Origin: Chitinophagales bacterium
GTDB taxonomy: Bacteria > Bacteroidota > Bacteroidia > Chitinophagales > JADIYW01
Direction of reading: 5' to 3'
DNA length: 64,000 nucleotides
NCBI GenBank assembly: GCA_019694955.1
Contig: JAIBAX010000012.1
Span: forward strand, 24,097-88,096
Shown here in pieces: positions 1-64,000 of the stretch. How positions within the stretch are numbered: position 1 is the stretch's first letter; each line of letters starts with the position of its first letter. The notes under the pieces were generated by a model. That model was not told the origin of the DNA and ran no database searches. It saw nothing but the letters and a program-made list of their open reading frames with translations. The position numbers were made by a program, and so were the translations under genes.

Positions 1-785
1 GTATCAAAGGGATGGTGATGTGTGTTTTTACATTAAAATATTACAATTTTGTCTTTAAAATCATCAAAGATAAATTTGACAACCCAAAAACCATCACTAG
101 GGCGCAAGTAATCAAGAAATATGAAGAAGTAGAAATCAACGACCGTGTTGGGCGTATGGCTTTTGCACATCTTTTTGAGCACCTGGAGTTCCCCAGAAGA
201 CTCTTCTCGGAAGAACTCATTGAAGAATTAAAACTTGTTGCGAAGGAAACCGTAGAATTCAAAGACGATAAAGTCATTGTAAAACACGTCTATTTAGAAC
301 GAAAAATGGAGCCTTTGAATTTGTACATCGAAAAAGCCAACCCTGTAGACATCTGTCGGGTGATTGTAGACTATGGTTTTTGTGTGAAAGAACTGGCTGC
401 CGCCAACATATTCCCCGGCGACTTGCTTATGAAAAATTTCGGTGTTACGAGGCATGGACGTGTAATTTTCTATGACTATGATGAAATTAGCCAGATTACA
501 GAATGTAATTTCCGCCGATTACCACAACCGGATGAGGATGGATACATGCCGGAAATTTCTGTCAATCCAAACGATATCTTTCCGGAAGAGTTTCGCAATT
601 TTATGGCACCGGACGGCCCAATCGGTTCCATATTCTTTGCTGAACACGATGAGATATTCGACCCGAAATATTGGCGTGATATTCAGAAAAGAATTGAAAA
701 AGGCGAATACCTCAGCTTTTATGCCTATGACCAGTACAAACGATTCAAACAAATAGAAAGAATCAATCCGCTAAATCCTAGATAA
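1..785 (+). CDS. aceK: Isocitrate dehydrogenase kinase/phosphatase, C-terminal part (5' truncated by window edge)
   Basis: AceK switches isocitrate dehydrogenase off and on by phosphorylation and dephosphorylation, diverting carbon between the TCA cycle and the glyoxylate shunt. The frame is open to the left edge (codons in phase with position 3), so the start lies outside the window. About 260 residues are visible and match the family's C-terminal catalytic region: DRVGRMA, a YLERKMEPLNLY stretch, LAAANIFPGDLLMKNFGVTRHGRV, YDYDEI and ECNFRR follow in the usual order, including the D and N of the kinase-like metal/ATP site. AceK is known best from Proteobacteria. Its partners aceA/aceB are not in view. 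The next gene, on the opposite strand, ends 22 bp away, so the two are convergent. Confidence 0.93.
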   Translation, partial: IKGMVMCVFTLKYYNFVFKIIKDKFDNPKTITRAQVIKKYEEVEINDRVGRMAFAHLFEHLEFPRRLFSEELIEELKLVAKETVEFKDDKVIVKHVYLERKMEPLNLYIEKANPVDICRVIVDYGFCVKELAAANIFPGDLLMKNFGVTRHGRVIFYDYDEISQITECNFRRLPQPDEDGYMPEISVNPNDIFPEEFRNFMAPDGPIGSIFFAEHDEIFDPKYWRDIQKRIEKGEYLSFYAYDQYKRFKQIERINPLNPR

Positions 786-807
786 TAGTGGATTAAACGC
801 ATTGATT

Positions 808-1488
808 CTATTGTCTAATTATTCTACCATCTTCCATTTCAATGACACGACTGCATTTGCCTGAGAAATCCAAGTCATGCGTTACAATGAGCAACGTTTG
901 GTTGAACTCTTCTTTCAGTTGACTAAATATCTCAAAGACAATTTCGCTATTCCTCTTGTCGAGGTTTCCTGTAGGCTCATCACCCATGATAATCAATGGT
1001 TGGTTGATGAGTGCACGTGCGATGGCAACGCGTTGCTTTTCTCCTCCGGAAATTTGCCCCGCCATTTTATGTGATAAATGGTCGATACCAAGTTTCTTCA
1101 ACTGCTCCATTGCATGTTCTTCAACTTCTTTTGCGGAAAACTTACCGAGTTTTAATCCGGGCAACATAACATTCTTCAGGACATTGAACTCGTTTAACAA
1201 GTAGTGAAATTGAAAAACAAACCCAATTTTCTCATTTCTTACACGTGCCAGTTCCACCTCCTTCCTACCATTCATCAACTGATTATCAATCAGCAGATCT
1301 CCATCATAAATGGTATCCATCGTAGAAAGAATATATAGCAAGGTGGATTTCCCACACCCCGATTTGCCGATGACAGAAACAAACTCGCCTTTATCGATTT
1401 TAAAACTGATATCCTTCAATACCTGTACTTTAACAGGATCGTCAAAACTCTTTTGGATATTTCTGGCTTCTAAAATAGTATCGTTCAT
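808..1488 (-). CDS. ABC transporter ATP-binding protein, LolD/DevA/MacB type
   Basis: Cytoplasmic ATPase that should power the permease encoded just upstream (3-nt gap). The 226 residues form one complete ABC domain: Walker A GKSGCGKST at 41-49, Q-loop FQF near 92-94, signature ISGGEKQ at 147-153, Walker B ending in GDEP at 169-172, D-loop NLD, and the switch histidine in THD at 203-205. Length and the GDEPTGNLD stretch are typical of the LolD/MacB/FtsE group. With the permease and the HlyD-like adaptor gene it makes a three-gene unit like DevBCA or a split MacAB pump. Substrate is not predictable from sequence. Last gene of the operon; it converges on aceK. Confidence 0.9.
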   Translation of the reverse strand: MNDTILEARNIQKSFDDPVKVQVLKDISFKIDKGEFVSVIGKSGCGKSTLLYILSTMDTIYDGDLLIDNQLMNGRKEVELARVRNEKIGFVFQFHYLLNEFNVLKNVMLPGLKLGKFSAKEVEEHAMEQLKKLGIDHLSHKMAGQISGGEKQRVAIARALINQPLIIMGDEPTGNLDKRNSEIVFEIFSQLKEEFNQTLLIVTHDLDFSGKCSRVIEMEDGRIIRQ

Positions 1489-1491
1489 AGG

Positions 1492-2751
1492 CTACTTCCC
1501 TCTTAATATTACCACCGGATCAACCATGCTGGCTTTTCTAGCAGGCAAATATCCGGCAAGAAAGGTGGTGATGAATGAAAATATGGCGCCAATCCCATAA
1601 AAAACAGGATTATACCTAATGGGAAAGGTTTTTATAGTGGGTAAGGACGCTGTGTTAAATGGGATTTGATCGATGCCCAAGGACAAAAGAAAACCAAAAA
1701 ACAACCCCAACATACCACCTACTACGCCTATGCTTAATGCAATAAACATAAATACTCTTTGAACGTCCTTCCCTGCAAATCCCGTTGCCTTTAAAATCGC
1801 AATCGACTCCATTTTCTCATAAATCATCATATTTAAAATATTATAAATACCAAACCCTGATACGATGAGCAAGGTAACACCAACGGCATATGAAATGATG
1901 GTACGAACGGAACTTCCTGTTTCAAACTGAGCATTGGCGGTTTTAATATCCTCTGCATCCACGCCAAATCTCTGTTCATATTCTATCGCCTTTGCCGGAG
2001 CCAGATTGATATCATGTAGTTTTATTTGGATATCTGTAATATAACTATTGCTTTTTCCTAATAATTTTTGAGCAGTAGTAATAGATGCAAAACTCTGTAC
2101 TTTATCATAGTCCAATAAACCGGATTGGAAATATCCAACGACTTTTAATGGAAACCGCTCTCCCTCGGAAGTGGTTACTTGAACGACATCCCCAATTTCT
2201 GCAAGTAATGTCTGCGCCAATCCCTTGCCAAGAATGATGCTATTGCTGACATTTTTAAGATCCGTGGGGTGCCCGTCTGTTACATAATCATTGAAAAAGA
2301 AGAGCTTTCCTTCTGCTTCGACATCAATTCCGTTAATAGATCCGGTAATTTCTATGGCGCCATCATTAAAAAAAACAGGAGCAGTAATTCTCGGTGCAAT
2401 GCCACGTACATTGGGGTCGTGGAGCAAACTTTTCATTATCGAGGCATTATCGTAAATCTCTTTTCTTTTATTGCTCGATTTTACTGAACGGATGAAATTA
2501 TGCGCATTCTTATAAGCCTCAGAAAGGTTGAGTGGTTGCTCCGGATTGGGTTTTATTTCATTATATAACCTAACGTGCGCTGTCCTGTTCAAGATTAACC
2601 CATCCAATAAGTCATTCAAACCAGACATAAAACTCAACAGTGTAACAAACATCATGATACTAAATGTTACGCCAATAGCAGCAACAGCCGTTTGTTTTAG
2701 CCTAGCAAACAATAGCGATCCTGCTATACTGATGATGAGCCGAATATTCAT
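1492..2751 (-). CDS. ABC transporter permease, FtsX/MacB/LolC-E family
   Basis: Inner-membrane permease of 419 residues with the MacB/FtsX topology. One transmembrane helix sits at about 6-36. A large periplasmic domain (about 40-275) follows. Three C-terminal helices lie at about 285-312, 330-360 and 385-410. The ERF..VVGYFQSG and EKMESIAILKATGF segments are characteristic of FtsX-type proteins, and the C terminus ends with the usual PARKAS..DPVVILRG. Its start codon overlaps the adaptor gene's stop region by 4 nt (ATGA), implying translational coupling, and the ATPase follows after 3 nt. It is likely to work as a dimer with that ATPase and export a hydrophobic or periplasmic substrate. Lipoprotein release (LolCDE) is less likely because of the adaptor partner. 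Confidence 0.88.
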   Translation of the reverse strand: MNIRLIISIAGSLLFARLKQTAVAAIGVTFSIMMFVTLLSFMSGLNDLLDGLILNRTAHVRLYNEIKPNPEQPLNLSEAYKNAHNFIRSVKSSNKRKEIYDNASIMKSLLHDPNVRGIAPRITAPVFFNDGAIEITGSINGIDVEAEGKLFFFNDYVTDGHPTDLKNVSNSIILGKGLAQTLLAEIGDVVQVTTSEGERFPLKVVGYFQSGLLDYDKVQSFASITTAQKLLGKSNSYITDIQIKLHDINLAPAKAIEYEQRFGVDAEDIKTANAQFETGSSVRTIISYAVGVTLLIVSGFGIYNILNMMIYEKMESIAILKATGFAGKDVQRVFMFIALSIGVVGGMLGLFFGFLLSLGIDQIPFNTASLPTIKTFPIRYNPVFYGIGAIFSFITTFLAGYLPARKASMVDPVVILRGK

Positions 2752-3830
2752 TTGGGGAGGAATATTTTAGTATCAGCAGACAACCCACTGATGATTTCCA
2801 CTTTATCATAATCTTTCAGTCCGGTGGCAACCTTTACCTTCTTATCATCTGCTATTATCACATATTCATTGTCTACCAAATAATTTCTGGGAATGGTGAG
2901 CGCATCTTCTTTCTTGTGAATGACAATATTTGCCTCTACGGTGAGGTTAGGATATAACACTTTTGGCTGCTTTGTAAATACCGCCTCCACTTTAAATGAC
3001 CTAGAGCGTTCATTCATGATGGAATTGATTTTCACCACTTCTGCTTCAAATAAACTTCCCTTATAACTATCCATAGTAATAAATATCTTCTGACCTAAGG
3101 CAATACTGGTGATATCATATTCATCTACTTGTAGTTCGATAATGAATCCTGAGGGGTCTCCCATGATGGCAACAGGTGTTTGTAAGGTGACCATTTCTCC
3201 TTCCTTCTTTAGAATACTATACACCACACCGGGCTTCTCGCTCTTTAGAATATAGTCCTTTTGTTGCTGTCGGGAAAGGTTTACATTGTTTTGAGCTTGT
3301 TTTGCACTGTAAGACAATTGTTTCTTTACATCTTGATATCGATACTCAGCCGTTCTTAGCGCTGCCACAGAATTATCATAAGCGAGCGTCCGTTGTTCCA
3401 ACTCCAATTGTGAACCAATCTGTTGTGCCCATAATCTTCTTTGTCGCTCCAACAATACAGAATCATTTTCTAACTTGATGCGGGCAAGTTCAATGGCAGT
3501 TTTCAACTCCAAGAGCTTTTCTCCTCTGAGGTTCTCCAAAGCCTGTTCCTGTGCTAAAACTGCATTGTCAACATTATATTGGATGGCTTCATTTAGCACC
3601 TTCAGTAGGGGTTCTCCCTTTTTAACCGTTGCTCCTTCGCTTACATAAATTTCCCGAATAATGCCACTTGAAGTAGGAAATACCTGAAATTGATTATTGG
3701 TTTTTACAATACCGGAAGCATAAACGGCTTCTGTAATATCCTCTTTCTTAGGAAGTATGCCTACTTCCTGCTTTTTACAGCTAAAGATTGCGCCCAAAAA
3801 GGAAATTATAAGTAAAAATTGTCGTATCAT
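2748..3830 (-). CDS. HlyD/MacA-type periplasmic adaptor lipoprotein
   Basis: Membrane fusion protein of 360 residues that would link the permease/ATPase pair to an outer-membrane channel. The N-terminus is a lipoprotein signal (MIRQFLLIISFLGAIFSC) with lipobox cysteine 18 followed by K-K-Q. A biotinyl-lipoyl-like half is seen at about 45-80 (SGIIREIYVSEGATVKKGEPLL). A long alpha-hairpin at about 85-190 is rich in L/E/Q/R heptads, followed by the second lipoyl half (KPGVVYSILKKEGEMV) and beta-barrel domains. First gene of the three-gene exporter, overlapping the permease by 4 nt. The spacer upstream is extremely AT-rich. A weak promoter-like TAACTTTA lies about 6 nt before the start codon. The TolC-like partner is not in this window. 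Confidence 0.88.
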   Translation of the reverse strand: MIRQFLLIISFLGAIFSCKKQEVGILPKKEDITEAVYASGIVKTNNQFQVFPTSSGIIREIYVSEGATVKKGEPLLKVLNEAIQYNVDNAVLAQEQALENLRGEKLLELKTAIELARIKLENDSVLLERQRRLWAQQIGSQLELEQRTLAYDNSVAALRTAEYRYQDVKKQLSYSAKQAQNNVNLSRQQQKDYILKSEKPGVVYSILKKEGEMVTLQTPVAIMGDPSGFIIELQVDEYDITSIALGQKIFITMDSYKGSLFEAEVVKINSIMNERSRSFKVEAVFTKQPKVLYPNLTVEANIVIHKKEDALTIPRNYLVDNEYVIIADDKKVKVATGLKDYDKVEIISGLSADTKIFLPK

Positions 3831-4184
3831 AAAGTCTAAAGTTATCTCATTTTATCAAATAAATGCTGAAATGGATATTAATTTGAAATTAAAAAAACGC
3901 AAAAGATAAATATGTCTTAAATTAAATTTTCACATTAACTAATATTTTATAATAAATTATTATTCAATTTTTTATATAACTTTATATTTACTTTTACATT
4001 GTTTAAATATTTATAATAAATTGTATATATTTAATTTATTTAATATAATTAAAGTAAATTATAAAAATAATATATTAATATATTAAATTAATAATAATTA
4101 ATTTATAATTATTAATAAAAATAAATTTATAATAATAATAATAATTGATTATCACATTCAATTATTATTGTTATATTTGTTTTC
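3831..4184. other. Very AT-rich 354-bp intergenic spacer
   Basis: Divergent promoter region between the exporter operon (minus) and sdaA (plus). From about 3955 to 4150 the sequence has only a handful of G or C bases and consists of overlapping AAT/ATT/TAA triplet runs, ending in an (AAT)n stretch at about 4128-4145. No reading frame, tRNA or long hairpin was found. Such a stretch is expected to be curved or easily melted and may bind nucleoid proteins, but this is inference. No DnaA-box-like 9-mers were seen, so an origin is not supported. Confidence 0.7.
4145..4179 (+). promoter_or_regulatory. Candidate Bacteroidota promoter of sdaA
   Basis: TATATTTG at 4172-4179 matches the Bacteroidota -7 element TAnnTTTG, and a TTG at 4145-4147 lies 24 nt upstream, close to the usual spacing for the -33 TTG. 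The -7 element ends only 5 nt before the sdaA ATG, so the transcript would start at or next to the start codon (leaderless). In AT-rich DNA this motif can arise by chance. Confidence 0.45.
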
Positions 4185-5609
4185 ATGGAGAGCATTTCTG
4201 TATTTGACATGATAAAAATTGGCATTGGGCCTTCCAGTAGTCACACCATGGGTCCTTGGAAATCGATGTTTTATTTCATTGAAACATTGTTACTAAATGA
4301 TATTTTAGCCTCCACAAAGCGTGTAGAAATTGAGTTGTATGGATCTCTTGCAAAAACTGGAAAAGGTCATGGCACCGACATTGCCGTGGTGTTGGGATTG
4401 TGTGGGGTAGATTATAGGACAGTGTCTCCAGAAATAATGCAAGATGTTTTACAAAAAGTAAAGACGAATAGAGCGTTATCTATCAACAACACCACTCCTA
4501 TTTCCTTCGATTGGGAAAAAGACATTATTTTCAATATGAACCAAAGTCTCCCTTTCCATCCAAATGGTCTTTGTGTTCGTGCGTTTTCTGCAACTACTTT
4601 ATTAAAAGAAAAAACATATTTCTCTGTAGGAGGTGGTTTCGTGGTAGAAGAACATGGTCTTTTAGAATCCACCCAAAGGACTCCCTCCCACTATCCTTGC
4701 CATACAGCCGCAGACATTTATAATTACTGCGAACAATTAAACTGGTCGGTATCAGAACTGGTGGCATATAATGAGTCTAGCTGGAGAACACGCAAAGAAA
4801 TTGAGGACACCTGTATGGAATTGTGGGATTGTATGGTAAGCAGTATCTATCGAGGGGTGTATCGTTCCGGTGTTTTACCGGGAGGTTTGCAAGTACAGCG
4901 GAGGGCATCTTTGCTCAATCAACAACTCTTGAAACACGATAAACAATTGGCAACACAGGAAGCATGGATGGAGGAAGTAAAAAAGTGTAGTCCTACTTTT
5001 CAAAATGTCAATAAGTGGATTGCTTGTTTTGCATTAGCAGTGAATGAGGAGAATGCCTCTTTTGGAAGAATTGTGACGGCACCGACGAATGGTGCTGCCG
5101 GTGTTGTTCCGGCTGTTTTAATGTATGCATATTGCTTTTTAGAAGGAATTGGCAGCGCTCAAATCATACAATACTTGTTGGTGGCAGGAGAAATCGGCAC
5201 ACTTTATAAGAAGAAAGCCACTATTTCTGCGGCAATGGGTGGTTGTCAGGCGGAAATTGGCGTTTCATCTTCCATGGCAGCGGCAGCATTGACAGAATTA
5301 TTAGGCGGCACTCCGGCGCAAGTTCTAATGGCAGCGGAAATTGCCATGGAACATCATCTCGGTATGACATGTGACCCAATTGGTGGCTTGGTACAAATAC
5401 CCTGTATAGAAAGGAATGCTATGGGTGCTATAAAAGCGATAACTGCTGCAAATATAGCCATGGAAAGCAATCCAAAAGATGCATGTGTAAGTCTGGATAG
5501 CGTCATACAAAGTATGTGGGAGACAGCTTTAGATATGAACAAGAAATATAAAGAAACTTCAGAAGGAGGTTTAGCAAATCAAATATCCGTAAACGTAGCC
5601 GAATGTTAA
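4185..5609 (+). CDS. sdaA: L-serine dehydratase (L-serine ammonia-lyase), single-chain Fe-S type
   Basis: Converts L-serine to pyruvate and ammonia using a [4Fe-4S] cluster instead of PLP. The 474-residue protein carries both the beta-domain start (GIGPSSSHTMGPW at 12-24) and the alpha-domain catalytic part in one chain. The family signatures APTNGAAGVVPA and GGCQAEIGVSSSMAA are present. The cluster-binding segment MTCDPIGGLVQIPCIERN supplies two further conserved cysteines. The start follows a TAnnTTTG element by 5 nt, and the family usually begins with this same ESISVFD stretch, which supports the ATG chosen. It stands alone: its upstream neighbour is divergent and its downstream neighbour convergent. 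Confidence 0.95.
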   Translation: MESISVFDMIKIGIGPSSSHTMGPWKSMFYFIETLLLNDILASTKRVEIELYGSLAKTGKGHGTDIAVVLGLCGVDYRTVSPEIMQDVLQKVKTNRALSINNTTPISFDWEKDIIFNMNQSLPFHPNGLCVRAFSATTLLKEKTYFSVGGGFVVEEHGLLESTQRTPSHYPCHTAADIYNYCEQLNWSVSELVAYNESSWRTRKEIEDTCMELWDCMVSSIYRGVYRSGVLPGGLQVQRRASLLNQQLLKHDKQLATQEAWMEEVKKCSPTFQNVNKWIACFALAVNEENASFGRIVTAPTNGAAGVVPAVLMYAYCFLEGIGSAQIIQYLLVAGEIGTLYKKKATISAAMGGCQAEIGVSSSMAAAALTELLGGTPAQVLMAAEIAMEHHLGMTCDPIGGLVQIPCIERNAMGAIKAITAANIAMESNPKDACVSLDSVIQSMWETALDMNKKYKETSEGGLANQISVNVAEC

Positions 5610-5728
5610 CCTCGGAGGTTGGTTCTCAATGATACATAGTTATCCAGAAAAACTGCTAGGGTGATGCATTGCGGAAAACAGGAAGAGAACTAGGATATAA
5701 ACACAGTAGTAGAACGATTGAATGAATT

Positions 5729-5752
5729 TATAATTTATAATTTTAAATTATA
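5729..5752. terminator. Weak A/T-only hairpin at the 3' end of the cbb3 operon
   Basis: TATAATTTA at 5729-5737 and TAAATTATA at 5744-5752 are perfect 9-nt inverted repeats around a 6-nt loop, overlapping the truncated-hemoglobin stop codon, between two convergent operons. It contains no G-C pair, so stability is low. It could aid termination in either direction or simply reflect AT-rich sequence. Confidence 0.3.
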
Positions 5753-6146
5753 TGTTGAGCCGTGTTTTGTTCCTAAAACCTTCTACTTTGCTTTCCATGA
5801 GTATAGCTATAAGCTTCGCTCTTTTCTTAGCTTCCTCAGCTTTTTCGCCTTGGAAATGCTCATCGATATTGCGCTCAAAGATGTCTAGCCACCTTTCGAA
5901 AAAAGCTGGTTCTAATTCCACCTTTTGATCGATAGCAATATGTACATCCATGGGACTTCCGGAATACTTTTGAACGTCAAAGAGGATGGTTTCCCAAAAA
6001 TTGATAATTTTTGGAGCGTGTGTATCCATATTTAACTGTACAATATCTGTAAAAATAAAGCCGATTTTATCATCTAAAAAAGCTTTCTCATAGAATGTTT
6101 TTACAAACTTTTCTATGTCTGCTCTGTTTTGTATATCCTTTTTCAT
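5748..6146 (-). CDS. Group III truncated hemoglobin
   Basis: A 132-residue 2-over-2 globin. The N-terminal helix (RADIEKFVKTFYEKAF), the INFWETILF segment with its aromatic pair on the distal side, and the WLDIFERNIDEHFQGEKAEEAKKRA segment match class III (Ctb/TrHbO-like) truncated globins. These bind O2 or NO and are linked to NO detoxification or to oxygen delivery under low O2. It is the last gene of the cbb3 oxidase operon: it starts immediately after the SafE-like stop codon (no gap), so it is probably co-transcribed and induced with the oxidase. The partner reductase and ligand preference cannot be read from sequence. Confidence 0.87.
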   Translation of the reverse strand: MKKDIQNRADIEKFVKTFYEKAFLDDKIGFIFTDIVQLNMDTHAPKIINFWETILFDVQKYSGSPMDVHIAIDQKVELEPAFFERWLDIFERNIDEHFQGEKAEEAKKRAKLIAILMESKVEGFRNKTRLNI

Positions 6147-6839
6147 CTATTTTGCATTGTGACAGCAACCACTGACTGCTGAGACTTCGTTAACATGAGG
6201 ACTAATATATGGAATTCCCAGATTTAATCCTCGCAAAATGAATAGTGAAGCCCAAACAAACAATAAAACAGGGATTGCTTTTTGAATTTTCCTACGAATG
6301 GGAAATGTTATGAGGTGTTTATAATAAGCAATAGAAAACATTGCCGGTATGGTACCCATACCGAAAAGGGCTAAAAATGCTGAAGGATGCCACCAGATGG
6401 TTAGCGCAAATGCACCAATAAGTGCCGTATATACTAATCCGCAAGGCAATAATCCATTCAGGAAGCCGATAACAAATAATCCTGTCATGCTGGCATTTCG
6501 CATCCTTGTGCCTATGGCGTTTTTCAAATATTGAAATATTTTTGGTGTTTTGGTAAATTTAAAGGCATAGGGAAATACCAATGAAATCATTAATACAACA
6601 CCAATAGTAATAGACAAAATACCTTGCCATTTGTGCAAATTAAACAGTTGAGATATAGAACTCAGCACAAGCCCTAAAAAAACATATGCCAGAACTCTAC
6701 CTACATTATATAATAAAGCGGCAAGCATTTTTTGCAAACCACTTTTCTGCGGTATGGGTAATGCCATGGCTATCGGTCCGCACATGCCGATGCAATGCAG
6801 ACTGCCTAACAGACCTAATATAAACCCACTCCAAACCAT
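6147..6839 (-). CDS. SafE/TauE-like six-helix membrane protein of the cbb3 operon
   Basis: Polytopic membrane protein of 230 residues with about six helices. It belongs to the sulfite exporter TauE/SafE-DsbD-like superfamily members that sit next to ccoGHIS genes in many genomes. The N-terminal LHCIGMCGPIAMA contains an H-x-x-x-M-C pattern, repeated in spirit by the GFLNGLLPCGLVYTAL segment with a conserved P-C-G, both typical of this family. The C-terminus ends HVNEVSAVSGCCHN, a small Cys/His cluster that could bind copper. Likely role: copper or redox handling during cytochrome oxidase maturation, by analogy only. It starts 2 nt after ccoH. Confidence 0.75.
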   Translation of the reverse strand: MVWSGFILGLLGSLHCIGMCGPIAMALPIPQKSGLQKMLAALLYNVGRVLAYVFLGLVLSSISQLFNLHKWQGILSITIGVVLMISLVFPYAFKFTKTPKIFQYLKNAIGTRMRNASMTGLFVIGFLNGLLPCGLVYTALIGAFALTIWWHPSAFLALFGMGTIPAMFSIAYYKHLITFPIRRKIQKAIPVLLFVWASLFILRGLNLGIPYISPHVNEVSAVSGCCHNAK

Positions 6840-6841
6840 TG

Positions 6842-7306
6842 CTAATCAATAAATATGTTTCGCTCCACTTCGTAGGATTTTCCATCAACAACGAAAGAAA
6901 GACGCAACATATATGTGCCATGCTTAAGTTTCTCTGATGTTATCGCAGTTTTTTGCTGTAATGTCTCAAAACTTACATTAACGTCCTTTTTCTTGTCTGA
7001 AGGGCATAAAAAGTAAGCTGTTCCTTCTATTGGTTTTCCTTTGAAATTGTTGCCAAAATCCACAATAATGGCTTTATTTGCAGGTGTAATGGTAATGTTT
7101 TCATATAAGAGATTGGCACTGCTTTGTGCATCGATATTTTTTTGGAATGTCAATTCCTTATCGTAATAATCTTCTGAAACAAGGTCTATATTTTGCTGCA
7201 TACTTTTTACAACCATCAAAACAATCAGTGCTACAAAAGAAAGATATAGCAATCCAATTCCTTTTCCCCAGTTCCAGAATGGCTTATTTGCAATTGTTGT
7301 CTCCAT
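6842..7306 (-). CDS. ccoH: cbb3 oxidase assembly protein CcoH/FixH
   Basis: FixH-family protein of 154 residues: a short cytoplasmic N-terminus (NKPFWNWGKGI), one membrane helix at about 15-35, then a periplasmic beta-rich domain. The DYYDKELTFQKNID motif directly after the helix (YY.KE..Y/FQ..I) is the most conserved part of FixH. In model bacteria CcoH stays with the mature cbb3 complex and is required for its stability. It lies between ccoG (5-nt gap) and the SafE-like gene (2-nt gap), the classical ccoG-H-(I)-S neighbourhood. Confidence 0.87.
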   Translation of the reverse strand: METTIANKPFWNWGKGIGLLYLSFVALIVLMVVKSMQQNIDLVSEDYYDKELTFQKNIDAQSSANLLYENITITPANKAIIVDFGNNFKGKPIEGTAYFLCPSDKKKDVNVSFETLQQKTAITSEKLKHGTYMLRLSFVVDGKSYEVERNIFID

Positions 7307-7311
7307 AATTG

Positions 7312-8718
7312 TTAATTCATAGGTCCTAAAAATGTAGTTTTCACACTTTCTATTTCTTTTCCCTTCTCATCAAAAACCATTAAATGTAACGTTGTTTTTC
7401 TTCCTGTTAGTCTTTTCTTTGGAAGGATGATGAACAACTCTCCTTCTACGGAGCTACCTTTTTCTAATTTATCTATGGGCTTACCTACCCATTTTATGGT
7501 TGCATCGGTTTCACTCACTTTAAAATTCGGGTGAATCTCATCATATGTTTTATTAATGAGTTTGATATTATATAGGTTGCTGATTTGGTCATTCTCTAAT
7601 CTTTGAAAAAGAACACCAGGTGTACGTAGTAGGGAGGTTTCTACATCGTTTCTGGATATTAACAGATAGGACAATCCCGTTAAAAGAATTGTCAGCACTG
7701 CGGCATAGCCGTATATTCTTCCGGTGAAGGAGAATTTTTTATTTTGGGAAATACTGTTTTCAGAAGCATATCTTACCAATCCCTTTTCATAACCTACTTT
7801 TTCCATTACATCATCACAAGCATCCATACAGGCGGTACAGTTGATACATTCCAACTGTGTACCATTTCTGATGTCAATACCTGTTGGACAAACCCGAACG
7901 CAATGGAAGCAATCAATACAATCACCTCCTTCCCTTTCTTTTGATTTGCTGTACTTCTCTCTTTTTTCTCCCCGAACATGGTCGTAGGCCACCACCATTG
8001 AATTTTTATCCAACATAACGCCCTGAAGTCGGCCGTAGGGGCATACTACTAAACATACCTGTTCACGCATATAGGCAAAAACGAAATAAAATACGCCCGT
8101 AAAAATGAGTATGCCGACAAAACCACCTATGTGTTGACTGAGTGGTTCGGTAACGATTTTAAATAATTCGTCTACACCAATTAGATATGCGAGGAAAGTA
8201 TTGGAGATTAAGAAAGAAATAAAGAAGAAAATGGAATATTTTGCCATCTTTTTCTTGAATTTCTCTGGCGACCAATCGCTTTTAATCAGCTTCCGTTGTT
8301 CATTGGCATCGCCTTCAATCCAATATTCTACCTTCCTGAACACCATTTCCATAAATATCGTCTGCGGACACGCCCAGCCACACCATAATCGCCCTAAAAT
8401 AGTAGTAAAAAGTACAATGAAGATGATGAAAGTTATTAATGCCAGCACGAAAAGGTGGAAATCTTGCGGCCAAAATATGTATCCGAAAATGATAAACGTT
8501 CTTTCCAAAACGTTGAACATAAACAAAGGATGTCCATTCATTTTTAGAAATGGCAAGGTAAAAAACACTGCCAAGAGGAAAAATGAAAAATAGGTTCTGT
8601 ATTGATATAATTTACCTTTAGGCTTAAAAGGGTATAGCCATACCCTTTTGCCTTTTTTATCTATCGTTGTTACGGAGTCTCTGAACGATTCATCCTCTAA
8701 ATAAAATTCATCTTCCAT
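7312..8718 (-). CDS. ccoG: Cytochrome cbb3 assembly ferredoxin-like protein CcoG (FixG/RdxA)
   Basis: Membrane-bound Fe-S protein of 468 residues thought to reduce Cu(II) for insertion into the oxidase. Hydrophobic helices lie at about 40-60, 85-110, 160-185, 200-220 and 335-355. The WCGWACPQTIF motif follows helix 2, CLVVCPYGRLQG follows helix 4, and a 2x[4Fe-4S] ferredoxin module (CIDCFHCVRVCPTGIDIRNG then CINCTACMDACD) is seen around 255-310. A C-terminal immunoglobulin-like periplasmic domain (about 370-468) is also typical. Gap to ccoP is 6 nt and to ccoH 5 nt, so all three are co-transcribed. Confidence 0.93.
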   Translation of the reverse strand: MEDEFYLEDESFRDSVTTIDKKGKRVWLYPFKPKGKLYQYRTYFSFFLLAVFFTLPFLKMNGHPLFMFNVLERTFIIFGYIFWPQDFHLFVLALITFIIFIVLFTTILGRLWCGWACPQTIFMEMVFRKVEYWIEGDANEQRKLIKSDWSPEKFKKKMAKYSIFFFISFLISNTFLAYLIGVDELFKIVTEPLSQHIGGFVGILIFTGVFYFVFAYMREQVCLVVCPYGRLQGVMLDKNSMVVAYDHVRGEKREKYSKSKEREGGDCIDCFHCVRVCPTGIDIRNGTQLECINCTACMDACDDVMEKVGYEKGLVRYASENSISQNKKFSFTGRIYGYAAVLTILLTGLSYLLISRNDVETSLLRTPGVLFQRLENDQISNLYNIKLINKTYDEIHPNFKVSETDATIKWVGKPIDKLEKGSSVEGELFIILPKKRLTGRKTTLHLMVFDEKGKEIESVKTTFLGPMN

Positions 8719-8724
8719 GTATGG

Positions 8725-9885
8725 TTACTTTGTTGCTGTTGTATCTGTTTTGGTAGAATCTGTTGGTGCAGCCGCTGCGCCACCACCTGCAGGGTCACCA
8801 TTGAACAGGTCTCCCTGCGGTGCTTTACCATTTGGCGGGTTGGTGCCATTCAGTGAAATGATATAACTGGCTAATTTTTGCACCATGTCAGGAGCAATTT
8901 GCTTTTCCCATGCCGGCATACCTTTTGCTGTCACGCCATATTTAACTGTTTTGAAGATATCCTGCACCGTACCGCCATGTAACCAGTATTTATCAGTCAG
9001 ATTGGGTCCAACGCCCCCTTCTCCTTTAGCGCCATGGCAGGAAGCGCACATGCTTTGAAATATTCCATTTGCAGCGCCATATTTTCCAGCATCTGTCAGT
9101 AAAGTCACATTACTTTCATCGATTCCTCCGCCATTTTTGGCTAAACGTGCTTCCATGGCTTTATCGGCTTGTTCTACTTCTGCCAAATATTCTGCCTCTT
9201 GCAGTTTTCCTCCGAAACCGTGGAAGTACAGCATATAAATCACGGCGGCCACTAAGGAGATGTAGAATCCATATTTCCACCAAGGCGGTAAATTATTATC
9301 CAACTCTCTAATACCATCATATTCATGGTCTGTCATAATTTCTCCTTCTCTTTCGATAGGAATAGCATCATTCAAAACTACGTTCATTTTTCCCCATGAA
9401 ATATTCGCAAAGGGATTATAGGAATGCTCTTTACCACTTTTTACATCTACTTGTTTGACAATATTGAAAACAAGGATAAGCAAGGCAACAAACTCACCAA
9501 ATACCAAACCAAATAATAGATAGTACCATTCGATGGGTTGGAAAAGTGGGGCTTTAGCTACAGTTTCAGCAGTTGTGGCATCTTGACCCATTAAGTTGGC
9601 AGCTCCTCCTAAAGAAACGAGTAGTAGTAAAGTTTTTAGTGTATTTCCTTTTGATGGCAATTCGCCAATTTTACGACTCACTTTCATGAGGTATAAAATC
9701 ACTAAGAAAAGAAATACTGCCAATATCCCTAAGACCATATTAGCGATATCCAAGGGTACACTTTGAGTGATGGGTTCTGTGGCAGTAGCCGTAGCATCCT
9801 GCGCTTGTAGTATATTGATCATGGTTAGCCCTATGATAACCAAAATCGGTTTTATGGATGATTGTAATTTAAACATAACTTTCAT
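8725..9885 (-). CDS. ccoP: cbb3-type cytochrome c oxidase subunit III (CcoP), single-heme form
   Basis: Electron-entry subunit of the cbb3 oxidase. Several methionines precede the likely N-terminus. I chose the ATG at 9885, with 9876 as alternative (it overlaps the ccoQ stop by 8 nt); both give a leader of the type FKLQSSIKPILVIIGL. Three membrane segments are seen at about 50-70, 120-140 and 205-225. A c-type heme site CASCHG lies at about 280-285, with the axial methionine probably in AKGMPAW. Only one CxxCH is present, whereas proteobacterial CcoP has two. The N-terminal extension of about 100 residues and the Ala/Thr/Asp-rich tail (about 360-386) are further departures. Start assignment is the main uncertainty. 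Confidence 0.87.
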   Translation of the reverse strand: MKVMFKLQSSIKPILVIIGLTMINILQAQDATATATEPITQSVPLDIANMVLGILAVFLFLVILYLMKVSRKIGELPSKGNTLKTLLLLVSLGGAANLMGQDATTAETVAKAPLFQPIEWYYLLFGLVFGEFVALLILVFNIVKQVDVKSGKEHSYNPFANISWGKMNVVLNDAIPIEREGEIMTDHEYDGIRELDNNLPPWWKYGFYISLVAAVIYMLYFHGFGGKLQEAEYLAEVEQADKAMEARLAKNGGGIDESNVTLLTDAGKYGAANGIFQSMCASCHGAKGEGGVGPNLTDKYWLHGGTVQDIFKTVKYGVTAKGMPAWEKQIAPDMVQKLASYIISLNGTNPPNGKAPQGDLFNGDPAGGGAAAAPTDSTKTDTTATK

Positions 9886-10060
9886 TTTTAATATCTTCAT
9901 CGTTATCCATTGGTAGTGCGGCAACTTCCGCCACGAGTTTTTTATCCATTTTGACAACAAAAAAGAGTAGTGCAACAAAAAAGATAAAGAAAACCAGCAG
10001 GGAGATGAGCGGGTAGATGCTCACTCCGGTAATATGCTCAAGATAATTTGCAAATTTCAT
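9869..10060 (-). CDS. ccoQ: Small cbb3 oxidase subunit CcoQ-like
   Basis: A 63-residue single-helix protein (helix about 16-38, LISLLVFFIFFVALLFFVV) followed by a charged cytoplasmic tail, in the ccoN-O-Q-P order typical of cbb3 operons. It follows ccoNO by 18 nt and its end overlaps the start of ccoP. The sequence itself is too short for firm homology; the call rests on size, topology and position. Confidence 0.75.
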   Translation of the reverse strand: MKFANYLEHITGVSIYPLISLLVFFIFFVALLFFVVKMDKKLVAEVAALPMDNDEDIKNESYV

Positions 10061-10078
10061 GATTGTCCTTTTTGATTA

Positions 10079-12199
10079 TTATTCTTTATTTTCAGCCTTA
10101 ATATCTGTACCCAATCTTTGCAGATAGGCTATTAATGCAATGATTTCTCTATCTTCTACGATTTCAATACCGTCTTTTTTGAGGTTACCCTGAATGACCT
10201 TTGCTTGCTTCATCAGGTCGTCGTTTGCAATATCCTCATACCCCTTTGGATATGGCACACCCACTTTCCTCAAGGCGTTTATTTTTGCCGGGGTAGATGA
10301 AATGTCTAATTGGTGATCGATTAACCATGGATATTTCGGCATTACAGAACCTGGCGACATGGTATTGGGGTCGTCCATGTGATTAAAATGCCATGAATCT
10401 GGGTACTTGCCGCCCACTCTTTGCAAATCCGGACCTGTACGTTTTGAGCCCCACAAGAAAGGATGGTCGTAAACATACTCGCCAGATTTTGAGTACTCCC
10501 CATAACGGGCAACTTCTGAACGGAAAGGTCTAACCAACTGCGAGTGACAAGTATTACATCCTTCACGAATGTAAATATCGCGACCCTGCAACTCTAGTGG
10601 CGTGTAAGGTTTCACGCTGGCAATTGTTGGTACATTTGATTTTATCATGAATGTAGGTATCAACTCCACCATACCACCTATCAGGATAACAACCAAACTT
10701 AAAATAAGCAATTGTATAGGTCTTCTTTCGATTACCCTGTGCCATGTATCACTGCTATGGGGTACATATACTTTCGCTAAGGCAGGTGCTTCGGCAAATT
10801 CTTCTTTTATAAAGGAACCTAATGCTGCAGTTTTAGCCAAATTATATGTCATAACAATAACACCTGATAAATAGAATACGCCTCCTAAAGCCCTAAGTGC
10901 GTACATATTTTTTATTTGCAACACCGTTTCCAAGAAGTTGGGGTATTTCAACATGCCTTCTTCTGTAAATTGATTCCACATTAAGCTTTGTGTAAATCCG
11001 GAGAAATACATTGGTATGGCATAAAACAAGATTCCTAATGTTCCAATCCAAAAATGGAAGTTTGCCAACTTGTTACTATATAGCGGTCTATTGTACAACC
11101 TTGGGAATAACCAATACAACATGCCAAATGTTAGGAAGCCGTTCCAACCCAAAGCACCCACGTGCACGTGTCCTACAATCCAGTCGGTAAAGTGGGCAAT
11201 GGCATTTACATTTTTTAGAGATAACATGGGTCCTTCAAATGTTGCCATACCATATGCGGTGACAGCCACCACCATGAATTTAAGCACCACGCTTTCTCTA
11301 ACCTTATCCCAAGCACCTCTCAAGGTTAATAGACCATTGATCATACCTCCCCAAGATGGAGCGATTAAGGTAAATGAAAATACAACGCCTAAAGATTGTG
11401 CCCAGTCTGGTAAAGTGGAATATAACAAGTGGTGTGGCCCTGCCCATATATAGATAAATATTAATGCCCAAAAATGCACAATAGAAAGTCTATAGGAATA
11501 AACCGGTCTGTTGGCCGCTTTTGGAACAAAATAATACATTAAGCCTAAATACGGCGTAGTAAGGAAAAATGCTACAGCATTATGTCCATACCACCATTGC
11601 ACCAAGGCATCCTGAACACCAGCGTAAACAGAATAGCTCTTGAAAAGGCTGACAGGTATCTCCATTGAATTGACGATATGAAGTACGGCCACCGTAACGA
11701 AAGTTGCGATATAAAACCAAATGGCAACGTACAAGTGTCGTTCTCTTCTTTTTAGTATGGTGCCGAACATATTCACGCCAAACACCACCCATATAAGTGT
11801 TATCATAATATCTATCGGCCATTCTAACTCCGCATATTCTTTGGAAGTAGTGAAACCCATGAAAAGGGTTAATGCGGCACATAAAATGATAAACTGCCAG
11901 CCCCAGAAATGCAACCAACTCAATGCGTCATTGAACATCCTTGCTTTCAGCAGTCTTTGTAATGAGTAATAGACTCCCGTAAAAATTCCATTTCCTACAA
12001 AGGCAAAGATGACTGCATTCGTGTGGATGGGTCTTACGCGACCAAAAGTTGTGGGCGCAAAATCAAAATTCAATTGGGGAAATACGAGTTGCAGTGCAAC
12101 CAGTAACCCGACGGTCATTCCCACAATCCCCCAAAAAATTGTGGCGACAGCAAAATATTTTACTATTTTATTGTCGTACGAAAATTTTTCTAACTCCAT
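10079..12199 (-). CDS. ccoNO: cbb3-type cytochrome c oxidase, fused subunits I and II (CcoN-CcoO)
   Basis: Catalytic core of the high-affinity terminal oxidase, 706 residues. Residues about 1-480 are CcoN: twelve membrane helices, with candidate heme and CuB histidines at H59, H206 (WWYGHNAVAF), H256-H257 (GPHHLLY) and H344/H346 (VGHVHVGALG). After a linker, one helix at about 493-515 starts the CcoO part, with the heme c site CNTCHS at 548-553 and a GPDLQRVGGKYPDSWHFNHMDDP stretch that is typical of CcoO. Fusion of the two subunits into one chain is common in Bacteroidota and unlike the separate genes of Proteobacteria. It lies 24 nt after ccoS and 18 nt before ccoQ. Confidence 0.95.
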   Translation of the reverse strand: MELEKFSYDNKIVKYFAVATIFWGIVGMTVGLLVALQLVFPQLNFDFAPTTFGRVRPIHTNAVIFAFVGNGIFTGVYYSLQRLLKARMFNDALSWLHFWGWQFIILCAALTLFMGFTTSKEYAELEWPIDIMITLIWVVFGVNMFGTILKRRERHLYVAIWFYIATFVTVAVLHIVNSMEIPVSLFKSYSVYAGVQDALVQWWYGHNAVAFFLTTPYLGLMYYFVPKAANRPVYSYRLSIVHFWALIFIYIWAGPHHLLYSTLPDWAQSLGVVFSFTLIAPSWGGMINGLLTLRGAWDKVRESVVLKFMVVAVTAYGMATFEGPMLSLKNVNAIAHFTDWIVGHVHVGALGWNGFLTFGMLYWLFPRLYNRPLYSNKLANFHFWIGTLGILFYAIPMYFSGFTQSLMWNQFTEEGMLKYPNFLETVLQIKNMYALRALGGVFYLSGVIVMTYNLAKTAALGSFIKEEFAEAPALAKVYVPHSSDTWHRVIERRPIQLLILSLVVILIGGMVELIPTFMIKSNVPTIASVKPYTPLELQGRDIYIREGCNTCHSQLVRPFRSEVARYGEYSKSGEYVYDHPFLWGSKRTGPDLQRVGGKYPDSWHFNHMDDPNTMSPGSVMPKYPWLIDHQLDISSTPAKINALRKVGVPYPKGYEDIANDDLMKQAKVIQGNLKKDGIEIVEDREIIALIAYLQRLGTDIKAENKE

Positions 12200-12223
12200 A
12201 TTATTGATTTATAAATATTTGAA

Positions 12224-12391
12224 TTATAATTGTTTAACATCCTTATCTTCATTTTTCTCTTCAAACAAAATGCGAATAGATGGAGAGAAACTGTCTTCGT
12301 ATTGACCTTTCTTCACCGCCCATAAGAACGCTGCCAAAAAAGATCCGGCAACGACCATACTCACCAATATTAATACAATTAAAGCATCCAT
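12224..12391 (-). CDS. ccoS: cbb3-type oxidase assembly protein CcoS
   Basis: A 55-residue protein below usual ORF length cut-offs. It reads MDALIVLILVSMVVAG, continues through one membrane helix, then WAVKKGQYEDSFSPSIRIL and a charged tail. The helix followed by G-Q-Y/F-(E/D)D is the CcoS signature; in model bacteria CcoS is needed for heme b/CuB insertion into CcoN. It sits between ccoI (62-nt gap) and ccoNO (24-nt gap), its usual neighbourhood. Confidence 0.9.
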   Translation of the reverse strand: MDALIVLILVSMVVAGSFLAAFLWAVKKGQYEDSFSPSIRILFEEKNEDKDVKQL

Positions 12392-12453
12392 TCTACACCT
12401 ATTTTATTCCTGTCAAAAGTAAAATCATATATAATACCTTCTCATGATGTTTA

Positions 12454-14895
12454 TCAAAGGGAAATATGATTTTTATCATCTTTTTTATCTAAATCCTTTA
12501 AATATTTTCTTCCGGTATAATAGCTTGCAATGGAGGTAAACAGCACAATACTTATTGTACTGGCAGGCATTAAAATGGCGGCTATCATAGGATTCAATAT
12601 CCCCTGAACAGCATAGTACAATCCTATAACATTATAAATCAATGATATAAGGAAGCTAATATGGACAATACGCTTGCTTCTTCCGGCTACTTCTATAAAA
12701 TCCATTAAGTGATTCAATCGAGTGCCTTTGAGGATGGCATTACATGCCGGAAGGAAATTATTGGTATTATCTGTCAGTACAATGCCCACATCGCTTTGCT
12801 TAATGGCGCCTGCATCATTTAATCCATCTCCTATCATGATGACTTTCTTTCCCTTTTGTTGCAATGTTTGTATAAAGGTGCGTTTCTGCATGGGCGTTTG
12901 TGAAAAATACATGCTTTCTCCAAAGGTCTTTTTTAGCAATTTATCCTCTGTGGGTTTATCGCCACTCAATAAATACAGTTGATAATTCCTTTTCTTCAAT
13001 TGTTCTGCTAACTCAATAAATCCCGGTCTCCAAGCTGCAAACATTTTGAAATAACCCAATGGAACACCTTCTAACGAAAAATACACACTTGAGGATGGGC
13101 ATTTTTCCAATATCCCGTCTATATCGACATATGATTGCTTACCTAATTTAACATGAATACCGCCAACAATGGCTTCTACCCCTTCGTGTGGGATTTCCTT
13201 GAAATGTTCTACTGGTAATCCTGCCTGTTCATTTAAAAAATGAAGGAGTTGCTTACTATAAATATGGTTGGATTGAAATGCCAATGTGGCAAGTATCTTT
13301 TTTTCGTAGTGCGCCAGTTCTCTGCCATGGTATTCTACAGATGAGTGGGCTTGTGCTGAAATAGTGCCTGTTTTATCAAATACAATTACATCTGTACCGG
13401 AAAGCAGTTCCAAGGTGTTGGCATCTTTGGCAAAAAAACCATTCTTTCTGAGGATGCCCAATATTGCCCCGTAAGTAAATGATGCGGACAGTAATAATGC
13501 GCAAGGACATGCTACAATGAGAATAGAGGTAAGTGCATTCCATAATCGACTTGTATCTACAAATAACCAAAATCCAAGTACGCCTACGCTTATGACCAAC
13601 AATCCTAAAGTAAAATATTTATTGATAAAATTGATGTAATGCTGTTTAAAAACATCCTCTTTATAGATATAATGGGCGTTATTCCACAGTCTGGCAAAAT
13701 AATTTTTATCACAGACCCTATCTACATAAAGTTCGATGGAACTGCCGAGAAGCCGTGAACCACCATAGATTTGTTCTCCTTTCATACAAAGGATGGTTTC
13801 TGATTCGCCATTGAGGAAACTACAATCTAACTCTGCGGTCTCTGATAACAAAATGCCATCAGCAGGAACCACTTCGCCATTTCTGATAAGGATGATATCG
13901 TTTTTTTTCACGTCCTCTAATGCGGTCGGATGTATGGCATCCTCCTTTTTAACGTTTACAACGAATGGAAAATAAGAAGATAAATCATTTTGATAGTTTA
14001 AGCGATTGGTGGCTTTAAACTGGAAATATCTGCCGATGAGCATAAAAAAGATAATGCCGGACATGGAGTCAAAGTATCCGCTTTCGTGCCGCACGAAAAC
14101 CTCATATACGCTCCGGAGGAATGTAATCGCGATGGCTAAGGCAATTGGCAAATCAATCACCAACACACGTTGTTTCAAGGCACTCAAAGCAGATTTAAAG
14201 AATATTGCTGCCGCCCATAGTGCCGGAAACGACAATAAAAAGGCTGCGATGTTAAACGTCCATTTGAGCTTGACAAAATTTTCCAGATACCCCAACGATA
14301 AATAATCTGGTAAGCTTAGCATCATGATGTTGCCAACACAAAATCCGGCAACGCCAATTTTCAGAATCATGGAGCGCTCCATTTTAGAAGACTCGTCTGT
14401 TTCTGATTCTTTTGCAAGGCTTAGATTGGGTTCATACCCCAACCGACTGAGGGTAATAACTATTTCCCTGATATTGGTAACGTCTTTATCAAAAACAATC
14501 TTTATGCGTTTATCTTGAAAGAACACCTCACTTCTAATGATTCCGGGTAGTATTTTATACAAATTCTCCAATAAAAAAACACATGAACTACAATGTAATC
14601 CTGGAATTTGAAAGCTTGTAAACACCTGATTACCATTAGAAAACTGGGTGAATTTGTCTGCAAATTCCTTTTGATCTAGGTAAGCATACTTATCTTGAAA
14701 GGCAGCCGTTTCAATGGTATTACCGGGCAGTTTGTTTAAATCATAGTACTGACAAAGGTTATTTTTATCTAATATCTCAAAGACGGTCTTACAACCATTG
14801 CAACAGAAGTTTTTGTCTTCGATTTTAATGCCGGAGTCAAAGCAAATATCTCCGCAATGGTAGCATTTAACATCGTTAGAGATAGATTTCATCAA
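12454..14895 (-). CDS. ccoI: Copper-transporting P-type ATPase CcoI/FixI (cbb3 oxidase maturation)
   Basis: P1B-type ATPase of 813 residues that exports copper for the CuB site of the oxidase. The N-terminus is cysteine-rich (C11, C14, C18, C31, C32, C35), a zinc-ribbon-like metal-binding segment typical of FixI proteins. A heavy-metal-associated domain follows with CxxC at C102/C105. Then come membrane helices, the CPC transport motif at 463-465, the phosphorylation site DKTGT at 507-511 and the hinge motif GDGLNDAGAI near 720. The 4-nt overlap with the upstream hemerythrin gene (ATGA) shows that the two are translated together. CcoI lies upstream of ccoS and ccoNO, so assembly factors precede the structural genes. 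Confidence 0.93.
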   Translation of the reverse strand: MMKSISNDVKCYHCGDICFDSGIKIEDKNFCCNGCKTVFEILDKNNLCQYYDLNKLPGNTIETAAFQDKYAYLDQKEFADKFTQFSNGNQVFTSFQIPGLHCSSCVFLLENLYKILPGIIRSEVFFQDKRIKIVFDKDVTNIREIVITLSRLGYEPNLSLAKESETDESSKMERSMILKIGVAGFCVGNIMMLSLPDYLSLGYLENFVKLKWTFNIAAFLLSFPALWAAAIFFKSALSALKQRVLVIDLPIALAIAITFLRSVYEVFVRHESGYFDSMSGIIFFMLIGRYFQFKATNRLNYQNDLSSYFPFVVNVKKEDAIHPTALEDVKKNDIILIRNGEVVPADGILLSETAELDCSFLNGESETILCMKGEQIYGGSRLLGSSIELYVDRVCDKNYFARLWNNAHYIYKEDVFKQHYINFINKYFTLGLLVISVGVLGFWLFVDTSRLWNALTSILIVACPCALLLSASFTYGAILGILRKNGFFAKDANTLELLSGTDVIVFDKTGTISAQAHSSVEYHGRELAHYEKKILATLAFQSNHIYSKQLLHFLNEQAGLPVEHFKEIPHEGVEAIVGGIHVKLGKQSYVDIDGILEKCPSSSVYFSLEGVPLGYFKMFAAWRPGFIELAEQLKKRNYQLYLLSGDKPTEDKLLKKTFGESMYFSQTPMQKRTFIQTLQQKGKKVIMIGDGLNDAGAIKQSDVGIVLTDNTNNFLPACNAILKGTRLNHLMDFIEVAGRSKRIVHISFLISLIYNVIGLYYAVQGILNPMIAAILMPASTISIVLFTSIASYYTGRKYLKDLDKKDDKNHISL

Positions 14896-15491
14896 CTCGC
14901 TTTTTGGTTATCAATGGTGGTCAATCTTTTTTCTAAATCTTTGCACCTCGGAAAAAGCACTTTGTCTTCTATATAAATCTGTTGATAATAGTCCATTTCT
15001 AATTGTTGTAGGTTATTGAGGTATAGCTTGGTTAAATCCCCGGCATCCTCCGGAACGATATAATTCCTACATATTTGTCGAATTTTCTCAAAGCCTCCAA
15101 CAATGGCATCATGTTCTTTGCTGGCATTTTCTAAAGCCCTGTCGAGCATTAAGGAAGGTATTTTCTCTTCATTTATGTTCTTTTTGCTATAATGAAATAT
15201 CGCTTTGATGTAAGGAAAAATTACTTCATCTTCTTTTCTACGGTGCTCGGTAAGGACATCACTCAATTTACCAAATTCGAGTAGTGCCACTTTCAGATAT
15301 ATGGGCAGTTCATGGTGGAAAGTACACTGCCGCTCAGGTTTAGATAACAGCACTTGAACTTGACTAAAAATATTATTATCATACTTAAATGAGAGCAAAT
15401 CCACCAACTCGTCAATGGGATAATTGTTGATATAAGGACGAACGTAATCCATACTATTTTGAATGCTATACAAAGGTTCTAATAATAGCAT
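14892..15491 (-). CDS. Hemerythrin-like (di-iron) domain protein heading the cbb3 operon
   Basis: All-helical protein of 199 residues with the spaced His/Glu pattern of hemerythrins: a His pair in CTFHHELPIYL, H-R-R-K-E-D-E-V-I-F-P around 80-92, KEHDAIVGG around 125-133 and a Y-x-x-I-Y-I-E-D-K-V-L-F-P segment near the C-terminus. This resembles the di-iron RIC/YtfE/ScdA repair proteins but without their N-terminal ScdA domain. Such proteins sense or handle O2, NO or iron and repair Fe-S clusters. It is the first gene of the ten-gene operon, overlaps ccoI by 4 nt, and has an FNR-type palindrome 30-47 nt before its start. A role in protecting oxidase assembly from NO or O2 is inference. Confidence 0.82.
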   Translation of the reverse strand: MLLLEPLYSIQNSMDYVRPYINNYPIDELVDLLSFKYDNNIFSQVQVLLSKPERQCTFHHELPIYLKVALLEFGKLSDVLTEHRRKEDEVIFPYIKAIFHYSKKNINEEKIPSLMLDRALENASKEHDAIVGGFEKIRQICRNYIVPEDAGDLTKLYLNNLQQLEMDYYQQIYIEDKVLFPRCKDLEKRLTTIDNQKAS

Positions 15492-15520
15492 TCAAGTAAA
15501 ATGACCTATATCAAAGTGAA

Positions 15521-15538
15521 ACATGATAATTATCATGT
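15521..15538. promoter_or_regulatory. Perfect 18-bp palindrome with FNR-type core, cbb3 operon operator
   Basis: ACATGATAA at 15521-15529 is followed directly by its reverse complement TTATCATGT. The centre reads TGAT-AATT-ATCA, matching the FNR half-site spacing TTGAT-N4-ATCAA with only the outermost base changed. It lies 30 bp upstream of the hemerythrin/cco operon start and about 120 bp beyond the end of the FNR-like regulator gene, the obvious candidate to bind it. The surrounding bases (15501-15590) also contain two TATCAAAG words. Confidence 0.7.
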
Positions 15539-15660
15539 TTTTGAAAGTCAAGGGACATAGCTACACTATCAAAGTATGATATATCTAAAAAAATAAATAT
15601 CTATTTTTTTAGTACATGTATGAAATTGGTTTGGTTGGTATCTTGTATTAAGTATTGTGC

Positions 15661-16371
15661 TTAATCATGAATATTGGCAATCTTTGTCAACTTCCCGATT
15701 TGGATGATTTTAATTTTCTTACCATTCAACTCAATTATACCGTCGTTCTTAAATTCTGAAATCAGCCGGATGGTGGTTTCGGTGGCTGTTCCAATAATAT
15801 TGGCGAGTTCTTCTCTGCTGAGGACAACGTTGAGGGTTGCATCGTCTCCTTCAAAACCATAGGTTTCCTTTAAGACCAGCAATGCTTCTGCCAAACGCTC
15901 TCGCACCGGCTTCTGTGCCAAATCTGTAATTTTTTGCTGCGCTACTTTTAAATCTTCAGAAAGCAATTTCATCAGACCGATGGAAACATTGGCATTTTTA
16001 TTGACGAGATTTAAAAATTCATCTTTAGGAATAAAACAGAGAGATGAATCCTCGATGGCTTCGGCATAGCAAGAATATTTATCGCCACTTAAAAGTGCCC
16101 TATACCCTAAAATATCTCCCGCTTTTGCCAAGCGGATAATCTGCTCTTTCCCTTCATCTCCTGTTCTGGCTATTTTTATCTTTCCGGAGCTAATGCAATA
16201 CAAACCAAAAGGATAGGTATTTTCATGAAAAATTTGTTGCCCCTTTTTATATGAGGTACAGTTTTTCTTATAGTCCATTTCTTTCATCTCTTCTGATGAG
16301 AGATTACAGAAAACAGAATGATGCCGATTTGTGCAACTTTGACAACTTGGATATTCTTTCAGATGTATCAT
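15661..16371 (-). CDS. Crp/Fnr family regulator with FNR-like cysteine set
   Basis: Transcription factor of 236 residues: cyclic-nucleotide-binding-like domain (about 40-140), dimer helix (about 130-155) and winged helix-turn-helix (about 180-225). Cysteines C10, C13 and C22 near the N-terminus and C112 in AIEDSSLCFIP line up with the Fe-S ligands C20, C23, C29 and C122 of E. coli FNR; the spacing after the second cysteine is longer. In the recognition helix (GTATETTIRLISEF) E198 and R202 correspond to the FNR base contacts, while the serine is replaced by isoleucine. So an oxygen-sensing FNR orthologue or analogue is likely. It is transcribed in the same direction as, and just upstream of, the cbb3 operon, with the palindrome in the 169-bp gap. 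Confidence 0.87.
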   Translation of the reverse strand: MIHLKEYPSCQSCTNRHHSVFCNLSSEEMKEMDYKKNCTSYKKGQQIFHENTYPFGLYCISSGKIKIARTGDEGKEQIIRLAKAGDILGYRALLSGDKYSCYAEAIEDSSLCFIPKDEFLNLVNKNANVSIGLMKLLSEDLKVAQQKITDLAQKPVRERLAEALLVLKETYGFEGDDATLNVVLSREELANIIGTATETTIRLISEFKNDGIIELNGKKIKIIQIGKLTKIANIHD

Positions 16372-16443
16372 GATATATTCATATATGATATGTTCACCGC
16401 TAATTTATGGTAAAAATCAGAAGAAAGGAAATTTGTTAATAAA

Positions 16444-17697
16444 TTATTTCGAACGTATCGCCTCCACTGGGTCTAAATTGGCGGCCTTCAATGCAGGAAT
16501 AATACCTGCCAACACACCTAAAAGAATGGCTAAGGCAACACCATAGAATGCATTTAGCGGTGTAAGCACAAACTTAATACCTGAAATATTGGTAGCAAGT
16601 TTTGCCCCATAATGTACTAGCGCGAGTCCTGCAATACATCCAATCAGACATAAGATTATTGATTCTATTAAAAACTCCGTGAGAATATAGCTTTTCTTCG
16701 CTCCCATTGCTTTTTTTATGCCAATGATATTGGTTCTTTCTGATACGGAAACGTACATGATATTTGCAATACCAAAACCGCCTACCAAACATGCCAAAAA
16801 ACCTATGAATCCACCTACGATATTCAATGCGGAGAAAATCCCTTCAAACCCTTGCGAAATCACGCTTAATTTATTCACTGCGAAATCGTCCTGCTCCTTG
16901 GGGCGCAATGTTCTTACAGCACGCATGACGCTGATGATTTCTCCCTTCATATCGTCTATGGTAACATCCGGCTTTCCTTTTATTATGATCTGAGGATTGG
17001 AACGCTCAGGATCTAAGTCAAGAATCTTGTTCATATATTGATAGGGAACAATAATATTTTTATCGAAACTAAAACCCATCAAATCGCCTCCCTCTTTTTT
17101 TAAGGTACCAACAACTTCTACTTTCCTATCAAATACCTGTATGGTTTGACCAATAGGATTAACACCTTCTTCAAACAGCAGTTCAGTTATCTCTCCACCC
17201 AAGATACAGACCGAGTTGCCGTTTTCGCTTTCACCCGGTGCAAAATAACGCCCTTTTTCTATTTTAAAACTAAATGCCTCCCCATAGGGATGGGTAGCAC
17301 CAACTGCATAAATATTGTTGACATTCTTGTTGGCAAATTTAATCTCTGCATCGGCTGACCCTACCGCAAACGCTACTGAGGATGCCTTGTCGAGGCGCTT
17401 TTCCAATAACTTTGCGTCTTTATAGGATGCATTGGGTCTGTTGACATATTTCCACCAAGGATACTCACCGAAATCAAATGACCATGGCCATTTCTCCACA
17501 AACAAAAGGTTGTTGCCTAAACTATTAATAGATCCACTGATATCATTTTTCAAGGCTGTAACGGCTGTAAGAATGGCGATAATACTGAATATACCAACGG
17601 TAATGCCAAATAATGAAAGAAAACTTCGCAACTTATTCGCATAGAGCTGTTGCAACGACAGTATGAGATTTTGTATTATTACCTTTAGGTAAACCAT
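16444..17697 (-). CDS. MacB-like ABC transporter permease
   Basis: Membrane protein of about 417 residues with MacB/FtsX topology: an N-terminal helix (about 20-45), a MacB_PCD periplasmic domain (about 45-270) and three C-terminal helices. GIKKAMGAKKSYILTEFLIESI and LAGIIPALKAANLDPVEAIR are the conserved family segments. The first in-frame ATG is at 17697; a TTG 15 nt upstream is less likely. No ATPase or adaptor gene is adjacent, so the ATPase must be encoded elsewhere. A -7-like TATTTTTG ends 4 nt before the ATG and a 14-bp palindrome lies about 60 bp upstream. Confidence 0.87.
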   Translation of the reverse strand: MVYLKVIIQNLILSLQQLYANKLRSFLSLFGITVGIFSIIAILTAVTALKNDISGSINSLGNNLLFVEKWPWSFDFGEYPWWKYVNRPNASYKDAKLLEKRLDKASSVAFAVGSADAEIKFANKNVNNIYAVGATHPYGEAFSFKIEKGRYFAPGESENGNSVCILGGEITELLFEEGVNPIGQTIQVFDRKVEVVGTLKKEGGDLMGFSFDKNIIVPYQYMNKILDLDPERSNPQIIIKGKPDVTIDDMKGEIISVMRAVRTLRPKEQDDFAVNKLSVISQGFEGIFSALNIVGGFIGFLACLVGGFGIANIMYVSVSERTNIIGIKKAMGAKKSYILTEFLIESIILCLIGCIAGLALVHYGAKLATNISGIKFVLTPLNAFYGVALAILLGVLAGIIPALKAANLDPVEAIRSK

Positions 17698-17701
17698 CAG
17701 C

Positions 17702-17709
17702 CAAAAATA
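17702..17709 (-). promoter_or_regulatory. Candidate -7 element TATTTTTG before the MacB-like permease
   Basis: On the minus strand TATTTTTG matches TAnnTTTG and ends 4 nt before the ATG at 17697, which would give a leaderless message. No convincing -33 TTTG was found at the right distance, so this is weak. Confidence 0.3.
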
Positions 17710-17756
17710 CAAAGGTTTTATTATTATTCTTGTTAATATTCGTTATTGCTACTTAG

Positions 17757-17770
17757 GTATGTTAACATAC
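17757..17770. promoter_or_regulatory. 14-bp perfect palindrome GTATGTTAACATAC, operator candidate
   Basis: GTATGTT and AACATAC form a gapless perfect palindrome, in the 145-bp region between hemE's 3' end and the MacB-like permease it precedes. It is centred about 66 bp upstream of the permease ATG. Size and symmetry suit a dimeric repressor or activator site; the factor is unknown. A partial relative, TTAACATAC, occurs near 46107. Confidence 0.4.
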
Positions 17771-17842
17771 TTGTCCTGAATCATCATTCAATCGTTCCAA
17801 AAAAATAAAAACTGCTCCACTCCCCCACTAAAATCTAGTACC

Positions 17843-18868
17843 TTACCACTTATATGTTTGCACTGTTTCAATGAGGCACTTCACATGATCTGCCGAAATA
17901 TCCGGATATACGCCATGACCAAGATTGGCAATATGTCGCTGACTTCCAAATGCTTGCAGCATTTTTGTTGTCTCCTTTCGGATGGTAGGTAAATCGGCAT
18001 ACAACATACAAGGGTCAGCATTCCCTTGAAGCGTTTTCGTTTCGCCATATAAATTCCTAGCAGCTTGGATATCCATTGTCCAATCCAAGCCAATAACATC
18101 CGCACTGGTATTTTTAAAATCGCCTAGCATAAAATGGGCATCTTTAGCGAAGACAATAACCGGTACTTCGGTGATGGCATCACAGATTTGCTGTATACAC
18201 GGCAGTGCAAATTTCTTGTATAAATCGTAAGACAAAATCCCTGCCCATGAGTCAAAGACTTGCACCATATCCGCACCTGCCTTGATTTGTGCTTTAAGAT
18301 AAGAGATCGTGGCAATGGTGATCTTCTGAAGCAGTTTCTGAGACCATTCCGGCTGTGTATATAAAAATTTCTTTGGTTCAGAAAATGTCTTAGAACCCTT
18401 TCCTTCAATCATATAGGCAAAAATCGTCCATGGTGCACCGGCAAAACCAATTAATGGCACCCGATCATTCAAGGCGCGCTTCGTTAGATGTATCGATTGT
18501 ACCACATAATCTAAGGCTTCTTCCATATTATCGATTCTCAATGCATCAATATCCTGTTCCGTTTTGATGGTATTTGGAAATAAAGGTCCTTTAGCTTCAA
18601 CCATTTCATAGTTCAATCCCATTGCCTCCGGGATAACCAAAATATCCGAAAAAATAATGGCGGCGTCGACCCCTAAAATATCTACTGGTTGTAGTGTTAC
18701 TTCACAAACCAATTCCGGATGTTTAACCAATGCCTTAAAATCTTTTACCTGCGCCCGAACAGCACGATATTCTGGAAGTATCCTGCCTGCCTGCCTCATT
18801 ACCCATACAGGTGTGCGTTCAACAAACTCGCCTTTTGCAGCTCTAAGTACTAAATCGTTTTTTAACAT
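17843..18868 (-). CDS. hemE: Uroporphyrinogen decarboxylase
   Basis: Heme biosynthesis enzyme that removes four carboxyl groups from uroporphyrinogen III to give coproporphyrinogen III in the cytosol. Its 341 residues match the normal length. The N-terminal RTPVWVMRQAGRILPEYR carries the conserved substrate-binding arginines, DAAIIFSDILVIPEAMG the catalytic aspartate, GFAGAPWTIFAYM the second signature, and NLGHGVYPD the C-terminal one. Start is the first ATG, 5 nt after a TAnnTTTG element. It is divergent from ftsE, and stands close to the heme-rich cbb3 operon. Confidence 0.96.
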   Translation of the reverse strand: MLKNDLVLRAAKGEFVERTPVWVMRQAGRILPEYRAVRAQVKDFKALVKHPELVCEVTLQPVDILGVDAAIIFSDILVIPEAMGLNYEMVEAKGPLFPNTIKTEQDIDALRIDNMEEALDYVVQSIHLTKRALNDRVPLIGFAGAPWTIFAYMIEGKGSKTFSEPKKFLYTQPEWSQKLLQKITIATISYLKAQIKAGADMVQVFDSWAGILSYDLYKKFALPCIQQICDAITEVPVIVFAKDAHFMLGDFKNTSADVIGLDWTMDIQAARNLYGETKTLQGNADPCMLYADLPTIRKETTKMLQAFGSQRHIANLGHGVYPDISADHVKCLIETVQTYKW

Positions 18869-18873
18869 GAGTG

Positions 18874-18881
18874 CAAAAGTA
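18874..18881 (-). promoter_or_regulatory. Candidate -7 element of hemE
   Basis: On the minus strand TACTTTTG matches TAnnTTTG and ends 5 nt before the hemE ATG, the same spacing as at sdaA. A -33 TTG is not clear. Confidence 0.4.
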
Positions 18882-18886
18882 AGCCG

Positions 18887-18915
18887 TTTGTCGGGGATAA
18901 AATAGTGTACATTTG
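18887..18915 (+). promoter_or_regulatory. Candidate Bacteroidota promoter of ftsE
   Basis: TTTG at 18887-18890 and TACATTTG at 18908-18915 are separated by 17 nt, matching the TTG-N17-23-TAnnTTTG arrangement reported for flavobacterial promoters. The -7 element ends 18 nt before the ftsE ATG, leaving room for a short leader. Confidence 0.55.
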
Positions 18916-18933
18916 TCTTTGAATTGTAAAAAT

Positions 18934-19626
18934 ATGACAGAAGATATAGTTGTTGATATAAAGAATGCCAATATTTACCAAAACAAAGTCCTTGTTCTGC
19001 ATGATGTGAACTTAACCGTCAAAAAGGGTGATTTCATTTACCTCATTGGTAGAACGGGCAGTGGAAAAAGTAGTTTATTAAAAACGCTGTATGGAGAAGT
19101 GGAACTGCGTGAAGGTGAAGGAACCGTGACCGATTATGATTTACGCAAACTAAAGCGCAAGGATCTTCCTTATTTACGCAGAAAACTCGGTATCGTCTTT
19201 CAAGACTTTCAATTGCTGATGGATCGCTCTGTATATGATAATCTTGAATTTGTACTCAAAGCGACCGGGTGGAAGGACAAGGCGCAGATAGAACAAAAAA
19301 TCAATGATACCTTGGCTTTGGTAGATTTGAAAACCAAGCATTTTAAATATCCACACCAACTATCGGGTGGAGAGCAGCAAAGAGTAGCTGTTGGAAGGTC
19401 ATTGCTGAATCACCCGCAACTCATCCTCGCCGATGAACCCACCGGAAATCTAGATCCTCGAACCTCTGACGACATCATGCAGTTGCTATTTACCGTACAC
19501 AGGGAAACGCAAACGCCCATCTTCATGGCGACACATAATTACAATCTTATAGAAAAGTTTCCGGCAGAAATATATAAATGTGTGGAAGGAAAAATCCTTA
19601 AGGAAGAAGATTTGATGCTGTTTTAA
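18934..19626 (+). CDS. ftsE: Cell division ATP-binding protein FtsE
   Basis: ABC ATPase of 230 residues that with FtsX couples cell division to peptidoglycan hydrolysis. It has Walker A GRTGSGKSS (about 38-46), VFQDFQLLMDRSVYDN after the Q-loop (the FtsE-type F-Q-D-x-x-L-L), signature LSGGEQQR, Walker B LILADEPTGNLDP, and the switch histidine in ATHN. The first ATG in frame is 18934; a TTG 21 nt earlier lies inside the promoter element and is rejected. No ftsX lies next to it; the permease at 16444-17697 is MacB-like rather than FtsX. Confidence 0.87.
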   Translation: MTEDIVVDIKNANIYQNKVLVLHDVNLTVKKGDFIYLIGRTGSGKSSLLKTLYGEVELREGEGTVTDYDLRKLKRKDLPYLRRKLGIVFQDFQLLMDRSVYDNLEFVLKATGWKDKAQIEQKINDTLALVDLKTKHFKYPHQLSGGEQQRVAVGRSLLNHPQLILADEPTGNLDPRTSDDIMQLLFTVHRETQTPIFMATHNYNLIEKFPAEIYKCVEGKILKEEDLMLF

Positions 19627-19717
19627 CCTATTTTGTATCACAAAGTTTCTCAAAGAAGGCACTATGTACTCAAAGATGTTGACACGAGAACATGGAATGA
19701 TGGATTTTATCTATAAA

Positions 19718-19759
19718 CTTAAAAACTATATACCCAAGTCAGTCTATATAGTTTTTAAG
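19718..19759. terminator. Hairpin terminator between ftsE and the HAD gene
   Basis: CTTAAAAACTATATA at 19718-19732 and TATATAGTTTTTAAG at 19745-19759 are perfect 15-nt inverted repeats around a 12-nt loop, each flanked internally by A/T runs. The right arm encodes the last residues of the HAD protein and its stop codon falls in the loop. Placed between convergent genes, it can serve both strands. Confidence 0.55.
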
Positions 19760-20146
19760 ATGTAATACTAACCTATTTAATTCATTTACATTGCTTAAAT
19801 CAACAATTAATAGGCTTTCCAACTTACCTTTCTCTTTTAAAACGCTTTTTTCCGCATTCATTGGGCAATCTTCTAACCAGATAAATTCATTTGCAAAATC
19901 TATGGCTTCTGTTTTGAGCATATCCCAATTAGTTGACCTAATCCTCGACAATTTTTCTAACAAAAAAACATCATAATATTGTGAAAGATATTTAATGGCA
20001 ACATTTGAATCCCCTTTGCAATGAGTTGTTAGCCAAAAGCAATCAAAATGTTCAACAATAAAGCTTATAAACTCAGAAGAACAAGGAGGAATCCTTGTAT
20101 TTTTAGTGGTTAACAAAACCCCGTCAATATCCAAGTACAGGTTCAT
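19739..20146 (-). CDS. Small HAD-superfamily-like protein
   Basis: A 135-residue cytosolic protein beginning NLYLDIDGVLLT, the HAD motif I DxDG-[VT], with WLTTH as a probable motif II (T) and IWLEDCPMNAE as a motif IV-like acidic segment. Length and pattern fit the HAD_2/'HAD domain in Swiss Army Knife RNA repair'-like small hydrolases, but I cannot fix the substrate. Start is the ATG at 20146 rather than a GTG 24 nt upstream that lies inside the preceding gene's 3' end. It follows the cation diffusion facilitator gene by 17 nt and is probably the last gene of that operon. Confidence 0.7.
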   Translation of the reverse strand: MNLYLDIDGVLLTTKNTRIPPCSSEFISFIVEHFDCFWLTTHCKGDSNVAIKYLSQYYDVFLLEKLSRIRSTNWDMLKTEAIDFANEFIWLEDCPMNAEKSVLKEKGKLESLLIVDLSNVNELNRLVLHLKNYID

Positions 20147-20163
20147 TTGGGCATATTTAATTA

Positions 20164-21072
20164 TCAACACTCCCTTCCATCACAAATATCACGTTCGAAT
20201 TCTACCTCCAGTGTAATATGGTGGATATTTAAATGGTGGAGTTCATTTTTAATAGCAGCTTTTAAAGCTAAAATTTCTTCATGGGTGCTAGCATTTGAAA
20301 CAACTAAATGTGCTGTCATGGCATTTTCTGTGGTACTAATTGCCCAAACATGTATGTGATGAAGGTCTGCCACTCCATTTAAACCTTTTACTGTTTCTTT
20401 GACTGCCTCATATCGCACATTTTGAGGCACTCCATCTAATGATAAACGAACGCTGTCCTTGAGCAATTGAAATGTACCTACTAAAATAATCAAACCAATA
20501 ACGATACTTATCACTGCATCTAACCAAAACTGCTGTGTGAAATATATTGCGATACCTCCGATAACAACACCTAAAGAAACCATTGCATCTGCCAACAAGT
20601 GTAGATATGCACCCCTAATATTGATATCCTTATCTTTTTCTTTAAAAAATAAAAAAGCCGAAATACTGTTAACGATGATGCCAACACCTGCAACGATGGC
20701 TACCGGAATGCTTTGAATCGGCTGCGGATGATACAATCGACCAATGGCCTCCCAAAACATTATTCCGACAGAAACAAACAAAAATGCTGCATTCACCAAG
20801 GTTGCCAATATGGTGCTCTTTTTATATCCGTATGTGAAAAATGTATTGGGCTGTATCGATGCCAATTTAAAGGCGAATAAAGATATCACCAAACTCCCTA
20901 CATCACTCAAATTATGTCCGGCATCAGAAAGCAGTGATAAAGAATTTGTATAGAAACCTACTCCTATCTCTAAGATAACAAATAACGCATTTAATACAAT
21001 TCCTATAACAAAACTTTTATTTATGCTAGCATTTATAGGGCGGTGATGGCTATGGTGGTGGTGATGTGACAT
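20164..21072 (-). CDS. Cation diffusion facilitator (CzcD/ZitB-type zinc exporter)
   Basis: Six-helix metal/proton antiporter of 302 residues. The histidine-rich N-terminus (H in 8 of the first 11 positions) is a probable zinc-binding tail. LLSDAGHNLSDVGS supplies the DxxHNxxD metal site of helix 2, and YLHLLADAMVSLG the HxxxD site of helix 5. The cytoplasmic C-terminal domain (about 210-302) contains GVADLHHIHVWAI, typical of CDF proteins. A Cys pair (C-D-G-R-E-C) ends the protein. It lies 19 bp after the glycosyltransferase gene and 17 bp before the HAD gene, in a minus-strand run. Confidence 0.9.
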   Translation of the reverse strand: MSHHHHHSHHRPINASINKSFVIGIVLNALFVILEIGVGFYTNSLSLLSDAGHNLSDVGSLVISLFAFKLASIQPNTFFTYGYKKSTILATLVNAAFLFVSVGIMFWEAIGRLYHPQPIQSIPVAIVAGVGIIVNSISAFLFFKEKDKDINIRGAYLHLLADAMVSLGVVIGGIAIYFTQQFWLDAVISIVIGLIILVGTFQLLKDSVRLSLDGVPQNVRYEAVKETVKGLNGVADLHHIHVWAISTTENAMTAHLVVSNASTHEEILALKAAIKNELHHLNIHHITLEVEFERDICDGREC

Positions 21073-21091
21073 ATCTATTCTTTTCTATTCT

Positions 21092-22204
21092 TTAACACCA
21101 TAAAAGGCTGATCAGTGCTTGCGTGTTTTTTTGGTTATCATAACGCCTTAAATACTCCATTCTTTCTTTTTCATGAAGTGAGCTATATTTCATGGGATAT
21201 ACTTGCTTGATCATATCTTTCCATTGTTCATGGGTATTTGCATAGAAAACGGTGCTTAATCCGGTATTTTCTGTTGTATTTGTAATGATAAATTTACCGC
21301 TATACAAGGCATTCACCAGTTTTATCTTGGCGCCACACTGTATTTGAAATGGCAAAAGATGTATATGTGCTGTCCTTAAAAGGTGCAACATCTCTTCCTG
21401 ATTTGGATTCTTCCGCAACTCAACATTGGGATATTGTCCTATTTTCGCTACCAAATGTTTGGAAGGATTCTTTCCGGCGATGATGATTTTATAAGGTTCA
21501 TTTCCCAAAGTATCCAATAGAAATTCTACGGAAGCCCTATTTTCATTTACAGAAAGATTCCCATGATATAAGAAAAAAGAAGCCTCCTCTTTAGTCGGCA
21601 AGATTTCTTTATTGGCATGAAAGCATGGTATATAATGAACTTTCTTACCGTACTTACTTAAATAATAATGTTTATCAGCTTCGGAGATACAGGCAATTAT
21701 ATCAGCAAAACCTAACACGTCCTCAAAAAACGCCAGTCTCTTTGCCTCCCGACGAAAATACCACCGCCGAAACAGATTTTTTTCCAATGCTGCCAAACTG
21801 CTGTAATAATCGTGTTCTATATTATGTAACCTTACCAGTTTTTTTCGCTCCCGCAACATTGGATGCGCCAGAAAAAAGCACGTATGTATTCCTTCAAAGA
21901 TGATTGGATAATCGTCCTTAACTAAATTGCGTAAAAGAGTCTCATCAGAACGGGTAGCTACTATAAAAGGCTTTGCATCTAAAAGTTTTAAAGGATGTAG
22001 CTTTCGTGGGTAATAATAGACTTGCTCACACATTTCCGCCAGTCGCTTTGACACTTGTCTACCGTAGATAAAACTATGCAAATGAACCTTAACGCCTGCA
22101 TTTACTAGGCATGCTATTTTATAGTAAATTTCTATTACGCCACCATAATCGGGTGGTGAGGGAACGTCAAAAGCAATAATATGAACATGCTGCTCTTGCA
22201 ACAT
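21092..22204 (-). CDS. Glycosyltransferase, GT-B fold (intact copy)
   Basis: A 370-residue GT4-like glycosyltransferase. The N-terminal Rossmann half starts HIIAFDVPSPPDYGGVIEIYYK, in which the G-G loop binds the acceptor side. The C-terminal half has FLYHGNLSVNENRASVEFL, the IIIAGKNPS strand and LPFQIQCGAKIKLVNALYSGKFIITN, the usual donor-binding region. Sugar and acceptor are unknown. Its start is 2 nt after the UbiB-like gene's stop. The first 144 residues or so are duplicated, together with everything upstream, at 27345-27775, where the gene is truncated. Confidence 0.83.
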   Translation of the reverse strand: MLQEQHVHIIAFDVPSPPDYGGVIEIYYKIACLVNAGVKVHLHSFIYGRQVSKRLAEMCEQVYYYPRKLHPLKLLDAKPFIVATRSDETLLRNLVKDDYPIIFEGIHTCFFLAHPMLRERKKLVRLHNIEHDYYSSLAALEKNLFRRWYFRREAKRLAFFEDVLGFADIIACISEADKHYYLSKYGKKVHYIPCFHANKEILPTKEEASFFLYHGNLSVNENRASVEFLLDTLGNEPYKIIIAGKNPSKHLVAKIGQYPNVELRKNPNQEEMLHLLRTAHIHLLPFQIQCGAKIKLVNALYSGKFIITNTTENTGLSTVFYANTHEQWKDMIKQVYPMKYSSLHEKERMEYLRRYDNQKNTQALISLLWC

Positions 22205-22206
22205 GC

Positions 22207-23877
22207 TTAATCTTGTCTAAGTGCAAGGATAGCGCCCACCACAAAAAGGGCTGTATATGCCTGCCATGGCTGTCCGGTGGCTACCAACATACATCCACCC
22301 AGAATACAGCAACCACCCAAGATAACATTTTTGATGCCCTCGATTGGATTTTTCTTCTTCTGCTCTACTAAATTGCGTTCTAATATCCTGAATCCTTCCA
22401 TCAATACTGCGGGACTTCTCATAATGACATCGAACAATTCCGGTGCATTCAATAACTGACTTTTTAGCAAATCAACAGGATTGACCTCGTTCAATACCAA
22501 TCTCCTTATATGTTTTTTGGAGACTTTAGCAATATTCAAATTCGGTAATATGACGTTTCCAACACCTTCAAAAGTAACGATGGCTTTCACCATTAGTACC
22601 AATTCCAAAGGAAAATACATCCTATACTTGGCCCCTAAAACTACCGATTCAAAAATGAGCTGCCCTAGAGAAAAGTCTGCAAAATTGGGTGAACGTTGCC
22701 ATCTATTGGCTACTTGAACAAACTCTTTTCTAAATCCTTCGATATCGCCTCCTTTCCCGGGCTTTGCTACTAACGACAGGTATCTTGCTGATGCCTGTGG
22801 ATCGCCGGCAACTAAACTGCTGTAATAGTACAACATGTTCTTTCTGGTATCTTCCTCGAAACGTCCGACCATGCCTAAATCGATGAAACCACACTTTACA
22901 CCTGTATCATCTTTCAAAATGATTAAGTTGCCGGGGTGTAAATCCGCATGGAAAAAACCATCGCTGTACAACATTTGTATGATGGACATAGCACCCAAAT
23001 CCACGACTTTTTCTTTTTCCTCCTGATTGAGAATGGCAGCGAGCTGCGCATCGGGCTTATACCCTTTAAAAAACTCCATGACGATTACATCAGGTGTACT
23101 ATAATCGCGATACATTTTTGGGAAAACGACATCAGGATGTTTCGCAAAATTAGCACTGAATAATTCGGCATTTTCCACTTCCAACCTAAAATCCACCTCT
23201 CTGTTAGTATAATCGCAGAACTCTGTCATCATGTTCTTAGGTTGCAACTGAGGTATAAAATGTTCCAAAATTCCCCCTAAAGACTTGATGATTTTGCTAT
23301 CTGTAACGATAATTTCTCTAGTTCCGGGTTTGAGCAGTTTGATGACCACTTCTTCTCCTGACCTTAAAACGGCTTTATGCGCCTGTGCAATGGAAGCAGA
23401 ACCCAGCGGCTTCTCTCCAATGCTCTTAAAAATTTTATGGTAGGGTTGCTTCCATTGCTCTTCGGCTTTTTCTAAAAAACGCTCATAAGGCAAAGCCGGA
23501 AGGGAATCCAGCAGTTTCTTCAGTTCATCTGTGACTTCTTTGGGAAGAATATCTTCCCTCAAACTCATAATTTGCCCCAACTTAATATATGTTGGACCCA
23601 ACATCTCAAGTCTTCTTCTTAGCTGTACGGCAAAAGGTTGTCTGAGCAACTTCTTATTTAAAAATGGATAGTGCAACCAAAGAAAAATCTTCAGAAAAGT
23701 ATACCTGAATTTCTTTTTGGCATTCGTTTCCTTTCGGTGCTTCAAAAACGCATAACCACCACCCAATAGCAACCCCGTTAAATGACGAGTGGTAACAATC
23801 AACCTTATCCATAAAGGGCTTGGCTTGCGTTCGATATATCTTTCAAATTCTCTTTCCTGTGTAACCGTAGATTCCAT
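22207..23877 (-). CDS. AarF/ABC1/UbiB family atypical kinase (copy 1)
   Basis: Membrane-associated protein-kinase-like protein of 556 residues. The UbiB/ADCK hallmarks are all visible: KxGQ motif at 99-102, alanine-rich nucleotide loop PLGSASIAQAH at 157-167, K180 in VVIK, HADLHPGN at 310-317 and the metal-binding IDLG at 332-335. Two hydrophobic segments at about 515-555 anchor the C-terminus. In Proteobacteria UbiB supports ubiquinone synthesis; Bacteroidota generally use menaquinone, so the role may be in quinone or other lipid extraction. It appears to head the run UbiB - glycosyltransferase - CDF - HAD. An identical copy lies at 27778-29448. Confidence 0.9.
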   Translation of the reverse strand: MESTVTQEREFERYIERKPSPLWIRLIVTTRHLTGLLLGGGYAFLKHRKETNAKKKFRYTFLKIFLWLHYPFLNKKLLRQPFAVQLRRRLEMLGPTYIKLGQIMSLREDILPKEVTDELKKLLDSLPALPYERFLEKAEEQWKQPYHKIFKSIGEKPLGSASIAQAHKAVLRSGEEVVIKLLKPGTREIIVTDSKIIKSLGGILEHFIPQLQPKNMMTEFCDYTNREVDFRLEVENAELFSANFAKHPDVVFPKMYRDYSTPDVIVMEFFKGYKPDAQLAAILNQEEKEKVVDLGAMSIIQMLYSDGFFHADLHPGNLIILKDDTGVKCGFIDLGMVGRFEEDTRKNMLYYYSSLVAGDPQASARYLSLVAKPGKGGDIEGFRKEFVQVANRWQRSPNFADFSLGQLIFESVVLGAKYRMYFPLELVLMVKAIVTFEGVGNVILPNLNIAKVSKKHIRRLVLNEVNPVDLLKSQLLNAPELFDVIMRSPAVLMEGFRILERNLVEQKKKNPIEGIKNVILGGCCILGGCMLVATGQPWQAYTALFVVGAILALRQD

Positions 23878-24125
23878 TATTATTTATATGAATTCAACGA
23901 AAATAGGAATTTTTTTAAAAATCAAGGAGAAAATTTTCTCAGACAAAGTCTCGTACAGCGATATGCACATTGCGTATTGCGACGTTAACTGTGGTCTATT
24001 GACTATATGTCTATGGTCCGTTGACCTGTGAACTGTGAACTTTTTTCTACGAATGCACGAATTAAGTTTTTAGGTATGGTCGTCTGTGGACTGTGGTCTG
24101 TTGACCAATAACCTGTAACTATTGA
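23878..24125. repeat. Intergenic repeat-phrase cluster (copy 1)
   Basis: The 248 bp between the histidine kinase end and the UbiB-like start contain no gene. A 31-bp box, starting GTACAGCGATATGCACATTG, is at 23953-23983. It is followed by GTGGTCTATTGAC, GTCCGTTGACCTGTGAACTGTGAAC, then TACGAATGCACGAATT at about 24049-24064, and a run of GTCTGTGG / TCTGTTGACC / TATTGACT words to 24160. The same vocabulary recurs in five other intergenic regions of the window. Confidence 0.7.
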
Positions 24126-25904
24126 CTATAATCTGTTGACATTTGACCATTGACCATCATTAAAGATGGTGATGGTGGCTTTGAACCCCTTCCCTTTTTC
24201 TGAAGAAAATGTAAGTTCGCAGTTAATCATTTGCGCTAGGTCTTGTATGATATGCAAACCCAGCCCGGACTGCCCACTATTGATTTTATTGTTCGAAAGA
24301 TTCTTATTAAAAACGTCCATATCTACACCACGCCCATTATCGGTAATGATAAACTGTTGATGGTCTTTATTATATGTCCAAATAATTTCTGGTTTATCTT
24401 GTTTACTCACCGCTTTGATAGCGTTGGAGGTTAGGTTTTGCATCATCACCTGTAAGATATTTATGTCTGTTTGTACAAAAATGCCTTCCTCTTCATGGAA
24501 ATCAAAATGTATGAAAGTTTCATTAACAAAGAATCTCTTTAAATATGCGAAAACATCCGCTACAGTTATCTTTTCGATGGTTGGATTGAAGTGATCTAAC
24601 TGACTTTTACTCCATGTTAACATGGTTTCCATATTGTCCAGTAAATTTTTAGCCTGATACTTCGTTTTTTGGTTGAGTTGCTGCAAGGTCGTCTCATCTA
24701 ATGTGTTATCCTCTTTTAAATCCAAGAATGAAATAATATTGGCAATGGGACTTCTCAAATCGTGGCTGATGATACTAAATAGCCTTGTTTTTGTTTCGTT
24801 GGATTTTTGTAAGGCGCGGTTAAGGTGTTGTAATTTAATATTGTTTCTTTTTCTTGCTAATGCCTGAAAATACAAGAGAAATCCGATAACCGTGACAAGG
24901 AAAAGTCCGATTAACAATCCAATTCTCGTTTTCTTTTGGTTGTCGATTTGGATTTGATTGAGTTGAATTTGTCGATTTTTCTTTTCAATTTCCAATTGAC
25001 TCTCTTGATTGGCCAATTGATTCTTCACATCTTGCGAATAAACGGAATCGTTGATATAGTAGTAAGTCCTAAAATTTTCCAAGGCATTTTTGTAATCCCC
25101 ATTTAGCTCCTGAAGTTCTGATAAAATTCCGGAGTAATAGCCGTAATCGATGATATTGTTCTGATTTTTTGCCAATATAATGGCATGGTTGATAAAAGAC
25201 GCTCCTTTTTCAATGCAAGCTTGCCTTGTTTTGGGAATATTTGGCGAAAGGACACTTAAGCTATCATATAGTTGAAATCGAACAATATCTTTAAAAGTAT
25301 TGCCAATATTTCCTTCATTGATGATATAATAGCTGTTGCGGGTATCGCCAAAAAAACGCCTACTTTTTAAACTATAATCGAGGTTATTGACATAATCTTG
25401 GTCAAAAGTGATGCTCCAATTGGCATAAAGTCCGGCTAGGCGAGCTGAATCTATGGTGGATTGCAAATAGCATTTTTCGGCTTTTTTAAACATGATTTTA
25501 GCAGAATCATATTGTTGATTAACGACATGTATATCACCTCTTCTTTTAAAGAAATCTCCTTCAAGCAAAGGTTTTCCTTTCGATAATTGATAGGCTTTTT
25601 CAAAATATTGGTAGGCCTTTTCATGGTTTTTATGGTAGAAAAATACGCGCCCAATACCATAATAACACGATATTAACAAACTATCATTCCCCAATTGAAC
25701 CCCATATTGCGATGCTTTGAGCAAGTAATTCAAGGCTTGGTTATAATTTGCTTCTTCAATATAAAGGGTGCCAATTCTTTGATTTATTATGACTTTGTCT
25801 TCTAATTTTTTTACTGTTGGTTCTATTTTAACCAATGAATCGAGTGTATTTGCTTGGATAAAAAACAGCATGGACGAGAAGAATATACACGCCAGAAATC
25901 TCAT
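24126..25904 (-). CDS. Sensor histidine kinase with TPR sensor domain (copy 1)
   Basis: A 592-residue membrane kinase. A signal peptide (1-18) precedes tetratricopeptide-like helical repeats at about 40-280, a coiled coil at 295-325 and one membrane helix at 328-350. The HisKA domain has the phosphoacceptor H381 in ISHDLRSP, and the ATPase domain shows the N-box (N490/N494), DNGRG at 522-526 and GQSGLGL at 544-550. The predicted topology puts the TPR part in the periplasm. Its start overlaps the response regulator gene by 4 nt, so the two form a pair. The final residues, encoded near 24126-24160, run into the intergenic repeat vocabulary. An identical copy is at 29697-31475. Confidence 0.9.
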   Translation of the reverse strand: MRFLACIFFSSMLFFIQANTLDSLVKIEPTVKKLEDKVIINQRIGTLYIEEANYNQALNYLLKASQYGVQLGNDSLLISCYYGIGRVFFYHKNHEKAYQYFEKAYQLSKGKPLLEGDFFKRRGDIHVVNQQYDSAKIMFKKAEKCYLQSTIDSARLAGLYANWSITFDQDYVNNLDYSLKSRRFFGDTRNSYYIINEGNIGNTFKDIVRFQLYDSLSVLSPNIPKTRQACIEKGASFINHAIILAKNQNNIIDYGYYSGILSELQELNGDYKNALENFRTYYYINDSVYSQDVKNQLANQESQLEIEKKNRQIQLNQIQIDNQKKTRIGLLIGLFLVTVIGFLLYFQALARKRNNIKLQHLNRALQKSNETKTRLFSIISHDLRSPIANIISFLDLKEDNTLDETTLQQLNQKTKYQAKNLLDNMETMLTWSKSQLDHFNPTIEKITVADVFAYLKRFFVNETFIHFDFHEEEGIFVQTDINILQVMMQNLTSNAIKAVSKQDKPEIIWTYNKDHQQFIITDNGRGVDMDVFNKNLSNNKINSGQSGLGLHIIQDLAQMINCELTFSSEKGKGFKATITIFNDGQWSNVNRL

Positions 25905-26599
25905 GACAGAAGGTTTTGTATTTGCTGTTTGTACATTCTTCCTACGGGCAAAGCATGTCCTTCTACCAGTATTTCTCCTGATTTAATTGAGCTAACTAAG
26001 TGTTTTGGAACGGCATAACTTCGATGAATTCTAATGAAATTTGCGAATGATTTTTCATTAATAAGGTTACCTAAAGTGCCATAAACGGAAAATACTTTTT
26101 GCTTTGTCACAATTTTCGTATAATCTTTCAAGGCTTCCATGTATTGTATTTCATGCAACTGTATTTTATGTTGCTCAATGCCGTCTTTAATTAAAATACT
26201 TTCACCAAAATGTGTGTCTAACAAGTGTGCTTTTTCTTGAAGTTGCAGGTATTGCCTTATTCTTTCGACACATACCAAAAATCTTTGTTTGGAGAGTGGT
26301 TTAGAGATGAAATCCAAAGCGTTTTGCTCAAAACCTTCTAAAGCATACTCCGGATGGCTGGTAATAAAAACGCATACTGGCACTTCCGGTAATTTGCTTC
26401 TGAGCGTCAATCCATCCATCTCGCCCATGTCAATATCCAAAAATAGAATATCCGGCTTTTCTTCGAGTATAAAAGTTAATGCCTGTTCTGCTTGCTCAAA
26501 TTCACCCACAATCGTTAATTCGTGCACAGACTTTACATGCATACGCAAGGTAAGCCGATCGATTTCATTGTCTTCAACGATTACACAACGGTAAGCCAT
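25901..26599 (-). CDS. LytTR-family response regulator (copy 1)
   Basis: Response regulator of 232 residues. The receiver domain starts YRCVIVEDNEIDR, with phosphoacceptor D55 in ILFLDIDMGEMDG and a conserved lysine in ISKPLSKQRF. The C-terminal LytTR domain (about 130-232) includes YMEALKDYTKIVTKQ and FIRIHRSYAVPKHLV, the DNA-binding signatures. The ATG at 26599 is chosen because the domain begins there; an upstream extension in the same frame would run through low-complexity phenylalanine-rich sequence. It overlaps the kinase gene by 4 nt. A 20-bp-period direct repeat lies just upstream and may be its own binding site. Identical copy at 31472-32170. Confidence 0.9.
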   Translation of the reverse strand: MAYRCVIVEDNEIDRLTLRMHVKSVHELTIVGEFEQAEQALTFILEEKPDILFLDIDMGEMDGLTLRSKLPEVPVCVFITSHPEYALEGFEQNALDFISKPLSKQRFLVCVERIRQYLQLQEKAHLLDTHFGESILIKDGIEQHKIQLHEIQYMEALKDYTKIVTKQKVFSVYGTLGNLINEKSFANFIRIHRSYAVPKHLVSSIKSGEILVEGHALPVGRMYKQQIQNLLS

Positions 26600-26623
26600 T
26601 AGTTGGATTTGGGATAAAAATAG

Positions 26624-26664
26624 AAAAAAATGTCGTTTGTCGAAAAAAAATGTCGTTTGTCGAA
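26624..26664. promoter_or_regulatory. 20-bp-period direct repeat, possible LytTR binding site (copy 1)
   Basis: TGTCGTTTGTCG occurs at 26631-26642 and again at 26651-26662, each preceded by a run of seven or eight A's. CGTTTGT within it fits seven of the nine positions of the LytTR consensus [TA][AC][CA]GTTN[AG][TG], and such sites are direct repeats about two helical turns apart. It lies 25-65 bp upstream of the response regulator start, between it and the divergent lipoprotein gene. Confidence 0.45.
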
Positions 26665-26717
26665 TCATCATTTTTTCAAAAATAATAAAGCAACACTTTT
26701 GACAAAAAAAGTACATT

Positions 26718-27227
26718 ATGAAGAAGATGACTATGTTACTAAGTATTACGGCACTATTACTTTTTTCGTGCTGCAAAAAGGACGAGAACGGCGGTTCGGA
26801 AGAGAATTATTTGAGTTTTAACATCGACGGTGTGTTGTGGGAAGCAGATACTGATATTTTTGGGAGTTATCATTTCAGCGAAGAAATTGGCCCTAAACTC
26901 ATCAATATTGCGGGTTCAAAAGGTGAAGGATCGGCACAGCAGGCTTTCAATATTAATCTCTACAATACAGATAAAGAAGGTAGCTATACCGTAAATATAC
27001 CCGACAACACCTCTGCCGGAGCCAATCAGAATGTAGCACAATTAGGAAATTTAACGCCAACAAATTACCTGTGTGGTGGATTAATGCAAGGCAGTCAGTT
27101 CACCGTTAATATCACCAAAGTTTCTAAAGATCCCCAAATTGTCGAAGCTACTTTCAGCGGGAAAATGCAATGCGTGGAAGGTAATACGATAACAATTACA
27201 GATGGCAAGTTTTCTTATCATGAATAA
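26718..27227 (+). CDS. Small lipoprotein (copy 1)
   Basis: A 169-residue lipoprotein with signal MKKMTMLLSITALLLFSC, lipobox cysteine 18 or 19 (C-C) followed by K-K-D-E. The remainder is predicted mostly beta, with a YLSFNIDGVLWEAD opening and a GKMQC..GNTITITDGKFSY end, like the DUF6252-type/'immunoglobulin-like' small lipoproteins common in Bacteroidota. No function is assigned. It is divergent from the two-component pair, sharing the direct-repeat region, so it may be one of its targets. Identical copy at 32289-32798. Confidence 0.75.
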   Translation: MKKMTMLLSITALLLFSCCKKDENGGSEENYLSFNIDGVLWEADTDIFGSYHFSEEIGPKLINIAGSKGEGSAQQAFNINLYNTDKEGSYTVNIPDNTSAGANQNVAQLGNLTPTNYLCGGLMQGSQFTVNITKVSKDPQIVEATFSGKMQCVEGNTITITDGKFSYHE

Positions 27228-27232
27228 ATGTT

Positions 27233-27775
27233 TTAAAATGAGACAATGGCTAATTGGGTTATTAATACTTGCGCTGTCCTTCTCATGTAAAAAAGAGGGC
27301 GAGGAAAATTTGGCAAATACCCACCCATACAAAGGTACAGTAACAGATTTTTTTCCAATGCTGCCAAACTGCTGTAATAATCGTGTTCTATATTATGTAA
27401 CCTTACCAGTTTTTTTCGCTCCCGCAACATTGGATGCGCCAGAAAAAAGCACGTATGTATTCCTTCAAAGATGATTGGATAATCGTCCTTAACTAAATTG
27501 CGTAAAAGAGTCTCATCAGAACGGGTAGCTACTATAAAAGGCTTTGCATCTAAAAGTTTTAAAGGATGTAGCTTTCGTGGGTAATAATAGACTTGCTCAC
27601 ACATTTCCGCCAGTCGCTTTGACACTTGTCTACCGTAGATAAAACTATGCAAATGAACCTTAACGCCTGCATTTACTAGGCATGCTATTTTATAGTAAAT
27701 TTCTATTACGCCACCATAATCGGGTGGTGAGGGAACGTCAAAAGCAATAATATGAACATGCTGCTCTTGCAACAT
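27233..27775 (-). pseudogene. Truncated glycosyltransferase, chimeric at the duplication junction
   Basis: The first 144 or so residues repeat the N-terminal half of the glycosyltransferase at 21092-22204 exactly, up to ALEKNL. From the junction at about 27344 the frame continues into antisense of the neighbouring lipoprotein fragment and adds some 36 unrelated residues before a stop. The donor-binding C-terminal domain is lost, so the product cannot be an active GT-B enzyme. Confidence 0.85.
27238..27474 (+). pseudogene. Truncated lipoprotein, chimeric at the duplication junction
   Basis: Begins like the intact lipoprotein at 32809-33327 (signal MRQWLIGLLILALSFSC, then KKEGEEN) and matches it through HPYKGTV. 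The junction then throws the frame into antisense of the glycosyltransferase copy, adding about 43 unrelated residues (TDFFPMLPN...). The signal and lipobox are intact, so a short acylated chimera could be made, but the native domain is absent. Confidence 0.8.
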
Positions 27776-27777
27776 GC

Positions 27778-29448
27778 TTAATCTTGTCTAAGTGCAAGGA
27801 TAGCGCCCACCACAAAAAGGGCTGTATATGCCTGCCATGGCTGTCCGGTGGCTACCAACATACATCCACCCAGAATACAGCAACCACCCAAGATAACATT
27901 TTTGATGCCCTCGATTGGATTTTTCTTCTTCTGCTCTACTAAATTGCGTTCTAATATCCTGAATCCTTCCATCAATACTGCGGGACTTCTCATAATGACA
28001 TCGAACAATTCCGGTGCATTCAATAACTGACTTTTTAGCAAATCAACAGGATTGACCTCGTTCAATACCAATCTCCTTATATGTTTTTTGGAGACTTTAG
28101 CAATATTCAAATTCGGTAATATGACGTTTCCAACACCTTCAAAAGTAACGATGGCTTTCACCATTAGTACCAATTCCAAAGGAAAATACATCCTATACTT
28201 GGCCCCTAAAACTACCGATTCAAAAATGAGCTGCCCTAGAGAAAAGTCTGCAAAATTGGGTGAACGTTGCCATCTATTGGCTACTTGAACAAACTCTTTT
28301 CTAAATCCTTCGATATCGCCTCCTTTCCCGGGCTTTGCTACTAACGACAGGTATCTTGCTGATGCCTGTGGATCGCCGGCAACTAAACTGCTGTAATAGT
28401 ACAACATGTTCTTTCTGGTATCTTCCTCGAAACGTCCGACCATGCCTAAATCGATGAAACCACACTTTACACCTGTATCATCTTTCAAAATGATTAAGTT
28501 GCCGGGGTGTAAATCCGCATGGAAAAAACCATCGCTGTACAACATTTGTATGATGGACATAGCACCCAAATCCACGACTTTTTCTTTTTCCTCCTGATTG
28601 AGAATGGCAGCGAGCTGCGCATCGGGCTTATACCCTTTAAAAAACTCCATGACGATTACATCAGGTGTACTATAATCGCGATACATTTTTGGGAAAACGA
28701 CATCAGGATGTTTCGCAAAATTAGCACTGAATAATTCGGCATTTTCCACTTCCAACCTAAAATCCACCTCTCTGTTAGTATAATCGCAGAACTCTGTCAT
28801 CATGTTCTTAGGTTGCAACTGAGGTATAAAATGTTCCAAAATTCCCCCTAAAGACTTGATGATTTTGCTATCTGTAACGATAATTTCTCTAGTTCCGGGT
28901 TTGAGCAGTTTGATGACCACTTCTTCTCCTGACCTTAAAACGGCTTTATGCGCCTGTGCAATGGAAGCAGAACCCAGCGGCTTCTCTCCAATGCTCTTAA
29001 AAATTTTATGGTAGGGTTGCTTCCATTGCTCTTCGGCTTTTTCTAAAAAACGCTCATAAGGCAAAGCCGGAAGGGAATCCAGCAGTTTCTTCAGTTCATC
29101 TGTGACTTCTTTGGGAAGAATATCTTCCCTCAAACTCATAATTTGCCCCAACTTAATATATGTTGGACCCAACATCTCAAGTCTTCTTCTTAGCTGTACG
29201 GCAAAAGGTTGTCTGAGCAACTTCTTATTTAAAAATGGATAGTGCAACCAAAGAAAAATCTTCAGAAAAGTATACCTGAATTTCTTTTTGGCATTCGTTT
29301 CCTTTCGGTGCTTCAAAAACGCATAACCACCACCCAATAGCAACCCCGTTAAATGACGAGTGGTAACAATCAACCTTATCCATAAAGGGCTTGGCTTGCG
29401 TTCGATATATCTTTCAAATTCTCTTTCCTGTGTAACCGTAGATTCCAT
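27778..29448 (-). CDS. AarF/ABC1/UbiB family atypical kinase (copy 2)
   Basis: Residue-for-residue identical to the 556-residue protein at 22207-23877, with the same KxGQ, alanine-rich loop, HADLHPGN and IDLG motifs. Here the gene downstream (2 nt) is the truncated glycosyltransferase, so this copy lacks the rest of its operon. Confidence 0.9.
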   Translation of the reverse strand: MESTVTQEREFERYIERKPSPLWIRLIVTTRHLTGLLLGGGYAFLKHRKETNAKKKFRYTFLKIFLWLHYPFLNKKLLRQPFAVQLRRRLEMLGPTYIKLGQIMSLREDILPKEVTDELKKLLDSLPALPYERFLEKAEEQWKQPYHKIFKSIGEKPLGSASIAQAHKAVLRSGEEVVIKLLKPGTREIIVTDSKIIKSLGGILEHFIPQLQPKNMMTEFCDYTNREVDFRLEVENAELFSANFAKHPDVVFPKMYRDYSTPDVIVMEFFKGYKPDAQLAAILNQEEKEKVVDLGAMSIIQMLYSDGFFHADLHPGNLIILKDDTGVKCGFIDLGMVGRFEEDTRKNMLYYYSSLVAGDPQASARYLSLVAKPGKGGDIEGFRKEFVQVANRWQRSPNFADFSLGQLIFESVVLGAKYRMYFPLELVLMVKAIVTFEGVGNVILPNLNIAKVSKKHIRRLVLNEVNPVDLLKSQLLNAPELFDVIMRSPAVLMEGFRILERNLVEQKKKNPIEGIKNVILGGCCILGGCMLVATGQPWQAYTALFVVGAILALRQD

Positions 29449-29696
29449 TATTATTTATATGAATTCAACGAAAATAGGAATTTTTTTAAAAATCAAGGAG
29501 AAAATTTTCTCAGACAAAGTCTCGTACAGCGATATGCACATTGCGTATTGCGACGTTAACTGTGGTCTATTGACTATATGTCTATGGTCCGTTGACCTGT
29601 GAACTGTGAACTTTTTTCTACGAATGCACGAATTAAGTTTTTAGGTATGGTCGTCTGTGGACTGTGGTCTGTTGACCAATAACCTGTAACTATTGA
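29449..29696. repeat. Intergenic repeat-phrase cluster (copy 2)
   Basis: Exact copy of 23878-24125, including the GCG-rich 31-bp box at 29524-29554 and the TTGACC/CTGTGAAC words. No gene. Confidence 0.7.
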
Positions 29697-31475
29697 CTAT
29701 AATCTGTTGACATTTGACCATTGACCATCATTAAAGATGGTGATGGTGGCTTTGAACCCCTTCCCTTTTTCTGAAGAAAATGTAAGTTCGCAGTTAATCA
29801 TTTGCGCTAGGTCTTGTATGATATGCAAACCCAGCCCGGACTGCCCACTATTGATTTTATTGTTCGAAAGATTCTTATTAAAAACGTCCATATCTACACC
29901 ACGCCCATTATCGGTAATGATAAACTGTTGATGGTCTTTATTATATGTCCAAATAATTTCTGGTTTATCTTGTTTACTCACCGCTTTGATAGCGTTGGAG
30001 GTTAGGTTTTGCATCATCACCTGTAAGATATTTATGTCTGTTTGTACAAAAATGCCTTCCTCTTCATGGAAATCAAAATGTATGAAAGTTTCATTAACAA
30101 AGAATCTCTTTAAATATGCGAAAACATCCGCTACAGTTATCTTTTCGATGGTTGGATTGAAGTGATCTAACTGACTTTTACTCCATGTTAACATGGTTTC
30201 CATATTGTCCAGTAAATTTTTAGCCTGATACTTCGTTTTTTGGTTGAGTTGCTGCAAGGTCGTCTCATCTAATGTGTTATCCTCTTTTAAATCCAAGAAT
30301 GAAATAATATTGGCAATGGGACTTCTCAAATCGTGGCTGATGATACTAAATAGCCTTGTTTTTGTTTCGTTGGATTTTTGTAAGGCGCGGTTAAGGTGTT
30401 GTAATTTAATATTGTTTCTTTTTCTTGCTAATGCCTGAAAATACAAGAGAAATCCGATAACCGTGACAAGGAAAAGTCCGATTAACAATCCAATTCTCGT
30501 TTTCTTTTGGTTGTCGATTTGGATTTGATTGAGTTGAATTTGTCGATTTTTCTTTTCAATTTCCAATTGACTCTCTTGATTGGCCAATTGATTCTTCACA
30601 TCTTGCGAATAAACGGAATCGTTGATATAGTAGTAAGTCCTAAAATTTTCCAAGGCATTTTTGTAATCCCCATTTAGCTCCTGAAGTTCTGATAAAATTC
30701 CGGAGTAATAGCCGTAATCGATGATATTGTTCTGATTTTTTGCCAATATAATGGCATGGTTGATAAAAGACGCTCCTTTTTCAATGCAAGCTTGCCTTGT
30801 TTTGGGAATATTTGGCGAAAGGACACTTAAGCTATCATATAGTTGAAATCGAACAATATCTTTAAAAGTATTGCCAATATTTCCTTCATTGATGATATAA
30901 TAGCTGTTGCGGGTATCGCCAAAAAAACGCCTACTTTTTAAACTATAATCGAGGTTATTGACATAATCTTGGTCAAAAGTGATGCTCCAATTGGCATAAA
31001 GTCCGGCTAGGCGAGCTGAATCTATGGTGGATTGCAAATAGCATTTTTCGGCTTTTTTAAACATGATTTTAGCAGAATCATATTGTTGATTAACGACATG
31101 TATATCACCTCTTCTTTTAAAGAAATCTCCTTCAAGCAAAGGTTTTCCTTTCGATAATTGATAGGCTTTTTCAAAATATTGGTAGGCCTTTTCATGGTTT
31201 TTATGGTAGAAAAATACGCGCCCAATACCATAATAACACGATATTAACAAACTATCATTCCCCAATTGAACCCCATATTGCGATGCTTTGAGCAAGTAAT
31301 TCAAGGCTTGGTTATAATTTGCTTCTTCAATATAAAGGGTGCCAATTCTTTGATTTATTATGACTTTGTCTTCTAATTTTTTTACTGTTGGTTCTATTTT
31401 AACCAATGAATCGAGTGTATTTGCTTGGATAAAAAACAGCATGGACGAGAAGAATATACACGCCAGAAATCTCAT
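29697..31475 (-). CDS. Sensor histidine kinase with TPR sensor domain (copy 2)
   Basis: Identical to the 592-residue kinase at 24126-25904 and, like it, overlapping its response regulator gene by 4 nt. Two identical copies would raise the dose of the pair rather than create a new specificity. Confidence 0.9.
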   Translation of the reverse strand: MRFLACIFFSSMLFFIQANTLDSLVKIEPTVKKLEDKVIINQRIGTLYIEEANYNQALNYLLKASQYGVQLGNDSLLISCYYGIGRVFFYHKNHEKAYQYFEKAYQLSKGKPLLEGDFFKRRGDIHVVNQQYDSAKIMFKKAEKCYLQSTIDSARLAGLYANWSITFDQDYVNNLDYSLKSRRFFGDTRNSYYIINEGNIGNTFKDIVRFQLYDSLSVLSPNIPKTRQACIEKGASFINHAIILAKNQNNIIDYGYYSGILSELQELNGDYKNALENFRTYYYINDSVYSQDVKNQLANQESQLEIEKKNRQIQLNQIQIDNQKKTRIGLLIGLFLVTVIGFLLYFQALARKRNNIKLQHLNRALQKSNETKTRLFSIISHDLRSPIANIISFLDLKEDNTLDETTLQQLNQKTKYQAKNLLDNMETMLTWSKSQLDHFNPTIEKITVADVFAYLKRFFVNETFIHFDFHEEEGIFVQTDINILQVMMQNLTSNAIKAVSKQDKPEIIWTYNKDHQQFIITDNGRGVDMDVFNKNLSNNKINSGQSGLGLHIIQDLAQMINCELTFSSEKGKGFKATITIFNDGQWSNVNRL

Positions 31476-32170
31476 GACAGAAGGTTTTGTATTTGCTGTT
31501 TGTACATTCTTCCTACGGGCAAAGCATGTCCTTCTACCAGTATTTCTCCTGATTTAATTGAGCTAACTAAGTGTTTTGGAACGGCATAACTTCGATGAAT
31601 TCTAATGAAATTTGCGAATGATTTTTCATTAATAAGGTTACCTAAAGTGCCATAAACGGAAAATACTTTTTGCTTTGTCACAATTTTCGTATAATCTTTC
31701 AAGGCTTCCATGTATTGTATTTCATGCAACTGTATTTTATGTTGCTCAATGCCGTCTTTAATTAAAATACTTTCACCAAAATGTGTGTCTAACAAGTGTG
31801 CTTTTTCTTGAAGTTGCAGGTATTGCCTTATTCTTTCGACACATACCAAAAATCTTTGTTTGGAGAGTGGTTTAGAGATGAAATCCAAAGCGTTTTGCTC
31901 AAAACCTTCTAAAGCATACTCCGGATGGCTGGTAATAAAAACGCATACTGGCACTTCCGGTAATTTGCTTCTGAGCGTCAATCCATCCATCTCGCCCATG
32001 TCAATATCCAAAAATAGAATATCCGGCTTTTCTTCGAGTATAAAAGTTAATGCCTGTTCTGCTTGCTCAAATTCACCCACAATCGTTAATTCGTGCACAG
32101 ACTTTACATGCATACGCAAGGTAAGCCGATCGATTTCATTGTCTTCAACGATTACACAACGGTAAGCCAT
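31472..32170 (-). CDS. LytTR-family response regulator (copy 2)
   Basis: Identical to the 232-residue regulator at 25901-26599, including D55 and the LytTR domain, and with the same upstream direct repeat. Confidence 0.9.
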   Translation of the reverse strand: MAYRCVIVEDNEIDRLTLRMHVKSVHELTIVGEFEQAEQALTFILEEKPDILFLDIDMGEMDGLTLRSKLPEVPVCVFITSHPEYALEGFEQNALDFISKPLSKQRFLVCVERIRQYLQLQEKAHLLDTHFGESILIKDGIEQHKIQLHEIQYMEALKDYTKIVTKQKVFSVYGTLGNLINEKSFANFIRIHRSYAVPKHLVSSIKSGEILVEGHALPVGRMYKQQIQNLLS

Positions 32171-32194
32171 TAGTTGGATTTGGGATAAAAATAG

Positions 32195-32235
32195 AAAAAA
32201 ATGTCGTTTGTCGAAAAAAAATGTCGTTTGTCGAA
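32195..32235. promoter_or_regulatory. 20-bp-period direct repeat, possible LytTR binding site (copy 2)
   Basis: Exact copy of 26624-26664: TGTCGTTTGTCG twice, 20 bp apart, between response regulator copy 2 and lipoprotein copy 2. Confidence 0.45.
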
Positions 32236-32288
32236 TCATCATTTTTTCAAAAATAATAAAGCAACACTTTTGACAAAAAAAGTACATT

Positions 32289-32798
32289 ATGAAGAAGATG
32301 ACTATGTTACTAAGTATTACGGCACTATTACTTTTTTCGTGCTGCAAAAAGGACGAGAACGGCGGTTCGGAAGAGAATTATTTGAGTTTTAACATCGACG
32401 GTGTGTTGTGGGAAGCAGATACTGATATTTTTGGGAGTTATCATTTCAGCGAAGAAATTGGCCCTAAACTCATCAATATTGCGGGTTCAAAAGGTGAAGG
32501 ATCGGCACAGCAGGCTTTCAATATTAATCTCTACAATACAGATAAAGAAGGTAGCTATACCGTAAATATACCCGACAACACCTCTGCCGGAGCCAATCAG
32601 AATGTAGCACAATTAGGAAATTTAACGCCAACAAATTACCTGTGTGGTGGATTAATGCAAGGCAGTCAGTTCACCGTTAATATCACCAAAGTTTCTAAAG
32701 ATCCCCAAATTGTCGAAGCTACTTTCAGCGGGAAAATGCAATGCGTGGAAGGTAATACGATAACAATTACAGATGGCAAGTTTTCTTATCATGAATAA
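32289..32798 (+). CDS. Small lipoprotein (copy 2)
   Basis: Identical to the 169-residue lipoprotein at 26718-27227. In this copy the ancestral downstream neighbour, another lipoprotein, is intact and starts 10 nt after the stop codon, so the two are probably one transcript. Confidence 0.75.
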   Translation: MKKMTMLLSITALLLFSCCKKDENGGSEENYLSFNIDGVLWEADTDIFGSYHFSEEIGPKLINIAGSKGEGSAQQAFNINLYNTDKEGSYTVNIPDNTSAGANQNVAQLGNLTPTNYLCGGLMQGSQFTVNITKVSKDPQIVEATFSGKMQCVEGNTITITDGKFSYHE

Positions 32799-32808
32799 AT
32801 GTTTTAAA

Positions 32809-33327
32809 ATGAGACAATGGCTAATTGGGTTATTAATACTTGCGCTGTCCTTCTCATGTAAAAAAGAGGGCGAGGAAAATTTGGCAAATACCCACCCATA
32901 CAAAGGTACAGTAAGAATTTATGAGACTAAAAGAAATTTAAGCCTCAAATATTATGATAACGGCACTTCTGCGGGGTTATATTTTTCTTTAGGCTCGGAA
33001 GAATTGTTAGAATTCATGCCCGGAGCTAAAGCTAACCAATACTATATAAGGCCAAAAGACCATCCGGAATGGTGTTTAGATTATAGTACAAAAAATGATA
33101 TATCCATTAAACTATATCCTTATTTAGGTAATGATGCGCAACTATTTAATATTATAGAAAAAGGAGATGGTAATATATTCATACAATGTGTTGCAGATAC
33201 CTCGCTATACTTACTCAATAATTCTGATAATTTGTCGATTGGCCCAAGTAGTTATTTAAGACCACGCAATTCATACCTCGCTACTTACCCCGGAACTTTG
33301 GACTACTGGAAAATAGAACAGTTGTAA
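32809..33327 (+). CDS. Lipoprotein with possible ricin-type beta-trefoil domain
   Basis: About 172 residues. MRQWLIGLLILALSFSC is a good lipoprotein signal, with lipobox cysteine followed by K-K-E. An ATG 18 nt earlier, overlapping the previous gene, is a possible alternative. The body has YYIRPKDHPEWCLDYST, IKLYPYLGNDAQLFNI and a final DYWKIEQL, which resemble the repeated Q-x-W-type units of ricin B lectin folds; this is a tentative reading. Its 5' third is duplicated at 27238-27341, where the gene is broken. It begins the run of lipoproteins that extends to 35369. Confidence 0.68.
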   Translation: MRQWLIGLLILALSFSCKKEGEENLANTHPYKGTVRIYETKRNLSLKYYDNGTSAGLYFSLGSEELLEFMPGAKANQYYIRPKDHPEWCLDYSTKNDISIKLYPYLGNDAQLFNIIEKGDGNIFIQCVADTSLYLLNNSDNLSIGPSSYLRPRNSYLATYPGTLDYWKIEQL

Positions 33328-33427
33328 TTTTATAATAAATCAACCAAAATGTAATGTCCATAAGTTAAACCGCTCTTGAAAATAGTGCATTTATACAAAT
33401 AGATCAAACTTTAAAAATAATATACAG

Positions 33428-34033
33428 ATGAAAAAGATTTTAAATTTAATCTCCATTATTGTCCTGCTTTTTTTTGCTAGTTGCAAAAAGGACGATGCTA
33501 TCTTAAAAGACAATACACCCGTTCAAAATTTCCCTTCCATAGTAATGGGTAACCAATCCGCTGCCAGTTTCAATTGTTTCCTCACTTTTGATTCTTGCAA
33601 GGTCAAACCATTAGCTGAAGCTTTTACAGACCAATCCATTGTTGATTTAATCTTCCTCCATAATAATCCTGATAATTTAGCGATGTTGGTTTCTCCTGCT
33701 TCCATTGCAAGTGCGGTAACCATTCCTCCGGATATTTATACTTTTGCTACTATGGGTGTCACGCATTGGACAAATAAAAACAGTATTCAAATCGGTGTCA
33801 CAGATATTTCTTTAGGCGATTTTAACAACATCGCAACAAATGGCGATTTGCATCAAGCTTATGAGAATGATCCACATGTTACGATTGGATGGGAAATTGA
33901 TATTCAAGCCAATAAAGTTTATAAGTTCACTTCCAACAGAACCGGAAAAAGGGGTTTGATAAAAGTACACTCAATCACCGGAAATTATAACACGCCGGGA
34001 CAAATCAATATCGATATTAAGCTTATTAACTAG
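33428..34033 (+). CDS. Lipoprotein of unknown function
   Basis: A 201-residue protein with signal MKKILNLISIIVLLFFASC and lipobox C19 followed by K-K-D-D. No known domain was recognised. The sequence is of mixed beta type, with two internal cysteines (in SFNCFLTFDSCK) that could pair, and ends GQINIDIKLIN. It lies 100 bp after the beta-trefoil-like lipoprotein and 17 bp before the next. Confidence 0.7.
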   Translation: MKKILNLISIIVLLFFASCKKDDAILKDNTPVQNFPSIVMGNQSAASFNCFLTFDSCKVKPLAEAFTDQSIVDLIFLHNNPDNLAMLVSPASIASAVTIPPDIYTFATMGVTHWTNKNSIQIGVTDISLGDFNNIATNGDLHQAYENDPHVTIGWEIDIQANKVYKFTSNRTGKRGLIKVHSITGNYNTPGQINIDIKLIN

Positions 34034-34050
34034 AAATAAAATCAACAAAT

Positions 34051-34500
34051 ATGAAATCAATGCTTGCTTATGCTTCCCTGATGATGATACTTTCTGTAGG
34101 ATGCAAAAAAGATAGTATAGAAACAAGTATCCAAAATTCCATCACCAATAGGACGTGGAAGTCAACCGGATTTAAGTTGGCTGGAGTCGAACAACCCAGT
34201 TGGTGTTGGAAAAACAGTTTGTTCAATTTTTATGAAGACGGAAAAGTATTTATTACAGAAGGCGACAATGGTGGTGCCTGTTTTGGTACTGTCATCGGTA
34301 GAATTAAACAATATAATTACAGTATTTCTTCCGATAAAAAACAGTTAATCATCCAATACAATATAGGGATACCCGATGAGGTGGATACCTTCTTCATACA
34401 ATCAGTATCGGAAGGAAAACTAAACCTACAACGAATCGTCAACAAAACTACCATGCCGCCCGGTGAATCTTGGGAGGATGAATTTTCTTTAATGCCTTAA
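34051..34500 (+). CDS. Lipocalin-like small lipoprotein
   Basis: A 149-residue lipoprotein: signal MKSMLAYASLMMILSVGC, then K-K-D. NRTWKSTGFK near the start, NFYEDGKVFI in the middle and DKKQLIIQYN later are the pattern of the short lipocalin-like (DUF4923/lipocalin_4 type) domains that are common in Bacteroidota. Function unknown. Gaps of 17 and 5 bp tie it to its neighbours in one operon. Confidence 0.68.
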   Translation: MKSMLAYASLMMILSVGCKKDSIETSIQNSITNRTWKSTGFKLAGVEQPSWCWKNSLFNFYEDGKVFITEGDNGGACFGTVIGRIKQYNYSISSDKKQLIIQYNIGIPDEVDTFFIQSVSEGKLNLQRIVNKTTMPPGESWEDEFSLMP

Positions 34501-34505
34501 AAATT

Positions 34506-35369
34506 ATGACAATGAAAATTAAATATTTCTTTCTTTCTATCATCTTACTTGCTGCATGCAAAAAAGATACTGCGCCCATTGTTAATACGAGTGAAGTAAC
34601 GAATCGCACAATTCTATATGATGTAAACAATCCTTTTGAAAGCAATGATGATGATTACTGTTTTATGCTCTTAGGTGCTGACAACTCGGCACAGAAAAAA
34701 TATTTCAAAGCAAAAATGATAGATGTAGTTCGTGATTCTATGGAAATAATTTCTGGTCCCTACACACTTGATAGTTTAATAGATTTGAGTACTTTTCCGA
34801 GTTTTATTAAATCTGCTAACTCGGGACTATACTTAACAGATTTTGTATTTGCAGATAGCGTTCGCATTCGTCAAACAGGCTCTAACGCCAATGGTAAAAG
34901 AATATTTACGCTAGAAAAATGGAACTCAGGAGAAACTAATTTTGTAAAAGATTTTGCTAAAGGCAAACAAGTAGAAGGATCTACACTCAACTTTTTCAAA
35001 ATTCCTACCAGCTCAGGTGGATACACCGGATATCAAGTGCACTTTTTCTTCAAACTAGGGAAATGTATAGTACATCAAAAAATCACATCGACATCTTCCT
35101 CTACAAACTACGACCGAAGCATAGAAAATATTTCTACGGTCGTTGGTGCTTCTTACGATTGGCAAAATGTAGATAATTATTTTCAAGTATTTGGCGCTTC
35201 CGGCACCACGCAACATTATTTCATCGATTATAAAAACTGGAGATATTTTAGAATTAAAGAATTCAAAACTTCCGTTCCAGGAACGCCGGGTGGGCAATAT
35301 GCTATTGAATATGGCGATTATAAGAGTTTAGACAAATTGTTAAAATGGCCTACAGATTGGAAGCAATAA
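34506..35369 (+). CDS. Lipoprotein of unknown function
   Basis: A 287-residue lipoprotein with lipobox in LSIILLAAC followed by K-K-D. An ATG two codons later (34512) is an equally good start. No domain was recognised. It has alternating beta segments, HFFFKLGKCIVHQKITST and YDWQNVDNYFQVFGASG among them, and ends KLLKWPTDWKQ. It is the last gene of the lipoprotein run and is followed by the repeat array. Confidence 0.68.
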   Translation: MTMKIKYFFLSIILLAACKKDTAPIVNTSEVTNRTILYDVNNPFESNDDDYCFMLLGADNSAQKKYFKAKMIDVVRDSMEIISGPYTLDSLIDLSTFPSFIKSANSGLYLTDFVFADSVRIRQTGSNANGKRIFTLEKWNSGETNFVKDFAKGKQVEGSTLNFFKIPTSSGGYTGYQVHFFFKLGKCIVHQKITSTSSSTNYDRSIENISTVVGASYDWQNVDNYFQVFGASGTTQHYFIDYKNWRYFRIKEFKTSVPGTPGGQYAIEYGDYKSLDKLLKWPTDWKQ

Positions 35370-36000
35370 GCGAATGTCTTTAGTACAGCGATGTGCGTAT
35401 TGCGTATTGCGACAACTTTGGGAAACTTTGTGTATGCTTAGAGGACTTTGTGATATTCCTTAACCACAAAGTACGCCAAGATTTTTCACAAAGTACACCA
35501 AGATTCCCACGTCTCCACATTTCCAAATATCTGTGAACTGTGAACTGACCACTGTGAACTTTTTAGTACAGCGATATTCGTATTGCGTACTGCGACATCT
35601 TCAAATTTTCAAATCCTCACATTTCCTAATGTCTGTGAACTGTGAACTGACCACTGTGAACCTTTTTAGTACAGCGATATTCGTATTGCGTACTGCGACA
35701 TTGGTTAAGTTTTATTGTCACTTGTAGCAAGAGCTACATATTCAAATTTTCAAATCCTCACATTTCCTAATGTCTGTGAACTGTGAACTGACCACTGTGA
35801 ACCTTTTTAGTACAGCGACATTCGTATTGCGTACTGCGACAACTTTGGGAAACTTTGTGTATGCTTATAGGACTTTGTGATATTCCTTAACCACAAAGTA
35901 CGCCAAGATTTTTCAAAAAGTACATCAATTATTAGTGCAATTAATTATTGTCTGTCGTCTATTGACCGTCGTCCGTTAACAGTCTGTGGTCTCATAAACA
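35370..36000. repeat. Intergenic repeat array (four GCG boxes bracketed by an 85-bp direct repeat)
   Basis: No gene in about 630 bp. GCG-rich 31-bp boxes (GTACAGCGATATTCGTATTG...) begin at 35383, 35566, 35669 and 35810. Between them are ATTTTCAAATCCTCACATTTC phrases, CTGTGAACTGTGAACTGACC phrases and a TTTTTAG linker. A segment starting GACAACTTTGGGAAACTTTG occurs at about 35411-35499 and again at 35838-35926, so it brackets the array; inside it ACTTTGTG and CACAAAGT (35445-35452, 35465-35472) can pair. A further hairpin TGTAGC-AAGA-GCTACA is at 35723-35738. The tail (35940-36000) has TTGACC-type words. Short frames in it are not believed to be genes. Confidence 0.85.
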
Positions 36001-36099
36001 AAATCACTACCTAATTTTGTTATGGCTTTCCCAAATATTAAGTATTCCTTAAAATTAATTTTGGTGAACATTTTAGTAGCAAAAATGTTGTTTTCATTG

Positions 36100-36107
36100 T
36101 ACCTTTG
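36100..36107 (+). promoter_or_regulatory. Candidate -7 element of the SUF operon
   Basis: TACCTTTG matches TAnnTTTG and ends 28 nt before the sufB ATG. A -33 TTG at the right distance is not evident. The element stands just downstream of the repeat array. Confidence 0.45.
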
Positions 36108-36135
36108 TCCTTATTTAGATTTTGTATAAATAATA

Positions 36136-37599
36136 ATGAGCAACGAAAATGAACTTTTAGAGGAAATCACCTCTTCGGAATATAAATACGGCTTTGTCAC
36201 CGACATCGAGAACGAATCTGCACCTAAAGGTTTGACGGAAGATACTATACGTTTTATTTCTGCAAAAAAGGAAGAACCAGAGTGGATGTTGGAATGGCGA
36301 CTAAAAGCATTCAAACAATGGCAAAAGATGACAGAACCCAAATGGCCCAATGTTCACTACCCAGCTATTGATTTTCAAGACATTATATATTACTCTGCAC
36401 CCAAGCAAAAAATTGCTTTAGACAGTTTGGACGATTTGGATCCTGAAATCCGCAAGACCTTTGAGAAACTTGGCATTTCCCTGAAAGAGCAGGAAAGGCT
36501 GGCAGGTGTGAAAGGTTCTGAGCAAATGGCAGTAGACGTGGTCATGGACAGCGTTTCTGTGAAAACAACTTTTCAGGAAGCCCTGAAGGAAAAAGGCATC
36601 ATCTTTTGTGCTATCAGCGAAGCCATCCGCGAGTATCCTGATTTAGTGAGGCAATATATAGGTTCCGTTGTTCCGGTAAATGATAATTATTATGCCGCTT
36701 TAAACAGTGCCGTTTTTAGCGATGGTTCATTTTGCTATATTCCAAAAGGTGTTCGTTGTCCGATGGAATTGAGTACTTATTTTAGGATAAATGCCGCCGG
36801 AACAGGACAGTTTGAAAGGACATTGCTCATCGCAGATGAGTCTAGTTATGTCAGCTACTTAGAAGGATGTACCGCACCCGTGAGAGATGAAAATCAACTC
36901 CATGCTGCCGTAGTAGAACTCATTGCCTTAGACAACGCCGAAATCAAATACTCTACTGTTCAAAACTGGTATCCCGGAGATAAAGACGGTAAAGGAGGGA
37001 TTTATAATTTCGTCACCAAAAGAGGTATTTGCAAAGGCAAAAATGCAAAAATATCTTGGACACAAGTAGAAACAGGTTCTGCCATCACATGGAAATACCC
37101 AAGTTGTATCTTGGCAGGTGAAAATTCTATCGGGGAGTTCTACTCTGTTGCCGTTACCAATAACGCCCAACAAGCGGATACGGGAACAAAAATGATACAT
37201 ATCGGCAATAATACCAAAAGCAGGATTGTCTCCAAAGGAATCTCTGCCGGAAAAAGCCAAAACAGCTACCGTGGATTAGTGCGTGTGTATAAAAAGGCAC
37301 AAAATGCCCGCAATTTCTCGCAATGCGATTCGCTATTGATGGGCGATACTTGTGGAGCACATACTTTTCCCTATTTGGAGGTGCACAATAAATCTGCCGT
37401 AGTAGAACATGAAGCAACGACTTCAAAAATTGGAGAAGATATTTTGTTTTACTTCCAACAGCGCGGTATCAACGAAGAAGAAGCCGTAGCAATGATTGTC
37501 AACGGCTATTGCAAAGAAGTATTGAATAAGTTGCCGATGGAGTTTGCTGTTGAAGCACAAAAATTATTAGCCATTAGTTTAGAAGGAAGTGTTGGATAA
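36136..37599 (+). CDS. sufB: Fe-S cluster assembly scaffold protein SufB
   Basis: Core scaffold of the SUF system, on which [4Fe-4S] clusters are built in complex with SufC and SufD. Its 487 residues match the usual length. [36 protein letters not shown] residues in the middle, the beta-helix segment [32 protein letters not shown] and the C-terminal [20 protein letters not shown] followed by [16 protein letters not shown] are the diagnostic SufB elements. First gene of an eight-gene operon, 25 bp before sufC. Confidence 0.96.
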
Positions 37600-37624
37600 A
37601 ATTAGAAGTTAGAAATTAGAAAAT

Positions 37625-38383
37625 ATGTTGAAGATTAAGGATTTAAGGGTTTCTGTAGAAGGAAAAGTCATTTTGGACGGATTTTGCATGGAAGTTAATC
37701 CGGGAGAAGTACACGCTATCATGGGACCTAACGGTACCGGGAAAAGTACTTTGGCGAATATTTTGGCAGGAAAGGAAGGCTATGATATTGAATCCGGCAC
37801 GATAGCATACAATGGGAAGGATCTACTAGCATTAGAACCTCATGAAAGGGCTTTGGAAGGTATCTTTTTGGCGTTTCAATATCCGGTAGAGATTCCGGGT
37901 GTGAGCAACGCCAATTTTTTGAAGGCTGCCATCAATGAACAAAGGAAATACAAGGGTATGGAACCGATTGCTCCGAACGATTTCTTGAAGTTGATGCGTG
38001 AAAAAATGGCTTATGTGGAAATGAAAAACGACTTCATCTCCCGCTCCGTTAATGAGGGATTTTCCGGTGGCGAAAAAAAGAGAAATGAGATCTTCCAAAT
38101 GGCGATGCTCAACCCACAACTGGCCATCTTGGATGAAACAGACTCCGGGCTGGATATTGATGCGTTAAGAATTGTTTCCGAAGGTGTTAACAAACTGAGA
38201 AGTCAAGACAATGCCTTCATCGTAATCACCCACTACCAACGCTTGTTAAACTATATTGTCCCTGACTTCGTTCATGTGCTGTATGGTGGAAAAATTGTGA
38301 AGACAGGCGGTAAAGAATTGTCTTTGGCATTGGAAGAGAAAGGATATGATTGGATTAAAAATGAAATGGAGGCACTGGTATAA
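37625..38383 (+). CDS. sufC: Fe-S cluster assembly ATPase SufC
   Basis: ABC-type ATPase of 252 residues that drives conformational change of the SufBCD scaffold. It has Walker A GPNGTGKST (about 36-44), signature FSGGEKKRNE (the GGEKKR form is specific to SufC), Walker B LAILDETDSGLD and the switch histidine in VITHYQR. It ends 1 nt before the sufD ATG. Confidence 0.97.
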   Translation: MLKIKDLRVSVEGKVILDGFCMEVNPGEVHAIMGPNGTGKSTLANILAGKEGYDIESGTIAYNGKDLLALEPHERALEGIFLAFQYPVEIPGVSNANFLKAAINEQRKYKGMEPIAPNDFLKLMREKMAYVEMKNDFISRSVNEGFSGGEKKRNEIFQMAMLNPQLAILDETDSGLDIDALRIVSEGVNKLRSQDNAFIVITHYQRLLNYIVPDFVHVLYGGKIVKTGGKELSLALEEKGYDWIKNEMEALV

Positions 38384-38384
38384 A

Positions 38385-39671
38385 ATGGAAACCACAATTG
38401 AACAACGACTTTCAGAACAGTTTAAACAACAATCAACTGCATGGAACGGTCATAGCCACTTACCCATTTATCAGTTGAAGAAACGTGCCTTCGAAACATT
38501 TTTGCAAAAAGGTCTCCCCGATAGTAGAGACGAAGCGTGGAAATATACCTATTTAAAAAAGTATCTTCAAGAAGAAACTGAAAATTTAAATAAAAACACA
38601 TATATTTTTGATTTAGAATTATTTAAATCAAATTATTTAAATAAAAAAGACAAGTATTTCTATTGGGTACTTATAGATGGTAAACTCGATGTGTCATTGT
38701 CTGATTGTTCACCCATCAATGGACTGGAATTCAATACATTACATTCAGAATCCGCTGCGCAAAATATTGAACTTCCAGAAAATGCTTTAGAACTCATTGC
38801 TTTCAGTTTAGCCAAAGAACATTTAACGCTTCATATAGATAAAATTTTTGATTCAAATAAATCAATTCAAATAATTGATATTCAAACAAATAAATCAAGT
38901 GAATTAAATAATTCATTTATTAATATTTTAATCAATAGCGAGGCGATTTGTAATATTATTTATCGTCCTATAACAACAAATGAATATGAATCTAAACTTA
39001 ATTCATTTATAAATATTGAATTGAAAAATAATTCAATATGCAATTTCACTTCAATACAAAATGTAAATAATAAATCATATTTAATTGAAAATAAATTAAT
39101 TAAACAATCAAAAGGAAGTATATTTACAAATAACCAAATAGCACTTTCCGGAGGCTTATTGAGAAATAACCTATATGCAGTACATGTAGAACAGCATTGC
39201 GAGACAAATTTGTACGGACTAACCTGTATTGCGCATCAAGACCATGTTGACCACAATACTGTTGTAGACCACGCACAACCCAATTGCGTTAGCAATGAAT
39301 TATACAAAGGCATATACGACGAAAAATCTACCGGAATATTTAATGGGAAAATTATTGTCAGAAAAGATGCCCAAAAAACAAATGCATTTCAATCTTCCAA
39401 AAATATCCTCGTTTCAGATGAAGCAACGGTAAACGCCCGCCCACAATTAGAAATATTTGCTGACGATGTCAAATGCAGTCATGGATGTACTTCCGCCCAA
39501 ATTGACGAAAAGGAACTATTTTACTTACAAAGTCGTGGCATCTCCCCTACGCTAGGAAAATCAATGTTAATGTACGCCTTTGCAGAAGATGCACTTCAAG
39601 GCATTAAGAACAGCGATTTGAAAGCCGAAATTGAACAAACTATAGCATCTAAACTCGGACTGGAATGGTAA
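38385..39671 (+). CDS. sufD: Fe-S cluster assembly protein SufD
   Basis: Partner of SufB in the SufBC2D scaffold, 428 residues. N-terminal GLPDSRDEAWKYTYLKK is the usual SufD opening. The C-terminal part has HVDHNTVVDHAQPNCVSNELYKG, FQSSKNILVSDEATVNARPQLEIFADDVKCSHG and LQSRGI, all typical. The middle (about 60-250) is asparagine-, isoleucine- and lysine-rich and strikingly more AT-rich than its neighbours. Start is the ATG at 38385, 1 nt after the sufC stop; an extension upstream in frame would overlap sufC. It overlaps sufS by 7 nt. Confidence 0.93.
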   Translation: METTIEQRLSEQFKQQSTAWNGHSHLPIYQLKKRAFETFLQKGLPDSRDEAWKYTYLKKYLQEETENLNKNTYIFDLELFKSNYLNKKDKYFYWVLIDGKLDVSLSDCSPINGLEFNTLHSESAAQNIELPENALELIAFSLAKEHLTLHIDKIFDSNKSIQIIDIQTNKSSELNNSFINILINSEAICNIIYRPITTNEYESKLNSFINIELKNNSICNFTSIQNVNNKSYLIENKLIKQSKGSIFTNNQIALSGGLLRNNLYAVHVEQHCETNLYGLTCIAHQDHVDHNTVVDHAQPNCVSNELYKGIYDEKSTGIFNGKIIVRKDAQKTNAFQSSKNILVSDEATVNARPQLEIFADDVKCSHGCTSAQIDEKELFYLQSRGISPTLGKSMLMYAFAEDALQGIKNSDLKAEIEQTIASKLGLEW

Positions 39672-40915
39672 ACACCAATATAAATATGGTTCCAACAACA
39701 TTTGATATCACTGCCATTCGGGAGCAGTTTCCGATTTTAAAAACCACCATTCATGGTAAGCCGATCGTTTATCTCGACAATGCAGCCTCCACGCAAAAAC
39801 CGCTCCGTGTTATGGAGGCAACGACAAAATACTATAGTGAACAGTATGCTAATATCCATAGAGGAGTGCATACTTTGAGTCAAATAGGTACTGAATTATA
39901 CGAAAATACCCGTTTACATGCACAACAATTTCTGCATGCCCGAAGCGAAAAAGAAATCATTTTCACCAAAGGTACTACCCATGGCATCAACCTAATTGCA
40001 TATTCTTATGCTTACCAATATTTGAAGAGTGGTGACGAAATTATTCTCTCCGAAATGGAACACCATTCCAATATCGTTCCATGGCAAATTTTACAGGCAC
40101 GACATGGGTTTGACATCAAGGTGATACCATTACAAGATAATGGCACTATAGAAATAGAAGATTTTGCAAGTCTCTTGACAGAAAAAACGAAATTAGTTTC
40201 CATAAGTTATATTTCTAATGCGCTTGGTACCGTCAATCCAATTCGTGAAATCATACAACTGGCACACGAAAATGGCACACATGTTTTGGTGGATGCAGCG
40301 CAGGCTGTACATCATATTCCGATAGATGTGCAAGCACTTGACGTTGATTTTTTAGTATGTTCCGGGCATAAAATGTATGGCCCAACCGGCACGGGTATTC
40401 TTTATGGAAAAGAATCTCTATTGGAAGCATTACCCCCGTTTGAAGGCGGTGGAGATATGATCAAACAGGTGAGTTTCAAGAAAACAACTTTCAATGATCT
40501 TCCGTTTAAATTTGAGGCCGGCACACCCAATATTGCAGGAATCGTTGCATTAGATGAAGCCTTCAAATTTTTAGATGCTGTTGGTTTTGAGCAACTCGTG
40601 CAACATGATCAAGAAATCTTATCCTATGCCACCGAAAAACTGTTGAGCATCGACGGCATGCGAATCATAGGAACAGCCCCTGAAAAAGTGGGTGTTGTAT
40701 CATTTCTATTAGGCAATCTTCACCCTTATGATGTTGGTGTTATCTTGGACAACCTAGGCATAGCCATACGTACTGGACACCATTGCACACAACCTATTAT
40801 GGATAGGTTCGGCATCCCCGGCACTTGTCGTGCATCCTTCGGGATTTATACCACCAAAGAAGAAATCGACAGCCTTTACAATGGGTTATTAAGAGCAAAA
40901 AAAATGTTGAGTTAA
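39665..40915 (+). CDS. sufS: Cysteine desulfurase SufS
   Basis: PLP enzyme of 416 residues that takes sulfur from cysteine for SufE and the SUF scaffold. YLDNAASTQKP, MEHHSNIVPW, DAAQAVHH, the PLP lysine in CSGHKMYGPTGTG and RTGHHCTQP are the group II signatures; the persulfide cysteine is the C of GTCRAS. Start at 39665 overlaps the end of sufD (ATGGTAA). The ATG at 39686 is a good alternative and would remove the first seven residues. Its stop shares a base with the sufE start. Confidence 0.95.
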   Translation: MVNTNINMVPTTFDITAIREQFPILKTTIHGKPIVYLDNAASTQKPLRVMEATTKYYSEQYANIHRGVHTLSQIGTELYENTRLHAQQFLHARSEKEIIFTKGTTHGINLIAYSYAYQYLKSGDEIILSEMEHHSNIVPWQILQARHGFDIKVIPLQDNGTIEIEDFASLLTEKTKLVSISYISNALGTVNPIREIIQLAHENGTHVLVDAAQAVHHIPIDVQALDVDFLVCSGHKMYGPTGTGILYGKESLLEALPPFEGGGDMIKQVSFKKTTFNDLPFKFEAGTPNIAGIVALDEAFKFLDAVGFEQLVQHDQEILSYATEKLLSIDGMRIIGTAPEKVGVVSFLLGNLHPYDVGVILDNLGIAIRTGHHCTQPIMDRFGIPGTCRASFGIYTTKEEIDSLYNGLLRAKKMLS

Positions 40916-41343
40916 TGGAAACCATCGATAAAATCCAACAAGACATCATCGAAGACTTCAGCATGTATGAAGATTGGGCAGATAAGTATGAGTATATTAT
41001 AGAAATGGGCAAAACGCTTGCGCCATTGGAAGAAAAATATAAAACAGAAGACTATAGAATACATGGCTGCCAGTCACAAGTATGGTTACATGCCGATTTT
41101 GATGGTAAAAACATACATTTCCATGCAGATAGCGATGCATTTATCACTAAAGGTCTTATTGCACTTTTGGTAAAAGTACTATCAGGACATGCTCCTAAAG
41201 CGATTATCGATATCGACTTATACTTTTTAAGTGAGATAGGACTGAAAGAACACCTCTCTCCAACACGTGCCAATGGATTAGCTTCTATGGTAAAACAGAT
41301 GAAAACGTATGCCTTGGCATATCAAACAAAACAAGTGAGTTAA
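40915..41343 (+). CDS. sufE: Cysteine desulfuration protein SufE
   Basis: Sulfur acceptor of 142 residues that takes the persulfide from SufS and passes it on to SufB. The DFSMYEDWADKYEYIIEMGK opening and RIHGCQSQVW, with the acceptor cysteine, are diagnostic. The start codon overlaps the sufS stop (TAATG), favouring this ATG over longer frames inside sufS. One nt separates it from the next gene. Confidence 0.95.
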   Translation: METIDKIQQDIIEDFSMYEDWADKYEYIIEMGKTLAPLEEKYKTEDYRIHGCQSQVWLHADFDGKNIHFHADSDAFITKGLIALLVKVLSGHAPKAIIDIDLYFLSEIGLKEHLSPTRANGLASMVKQMKTYALAYQTKQVS

Positions 41344-41344
41344 G

Positions 41345-41662
41345 ATGGAAAAGTCATTTGTAGAAATTAAAGATGAAATCATAACGGCGTTGCAGACCAT
41401 CTACGACCCGGAAATTCCGGTTAATATTTATGAACTGGGGCTAATCTATGAAGTAAATGTAGATCCTGCCAACAACGTGCATGTTTTGATGACGCTTACT
41501 TCGCCCTCCTGCCCTGCTGCTGGAAGCCTGCCTGGAGAAGTGGAAGTGAAGGCAAAGAGTGTGGAAGGCGTAAAAAATGTCGAAGTAGAAATCACTTTCG
41601 ACCCACCATGGAGCGATGAGCTGATGTCTGAAGCAGCAAAACTAGAATTAGGTTTTTTATAA
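41345..41662 (+). CDS. DUF59/MIP18-family Fe-S assembly protein (SufT-like)
   Basis: A 105-residue protein of the MIP18/DUF59 family. IYDPEIPVNIYELGLIYEV near the start and MTLTSPSCPAAGSLPGEVE with C56, the conserved reactive cysteine, identify it; the FDPPWS end is also typical. Bacterial SufT-type proteins support Fe-S maturation, and the eukaryotic relatives CIAO2A/B act in cluster delivery to target proteins. It lies in the suf operon, 1 nt after sufE. A WD40 protein two genes downstream suggests a delivery complex. Confidence 0.9.
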   Translation: MEKSFVEIKDEIITALQTIYDPEIPVNIYELGLIYEVNVDPANNVHVLMTLTSPSCPAAGSLPGEVEVKAKSVEGVKNVEVEITFDPPWSDELMSEAAKLELGFL

Positions 41663-41711
41663 ACGTTTACTATCATTTAAAATTTATCATTCAACATTAA
41701 AAATTAATAAT

Positions 41712-42128
41712 ATGTATCCGATTCAATTAACACAACCGATGGCATTAGAGCTGGAACAAGTGGGATTCAAGTCCTTAAAAACAGCAGAAGAAGTAGAGGA
41801 AGTACTTTCACAGCAAGAAGGAACGACTTTAGTTGTTGTGAATTCTGTGTGTGGCTGCGCCGCCGCCAATGCGCGTCCTGCTGCCATTACTGCCATTAAA
41901 AACGAGTTTAAACCTGATAATTTAGTGACCGTATTTGCCGGAGTTGATAGTGAGGCTGTACAAAAAGCCAGGAGTTACTTTGTGCCATACCCACCATCAT
42001 CACCCTCCATGGCATTATTTAAAAACGGAGAACTCGTGCATTTCATTGAGAGACATCAAATTGAAGGTCGTCCGGCACAGTTGATTGCCAATAACCTCAT
42101 CGCCGCTTTCAACGAATTTTGTTCGTAA
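41712..42128 (+). CDS. Bacilliredoxin, BrxA/BrxB (YphP/YqiW) family
   Basis: A 138-residue thioredoxin-fold protein with a C-G-C motif in NSVCGCAAANARPA (about 46-48), which is diagnostic of bacilliredoxins; these remove bacillithiol from mixed disulfides. VTVFAGVDSEAVQKAR and YPPSSPSMALFKNGELVHFIERHQIEGR are the other conserved parts. It follows the DUF59 gene by 49 bp. Its place in the suf operon suggests protection or repair of Fe-S assembly thiols, and points to bacillithiol as the low-molecular-weight thiol of this organism. Confidence 0.92.
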   Translation: MYPIQLTQPMALELEQVGFKSLKTAEEVEEVLSQQEGTTLVVVNSVCGCAAANARPAAITAIKNEFKPDNLVTVFAGVDSEAVQKARSYFVPYPPSSPSMALFKNGELVHFIERHQIEGRPAQLIANNLIAAFNEFCS

Positions 42129-42142
42129 CATCATGAAAAGCA

Positions 42143-43063
42143 ATGCTTGATTTGAACATCAGCGATATTCAAATAAGAGGCGTCATGATGGGGCATGCCG
42201 ACGGTATTTATGCTTTATCTGCGGACAAGGAGGGGAATTTATTCTCCGGTAGTGCCGATAAATTTGTCGCACAATGGGATTTGAATACCTTTACTTTTAC
42301 AAATCCGTTGGCAAAAACCGAAGGAAGCATCTATGCCATTTCCCTGTTAAGTGGGCATCGCATGGTCATTGGCGCCAATGATGGTTTCATTTATGTATTG
42401 GATTACAAACAGAAAAAGGTTATCCGAAGCTTCAAGTTTCATACTAAACCCGTTTTTGATATCATTCAAGACAACAGTAAGTCGTTGGTTTTTGTAGCGG
42501 GGGGTGATGGCTCCTTTTCAGTTTGGGACACCAAAACATGGAAGGTGAAACACGCCTTCAATCTTTCCGATAAAAGCATTCGTTGTCTTGCATTAATACC
42601 TGATAAAAATTGGATGGCCACAGGATTAAGCGACCACACCATCCGTATTTTCGACCTGAATAATTTCAGAGAAATACAGGTATTGGAAGGTCATGATAAT
42701 TCTGTCTTTTCGCTCTGTTATCACCATGGAAATTTGTATTCCGGCGGCAGAGATGCTTATCTCAATCAATGGAAACTGGAGGGCGATGCTTTTGTACGCA
42801 CCTTACACGTTCCGGCGCATAATTATACGATTAACCATATTTTGGCGCATCCGCAACTGCCCTTATTGGCTACGGCATCCAGAGATAAAACCATCAAAAT
42901 CTGGCATGCAGAGACATTGGAGTTGCTAAAGGTATTGAATAAAGAAAAATTTGAAGCTGCCCACAGTCATTCTGTAAATAAATTGCTGTGGAAGGATGAA
43001 CATACGCTTATTTCTTGTGGTGATGACAGGAAGTTAATTGTTTGGAACGTTCAAATACAATAA
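42143..43063 (+). CDS. Seven-bladed WD40 beta-propeller protein of the SUF operon
   Basis: A 306-residue protein without a signal peptide, so cytosolic. Seven WD-like units can be counted, ending at about residues 45, 86, 128, 170, 210, 254 and 301 (AQWD, YVLD, SVWD, RIFD, NQWK, KIWH, IVWN), most preceded by a GH/AH dipeptide as in GHADGIYAL, EGHDNSVFS and PAHNYTIN. One protein thus makes one complete propeller. It is the last suf-operon gene, 14 nt after the bacilliredoxin, and the operon terminator overlaps its stop codon. It resembles in architecture and size CIAO1, the WD40 subunit of the eukaryotic Fe-S targeting complex. That analogy is inference. Confidence 0.88.
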   Translation: MLDLNISDIQIRGVMMGHADGIYALSADKEGNLFSGSADKFVAQWDLNTFTFTNPLAKTEGSIYAISLLSGHRMVIGANDGFIYVLDYKQKKVIRSFKFHTKPVFDIIQDNSKSLVFVAGGDGSFSVWDTKTWKVKHAFNLSDKSIRCLALIPDKNWMATGLSDHTIRIFDLNNFREIQVLEGHDNSVFSLCYHHGNLYSGGRDAYLNQWKLEGDAFVRTLHVPAHNYTINHILAHPQLPLLATASRDKTIKIWHAETLELLKVLNKEKFEAAHSHSVNKLLWKDEHTLISCGDDRKLIVWNVQIQ

Positions 43064-43088
43064 AAAAGGCGGCATTGCCGCCTTTTTT
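43062..43088. terminator. Bidirectional intrinsic terminator
   Basis: A6-GGCGGC at 43062-43073, loop ATT, GCCGCC-T6 at 43077-43088: a perfect G/C-rich stem continuing into complementary A and T runs, so it works on both strands. It overlaps the WD40 stop codon and lies 20 bp from the end of the convergent lipoprotein gene. Confidence 0.9.
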
Positions 43089-43108
43089 ATTACACCTTTT
43101 TATAACCG

Positions 43109-43885
43109 TTATGGAAAAAGATGATTCCATATTTGTTTAACGGCTTCGCCTGCTGAGGCACCTAAACCTCCGCCTAATGCACCTATCACTACTCCACCAC
43201 CTGTAACAGCTGCAGTAATAGCACCTCCAACTGCTCCCGCTAAGTCAGCACCGGCAGTTTTTTTCCAGTTAAACCATCTGCCATTCTCATAGATATCATG
43301 GAACCAATTGCGGTCATTATACCAATATTTCAATGAATTTGAATAAATACTATAACTGGCCTTTAGTGCTTGCTTTTCCTTTTTACTTAAAACGGTTAAA
43401 CCAATTTTATAGGAATCTCTAGTCAACTTAATAATCGTTCTATAATCTTCATTATTTTCAAGAATATCATACCAACTCAACACAATCTTCTTAAACTCTG
43501 GACTTGCTTGCAGCGCTTCCACTTGTTTTCTGTAATCTACAATTTCATACGGATTGGTGTAGTGTTCTTCAAAATATTTTTCCAACAATGCCTCATCCAC
43601 TTCTTGTCCTGAAGCCACCATAAATGCCTTTAGGTCAGAAATAACTAACTTCTTAATTTCTTCAAATAATGCCGGGTCTCCTCCCCTTTGTGCATAATGA
43701 TAGGTCTTTTTAATTTCCGCGATTCTGTTTTCATAGATAAAATCTAGCCCTTCATTGTGTAAGGTTCCAATTCTGGCAATTTGCGCATCATTCTCTTCAT
43801 TTGGAGTGATGGAAACATCTTTCTGACAAGACCACATCAGCAACACTCCCAACATAACCGTGAATAATTTTTGTACTCTTTTCAT
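43109..43885 (-). CDS. Lipoprotein with glycine-rich C-terminal segment
   Basis: A 258-residue lipoprotein. The ATG at 43885 gives the signal MKRVQKLFTVMLGVLLMWSC followed by Q-K-D; longer in-frame versions would add 26 residues without a signal. Residues about 30-200 are charged and helical. The last 45 or so are dominated by small residues with G-x-x-x-G repeats (GAVGGAITAAVTGGGVVIGALGG... with further Gly/Ala), a glycine-zipper-like membrane-inserting segment. No family was recognised. Glycine zippers occur in outer-membrane lipoproteins and in bacteriocins, so either role is conceivable. Confidence 0.7.
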   Translation of the reverse strand: MKRVQKLFTVMLGVLLMWSCQKDVSITPNEENDAQIARIGTLHNEGLDFIYENRIAEIKKTYHYAQRGGDPALFEEIKKLVISDLKAFMVASGQEVDEALLEKYFEEHYTNPYEIVDYRKQVEALQASPEFKKIVLSWYDILENNEDYRTIIKLTRDSYKIGLTVLSKKEKQALKASYSIYSNSLKYWYNDRNWFHDIYENGRWFNWKKTAGADLAGAVGGAITAAVTGGGVVIGALGGGLGASAGEAVKQIWNHLFP

Positions 43886-43960
43886 AAAATAAGTTTTTAT
43901 TTGCCTTGTTCTTTTTACGATATGTACGGGTTTACAAGGACTTGTTTTCCCGATATTATT

Positions 43961-43968
43961 CAAAAATA
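43961..43968 (-). promoter_or_regulatory. Candidate -7 element of the glycine-zipper lipoprotein gene
   Basis: On the minus strand TATTTTTG matches TAnnTTTG, 75 nt before the ATG at 43885, which would leave a normal leader. The -33 element is not clear. Confidence 0.35.
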
Positions 43969-44247
43969 TAATATTATGTAATATGTTGTATGTCTATACA
44001 CAACATATCACTATTTTTGGTTATGCGATATTTTACAAAAAAAAAGTGTTAGACTTTGTGACGAAAGGAAATTATACAAAATAGCTATGGGGCACGGAAT
44101 TTTTCTCCCGCAAACGTAGTAAAAACTACGTTGAGAACAGAGAAATGATTACAGAAATAGATATGAAGTAGAATTTTCTTGCAGTAAATTTCAAATGCTT
44201 TTTATGGGTTTAAGACTATTTCAAAACAATTTCATAATTTTACCACT
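43969..44247. other. Gene-free region with one short hairpin
   Basis: No gene recognised. A perfect 8-bp inverted repeat with an AAAA loop, AACGTAGT-AAAA-ACTACGTT, lies at 44113-44132. It may be a leftover terminator or a short RNA element; nothing else was seen. Confidence 0.45.
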
Positions 44248-44557
44248 ATGAGATTAATACTACTTAACTGTCTACTGCTATTTACCTTTCCTATTCTTGC
44301 AGGAGAAATGGGATTTGCCAAATACAAAACTAGTTGTCCCTATCCGCAACATGAAATTGGAATGAGGATTACTAAAAGATGAAAATGCCAATAGTGCCAT
44401 GTCCTTTGTTCCGGACGTTGCTTATCAATTTTCACCTTTGTGCATGCGGATTGGTAGAAAAGTCGGCTTGGTTATTGAATTAGGGTTTGGAACTACAGGA
44501 ATCGCTTCCGGTGGTTTTTCGTATCGCCCATATGGAAACAGGAAAGATTGGTGGTAG
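44248..44557 (+). pseudogene. Frameshifted remnant of a small secreted protein
   Basis: From the ATG at 44248 a signal-peptide-like start (MRLILLNCLLLFTFPILAG) is followed by MGFAKYKTSCPYPQHEIGMR and then a TGA at 44380. In the next frame the reading continues from about 44371 as LLKDENANSAMSFVPDV to VIELGFGTTGIASGGFSYRP and a TAG at 44555-44557. The second part ends in a beta-strand pattern of outer-membrane or secreted proteins. One frameshift at about 44355-44380 would join them. The gene looks inactivated; a sequencing error cannot be excluded. Confidence 0.55.
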
Positions 44558-44614
44558 AAATCAATTTTAAATTATTAATTTTGGATGTTATATGTATACA
44601 CTAATATAATATCC

Positions 44615-45130
44615 ATGGGAAACATACCTCACAAATGCGGGGTCGCATGCATGCTTGCTTTAATTATCATCTTTTCATGTAAAAAGAGTACCGAAGCGAA
44701 TAAGAGCGTTGAAGATGCAACTCAGGTAAAGGAAGAATCTGTAGCAATGAATACAAATGCCGCCCTACAGTTTATCAATGATTATGTTGATTTCTGCAAT
44801 CTTCAGCTTCAAAAAGATAATACTCTTAGTGCTGAAGAATGGGTATACAAAAATGATTTAATAACGCCAGATTTTAAGTCATCATATCTCTCTCTCATTA
44901 AAAGTGCAGACACCGAATACCTGGATGCTGATTCAATACTCGATGCACAGGATTATCCTGAAAAAGGATTTGAGTTGTCCGAAATAAAAGATGATGGCTT
45001 TCTAATCGTTCAAGGGAAGGAGTGGAAAGAATTCCAAGTCGTCATGAAGCTTAAACAAGTAGACAATAAGTGGTTGGTAGATGCTTGTGGAACCATAAAT
45101 ATCCCAAACAGCTTAAGGTTGTCAAAATAA
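44615..45130 (+). CDS. Lipoprotein, DUF3828-like
   Basis: A 171-residue lipoprotein. Starting at 44615 the signal MGNIPHKCGVACMLALIIIFSC is followed by K-K-S; an ATG 30 nt upstream would only lengthen the cytoplasmic end. The body contains LITPDFKSSYLSLIKSA, DSILDAQDYPEKGFEL, EWKEFQVVMKLKQVDNKWLVDACGTINIP, which recalls the DUF3828 family of small extracytoplasmic proteins (tentative). Function unknown. Confidence 0.68.
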   Translation: MGNIPHKCGVACMLALIIIFSCKKSTEANKSVEDATQVKEESVAMNTNAALQFINDYVDFCNLQLQKDNTLSAEEWVYKNDLITPDFKSSYLSLIKSADTEYLDADSILDAQDYPEKGFELSEIKDDGFLIVQGKEWKEFQVVMKLKQVDNKWLVDACGTINIPNSLRLSK

Positions 45131-45311
45131 GAATTGGGCATTAGTAAAACAATATGTTCATACGCAACAGACTAAGAACCTTAAAAATGACGGATTTACT
45201 TCACACGACTTTCTTTAACGAGTACCATTAAAAAAAGGTAGAAATATATCATGATTTCACTACATTCTAATTATCTTTGAATAAATAATATTACATTTTA
45301 AAACATTGCAT

Positions 45312-46064
45312 ATGAAAAAGTCAATCTATCTAATGCTCTTTGTATGTTTAATGCTTGCATGCAAAAAGGAATCTACTACAACGGAAACGCCTACCATTTT
45401 AACATCTATTACCTATACCCACCCAACGAATGCTGCTCAGAACAAAGTATTCCGAATTTACCGCAATACAAATAAACTAATTGATAGTGTCGTTCTTACA
45501 GGAGCAGACGCTGGTGCTTATAAACGGTTGGTTTTTTACCATACTGGAGAAAGGCTAGATAGTGTTTTGCAGTATAATGCCAGTAATATTTTAAGTTTCA
45601 GTTCAAAAGCAACATGGTCTGGAAATAATTTAACAGCCTTTTGGACGCTCACCTATTTGTATGACAGTGAAAATAGAATAATTAAAAAGACATATACCGA
45701 TGGTGCATACTTTAGTGTAACCCATTCTGCTGACTCTAGCGTTTACCAATATGATGAAGCAGGTGCCAATCCGGCATATGTTAGCTATGTACAGTATTAT
45801 AACAAATCAGTAAAGAATCCCTTTAGGATATATAAGTACGAAAATGCTTATGCCATGAATAATTTCGTTTTTAATGGTATCTCATCAGATTTTAATGGAA
45901 TGTATCCCTATGCATACGGCAATTTTAACGAATATAACCAATCAGGTGCTCTAATTTATTCGGGTACATACAATTACTCGGGCAACTTCAATGGGTATCC
46001 AACCACGGCTGCGTATGTATTTAATGGGAATACTGCTTATACGCTTACCTTTGCATATGAGTAA
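45312..46064 (+). CDS. Lipoprotein with YD-repeat-like segments
   Basis: A 250-residue lipoprotein, signal MKKSIYLMLFVCLMLAC then K-K-E. Start is the ATG at 45312; a TTG 6 nt earlier is unlikely. The body is rich in aromatic residues with segments such as YLYDSENRIIKKTYTDG and VYQYDEAG, similar to the YD/RHS-like repeats seen in Bacteroidota surface lipoproteins, and a Tyr/Asn-rich C-terminal third. Function unknown. Confidence 0.68.
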   Translation: MKKSIYLMLFVCLMLACKKESTTTETPTILTSITYTHPTNAAQNKVFRIYRNTNKLIDSVVLTGADAGAYKRLVFYHTGERLDSVLQYNASNILSFSSKATWSGNNLTAFWTLTYLYDSENRIIKKTYTDGAYFSVTHSADSSVYQYDEAGANPAYVSYVQYYNKSVKNPFRIYKYENAYAMNNFVFNGISSDFNGMYPYAYGNFNEYNQSGALIYSGTYNYSGNFNGYPTTAAYVFNGNTAYTLTFAYE

Positions 46065-46170
46065 TAAACCTCTTTGATGCAAATATTGGGTAGATAGAAA
46101 TAGTAACATTAACATACTTTTTTTGTACTAAAAAATAAGTTCAAGTAGATTCCATATCATATTCTAATAA

Positions 46171-46740
46171 ATGAAAAGAAAAAAACTGCTTTTTGCAACC
46201 TTAATCATACTGCTTGTTTGGGTTGTAACACATATATCATACACCCTTATTGATGGATTAATTAGTTATAAAGAAAAGGCAGATTTGGCAGTTGTATTGG
46301 GGAGTAAGGTAAATGAAGATGGTACGCTTTCAAAACGGCTTACACAACGTTTAGAATGTGTGTTAGCACTTTACAAAGACAAACAAGTAAACCACATCAT
46401 GGTAAGTGGTGGTTTCGGAAAAGAAGGCTTCTATGAAGGGGATAAAATGAAAACTTTCTTAATAGCGCATCATGTACCCGACTCAATCATTATCGTTGAT
46501 AATCAAGGCAATAATACATTGGCAACAGTTGATAATTCACTCATCATTCAAGATAGTTTGAAGGCTACAAGTATTTTGGTAGTCTCACAATATTTTCATC
46601 TGACGCGGACAAAGATGTTGTACCATAAACGGGGCTTCCACCAAGTGTATAGTGCCAGCCCCTATTACTTTGAAGTGCGTGATATCTACTCCCTTTTTCG
46701 TGAATTCGTCGCCTTCTATACCAGTTGGGTTGGGCATTAA
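46171..46740 (+). CDS. YdcF/SanA-ElyC (DUF218) family membrane protein
   Basis: A 189-residue protein with one N-terminal helix (about 6-28) and a DUF218 domain. ADLAVVLGSKVNEDGTLSKRLTQRLE, HIMVSGGFGKEG, NNTLATVDN and VVSQYFHLTRTKMLYHKRG are the conserved segments, including the acidic and His residues of the putative active site. SanA/ElyC relatives affect envelope integrity and peptidoglycan or lipid-carrier metabolism. No operon partner is evident. Confidence 0.85.
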   Translation: MKRKKLLFATLIILLVWVVTHISYTLIDGLISYKEKADLAVVLGSKVNEDGTLSKRLTQRLECVLALYKDKQVNHIMVSGGFGKEGFYEGDKMKTFLIAHHVPDSIIIVDNQGNNTLATVDNSLIIQDSLKATSILVVSQYFHLTRTKMLYHKRGFHQVYSASPYYFEVRDIYSLFREFVAFYTSWVGH

Positions 46741-47019
46741 CCCGAACAGGCATCCAAACTTTAACATATGTAATAGATTGGAATAATTCATTTTAGTGCT
46801 TTTTTCTAGCTTAGGTGGTCTGTCGATGTCTGTTGACCGTCTCCCTATATATCGGGAAACAACATTCAAACATTCAATTTCTTTTAATGCAGAATCTGGA
46901 TAAAAATACCTTTAAACGGCAAACATTATCCGCATACTATTGTTTAAATACTAACGGAAAAGCTGAACACCGTATTAAGAAGTAGGCCGATGATTTATTC
47001 ACTAATAAAATTCACCAAA
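46741..47019. repeat. Intergenic repeat phrases
   Basis: Contains GGTCTGTCGATGTCTGTTGACC with following GTCTCCCTATATATCGGG at about 46816-46858, the same vocabulary as the other clusters. No gene was seen; a start codon at 46990 is in frame with the leucine-rich repeat gene. Confidence 0.5.
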
Positions 47020-47667
47020 ATGATACCAGTAAAGGGTTTTGCTTTTTTTCTTTGTACACTCCTATTCTTAGAAGTAAAGGCACAGTCAATAGATTCAACA
47101 TTTATAAAAAAAGAGTATACTAATATTGAGGAAGCTTTGGAAAACCCGAGTTTAGTCTATCGGCTTAATTTAAGTAATCAGAAGATACAACTGTCGGATT
47201 CTATATGGTCGAAATTCCAGAATCTTCAATACTTGAGTTTAAAAAATGACCAACTGAAAACCTTACCAGAAGGTATTGGATATTTAAAAAACTTAAAAGT
47301 GCTTGATTTAAGCGGAAATGATTTTAAAGTATTGCCGCCAACTTTTAGTGGCCTACTTAACCTACAAGAGTTATACTTAAATGATGATAAAAATCTACAA
47401 TTCGATAAAAGCATCGATGTTTTAAGTACATTAACCAATCTAAAGTCACTTCATCTTGAGGATGATGGATTAAAAAAGCTACCAGACAATTTCATTCAAC
47501 TAAAAAACTTAGAATCACTTTACTTAAACAATAATCAGTTTAAGGATTTCCCTTTGGAAATCAAAGAATTACACCACTTACAATATCTGGACATACATGA
47601 GAACAAGTTTGCACTCCCCAATAAGCAAAATCAAGAACCTGGTTTCGGACTTAAAATAAGATTCTGA
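47020..47667 (+). CDS. Secreted leucine-rich repeat protein
   Basis: A 215-residue protein with signal peptide MIPVKGFAFFLCTLLFLEVKA (an ATG 30 nt upstream would extend it). Five to six leucine-rich repeats of about 23 residues run from about residue 50 (LQYLSLKNDQLKTLPEGIG, LKVLDLSGNDFKVLPPTF, LQELYLND..., LKSLHLEDDGLKKLPDNF, LESLYLNNNQFKDFPLEI, LQYLDIHENKF). Such proteins are periplasmic or surface binding modules. It is followed after 19 bp by the DUF2490 gene. Confidence 0.82.
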   Translation: MIPVKGFAFFLCTLLFLEVKAQSIDSTFIKKEYTNIEEALENPSLVYRLNLSNQKIQLSDSIWSKFQNLQYLSLKNDQLKTLPEGIGYLKNLKVLDLSGNDFKVLPPTFSGLLNLQELYLNDDKNLQFDKSIDVLSTLTNLKSLHLEDDGLKKLPDNFIQLKNLESLYLNNNQFKDFPLEIKELHHLQYLDIHENKFALPNKQNQEPGFGLKIRF

Positions 47668-47686
47668 TATTAAAACAATAAATTCA

Positions 47687-48466
47687 ATGAAGAAAAAAGT
47701 TTTAATGACCTTGCTCTTTTTAGGATCAATACCTCACTTATTTTCGCAAAATAGTCGAATAAAGACGAATAACGCTATCGGTTGGTATAATTACTTTGGA
47801 ACCTTAAAGGTTTCACAAAAATTTGGTATTCATACAGAATATCAGTTCCGTAGAAACAAGGTTCTAACAGAATGGCAGCAAAGCCTCTTACGCTTTGGGG
47901 TTAATTATCAACTTAATTCGAAGATACAATGTAGAATAGGTTATGCTTGGATAGAAACCTTCCCTTACGGCGAAATTCCTATTAATGGTATGGGCAAAAG
48001 TTTTACAGAGCACCGTTTGTTTCAGATGATTACCATGAGCGACAAAATCTCCCTCTTTGAACTATCGCACCGATTTATGTTAGAGCAAAGATGGGTTGGA
48101 AGATACTCTGACAACAACCTAACAAAAGAAGATGAATTTCCCTTTCTAAACAGGATACGATACATGTTCCGAATGCAAGTCCCAATTAAAGGCAAAGAAA
48201 TCATAGACAAAACACCCTACTTGGCTTGTTATAACGAATTTTTTATTGGGTTTGGGAAAAATGTCAATGAAAATATCTTTGACCAAAATCGCTTCGGCAT
48301 TCTATTAGGCTATAAATTTAATCCTTTAATTAGAATAGAAGCAGGATATCTAAATCAGACGCTTCAACTTGGGCGAGAAGTAAATAATAGGAATGTATTT
48401 CAACAAAACAATGGGCTTGTCATCAATATAAACTTAAATTTTGATGTGACCAAAAACAACAAGTAA
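47687..48466 (+). CDS. DUF2490 family outer-membrane beta-barrel-like protein
   Basis: A 259-residue protein with signal peptide MKKKVLMTLLFLGSIPHLFS. IGWYNYFGTLKVSQKFGIHTEYQFR, WQQSLLRFGVNYQ, SHRFMLEQRWVGRYS and NRIRYMFRMQVP are the conserved strands of DUF2490, which alternate polar and aromatic residues as in a small barrel. Precise role unknown. It lies 19 bp after the LRR gene and could be co-transcribed. Confidence 0.82.
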   Translation: MKKKVLMTLLFLGSIPHLFSQNSRIKTNNAIGWYNYFGTLKVSQKFGIHTEYQFRRNKVLTEWQQSLLRFGVNYQLNSKIQCRIGYAWIETFPYGEIPINGMGKSFTEHRLFQMITMSDKISLFELSHRFMLEQRWVGRYSDNNLTKEDEFPFLNRIRYMFRMQVPIKGKEIIDKTPYLACYNEFFIGFGKNVNENIFDQNRFGILLGYKFNPLIRIEAGYLNQTLQLGREVNNRNVFQQNNGLVININLNFDVTKNNK

Positions 48467-48586
48467 TTTAAAATTCAAAATTTATAATTCAAAATTAGGT
48501 ATAGCGTTGGCTGAATAAAATCTGCTAAACATGCAATGTATTTCTTTGACTGGGAAATTCTTATCTTTACCGAACAATTTCTATGT

Positions 48587-50350
48587 ATGCAACACATAAA
48601 GTATTTTTGGTTAGCAATCTTACTCGTTTTTTCGGCATGTAAACAAAAGTCTGAGGGAAACAAAGGTGATTCGCAAGATGTCGCTTTCAACACGTACAAA
48701 GAAGGCTTTATCAATGATTTATGGAATTATTACCCGGATTGGGCTACCAGCATTGGCAACCACACACATGATGGCGATTTGGTTATTCCGGATACATTGT
48801 TTTTTGAAAGAGAAATGATGTTCGTACTGATAAACAGGGATTCTTTGCAACAATTTGATTTGTCAAAACTGTCAGACAATAATAAAACCGATTATTACCT
48901 CATCAAAAATCATTTAGATTACATCGAATTCGCACAAAAGGAATTAAAGACATATGTGTGGGATCCAGGGTTTTATAACCTAGGAAGTTCATTTTCCTAT
49001 ATACTTGCTGAAAATTATGACGCACTCCCCAAACGCATGGCTTCCTTTTTTCAAAAAATGGGAAACTTAGAAAAATACTACTATGCTGCTAAAACAAATA
49101 TAAAAAATCCTTCTCCCCTACATACGGAATTGGCGATCGGACAAATTGAAGCCACCTATTCCATCTTCGAGAAAGATTTTCTGGATTCTTTGAAAGTGGT
49201 AACCCTTCCTGAAACGCTCAAACAAGACATGCGCAAACGTGCCCTTGAATCCGTAAAAATTATGAAGGATTTTGTTTCTTTTCTTAAAAAACAAGATAAA
49301 AGTACGGGCAGAGATTTTAGATTAGGCAAAGAACTGTATGACAAGAAATTTAAGTACGAAATACAAAGCAAATATACCCCTGAACAGATTTACGACTCTG
49401 CCGTTGCAAGAAAAGCCTTCCTTCATGCTGAAATGGGCAAACTTGCTAACCAATTATGGCCAAAATATATGGGCAACGCACCTAAACCAACAGACCAATT
49501 GGAATTAATACGCCGAGTAATCGACACCTTGTCGCTGCAACATGTTGCAGCAGACTCCTTTAAATATGCTATCGAGCAACAATTACCGGAACTTACGGCT
49601 TTCATAAAAGCAAAGGATTTATTGTATTTAGACCCTAATAAACCACTAAAAGTACGGGACGAACCGGGATATATGGCCGGAGTTGCCGGGGCATCCATGT
49701 CGTCACCGGGACCATATGAGAAAAATGGAAAAGCTTATTATAACGTGGGTACTTTGGAGGGCTGGAGTAAAGCAGATGCTGAAAGTTATTTACGGGAATA
49801 CAACCATTATATCCTTCAAATCTTGAATATCCACGAAGCACTTCCCGGACACTATGTCCAGTTGGTATACAGCAATAAAGCACCCAGCATTGTCAAATCT
49901 GTCTTACAAAATGGGACGATGATTGAAGGTTGGGCGGTATATTCAGAACTGATGATGATGGAAAATGGCTATAGTAATCCCGACCCGAATGCTACGACTA
50001 CTACGCCAGAATTTTGGCTCATGTACTATAAATGGAATCTGAGAACCACTTGCAATACTATCTTAGATATCAGTGTGCATACAAAAAACATGAGCGAGAC
50101 CGACGCACTTGATTTGCTCATGCGTGAAGCCTTCCAACAAAGGTCTGAAGCAGAAGGAAAATGGCACCGTGTGCAAGTTACGAACGTACAATTGTGCAGC
50201 TATTATACCGGATTCAAAGAAATATACGATCTAAGAGAGGCCTGGAAAGCAAAGCAAGGCGACAAATACACCTTAAAGTCTTTCAACGAAACATTTTTAG
50301 GATATGGCAGCGCACCAGTAAAGTATATTGGCGAGTTAATGATGAAGTAA
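48587..50350 (+). CDS. DUF885 family lipoprotein, putative metallopeptidase
   Basis: Long DUF885 protein (about 587 residues) with lipobox: MQHIKYFWLAILLVFSAC followed by K-Q-K. The start at 48587 is chosen because a 17-residue upstream extension lacks a signal. YLREYNHYILQILNIHEALPGHYVQLVY supplies the HEAxPGH motif, and MIEGWAVYSELMM the E-G-W-A-x-Y motif, both seen in DUF885 proteins. These resemble zinc peptidase motifs; activity is not proven. It is separated by a phrase-rich spacer from the convergent parE. Confidence 0.82.
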   Translation: MQHIKYFWLAILLVFSACKQKSEGNKGDSQDVAFNTYKEGFINDLWNYYPDWATSIGNHTHDGDLVIPDTLFFEREMMFVLINRDSLQQFDLSKLSDNNKTDYYLIKNHLDYIEFAQKELKTYVWDPGFYNLGSSFSYILAENYDALPKRMASFFQKMGNLEKYYYAAKTNIKNPSPLHTELAIGQIEATYSIFEKDFLDSLKVVTLPETLKQDMRKRALESVKIMKDFVSFLKKQDKSTGRDFRLGKELYDKKFKYEIQSKYTPEQIYDSAVARKAFLHAEMGKLANQLWPKYMGNAPKPTDQLELIRRVIDTLSLQHVAADSFKYAIEQQLPELTAFIKAKDLLYLDPNKPLKVRDEPGYMAGVAGASMSSPGPYEKNGKAYYNVGTLEGWSKADAESYLREYNHYILQILNIHEALPGHYVQLVYSNKAPSIVKSVLQNGTMIEGWAVYSELMMMENGYSNPDPNATTTTPEFWLMYYKWNLRTTCNTILDISVHTKNMSETDALDLLMREAFQQRSEAEGKWHRVQVTNVQLCSYYTGFKEIYDLREAWKAKQGDKYTLKSFNETFLGYGSAPVKYIGELMMK

Positions 50351-50448
50351 GTGGTTGGTTTTGAGTTTTTAGTGATCCTTATAAATAACATTTCTACATC
50401 TCCAAATATACAAATTTACATATCTCCAAATTTACACATTGCTATAAG
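50351..50448. repeat. Intergenic CCAAATTT-type phrases
   Basis: The spacer between the convergent DUF885 and parE genes contains TCTCCAAATATACAAATTTACA at about 50399-50420 and TCTCCAAATTTACACATT after it, the same phrase type as at 35515, 35590 and 58280. No gene. Confidence 0.5.
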
Positions 50449-52323
50449 CTACTCAGCAGCCTCCACCAATTCTTCAATCACCTCATCCTTTTCGATGCGC
50501 AAATTATTGATGATAAAACCTTGCCGTTCCATGGTGTTTTTACCCATAAAATACTCCAACAAGCTTTCAATGCTGATTTCTCCTTTTAGGATAACTGGTT
50601 GAAGGCGGATGTCTTCATTGATAAACTTTTCAAATTCATTGGGAGAAATCTCCCCTAACCCTTTGAATCGTGTGATCTCCGGTTTTCCTTTCAGTTTATG
50701 GATGGCCTGTTGTCTTTCTTGGTCGCTGTAACAATAGATGGTTTCCTGCTTGTTGCGCACACGAAAAAGCGGCGTTTCCAGGATATATACATGTCCCTTT
50801 CTTACTAGTTCAGGGAAAAACTGCAAGAAAAATGTCATCAACAGCAATCGGATGTGCATACCATCCACATCGGCATCAGTGGCAACAATAATTTGGTTGT
50901 AGCGCAAGTTGTCGATATCTTCCTCAATATTTAAGGCGTGTTGCAATAAATTAAACTCTTCATTTTGATAAACGATTTTCTTCGTTAGACCGAAGCAGTT
51001 GAGGGGCTTACCCCGTAAACTAAAGACTGCCTGTGTATCTACATTTCTTGCCTTGGTAATCGAACCACTTGCAGAATCCCCTTCTGTGATGAAGAGCGAT
51101 GTTTCAAACCGCTTGGCATGTTTCTCATCAGTAAAATGTACACGGCAGTCACGCAATTTCTTATTGTGCAAATTCGCAGACTTGGCACGTTCATTGGCCA
51201 GTTTTCTGATCCCAGCCATGTCCTTGCGCTCCCTTTCTGATTGTTGGATTCTCTTGAGCAATGCCTCGGCAATCTGTGGGTTTTTATGCAAAAATGGGTC
51301 GAGCTGGTCTTTTACAAAATCCATCACAAACCCTTTCAATGACGGCCCATCCGGTGCCATACTTTGCGAACCTAATTTTGTTTTCGTTTGAGATTCAAAA
51401 ACAGGCTCCTGAACACGTATACTGATAGCACCAATAATCGACTGGCGTATATCTGAGGCTTCGAAATTCTTCTTATAAAAGTCTCTAATGGTCTTTGCTA
51501 TCGCCTCTCTAAATGCGGCTAAGTGCGTACCGCCTTGTGTAGTGTACTGCCCATTCACAAAAGAATAGTATTCCTCTCCATATTGGTTGGTATGGGAAAG
51601 TGCAATTTCTATATCATTGGATTTTAAGTGAATTACCGGATATCTTAAGTGGTCAATATCCGTTTTATGCGCCAATAAATCGTGCAAACCGTTCTTGGAA
51701 AGGTATTTCTCACCATTGAAGTTTATGGTCAATCCGGCATTCAGGTAAGCATAGTTCCAAAGTTGCTCCTGCACAAACTCCCGAAGGAAATGGTAATTTT
51801 TGAAGATAGTATTATCCGGATAAAACACCATCTTGGTGCCATTCTTTTCATCTGTTTTTTCAATGGGACAATCTTTCACCAACTCTCCTTGCTTGAATTC
51901 GGCGATTTTCTTTTCCCCATCCCTCACGGATTGTACCATGAAGAAATTAGACAGGGCATTCACTGCTTTAGTACCCACCCCGTTCAATCCTACGGATTTC
52001 TGAAAGGCTTTGGAGTCATATTTTCCACCGGTATTGATTTTAGAAACACAGTCAATCACCTTTCCCAAGGGAATGCCACGACCGTAGTCTCTGATGGTAA
52101 CTTTCCCTTCTTTGATCTCCAAATCTATTTGCTTTCCATGCCCCATCACATGCTCATCGATGGAGTTGTCGATAATTTCTTTTAGAAGAACGTAAATCCC
52201 ATCATCGGGAGAAGAACCATCCCCCAACTTGCCAATATACATACCGGGACGAAGCCGAATATGTTCCTTCCAATCCAGCGACCGTATATTGTCTTCATCG
52301 TACCTTACTTCTTGATTTTCCAT
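50449..52323 (-). CDS. parE: DNA topoisomerase IV subunit B
   Basis: ATPase subunit of a type IIA topoisomerase, 624 residues. The GHKL ATP-binding part has [19 protein letters not shown] and [15 protein letters not shown]; the TOPRIM domain has EGDSASGS and [12 protein letters not shown]. The C-terminus ends EELVEAAE. Bacteroidota ParE-type sequences have this length and the short N-terminus [25 protein letters not shown]. ParC is not in view. GyrB is a possible alternative, but the DNFDEH-like IDNSIDEH and overall size favour ParE. Confidence 0.9.
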
Positions 52324-52448
52324 AGCATATGTATTGAACCCAAATTTCGGTGAACTTATCCATATAATTAAAAGGTGTTTTCCACATTTTTTGCAAAAAT
52401 TGCTACGAATAAAAATTATGTTTCTAAATTTATCATAAAATCAAAAAA

Positions 52449-52994
52449 ATGGACTATTTATTAGACGAACCTTTAGAGAAAAAGAATATCAGGTATGCAG
52501 GACTTGGTATAAGAATAGGAGCAGCGATAATCGATTGGATTATACTGGTTATTTTTAATAAACTTATAAGATTGTTCATTACAGATACCACTTTTATATT
52601 GTTGCCCATTTCATTTTTGGCAAATATTCTGTACTTCATCTTCCTAGAATCCAGCGAAAAACAAGGAACATTAGGAAAAATGATGTTGAATATCAAGGTT
52701 GTAAATGATGAAATTGAGCGAATAAGCATTGGAACAGCCATATTGCGGTTCATCATAAAAAAATCTCCTAAACTAATATTCGTTGCAGGCATTCTAATTT
52801 CGGGAATGGAGACCGTCTTAGACCTCATGTCTACTAATAACTTTTCAGAGTTGTATAACCTGCTCGGTTCAATGCTCATTATGGTTTTAGTGTGGGTCGT
52901 CGCTTCATTGGTTCTCATTCTTTCTATCGCTTTTGATGCAAAAAAACAAGGTATTCACGATAGAATTGCAAAGACTTACGTCATTGAAGGATAA
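52449..52994 (+). CDS. RDD family membrane protein
   Basis: A 181-residue protein with four hydrophobic segments (about 23-45, 50-70, 95-125 and 137-160). The RDD signature region AGLGIRIGAAIIDWIILVI has its I/R-x-A-A-x-x-D pattern, and KQGTLGKMMLNIKVVNDE is the usual second motif. RDD proteins may act as ion antiporters; role unknown here. It is convergent with the esterase gene and followed by repeat phrases. Confidence 0.8.
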   Translation: MDYLLDEPLEKKNIRYAGLGIRIGAAIIDWIILVIFNKLIRLFITDTTFILLPISFLANILYFIFLESSEKQGTLGKMMLNIKVVNDEIERISIGTAILRFIIKKSPKLIFVAGILISGMETVLDLMSTNNFSELYNLLGSMLIMVLVWVVASLVLILSIAFDAKKQGIHDRIAKTYVIEG

Positions 52995-53145
52995 AAGTCT
53001 TGCTATTGATCGGAAGTTGACGTAATTGGTCAACAGACGACTGACAACCGTCCACAATCAACGGTCGTCAGTTGACCGTGGACGGTCGTCAAAAACAATA
53101 TTCTATCGTATCATACTTTTAAAAAGCTAATTATAACAGGTTGAT
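52995..53145. repeat. Intergenic inverted word repeats
   Basis: GTTGACGTAATTGGTCAAC forms a 6-bp stem at 53016-53034. It is followed by CAGACGACTGACAACCGTCC and ACGGTCGTCAGTTGACCGTG and ACGGTCGTC to about 53090, forward and reverse complements of the same words, GTCGTC, GTTGAC and CCGTCC. It has no gene and can fold on itself. Confidence 0.55.
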
Positions 53146-53222
53146 TTATAAAATAGTCCACTCGTGTTCTCGTGTCGACACGAGAACAGGGAATTTGATA
53201 TAACTAATGGACTATTTTATAA
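53146..53222. repeat. Nested inverted repeat, possible terminator or MITE-like element
   Basis: Outer arms TTATAAAATAGTCCA (53146-53160) and TGGACTATTTTATAA (53208-53222) are perfect 15-bp inverses. Inside is a perfect 22-bp palindrome GTTCTCGTGTCGACACGAGAAC (53166-53187), half of which, GACACGAGAAC, recurs at 19681-19691. The 77-bp element lies between the convergent RDD and esterase genes and has no coding capacity. Direct target repeats at its edges were not evident. Confidence 0.6.
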
Positions 53223-53234
53223 TTACTTTTGTGA

Positions 53235-54479
53235 TTACTCTTTTCTCAACTGCTCACTTGCCTGAATTTTTCCATTTTTTTCTAAGAATATATGGAAATT
53301 ACCTTTTGGCAAAAACCGAATATCCAGGCGATAGGGCAATATGATTTTCTCATCAGAGAAAACTGTTTGTCCTGCATTATTACAAATACTGATATCGTAC
53401 ACCTCATCCATGCTTCTATCTCCGGACGCCAATACAACTTCATCAACGGCGGGATTGGGGAACAGCATCAGTTTTCCGGCATTGGGTTGTTGGAAGTTGG
53501 CAAAATCATCTTCACAACCCATCACATTTCTAAAAAAATGAACTAGGTAGTAGATGGTACTGTCAAAATACGGCTGAACGGCTTCGCCACCATCTTCATA
53601 AGAGGTATGATCATGCGTCGGGATAATATAAAAAGGGTTATAAATACCTCTTTCTACTGCTTTCTCATGTAGCAACTTACTGCCTTCAATAACCGGAAGC
53701 ATGGGCAAATCATATGGATGGCCACGTTCAAACGGTATTTGTGGATCCCAGATATTGTGAACACTTACAAAAGGTATCTTCGCGCCATTATTCATGAAAT
53801 CAGCGTCACCAAGTGCGCCGTTGATATTAACAATTCCTGCAACACGATAGGAGTAACCGGGTGTACCGGAGTTGCCTTCTAACCCGCCTACTTCATCCAT
53901 CCATTCTTTCCAATTGGGTTGCAATGAATCTGCTGCATCCAGATATGCTAAGTGTAAAGAACTGATGGCGCCGGCAGACGCACCACCGATAAATACTTTT
54001 TCCCTGTCGAGGCCAAAGGTATTGCCACCTTCCAAGATATCCTTATCCAGATAACGAACAATGGCTTTTGCATCCTGATTGCCTCTGGCAACAGCCTTGA
54101 CCATATTTTCTCCCGATAATAGTGAAACAATGGATGGTTCTTTTCTATAGTTTGGGCAGATGACGACATAACCTTTTCTAGCCAAGTTATACCCTAATAA
54201 TGAACTTTCTGCAATGTTTTCATTCCCACTCCAATAGGCGCCACCATGAATAAATATAAATACAGCCCTGTGCTTGGAAGTATCTCCAACGGGTTCGTAC
54301 ACATCGAATTTCAGTTGCTGCAATTGCCCTTCCGCATTGATATTTTCTCCATACAAATAATCGCCGGAGAATTTTACTTTATCAAAAATATCGTTGAGGT
54401 ATCTGTTACCGCAAATTTCCTGACTGTGCGATAGTTGCACACAAATGAACATTGCAATGAGCAGCAGATACTTATGCAT
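53235..54479 (-). CDS. Secreted alpha/beta-hydrolase (carboxylesterase) with T9SS C-terminal domain
   Basis: A 414-residue protein with signal peptide MHKYLLLIAMFICVQLSHS. The esterase/lipase domain (about 40-320) has FIFIHGGAYWSG (oxyanion HGG), the nucleophile elbow IGGASAGAISS (G-x-S-x-G), and a late His in THDHTSYEDGG. The C-terminal region (about 335-414) starts with LMLFPNPAVDEVVL and contains IRFLPKGNFHIFLE, the pattern of the type IX secretion sorting tail, so the enzyme should be exported across the outer membrane. It starts 3 nt after the floA stop, so it is co-transcribed with floA and nfeD. Confidence 0.87.
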   Translation of the reverse strand: MHKYLLLIAMFICVQLSHSQEICGNRYLNDIFDKVKFSGDYLYGENINAEGQLQQLKFDVYEPVGDTSKHRAVFIFIHGGAYWSGNENIAESSLLGYNLARKGYVVICPNYRKEPSIVSLLSGENMVKAVARGNQDAKAIVRYLDKDILEGGNTFGLDREKVFIGGASAGAISSLHLAYLDAADSLQPNWKEWMDEVGGLEGNSGTPGYSYRVAGIVNINGALGDADFMNNGAKIPFVSVHNIWDPQIPFERGHPYDLPMLPVIEGSKLLHEKAVERGIYNPFYIIPTHDHTSYEDGGEAVQPYFDSTIYYLVHFFRNVMGCEDDFANFQQPNAGKLMLFPNPAVDEVVLASGDRSMDEVYDISICNNAGQTVFSDEKIILPYRLDIRFLPKGNFHIFLEKNGKIQASEQLRKE

Positions 54480-54482
54480 ATC

Positions 54483-55472
54483 CTATTCTTTGTTTGTAGA
54501 GCCTTTGTTATCATCTGCGATGGAATCGCGCATTTTGGTATCTGCTTTTACATTCTCCAACTTGTAATAGTCCATTAAACCGAGGTTGCCACTTCTGAAT
54601 GCTTCTGCAATTGCCAAGGGAATCTCTGCTTCTGCGAGGATAACTTTTGCTTTTGCTTCCTGAGCCTTCGCTTTCATTTCCTGCTCATAAGCAACTGCCA
54701 TGGCACGACGCTCTTCTGCTTTTGCCTGAGCGATGTTCTTATCGGCATTTGCCTGATCAATTTGAAGTTCTGCACCGATATTCTTTCCAATGTCAACATC
54801 CGCAATATCAATAGAGAGGATTTCGTATGCCGTTCCGGCATCTAACCCTTTGTTAAGTACTAATTTGGAGATAGAATCCGGATTTTCCATAACTTCCTTA
54901 TGCGAATTAGACGAACCAATAGATGTTACGATCCCTTCTCCTACCCTTGCCAGAATGGTTTCTTCTCCTGCCCCACCCACTAATTGGCGAATATTGGCAC
55001 GTACAGTCACCCTAGCTTTTGCTACCAACTGGATACCATCTTTCGCAACAGCGGTAACCGGAGGACAGGTGATTACTTTCGGATTTACAGACATTTGAAC
55101 GGCTTGTAGTACGTCCCTACCCGCTAAATCTATGGCGGTAGCCTCTTTGAAGGTGAGCGGAATATTGGCTTTATCAGCGGAGATAAGTGCATTTACAACG
55201 GCATTCACACGACCACCCGCTAAGTAGTGTGCTTCCAAATCATTCCTAGTAAGATCCAACCCTGCTTTGGTAGCAGTTATCATAGCATTCACAATAACGG
55301 TGGGCGGAACTCTTCTCAACTGCATGAAAATAAGTTGGAAGAAATTGATGTGTACGTTAGACAGCTTTGCCGAAATCCACAGTCCAATATAACGGATAAA
55401 CATCAACCCGAAGATGAGAATAAATATGACCATAATGATGGTCGCAACTAATAAGAGTGTTCCTGAGTCCAT
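54483..55472 (-). CDS. floA: Flotillin-like protein FloA
   Basis: A 329-residue membrane scaffold of functional lipid microdomains. A short N-terminal helix (about 5-30) is followed by an SPFH/flotillin domain (IRRVPP-like, [33 protein letters not shown]), the [18 protein letters not shown] stretch and a coiled coil rich in [14 protein letters not shown] and [13 protein letters not shown]. It matches the FloA (YqfA) family at the usual length. It sits 41 bp after the NfeD-like gene and 3 bp before the esterase gene. Confidence 0.93.
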
Positions 55473-55513
55473 TTGATAATAATTTTACGATGAAAATAAG
55501 ATAAATATTTGAA

Positions 55514-56002
55514 TTAAGCAGATTCTTCCTGAAGTTTCACGACAATTTTATTGTCTTTTATTTGTGCGATGCAGACAAGTGAGCCATTGGAGATAAAACC
55601 TTCTTGTGTAACAACGTTGACACGGTATTCTCCAAACAAGGCAGTTCCTTGTGGACGAAGATCTGAAATGGTAGTTCCGATGTCTCCGGCTTTGAGACCG
55701 AAATCCTTAAATTCGTTGACTTTACCATCAATAACTTCTTTCATGGCGATTTTACTCTTTGCAATTTGCTTTGAGCCAAAATAGAAGAAAATGGCACTCA
55801 GGAGGACTGAGCCAAGAAAGGTTATGGTGCCGTACTTGGGCCCCATCAGAATGTATGCGAGGGCTACACCTGCCAGCACGATAAACACACCCAACTTACC
55901 AAAAATCAATGTGCCGGGAAAAATGAAAAACTCGACTATAAAAAGTAGAAATCCCACAATAAGGATGATGCCTACTACCGGTAAAAAATGTGCTACTTCC
56001 AT
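55514..56002 (-). CDS. NfeD-like membrane protein
   Basis: A 162-residue NfeD1b-type protein: membrane helices at about 8-30, 36-55 and 60-80, then an OB-fold domain at about 100-160 with AGDIGTTISDLRPQGTALFGEYRVNVVTQEGFI, typical of the NfeD C-terminus. Such proteins pair with flotillins. The ATG at 56002 was chosen because helix 1 begins directly after it; a longer in-frame extension would cross the divergent rlmH promoter. It heads the operon nfeD-floA-esterase. Confidence 0.85.
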   Translation of the reverse strand: MEVAHFLPVVGIILIVGFLLFIVEFFIFPGTLIFGKLGVFIVLAGVALAYILMGPKYGTITFLGSVLLSAIFFYFGSKQIAKSKIAMKEVIDGKVNEFKDFGLKAGDIGTTISDLRPQGTALFGEYRVNVVTQEGFISNGSLVCIAQIKDNKIVVKLQEESA

Positions 56003-56032
56003 ATTTTTTATACTATGTTGTAAAATTAAGTA

Positions 56033-56040
56033 TAGTTTTG
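56033..56040 (+). promoter_or_regulatory. Candidate -7 element of rlmH
   Basis: TAGTTTTG matches TAnnTTTG and ends 38 nt before the rlmH ATG, in the 76-bp divergent region with nfeD. Confidence 0.4.
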
Positions 56041-56078
56041 GTATTATTTCTTCAAAGAAACATGTATTTTCAGCCGCA

Positions 56079-56552
56079 ATGCGATACGAACTCTGGGCGA
56101 TAGGAAAAACGAATGAAAAGTACCTCGAAGAAGGTTGTAAGGAATACCTGAAACGGATTAGTCGTTTTGGTGCTTTTGAGTTCATTATTTGGAATGATGT
56201 GCGCATTGGCACAGAAACGCCTGCCGAAATGGTGAAGCAAAAAGAGGCCACTTCTTTCCTTAGTAAACTTAGCAAAGACGACTATGTAGTTCTATTGGAC
56301 GAAAAAGGTAATAGTATGAGTTCGCGATCTTTTGCTGAATACCTCGAAGACTTTGAGTGGATTGGCAAGAAAAAGGTGATATTCATTATTGGCGGTGCAT
56401 TCGGTTTCGACAAATCCTTGTACCAACGGGCAAATGACAAGCTTTCTCTTTCCAAGATGACGATGTCGCACCAATTGATTCGGTTGGTATTTTTGGAACA
56501 ATTTTACCGCGCAATGACGATTTTAAACAACCACCCCTATCACAACGACTGA
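56079..56552 (+). CDS. rlmH: 23S rRNA (pseudouridine1915-N3)-methyltransferase RlmH
   Basis: A 157-residue SPOUT methyltransferase, the family's standard length. The N-terminus MRYELWAIGKTNEKYLEEGCKEY and DYVVLLDEKGNSMSSRSFAEYLE are typical, as are IFIIGGAFGFD (SAM knot) and LSLSKMTMSHQLIRLVFLEQFYRAMTI. The ATG at 56079 is chosen since upstream frame sequence belongs to the divergent promoter and nfeD. It is 2 nt before the rhomboid gene. Confidence 0.96.
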   Translation: MRYELWAIGKTNEKYLEEGCKEYLKRISRFGAFEFIIWNDVRIGTETPAEMVKQKEATSFLSKLSKDDYVVLLDEKGNSMSSRSFAEYLEDFEWIGKKKVIFIIGGAFGFDKSLYQRANDKLSLSKMTMSHQLIRLVFLEQFYRAMTILNNHPYHND

Positions 56553-56554
56553 TT

Positions 56555-57154
56555 ATGATTACCTATTTTATTATTGGATTTACTGTATTTATTTCCCTGA
56601 TGGCATTCAATGATACATCTATTGTCAGGAAGCTTATCTTCCACCCTGCAAGTATTCAGCGTAATAATAATTACGGCACTTTTTTATACCATGGCTTTAT
56701 TCATGGCGATATGAATCACTTGATTTTCAATATGATTTCTTTCTATTTCTTTGGACCTACGCTAGAAAGAATTTTTGTTGCTGAAAATGGAAAAATTGGC
56801 TCTACCTATTATATTTTATTTTATCTCTCCGCAATAATAGTAAGTTCTATTTATTCATACTTTAAACATAAAGACGATGAACGATACATGGCATTGGGTG
56901 CATCCGGTGGAATTTCAGCAGTCATTTTTAGTTATATTGTTTTTCAACCTTTGGCTACATTAAACTTTTTTATTCCAGCATTTATTTATGCTCCGCTTTT
57001 TGTTATCTTTTCTCTTTACCTTTCCAAAAAAGGTCGAGACAATATTGGTCACGATGCGCATATCAGTGGGGCATTGTATGGTTTCATTTTTACGATAATA
57101 CTTTTCCCAGACAGTTTAAAGAATTTCATATGGCAAATCGGCAACGTCTTTTAA
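56555..57154 (+). CDS. Rhomboid-family intramembrane serine protease
   Basis: A 199-residue six-helix membrane protein. HGDMNHLIFNMISFYFFG is the conserved H-x-x-x-N region, ALGASGGISAVIF contains the catalytic serine of GASG, and DAHISGALYGFIF the catalytic histidine. It lies between rlmH (2-nt gap) and the threonine aldolase gene, whose start lies 25 nt inside its 3' end, so all three form an operon. Substrate unknown. Confidence 0.9.
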   Translation: MITYFIIGFTVFISLMAFNDTSIVRKLIFHPASIQRNNNYGTFLYHGFIHGDMNHLIFNMISFYFFGPTLERIFVAENGKIGSTYYILFYLSAIIVSSIYSYFKHKDDERYMALGASGGISAVIFSYIVFQPLATLNFFIPAFIYAPLFVIFSLYLSKKGRDNIGHDAHISGALYGFIFTIILFPDSLKNFIWQIGNVF

Positions 57155-58167
57155 TAGACCTTCGAAGCGATACAGTTACAAAGCCTACACCTGCTATGCT
57201 ACAGGCGATGTTGGAAGCGGAAGTAGGGGATGATGTGTTTGGTGAAGACCCAACAGTAGGCATTTTAGAACGAAAGATTGCCAAATTATTCGATAAAGAA
57301 GCCGCCCTATTTGTCCCTTCCGGAACGATGGCCAACCAAATTGCCGTGAAAGCGCATACGCAACCCATGGATGAAATTATTCTGGCTAAAAACGCCCATA
57401 TTTACTATTATGAAACGGCAGGTTTTGCCTTCCATTCAGGTGTTTCCGTAAAATTGGTCGATACGGAATCCGGAATTTTCACCCATGAAGATGTCATGCA
57501 AAATATTCAACCCGACTTCGACTGGCTGCCAAAAACCAGTCTTGTCTGTTTAGAAAATACCAGTAATAAAGGCGGTGGCAGTTGTTATGAGTTGGAAAAT
57601 ATCCATAACATACAGAAAACTTGCACTGAAAAAGGGCTGAAACTCCATATCGATGGTGCCAGAATTTGGAATGCCATTATAGCAAAAGGTTATTCGACTG
57701 AAGATATCGGTCGCTCTTGTGACAGTATTTCTGTATGCTTTAGCAAAGGGTTGGGCGCACCCGTAGGAAGTGCTTTGGTTGGAGATATTGCCTTCATAAA
57801 AAAATCCAGAAGAATAAGAAAAGCATTTGGTGGTGGCATGCGTCAGGTGGGCTTGCTAGCCGGTGCGGCCATCTATGCTTTAGACCATAACCTGCAAAGG
57901 CTCACCACCGACCATCTTCATGCACAAGCCATCAGTGAAATCCTAAACAAAATGGAATGGGTTTCTTCCGTTTTACCAACGGAAACGAATATCATCATCT
58001 TTGAAATCCATGAAGAAAAGACTTCTGTCGAACAAGTACTTTCTCACTTACAGGAAAATGGTATTCTCGCTGTACAATTCGGCCCGAAACATATTCGCAT
58101 GGTTACGCATTTGGACATCTCTCATGAAATGGTGAAACAAGTTGTGAAATGCATACTTAGTCATTAG
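57130..58167 (+). CDS. Low-specificity L-threonine aldolase
   Basis: PLP enzyme of 345 residues that cleaves threonine to glycine and acetaldehyde. IDLRSDTVTKPTPAMLQAM, GDDVFGEDPTV and VPSGTMANQIAVKAH open the fold. HIDGARIWNA carries the PLP-contacting Asp and Arg, and the Schiff-base lysine is in SVCFSKGLGAPVGS. It overlaps the rhomboid gene by 25 nt. A repeat cluster follows its stop. Confidence 0.95.
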   Translation: MANRQRLLIDLRSDTVTKPTPAMLQAMLEAEVGDDVFGEDPTVGILERKIAKLFDKEAALFVPSGTMANQIAVKAHTQPMDEIILAKNAHIYYYETAGFAFHSGVSVKLVDTESGIFTHEDVMQNIQPDFDWLPKTSLVCLENTSNKGGGSCYELENIHNIQKTCTEKGLKLHIDGARIWNAIIAKGYSTEDIGRSCDSISVCFSKGLGAPVGSALVGDIAFIKKSRRIRKAFGGGMRQVGLLAGAAIYALDHNLQRLTTDHLHAQAISEILNKMEWVSSVLPTETNIIIFEIHEEKTSVEQVLSHLQENGILAVQFGPKHIRMVTHLDISHEMVKQVVKCILSH

Positions 58168-58471
58168 TTTTTGGTCATTAGTCATGACAATGGTCTGTTT
58201 TTCCAAATCTTCTAATTGTCCTGCGACATTCGTATTGCGTACTGCGACAATTTTCATGTTTTTTTGCCACGAATGCACGAATTTTCACATTTCCAAATTT
58301 ACCGTGAACTGTTGACCAATGACCATTGTCTGTGGTCTATTGACTGTCGTCCGTTGACAATGGTCTGTTTTTCCAAATCTCCAAATCCTCTAATTGTCCG
58401 GCGACATTCGTACTGCGTCTTGCGACGGCTGTGGTCTATTGACTGTGGTCTGTTGACCAAAGACCTATTGA
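58168..58471. repeat. Intergenic repeat-phrase cluster
   Basis: No gene in 304 bp between convergent threonine aldolase and purC. GCG-type boxes lie at 58222-58249 and 58400-58427. Other words are TTTGCCACGAATGCACGAATT at about 58261-58281, TTCACATTTCCAAATTTACC, and repeated GTCTGTGGTCTATTGACTGT / GTCCGTTGACAATGGTCTG units around 58330-58370 and 58430-58485. The last of these reach a few bases into purC. Confidence 0.75.
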
Positions 58472-59431
58472 CTATTGACGACTGTCCTCATTTAGCCGAC
58501 TTAAACTTTTCAAAATATGGTTTTCGATTCTCTGCGATAGATTCGTTTGTTCACCTTTGACAAAAGCTTCTCCGGTAATCTTTTCATATAAATGAATATA
58601 GCGCTCAGAGATGGTGTTTACCCACTCGTCGCTCATTTCGGGTACGGTCTGTCCTTCTTTTCCCATAAAGTTATTGGCAATCAGCCACTCGCGTACAAAT
58701 TCTTTAGACAGTTGTTGCTGCGGTTCGCCATTTGCCAAGCGTGTTTCATAACCTTCCAAATAAAAATACCTGGATGAATCGGGAGTATGTATTTCATCCA
58801 TGAGGTATATCTGGTTGCCTATTTTGCCAAACTCATACTTCGTATCTACGAGGATAAGCCCTTTTTCTTCGGCCATCTCCTGCCCTCTTTTAAAGATGGC
58901 TCTGGCATATTGCTCCAATTGCGCATAATCTTCAGCACTGACAATGCCTCGGCTAATGATTTCTTCCTTGCTGATATCTTCATCATGCCCTTCGCTTGCC
59001 TTCGTGGTGGGAGTAATTATAGGTTCTGGGAAGGCTTGGTTTTCTACCATACCTTCTGGCATTACTGCCCCACATAACACGCGTTCTCCTGATTGATACG
59101 TTCGCCAGGCATGTCCTGCCAAATAACCTCTTATGACCATTTCTATCTTAAAAGGCACACATATTCTACCGATGGTAACATTGGGGTCTGGAACATCTAT
59201 CACCCAGTTGGGAAGGATGTCTTCTGTGGCTTTCAGAAATTTTGCAGCGATTTGGTTCAACACTTGCCCTTTATAGGGAATGGGTTTGGGCAACACAACG
59301 TCAAAAGCCGAAATCCGGTCGCTTACTACCATAACGAGGTATGTATCTGCGATGGTGTAAACATCACGAACTTTTCCTTTGTAAAATGCTGTTTGTTGGG
59401 GGAGATTGAACGTTGTTCCTTCTAATGCCAT
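58472..59431 (-). CDS. purC: Phosphoribosylaminoimidazole-succinocarboxamide synthase
   Basis: Purine biosynthesis enzyme of 319 residues, the longer form similar to the yeast type. [55 protein letters not shown] and [10 protein letters not shown] are typical ATP-grasp-type SAICAR synthetase elements. Last residues fall in the repeat cluster. It starts 5 nt after the phoH stop, so the two are co-transcribed. Confidence 0.95.
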
Positions 59432-59436
59432 GTTGT

Positions 59437-60432
59437 TTATTTTCCGTGAAACTCTGATTGATTTTGTTCTTCCTGAGACTTTTCTCTTTCCTTTTCTCTA
59501 TCAAATGCCTTGATAATGGCTTTGACCAATCGATGCCTTACTACATCTTCATCCGTGAGCCTTGTAATACCGATACCATCTATGCCGTCAAGAATTTTCA
59601 TCGTTTTTGCCAATCCCGACACCTGCGCCCTCGGCAAGTCTATTTGCGATAAATCACCTGTAATGATACATTTTGCCGATGGACCGATACGGGTGAGGAA
59701 CATTTTTAGTTGCAGTTGTGTGGCATTCTGTGCTTCATCTAAGATCATGAAGGCATTATCCAAAGTACGTCCACGCATATACGCCAATGGAGCAATTTCA
59801 ATTACCCTGTTGGTCATAAAGTAGGCGAGTTTATCTGCCGGAATCATATCATCCAGTGCATCATATAACGGGCGTAGATAGGGGTCTATTTTTTCTTTTA
59901 AATCTCCGGGCAGAAAGCCGAGGTTCTCTCCCGCTTCCACCGCAGGACGTGTCAGGATAATCTTTTTTACCCATTTATTCTTGAGCGCCCGCACTGCGAG
60001 TGCCACGGCGGTATAAGTTTTTCCCGTACCAGCCGGACCGATAGCGAAGACAATATCATTGTGTTCTGACAACTCCACCAACTTTTTTTGATTTGCCGTT
60101 CGGGCACGTACCAGCGTTCCGTTAGGACCATACACCAAAACATTGTCTTTAAATTCAGGAAAGTCCGTCTCATAGGGATTCCCTCCACGCAGAATTTCTT
60201 CTAAGTGCTTATCCGATATCTTACCGTACTGCTCCGTGTAATGGATGACTTTATCCATTTTCTCCCGAAAGAGGTCGACATCTTCCTCACTGCCAGCCAC
60301 CATGATTTTATTACCTCTAGCGGCAATCCGCAATCTGCTAAACTCCTTGTTAAGTATCTTTAGTTTTGCATTATTGTTACCAAAGAACTCTACGGGGTCA
60401 ATTGTTTCTAATTTAATTACTAACTCACTCAA
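59437..60432 (-). CDS. phoH: PhoH family ATPase (YbeZ-type)
   Basis: A 331-residue P-loop ATPase linked to RNA metabolism and ribosome function. The N-terminal nucleic-acid-binding-like part (about 1-90) precedes Walker [70 protein letters not shown] (Walker B) and [21 protein letters not shown]. The in-frame start is a TTG at 60432; the next ATG would lose the conserved N-terminus ([17 protein letters not shown]), so TTG is believed. It precedes purC by 5 nt and is divergent from the SAM-hydrolase-like gene. Confidence 0.92.
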
Positions 60433-60474
60433 TTTTTTTTATTTTTACACCGTGTCATAATATTGCGCATTCTT

Positions 60475-61245
60475 ATGTCTTTTATAACGCTTACTACGGA
60501 CTTTGGCGAACTGGATTATTACGTACCTTCCTTCAAAGGTGCTATTGTCCGTGCTTGTCCATCCGTAAAGTTAATGGACATTAGCCATAATATCCCACCT
60601 TTTAATATCAACATAGCTGCTTACATTGTTAAGAACTCATTTGAAAGTTTCCCGGAGAAGAGTTTGCACATCATTCGTGTTGGTGAAAAAAACCATCCTG
60701 ACCAGCGTCTTTTAGCCGTTACTTACCGGGGGCATTATTTTGTTGCGCCGGATAATGGCGTCTTATCTATGATATTTGAAGAGTCGCCAACCATCGTCGT
60801 TGCGATTAATAAAGAAATGGTCAGCAATGGAAATATTGATGAATACTATCTACGTGCCATCAAGAATTTTGTCTTCAAAGGAAATATCAGTGAAATCGGT
60901 TACGGCACAACAGATTATGTGGAGAAACACTTGTTTAATTCCACGCTTTATCAAAATAAGATTAACGGCGTAATCATGCATATCGATAACTATGGCAACG
61001 CCATAACGAATGTCACAAAAGCTGACTTTGTTAGAGTAGGCAATGGAAAGCCTTTTGTTATTTATTACCGGATAAAAGAGTATTTCGACATCGTTTTAGA
61101 TGATTATTCCTTTGTGGAAGAAGGTGATAAAGTGGCCATCTTCAATTCCAAGGGCTTTTTGGAAATTGCCATCAACGAAGGCAATGCCAGCGAATTATTA
61201 GGACTAGGACTTGGAGATACCGTACAAATTGAATTTAAGTTATGA
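60475..61245 (+). CDS. DUF62 family SAM hydrolase/halogenase-like protein
   Basis: A 256-residue protein of the S-adenosylmethionine hydroxide adenosyltransferase family. SFITLTTDFGELDYYVPSFKGAI carries the conserved T-D-F-G and D-x-Y-V, LMDISHNIPPFNI the D-I-S-H, and VAPDNGVL the N used in SAM binding; NGVIMHIDNYGNAITNV is the second conserved block. The members hydrolyse SAM to adenosine and methionine. Start is the ATG at 60475, 12 nt after a TTG. Its end overlaps the next gene by 4 nt. Confidence 0.88.
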   Translation: MSFITLTTDFGELDYYVPSFKGAIVRACPSVKLMDISHNIPPFNINIAAYIVKNSFESFPEKSLHIIRVGEKNHPDQRLLAVTYRGHYFVAPDNGVLSMIFEESPTIVVAINKEMVSNGNIDEYYLRAIKNFVFKGNISEIGYGTTDYVEKHLFNSTLYQNKINGVIMHIDNYGNAITNVTKADFVRVGNGKPFVIYYRIKEYFDIVLDDYSFVEEGDKVAIFNSKGFLEIAINEGNASELLGLGLGDTVQIEFKL

Positions 61246-61538
61246 TTGTCAGAATAGTTAAAATGACTTTAGAAGAAGATAAAGTTGAAGGCTTTATCAC
61301 CGGGTTTGATGCATTCAAAGAGAAGATTCGCGCGCAACCGGGATGTCAGTATTTGGAAGTATTGCGCGATAAAAACCATTCGGGTATCGTTTTTACATAC
61401 AGTGAATGGGATTCCGAAGAACATCTGAACGACTATCGCACCACAGAACTCTTCCAATCCGCATGGGGTATTGCGAAACCACATTTTACTGCAAAACCGG
61501 AAGCATGGTCATGTCACAAAATCCTTGAATTGAAATGA
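61242..61538 (+). CDS. Antibiotic biosynthesis monooxygenase-like (ABM) protein
   Basis: A 98-residue protein with the ABM ferredoxin-like fold: MIVRIVKMTLEEDKVEGFI, a QPGCQYLEVLRD core, VFTYSEWDSEEHLNDYRTTELFQ. Similar small proteins act as quinol or heme-degrading monooxygenases; the catalytic set is not certain. It overlaps both neighbours by 4 nt (ATGA at each end), so it is translated together with the SAM-hydrolase-like gene and aroB. Confidence 0.78.
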   Translation: MIVRIVKMTLEEDKVEGFITGFDAFKEKIRAQPGCQYLEVLRDKNHSGIVFTYSEWDSEEHLNDYRTTELFQSAWGIAKPHFTAKPEAWSCHKILELK

Positions 61539-62590
61539 AAAACATTACCTTAGACAATTATGTAGTCATTTTTGAAGATAAATTGGATTTCCTCATTGAG
61601 TTTATTGCAGAAAAAGGCTATTCCTCAGTATTTATACTCACTGACACCCAAACGGAACAATTGTGTAAACCATTATTGAATCTTCCGGATGCTATTTCTA
61701 TTGAAATTCCCGAAGGAGAGACTTTCAAGAACCTAGACACTTGTCAGGAGGTTTGGGAGATGCTCTTAAAATGTGGTGCAGACAGGAAATCCTTGCTCAT
61801 CAACCTCGGCGGTGGTGTGATTGGCGATATGGGCGGTTTCATTGCCTCCTGTTATATGCGTGGGTTCGACTTTATACAAGTGCCTACTACCCTTCTCAGT
61901 CAGGTAGATGCTAGCGTAGGCGGTAAGCTTGCCATAGATTTTAAATATGCCAAAAACTTGATTGGTTTATTCAAAGATCCTGTTCTCGTTTTTATACATG
62001 ACAAGTTTCTACAAACTTTACCGGAGCAACAATACCTAAATGGATGGGCAGAAATCTTCAAACACGCCTTGATTGCAGATAAGCAGCTATGGAATGAAAT
62101 CAAACACCTTTCCAACTTGAGACAAGTAAATATTCAGGATATCGTCTTCAAGAACGTTGCCATTAAATCAGAAGTTGTGCGTACTGATCCTTTTGAAAGT
62201 GGGAGAAGAAAGATATTGAATTTTGGTCATACCATTGGACATGCCGTGGAAGCTTTATCGCTTAAAAATGATGAACACCCACTTTTGCACGGTGAGGCAG
62301 TTGTAATTGGAATGATATGTGAAGCCTTCCTCTCTCATAAATATGGCACACTGCACGAAGATGAGTTGGAAGAAATCGTACAAGTGCTTCGGCAACATTA
62401 TTCAGGCTATCCATTAAATAAATTACCATTCTCGGACATTTGGAATTTTATGCGCATGGACAAGAAAAATAATAAAGGTACGGTTTTAGCTTGTTTACTC
62501 GACAGTATCGGTAAAGCTTCTTGGGACCATGAAATTGCTGAAGAGCAATTAAAAGAAGCGGTACATTTTTATATTCAAACCTTCCGTTAA
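61535..62590 (+). CDS. aroB: 3-dehydroquinate synthase
   Basis: Second step of the shikimate pathway; NAD- and metal-dependent cyclase of 351 residues. LINLGGGVIGDMGGFIASCYMRGFDF (NAD-binding), VPTTLLSQVDASVGGKLAIDF, GWAEIFKHALI, and RKILNFGHTIGHAVEAL with metal-binding histidines are typical. It overlaps the ABM gene by 4 nt and is 26 nt before aroA. Confidence 0.96.
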   Translation: MKNITLDNYVVIFEDKLDFLIEFIAEKGYSSVFILTDTQTEQLCKPLLNLPDAISIEIPEGETFKNLDTCQEVWEMLLKCGADRKSLLINLGGGVIGDMGGFIASCYMRGFDFIQVPTTLLSQVDASVGGKLAIDFKYAKNLIGLFKDPVLVFIHDKFLQTLPEQQYLNGWAEIFKHALIADKQLWNEIKHLSNLRQVNIQDIVFKNVAIKSEVVRTDPFESGRRKILNFGHTIGHAVEALSLKNDEHPLLHGEAVVIGMICEAFLSHKYGTLHEDELEEIVQVLRQHYSGYPLNKLPFSDIWNFMRMDKKNNKGTVLACLLDSIGKASWDHEIAEEQLKEAVHFYIQTFR

Positions 62591-62616
62591 CCATCGTTGA
62601 CAAGAAAATTATTCGA

Positions 62617-63861
62617 ATGAAAAAATTCAGCGTTTTTGCGCCGCAAGGCAATGTTGTCGAAGGGAAAATTCGACTCAATGGCTCAAAAAGCATTAGCAAT
62701 AGGGTGCTGATTATGAGGGCTTTATCGGGAGAAGATTTCCTGATTGAAAACCTTTCGACAGCACAAGATACCAAAACATTGCAAAAACTGTTAACCACCA
62801 AAAAAAAGACATTAGATGCAGGTGCAGGTGGAACCACTTTCCGATTCCTGACCGCATTTTTAGCTTGTCAACAGGGAAAAAATGTCGTTTTAACAGGTTC
62901 AGAGCGGATGCAACAAAGACCCATTTTGTTATTGGTAGATGCACTTAAACAACTGGGTGCCGATATTGAATATGTGCATAACGAAGGCTTTCCACCGTTA
63001 CATATTAAAGGTAAAAAGTTACTTGGCGGCAAAGTTTCCATTCCCGCAGATACCAGCAGCCAGTACATCTCTGCATTGCTGATGATAGGCCCCACTTTAG
63101 CGCAAGGACTTGAGCTGGAATTATTGGGAGAAATTGTTTCCAAACCATATATTGAAATGACGCTTGGGCTGATGAAATATTTTGGCATTAAATATAGCTT
63201 CAAAGGCAATATTATCCGTATTAAGCCCGGAAAATATGTATCCAAGCCTTTCTTCGTAGAAGCTGACTGGAGTGCGGCTTCCTATTTTTATGAAATGGCC
63301 ATTTTGGCAGAGGAAGCAAAAATCACCTTATCCGGTTTAGGAGAAAATAGTTTACAGGGCGATAGTATCATTACAAAAATTGCAGAAAAATTCGGTATTA
63401 CCTGCACTTTTTCAGGATATGATCTCACCATTGAAAAGACGAATACCGTTCCCATAAAATCACTGAATTATGATTTTATTACTTGTCCTGACATTGCGCA
63501 AACATTGGTGGTAGCATGTGCCGGAAACTACATGAATGCACAACTGAAAGGACTGTCTACACTTAAAATCAAGGAGACAGATCGTGTATCCGCTTTAGAT
63601 ATGGAGTTATCAAAATATGGTTGTTCTTTTACGCAAGCAGATAATAATAAATGGATTTTGTCCGCAAAAAAATTCACGCCCATTCCGGAAGGTGCCGTTG
63701 AAATTGACACTTATGAAGACCATAGAATGGCGATGGCTTTCGCACCACTTTGTTTGGTCTGTGAACAAATTATCATCAGAGAACCGGATGTCGTAGCCAA
63801 ATCTTATCCAGATTTTTGGAAAGATATTAGCAAGCTTGGTTTTATTGTAGCGGTGGAATGA
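62617..63861 (+). CDS. aroA: 3-phosphoshikimate 1-carboxyvinyltransferase (EPSP synthase)
   Basis: Sixth step of the shikimate pathway, joining PEP to shikimate 3-phosphate. The 414 residues are a little shorter than usual but have both domains. LNGSKSISNRVLIMRAL is the substrate-binding opening, GAGGTTFRFLTAFLA the second, IPADTSSQYISALLM, EADWSAASYFYEMA, LKIKETDRVSALDMEL and YEDHRMAMAFA the later ones. GAGGTTFRF replaces the common GNAGTAMR loop, as in some resistant-type or divergent Bacteroidota enzymes. It follows aroB by 26 nt and ends the operon. Confidence 0.94.
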   Translation: MKKFSVFAPQGNVVEGKIRLNGSKSISNRVLIMRALSGEDFLIENLSTAQDTKTLQKLLTTKKKTLDAGAGGTTFRFLTAFLACQQGKNVVLTGSERMQQRPILLLVDALKQLGADIEYVHNEGFPPLHIKGKKLLGGKVSIPADTSSQYISALLMIGPTLAQGLELELLGEIVSKPYIEMTLGLMKYFGIKYSFKGNIIRIKPGKYVSKPFFVEADWSAASYFYEMAILAEEAKITLSGLGENSLQGDSIITKIAEKFGITCTFSGYDLTIEKTNTVPIKSLNYDFITCPDIAQTLVVACAGNYMNAQLKGLSTLKIKETDRVSALDMELSKYGCSFTQADNNKWILSAKKFTPIPEGAVEIDTYEDHRMAMAFAPLCLVCEQIIIREPDVVAKSYPDFWKDISKLGFIVAVE

Positions 63862-63890
63862 GATTTGTCATTGGTCCTGACTTGTCCCTT

Positions 63891-64000
63891 TTAGTGCGGT
63901 GCGTTTAATTTTGCTATTATATCAGCCATTTTGGATGTTGGTTCTGCTTTAATGGTGATGATTTTTTTTGTGATATGATTCAATATTTGGCCATCTACGA
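63891..64000 (-). CDS. Possible 3' end of a gene continuing beyond the window
   Basis: On the minus strand one frame is open from the right edge to a TAA at 63891-63893. It reads VDGQILNHITKKIITIKAE and ends ADIIAKLNAPH, a plausible protein C-terminus. About 36 codons are visible; no family can be named. The other two minus frames contain stops here. It would be convergent with aroA. Confidence 0.4.
   Translation of the reverse strand, partial: VDGQILNHITKKIITIKAEPTSKMADIIAKLNAPH

What the first reader, a model, noticed from the sequence alone, without database searches (positions are those of the whole stretch)
21771..32914. Apparently perfect 5571-bp tandem duplication with 2-bp microhomology
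Copy 1 (21771-27341) and copy 2 (27342-32912) show the same reading frames at a constant 5571-bp offset with no difference noticed. The junction GTAACAG combines the right-end GTAA with the left-end AACAG, sharing only AA. No IS or longer homology lies at the edges, which suggests a recent illegitimate-recombination event or an assembly artefact. If real, it doubles a UbiB-like kinase, a histidine kinase/LytTR pair and a lipoprotein, a possible gene-dosage adaptation.
Basis: seen in the sequence. Interest (0 to 1): 0.7.

Follow-up and report, generated by a model that had tools for sequence, protein, structure and literature searches.

The report
Perfect 5.6-kb tandem duplication, copies uncounted
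A 5,571-letter block carrying four complete genes stands twice in a row, letter for letter, in this bacterial genome draft; it is likely an ordinary chance duplication, and the draft, which was likely built from short reads of a mixed sample, would not be able to say how many copies the cells really carry.

Summary
Window 21771-27341 and 27342-32912 are identical over 5,571 bp; identity runs 2 bp further (AA) before the flanks differ. A 2-bp overlap is unremarkable: 17.8% of random joins have 2 bp or more. The Pfam scan found no mobile-element domain and both edges cut through genes. Eleven of 12 family relatives carry the UbiB-like gene once, one lacks it, so the doubling is likely derived; no sister genome of the genus is held.

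The genome is a 103-contig draft. Both ends of the window's contig share 127-bp words with other contigs, and contig order follows length-rank names: likely a SPAdes-type k=127 short-read assembly binned from a metagenome. In such a graph two copies, three copies, and one copy plus a circle give identical k-mers, and differences between copies may be collapsed; so 'two' and 'recent' are not established. The edges share only 2 bp and the junction words are new even at k=21, so the assembler is unlikely to have invented the join.

Best reading: a real, ordinary short-junction tandem duplication of unknown copy number and population share. Dosage benefit is untested. Interest low.

The parts
21771..27341 (.). 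copy 1 of the 5,571-bp unit
   Evidence: exact self-match
27342..32912 (.). copy 2 of the 5,571-bp unit; identity runs 2 bp further, to 32914
   Evidence: exact self-match
27338..27346 (.). novel junction between the right end of copy 1 and the left end of copy 2, AA shared
   Evidence: edge sequences; junction k-mers absent from the window's single-copy form at k=21 to 251
21092..22204 (-). intact 370-aa glycosyltransferase-like gene spanning the left edge
   Evidence: weak Pfam Glyco_transf_4, 25.4 bits, below the cut-off of 28.5; near-full-length relatives in 10 of 12 family genomes at 36-41% identity
22207..23877 (-). UbiB-like ABC1 kinase gene, copy 1
   Evidence: Pfam ABC1 196.4 bits; 294.8 bits, below the NCBIfam UbiB equivalog cut-off of 487.55
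24126..25904 (-). TPR sensor histidine kinase, copy 1
   Evidence: Pfam HATPase_c and TPR; HisKA at 25.7 bits, below its cut-off of 26.9
25901..26599 (-). LytTR response regulator, copy 1; its end overlaps the start of the kinase gene by 4 bases
   Evidence: Pfam Response_reg and LytTR; coordinates, start taken at the internal ATG
26624..26664 (.). two perfect 20-bp direct repeats between the divergent regulator and lipoprotein genes, copy 1; possible regulator site (inferred)
   Evidence: TRF; exact pattern search of the own genome finds this pair only in the two copies
26718..27227 (+). 169-aa lipoprotein-like gene, copy 1 (called so from its leader, by eye)
   Evidence: NCBIfam Riean_0653 family 56.3 bits, just under the cut-off of 57; no Pfam match
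27202..27474 (+). junction ORF: start of the second lipoprotein-like gene run into antisense glycosyltransferase, 90 aa
   Evidence: no Pfam match
27233..27775 (-). junction ORF: about the first 145 aa of the glycosyltransferase plus about 35 unrelated aa, 180 aa
   Evidence: matched in full only by this contig's own protein; no Pfam match
27778..29448 (-). UbiB-like ABC1 kinase gene, copy 2
   Evidence: identical to copy 1
29697..31475 (-). sensor histidine kinase, copy 2
   Evidence: identical to copy 1
31472..32170 (-). LytTR response regulator, copy 2
   Evidence: copy 1 coordinates plus 5,571
32195..32235 (.). 20-bp direct repeat pair, copy 2
32289..32798 (+). 169-aa lipoprotein-like gene, copy 2
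32773..33327 (+). intact 184-aa second lipoprotein-like gene spanning the right edge
   Evidence: no Pfam match

Best explanation
The window holds two letter-identical head-to-tail copies of one 5,571-bp unit, which likely mark a real but ordinary tandem duplication made by joining two chromosome sites that share only 2 bp, in an assembly that likely cannot count the copies. Shown: the arrangement, the 2-bp overlap, the edges inside two genes whose intact versions stand at the outer ends, the absence of the junction words from the window's single-copy form. Inferred: a replication or repair slip between sister chromosomes joined a site in the second lipoprotein gene to a site in the glycosyltransferase gene; once two copies exist, ordinary homologous recombination would expand or remove them. 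Inferred: the assembler met the unit as a loop in its graph and walked it once more, so 'two' is the smallest number of chromosomal copies that explains the contig, and only part of the natural population may carry it. Predicted effect, untested: doubled dose of a UbiB-like kinase, a sensor kinase/LytTR pair and a lipoprotein, with two short junction ORFs that would likely be inert.
For: Exact 5,573-bp run. Edge homology at chance level. No recombinase, integrase or transposase family among the Pfam matches of the nine proteins scanned, eight of which overlap the unit; edges fall inside genes. UbiB-like gene once as a near-full-length relative in 11 of 12 family genomes at 52-73% identity, and only a remote paralogue in the twelfth, G011, 85% complete. 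Start of contig C57 shares 127 bases with the end of C33; its end shares 127 with the start of C97 and 126 with the end of C40; C7 and C18 starts share 126: de Bruijn k=127, inferred. 29 of 29 contig lengths known to me fit length-rank naming in 4 digit classes, against 9 or more classes in each of 20,000 shuffles. k-mer sets equal for 2 copies, 3 copies, and 1 copy plus circle at all eight k tested; junction k-mers not in the single-copy form. Only exact repeat of 120 bp or more in the 488-kb sample. Amplifications of 7-13 kb whose junctions had microhomology or no homology are described (PMC11721125, passage).
Against: No reads or depth seen. In Salmonella cultures 5 of 8 tested duplication junctions were confirmed; the two with 7 and 9 bp of microhomology were not (nor was one of 17 bp), and the deduced cut-off was 11 bp (PMC3411829, passages): 2 bp lies below it, in the range that library chimeras fill. 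The fused protein was matched in full by no other contig, though that search sees only proteins sharing exact words, clustered at 90%. One pair of contig ends overlaps by 108 bp, which does not fit k=127. The assembler and the metagenome origin are inferred, not named by any record. No second genome of the genus was available.
Confidence: 0.7

Rival explanations
1. Library or assembly artefact: a chimeric molecule, or a later scaffolding, merging or bin-reassembly step, made the junction; the cells carry one copy.
For: 2-bp overlap is what random joins give; duplication junctions below 11 bp of overlap were not confirmed in PMC3411829 (two tested, passages); in 488,096 bp sampled the assembly shows no other exact repeat of 120 bp or more, so writing out a 5.6-kb repeat is out of character for it; the fusion was matched in full by no other contig.
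Against: A k-mer graph is unlikely to make this join by itself, since the edges share 2 bp and the junction words are absent from the window's single-copy form at k=21; no N at the junction. That a lone chimeric read is normally filtered out is recalled knowledge.
Confidence: 0.19
2. The chromosome has one copy, and the unit also exists as an excised circle; the circle closure gives the same junction.
For: k-mer sets of one copy plus circle and of two copies are identical. [quoted passage not shown]
Against: No recombinase, replication or partition family among the Pfam matches of the proteins of the unit that were scanned; edges lie within genes; no terminal repeats beyond 2 bp.
Confidence: 0.06
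3. An old duplication kept alike by gene conversion, or whose small differences the assembler erased.
For: Bubble collapse in metagenome assembly would hide isolated differences (recalled knowledge). Concerted evolution of paralogues is reported for 26 prokaryote genes (PMC6053082, search listing with start of abstract only).
Against: The family relatives have the UbiB-like gene in single copy and not beside the glycosyltransferase; the cut glycosyltransferase piece is letter-identical to the intact gene. No second genome of the genus was among the 13 family genomes searched, so age within the genus is untested.
Confidence: 0.05

Closest known systems
Short-junction (non-homologous) tandem duplication and amplification in bacteria
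   Same: Head-to-tail copies, edges inside genes, 2-bp overlap, no IS. Thirteen sdrM amplifications of 7-13 kb had junctions with microhomology or no homology (PMC11721125, passage); the listing names the underlying work on MRSA and delafloxacin (PMC10256781, start of abstract only).
   Different: No known selection, no measured copy number, no sister strain.
Spontaneous duplications of Salmonella chemostat cultures (PMC3411829)
   Same: A duplication junction with a short direct overlap.
   Different: Those confirmed had longer overlaps (deduced cut-off 11 bp, passages); here 2 bp.
Graph cycles in metagenome assemblies (PMC9104695)
   Same: A repeat of unknown turn number that a short-read graph cannot count (passages).
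   Different: Here the loop stands written out inside a linear contig; no circle is reported.

Membership tests
Non-homologous tandem duplication | Two head-to-tail copies at the same locus | tested here: met
   in the assembly as given
Non-homologous tandem duplication | No long homology at the edges | tested here: met
   2 bp at the junction; longest shared word nearby at the level of 40 random pairs
Non-homologous tandem duplication | Single copy in the ancestral state | tested here: inconclusive
   UbiB-like gene once in 11 of 12 family relatives and absent in one; glycosyltransferase near full length once in 10 of 12; but no other genome of the genus, and no close counterpart of the sensor kinase in the 12 relatives (partial matches of at most 34% identity)
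Non-homologous tandem duplication | Reads across the junction and raised depth over the unit | not testable with these tools
   no reads available
Mobile or integrative element | Recombinase, integrase or transposase gene in the unit | tested here: not met
   Pfam scan of nine proteins, eight of them overlapping the unit; small antisense ORFs were not scanned
Mobile or integrative element | Terminal repeats or target-site duplication at the edges | tested here: not met
   2-bp direct overlap, longest inverted word 7 bp, within chance
Assembler false join (de Bruijn) | A shared word of about k bases at the joined ends | tested here: not met
   junction k-mers new at all eight k from 21 to 251; none present in the window's single-copy form
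UbiB equivalog | NCBIfam TIGR01982 score at or above its cut-off | tested here: not met
   294.8 bits against 487.55; it is an ABC1-family kinase

The most novel reading that the evidence does not exclude
The unit is an amplifiable cassette: a natural population carries a variable-length array (two to many copies, perhaps with free circles) of a sensor kinase, its LytTR regulator, the lipoprotein it controls through the 20-bp direct repeats, and a UbiB-like kinase, so that the whole sensing circuit is tuned by copy number.
Probability: 0.05. Interest if true: 0.5.

Novelty: new member of a known kind. Interest (0 to 1): 0.17.

Why it matters
Mostly as a caution: a perfect tandem repeat in a short-read or metagenome draft shows that a junction likely exists, not how many copies there are or how recent they are. 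If the array is real and variable, it would be a natural case of copy-number change of a whole two-component circuit, but nothing here shows selection for it.

Tried and rejected
Mobile element: rejected, no recombinase family among the Pfam matches, edges within genes, no terminal repeats. Microhomology as a sign of mechanism: rejected, 17.8% of random joins have as much. Long-read resolved duplication: judged unlikely, since the draft shows k=127 overlaps. Same fusion elsewhere: 9 hits among 72 candidates; only the window's own protein matches in full, the other eight cover 54-80% of the query at 47-56% identity. Named organism or sister genome: the genome-contig scan gave three remote hits (49, 48 and 30% identity), and the tool says that records of the window's own genome may be left out; the family search holds 12 relatives, none of the same genus. 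In one search, 19 of 60 genomes (own included) had any DNA match; the doubled block was seen in none but the own. Sensor kinase in relatives: partial matches of at most 34% identity in 12 of 12; the best-scoring public proteins are 46-51% identical, one named as from a Chitinophagales MAG (best 120 of 1204 listed). Kinase cluster P0010 is said to stand for 4 member sequences on 1 contig; I could not see the other members. Literature: no paper with at least 4 of 'ubib', 'tandem duplication', 'bacteroidetes', 'gene dosage', 'histidine kinase'; the listings of searches showed no direct account of how SPAdes walks loops; two assembler papers were not held. A count of over-represented 12-mers in the sample passed no word through my filter of 15 or more occurrences. 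Rfam: no match at gathering score; no tRNA. Scan of 26400-28000: 3 promoter-like sites against 4.5 expected, 3 terminator-like against 1.3 (sd 1.2) expected; nothing made of it.
Full report
What is there. At offset 5,571 the window matches itself without a single difference from 21771 to 27343 against 27342 to 32914. The unit is 5,571 bp, and the two extra bases are the AA shared by the two outer edges. A search of the own genome with the unit lists these two full copies and 15 short matches, all to one intergenic stretch of it.

Genes. On the minus strand a LytTR response regulator overlaps a TPR sensor histidine kinase, followed by an ABC1-family, UbiB-like kinase and a glycosyltransferase-like gene; divergent from the regulator stands a lipoprotein-like gene ('lipoprotein' is my reading of the leader by eye). 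The left edge cuts the glycosyltransferase gene after about codon 145 and the right edge cuts a second lipoprotein-like gene. Both genes stand intact once, at the outer ends, as expected of a simple tandem duplication. Four genes are complete in both copies: regulator, sensor kinase, UbiB-like kinase and the 169-aa lipoprotein. The junction makes two new ORFs: 180 aa (about 145 of glycosyltransferase plus about 35 unrelated) and 90 aa. The Pfam scan found no domain in either.

Edges. Random joins at 5-6 kb spacing in this window have 2 bp or more of overlap in 17.8% of trials. The neighbourhoods of the two edges share words no longer than 40 random pairs do. Nothing at the edges marks an IS or a site-specific element, and the Pfam matches of the nine proteins scanned (eight overlap the unit) include no recombinase.

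What kind of assembly. The genome is a draft of 103 contigs, 4,135,380 bp, and the window runs to the very end of contig C57. The start of C57 shares its first 127 bases with the last 127 of C33; its end shares 127 bases with the start of C97 and 126 with the end region of C40 (contig lengths). Among 42 contig ends compared with each other (21 contigs), two pairs were found: C7 and C18 starts share 126, and C6 end and C15 start share 108, the latter not a k=127 overlap. Two more pairs of tails (C4/C11 ends, C7/C17 starts) look the same one base out of register in the printout, which the exact test did not count. The order of contigs is also telling: the 29 lengths that I had fall into four classes (one of 174,525; eight from 171,342 to 59,360; sixteen from 55,252 to 18,190; four from 12,494 to 9,488) within each of which length falls steadily with contig number. 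That is what results when contigs are numbered by length in a large assembly and then sorted as text. None of 20,000 shuffles needed fewer than 9 classes. Inference: a SPAdes-type k=127 assembly of a metagenome, from which this genome was binned. The assembler's name and the metagenome origin are inferred, not read from a record.

Why this matters for the claim. For k of 21, 33, 55, 77, 99, 127, 128 and 251 the k-mer sets of the two-copy window, a three-copy form, and one copy plus a circle are the same. A short-read graph therefore cannot tell them apart except by depth, which I could not see; [quoted passage not shown] In a sample of 488,096 bp from four contigs the longest exact repeat other than this one is 119 bp: in the sample the assembly holds no other repeat as long as its likely k, yet it writes this 5.6-kb one twice. 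A tandem loop is the one kind of repeat that can be walked without spanning reads (inference). So 'two' is a lower bound for a chromosomal array. Likewise small differences between copies would tend to be collapsed (recalled knowledge of such assemblers), so perfect identity does not date the event.

Is the junction real. A false join in a k-mer graph needs a shared word of about k bases. The edges share 2 bp, and none of the junction words occurs in the window's single-copy form even at k=21. The join therefore likely came from a DNA molecule in the library: a cell's chromosome, a circle, or a chimera. Against a cell: in Salmonella cultures 5 of 8 tested duplication junctions were confirmed, those with 7 and 9 bp of overlap were not (nor one of 17 bp), and the deduced cut-off was 11 bp (PMC3411829, passages), so a 2-bp junction would have fallen below it. 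For it: thirteen selected amplifications of 7-13 kb had junctions with microhomology or no homology (PMC11721125, passage), and another paper, citing earlier work by the same group, says that microhomology was not necessary for duplication in E. coli (PMC11111574, passages).

Relatives. The 13 family genomes given by the tool were searched (own plus 12). The UbiB-like gene is present once as a near-full-length relative (52-73% identity) in 11 of 12; G011, 85% complete, has only a remote paralogue of the kind that most of the others, and the own genome, have as well. The glycosyltransferase is near full length once in 10 of 12; G010 and G011 have remote matches only. In one of those 10 (G005) both genes lie on one contig, about 117 kb apart; in the other nine they lie on different contigs, so adjacency was seen in none. 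The sensor kinase has only partial matches of at most 34% identity in the relatives; its best-scoring public relatives are 46-51% identical. No other genome of the genus was available, so the state of sister strains is unknown. The 180-aa fusion protein was matched in full by no other contig.

Possible function. Between the divergent regulator and lipoprotein genes lie two perfect 20-bp direct repeats, a spacing of two helical turns; LytTR regulators are known to bind direct repeats (recalled). The exact pair occurs only at this locus. It is therefore plausible, untested, that the unit carries a small self-contained circuit. Doubling it would raise dosage, but no evidence of benefit exists.

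Verdict. The sequence observation is correct. The most likely cause is an ordinary non-homologous tandem duplication, of unknown copy number and population share. Low interest unless reads show a variable array.

Noticed in passing
window 23953-24126, 35408-35915, 58185-58457: Degenerate intergenic repeats built of words like CTGTGGTCTGTTGACC and CTGTGAACTGTGAAC; the piece inside the unit has 15 listed short matches elsewhere in the genome, and the 35 kb cluster holds copies at offsets of 102-103, 141 and 427 bp. Four exact motifs were counted in the sample: all in C57, one also in C33, none in C1 or C103. Nature unknown.
   Followed up: partly
window 26624-26664 and 32195-32235: Two perfect 20-bp direct repeats between a LytTR regulator and a divergent lipoprotein-like gene, the exact pair found nowhere else in the genome; a candidate regulator site.
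   Followed up: partly
window 32289-35369: Run of five small lipoprotein-like genes on the plus strand beside the regulator pair; the duplication copies the first and the start of the second.
   Followed up: no
window 3941-4145: Very A+T-rich imperfect tandem array with several overlapping periods.
   Followed up: no
G000 contigs (29 of 103 lengths seen): Contig order follows text-sorted length ranks and some contig ends share 126-127 bp, which suggests assembler type and metagenome origin without any record.
   Followed up: yes
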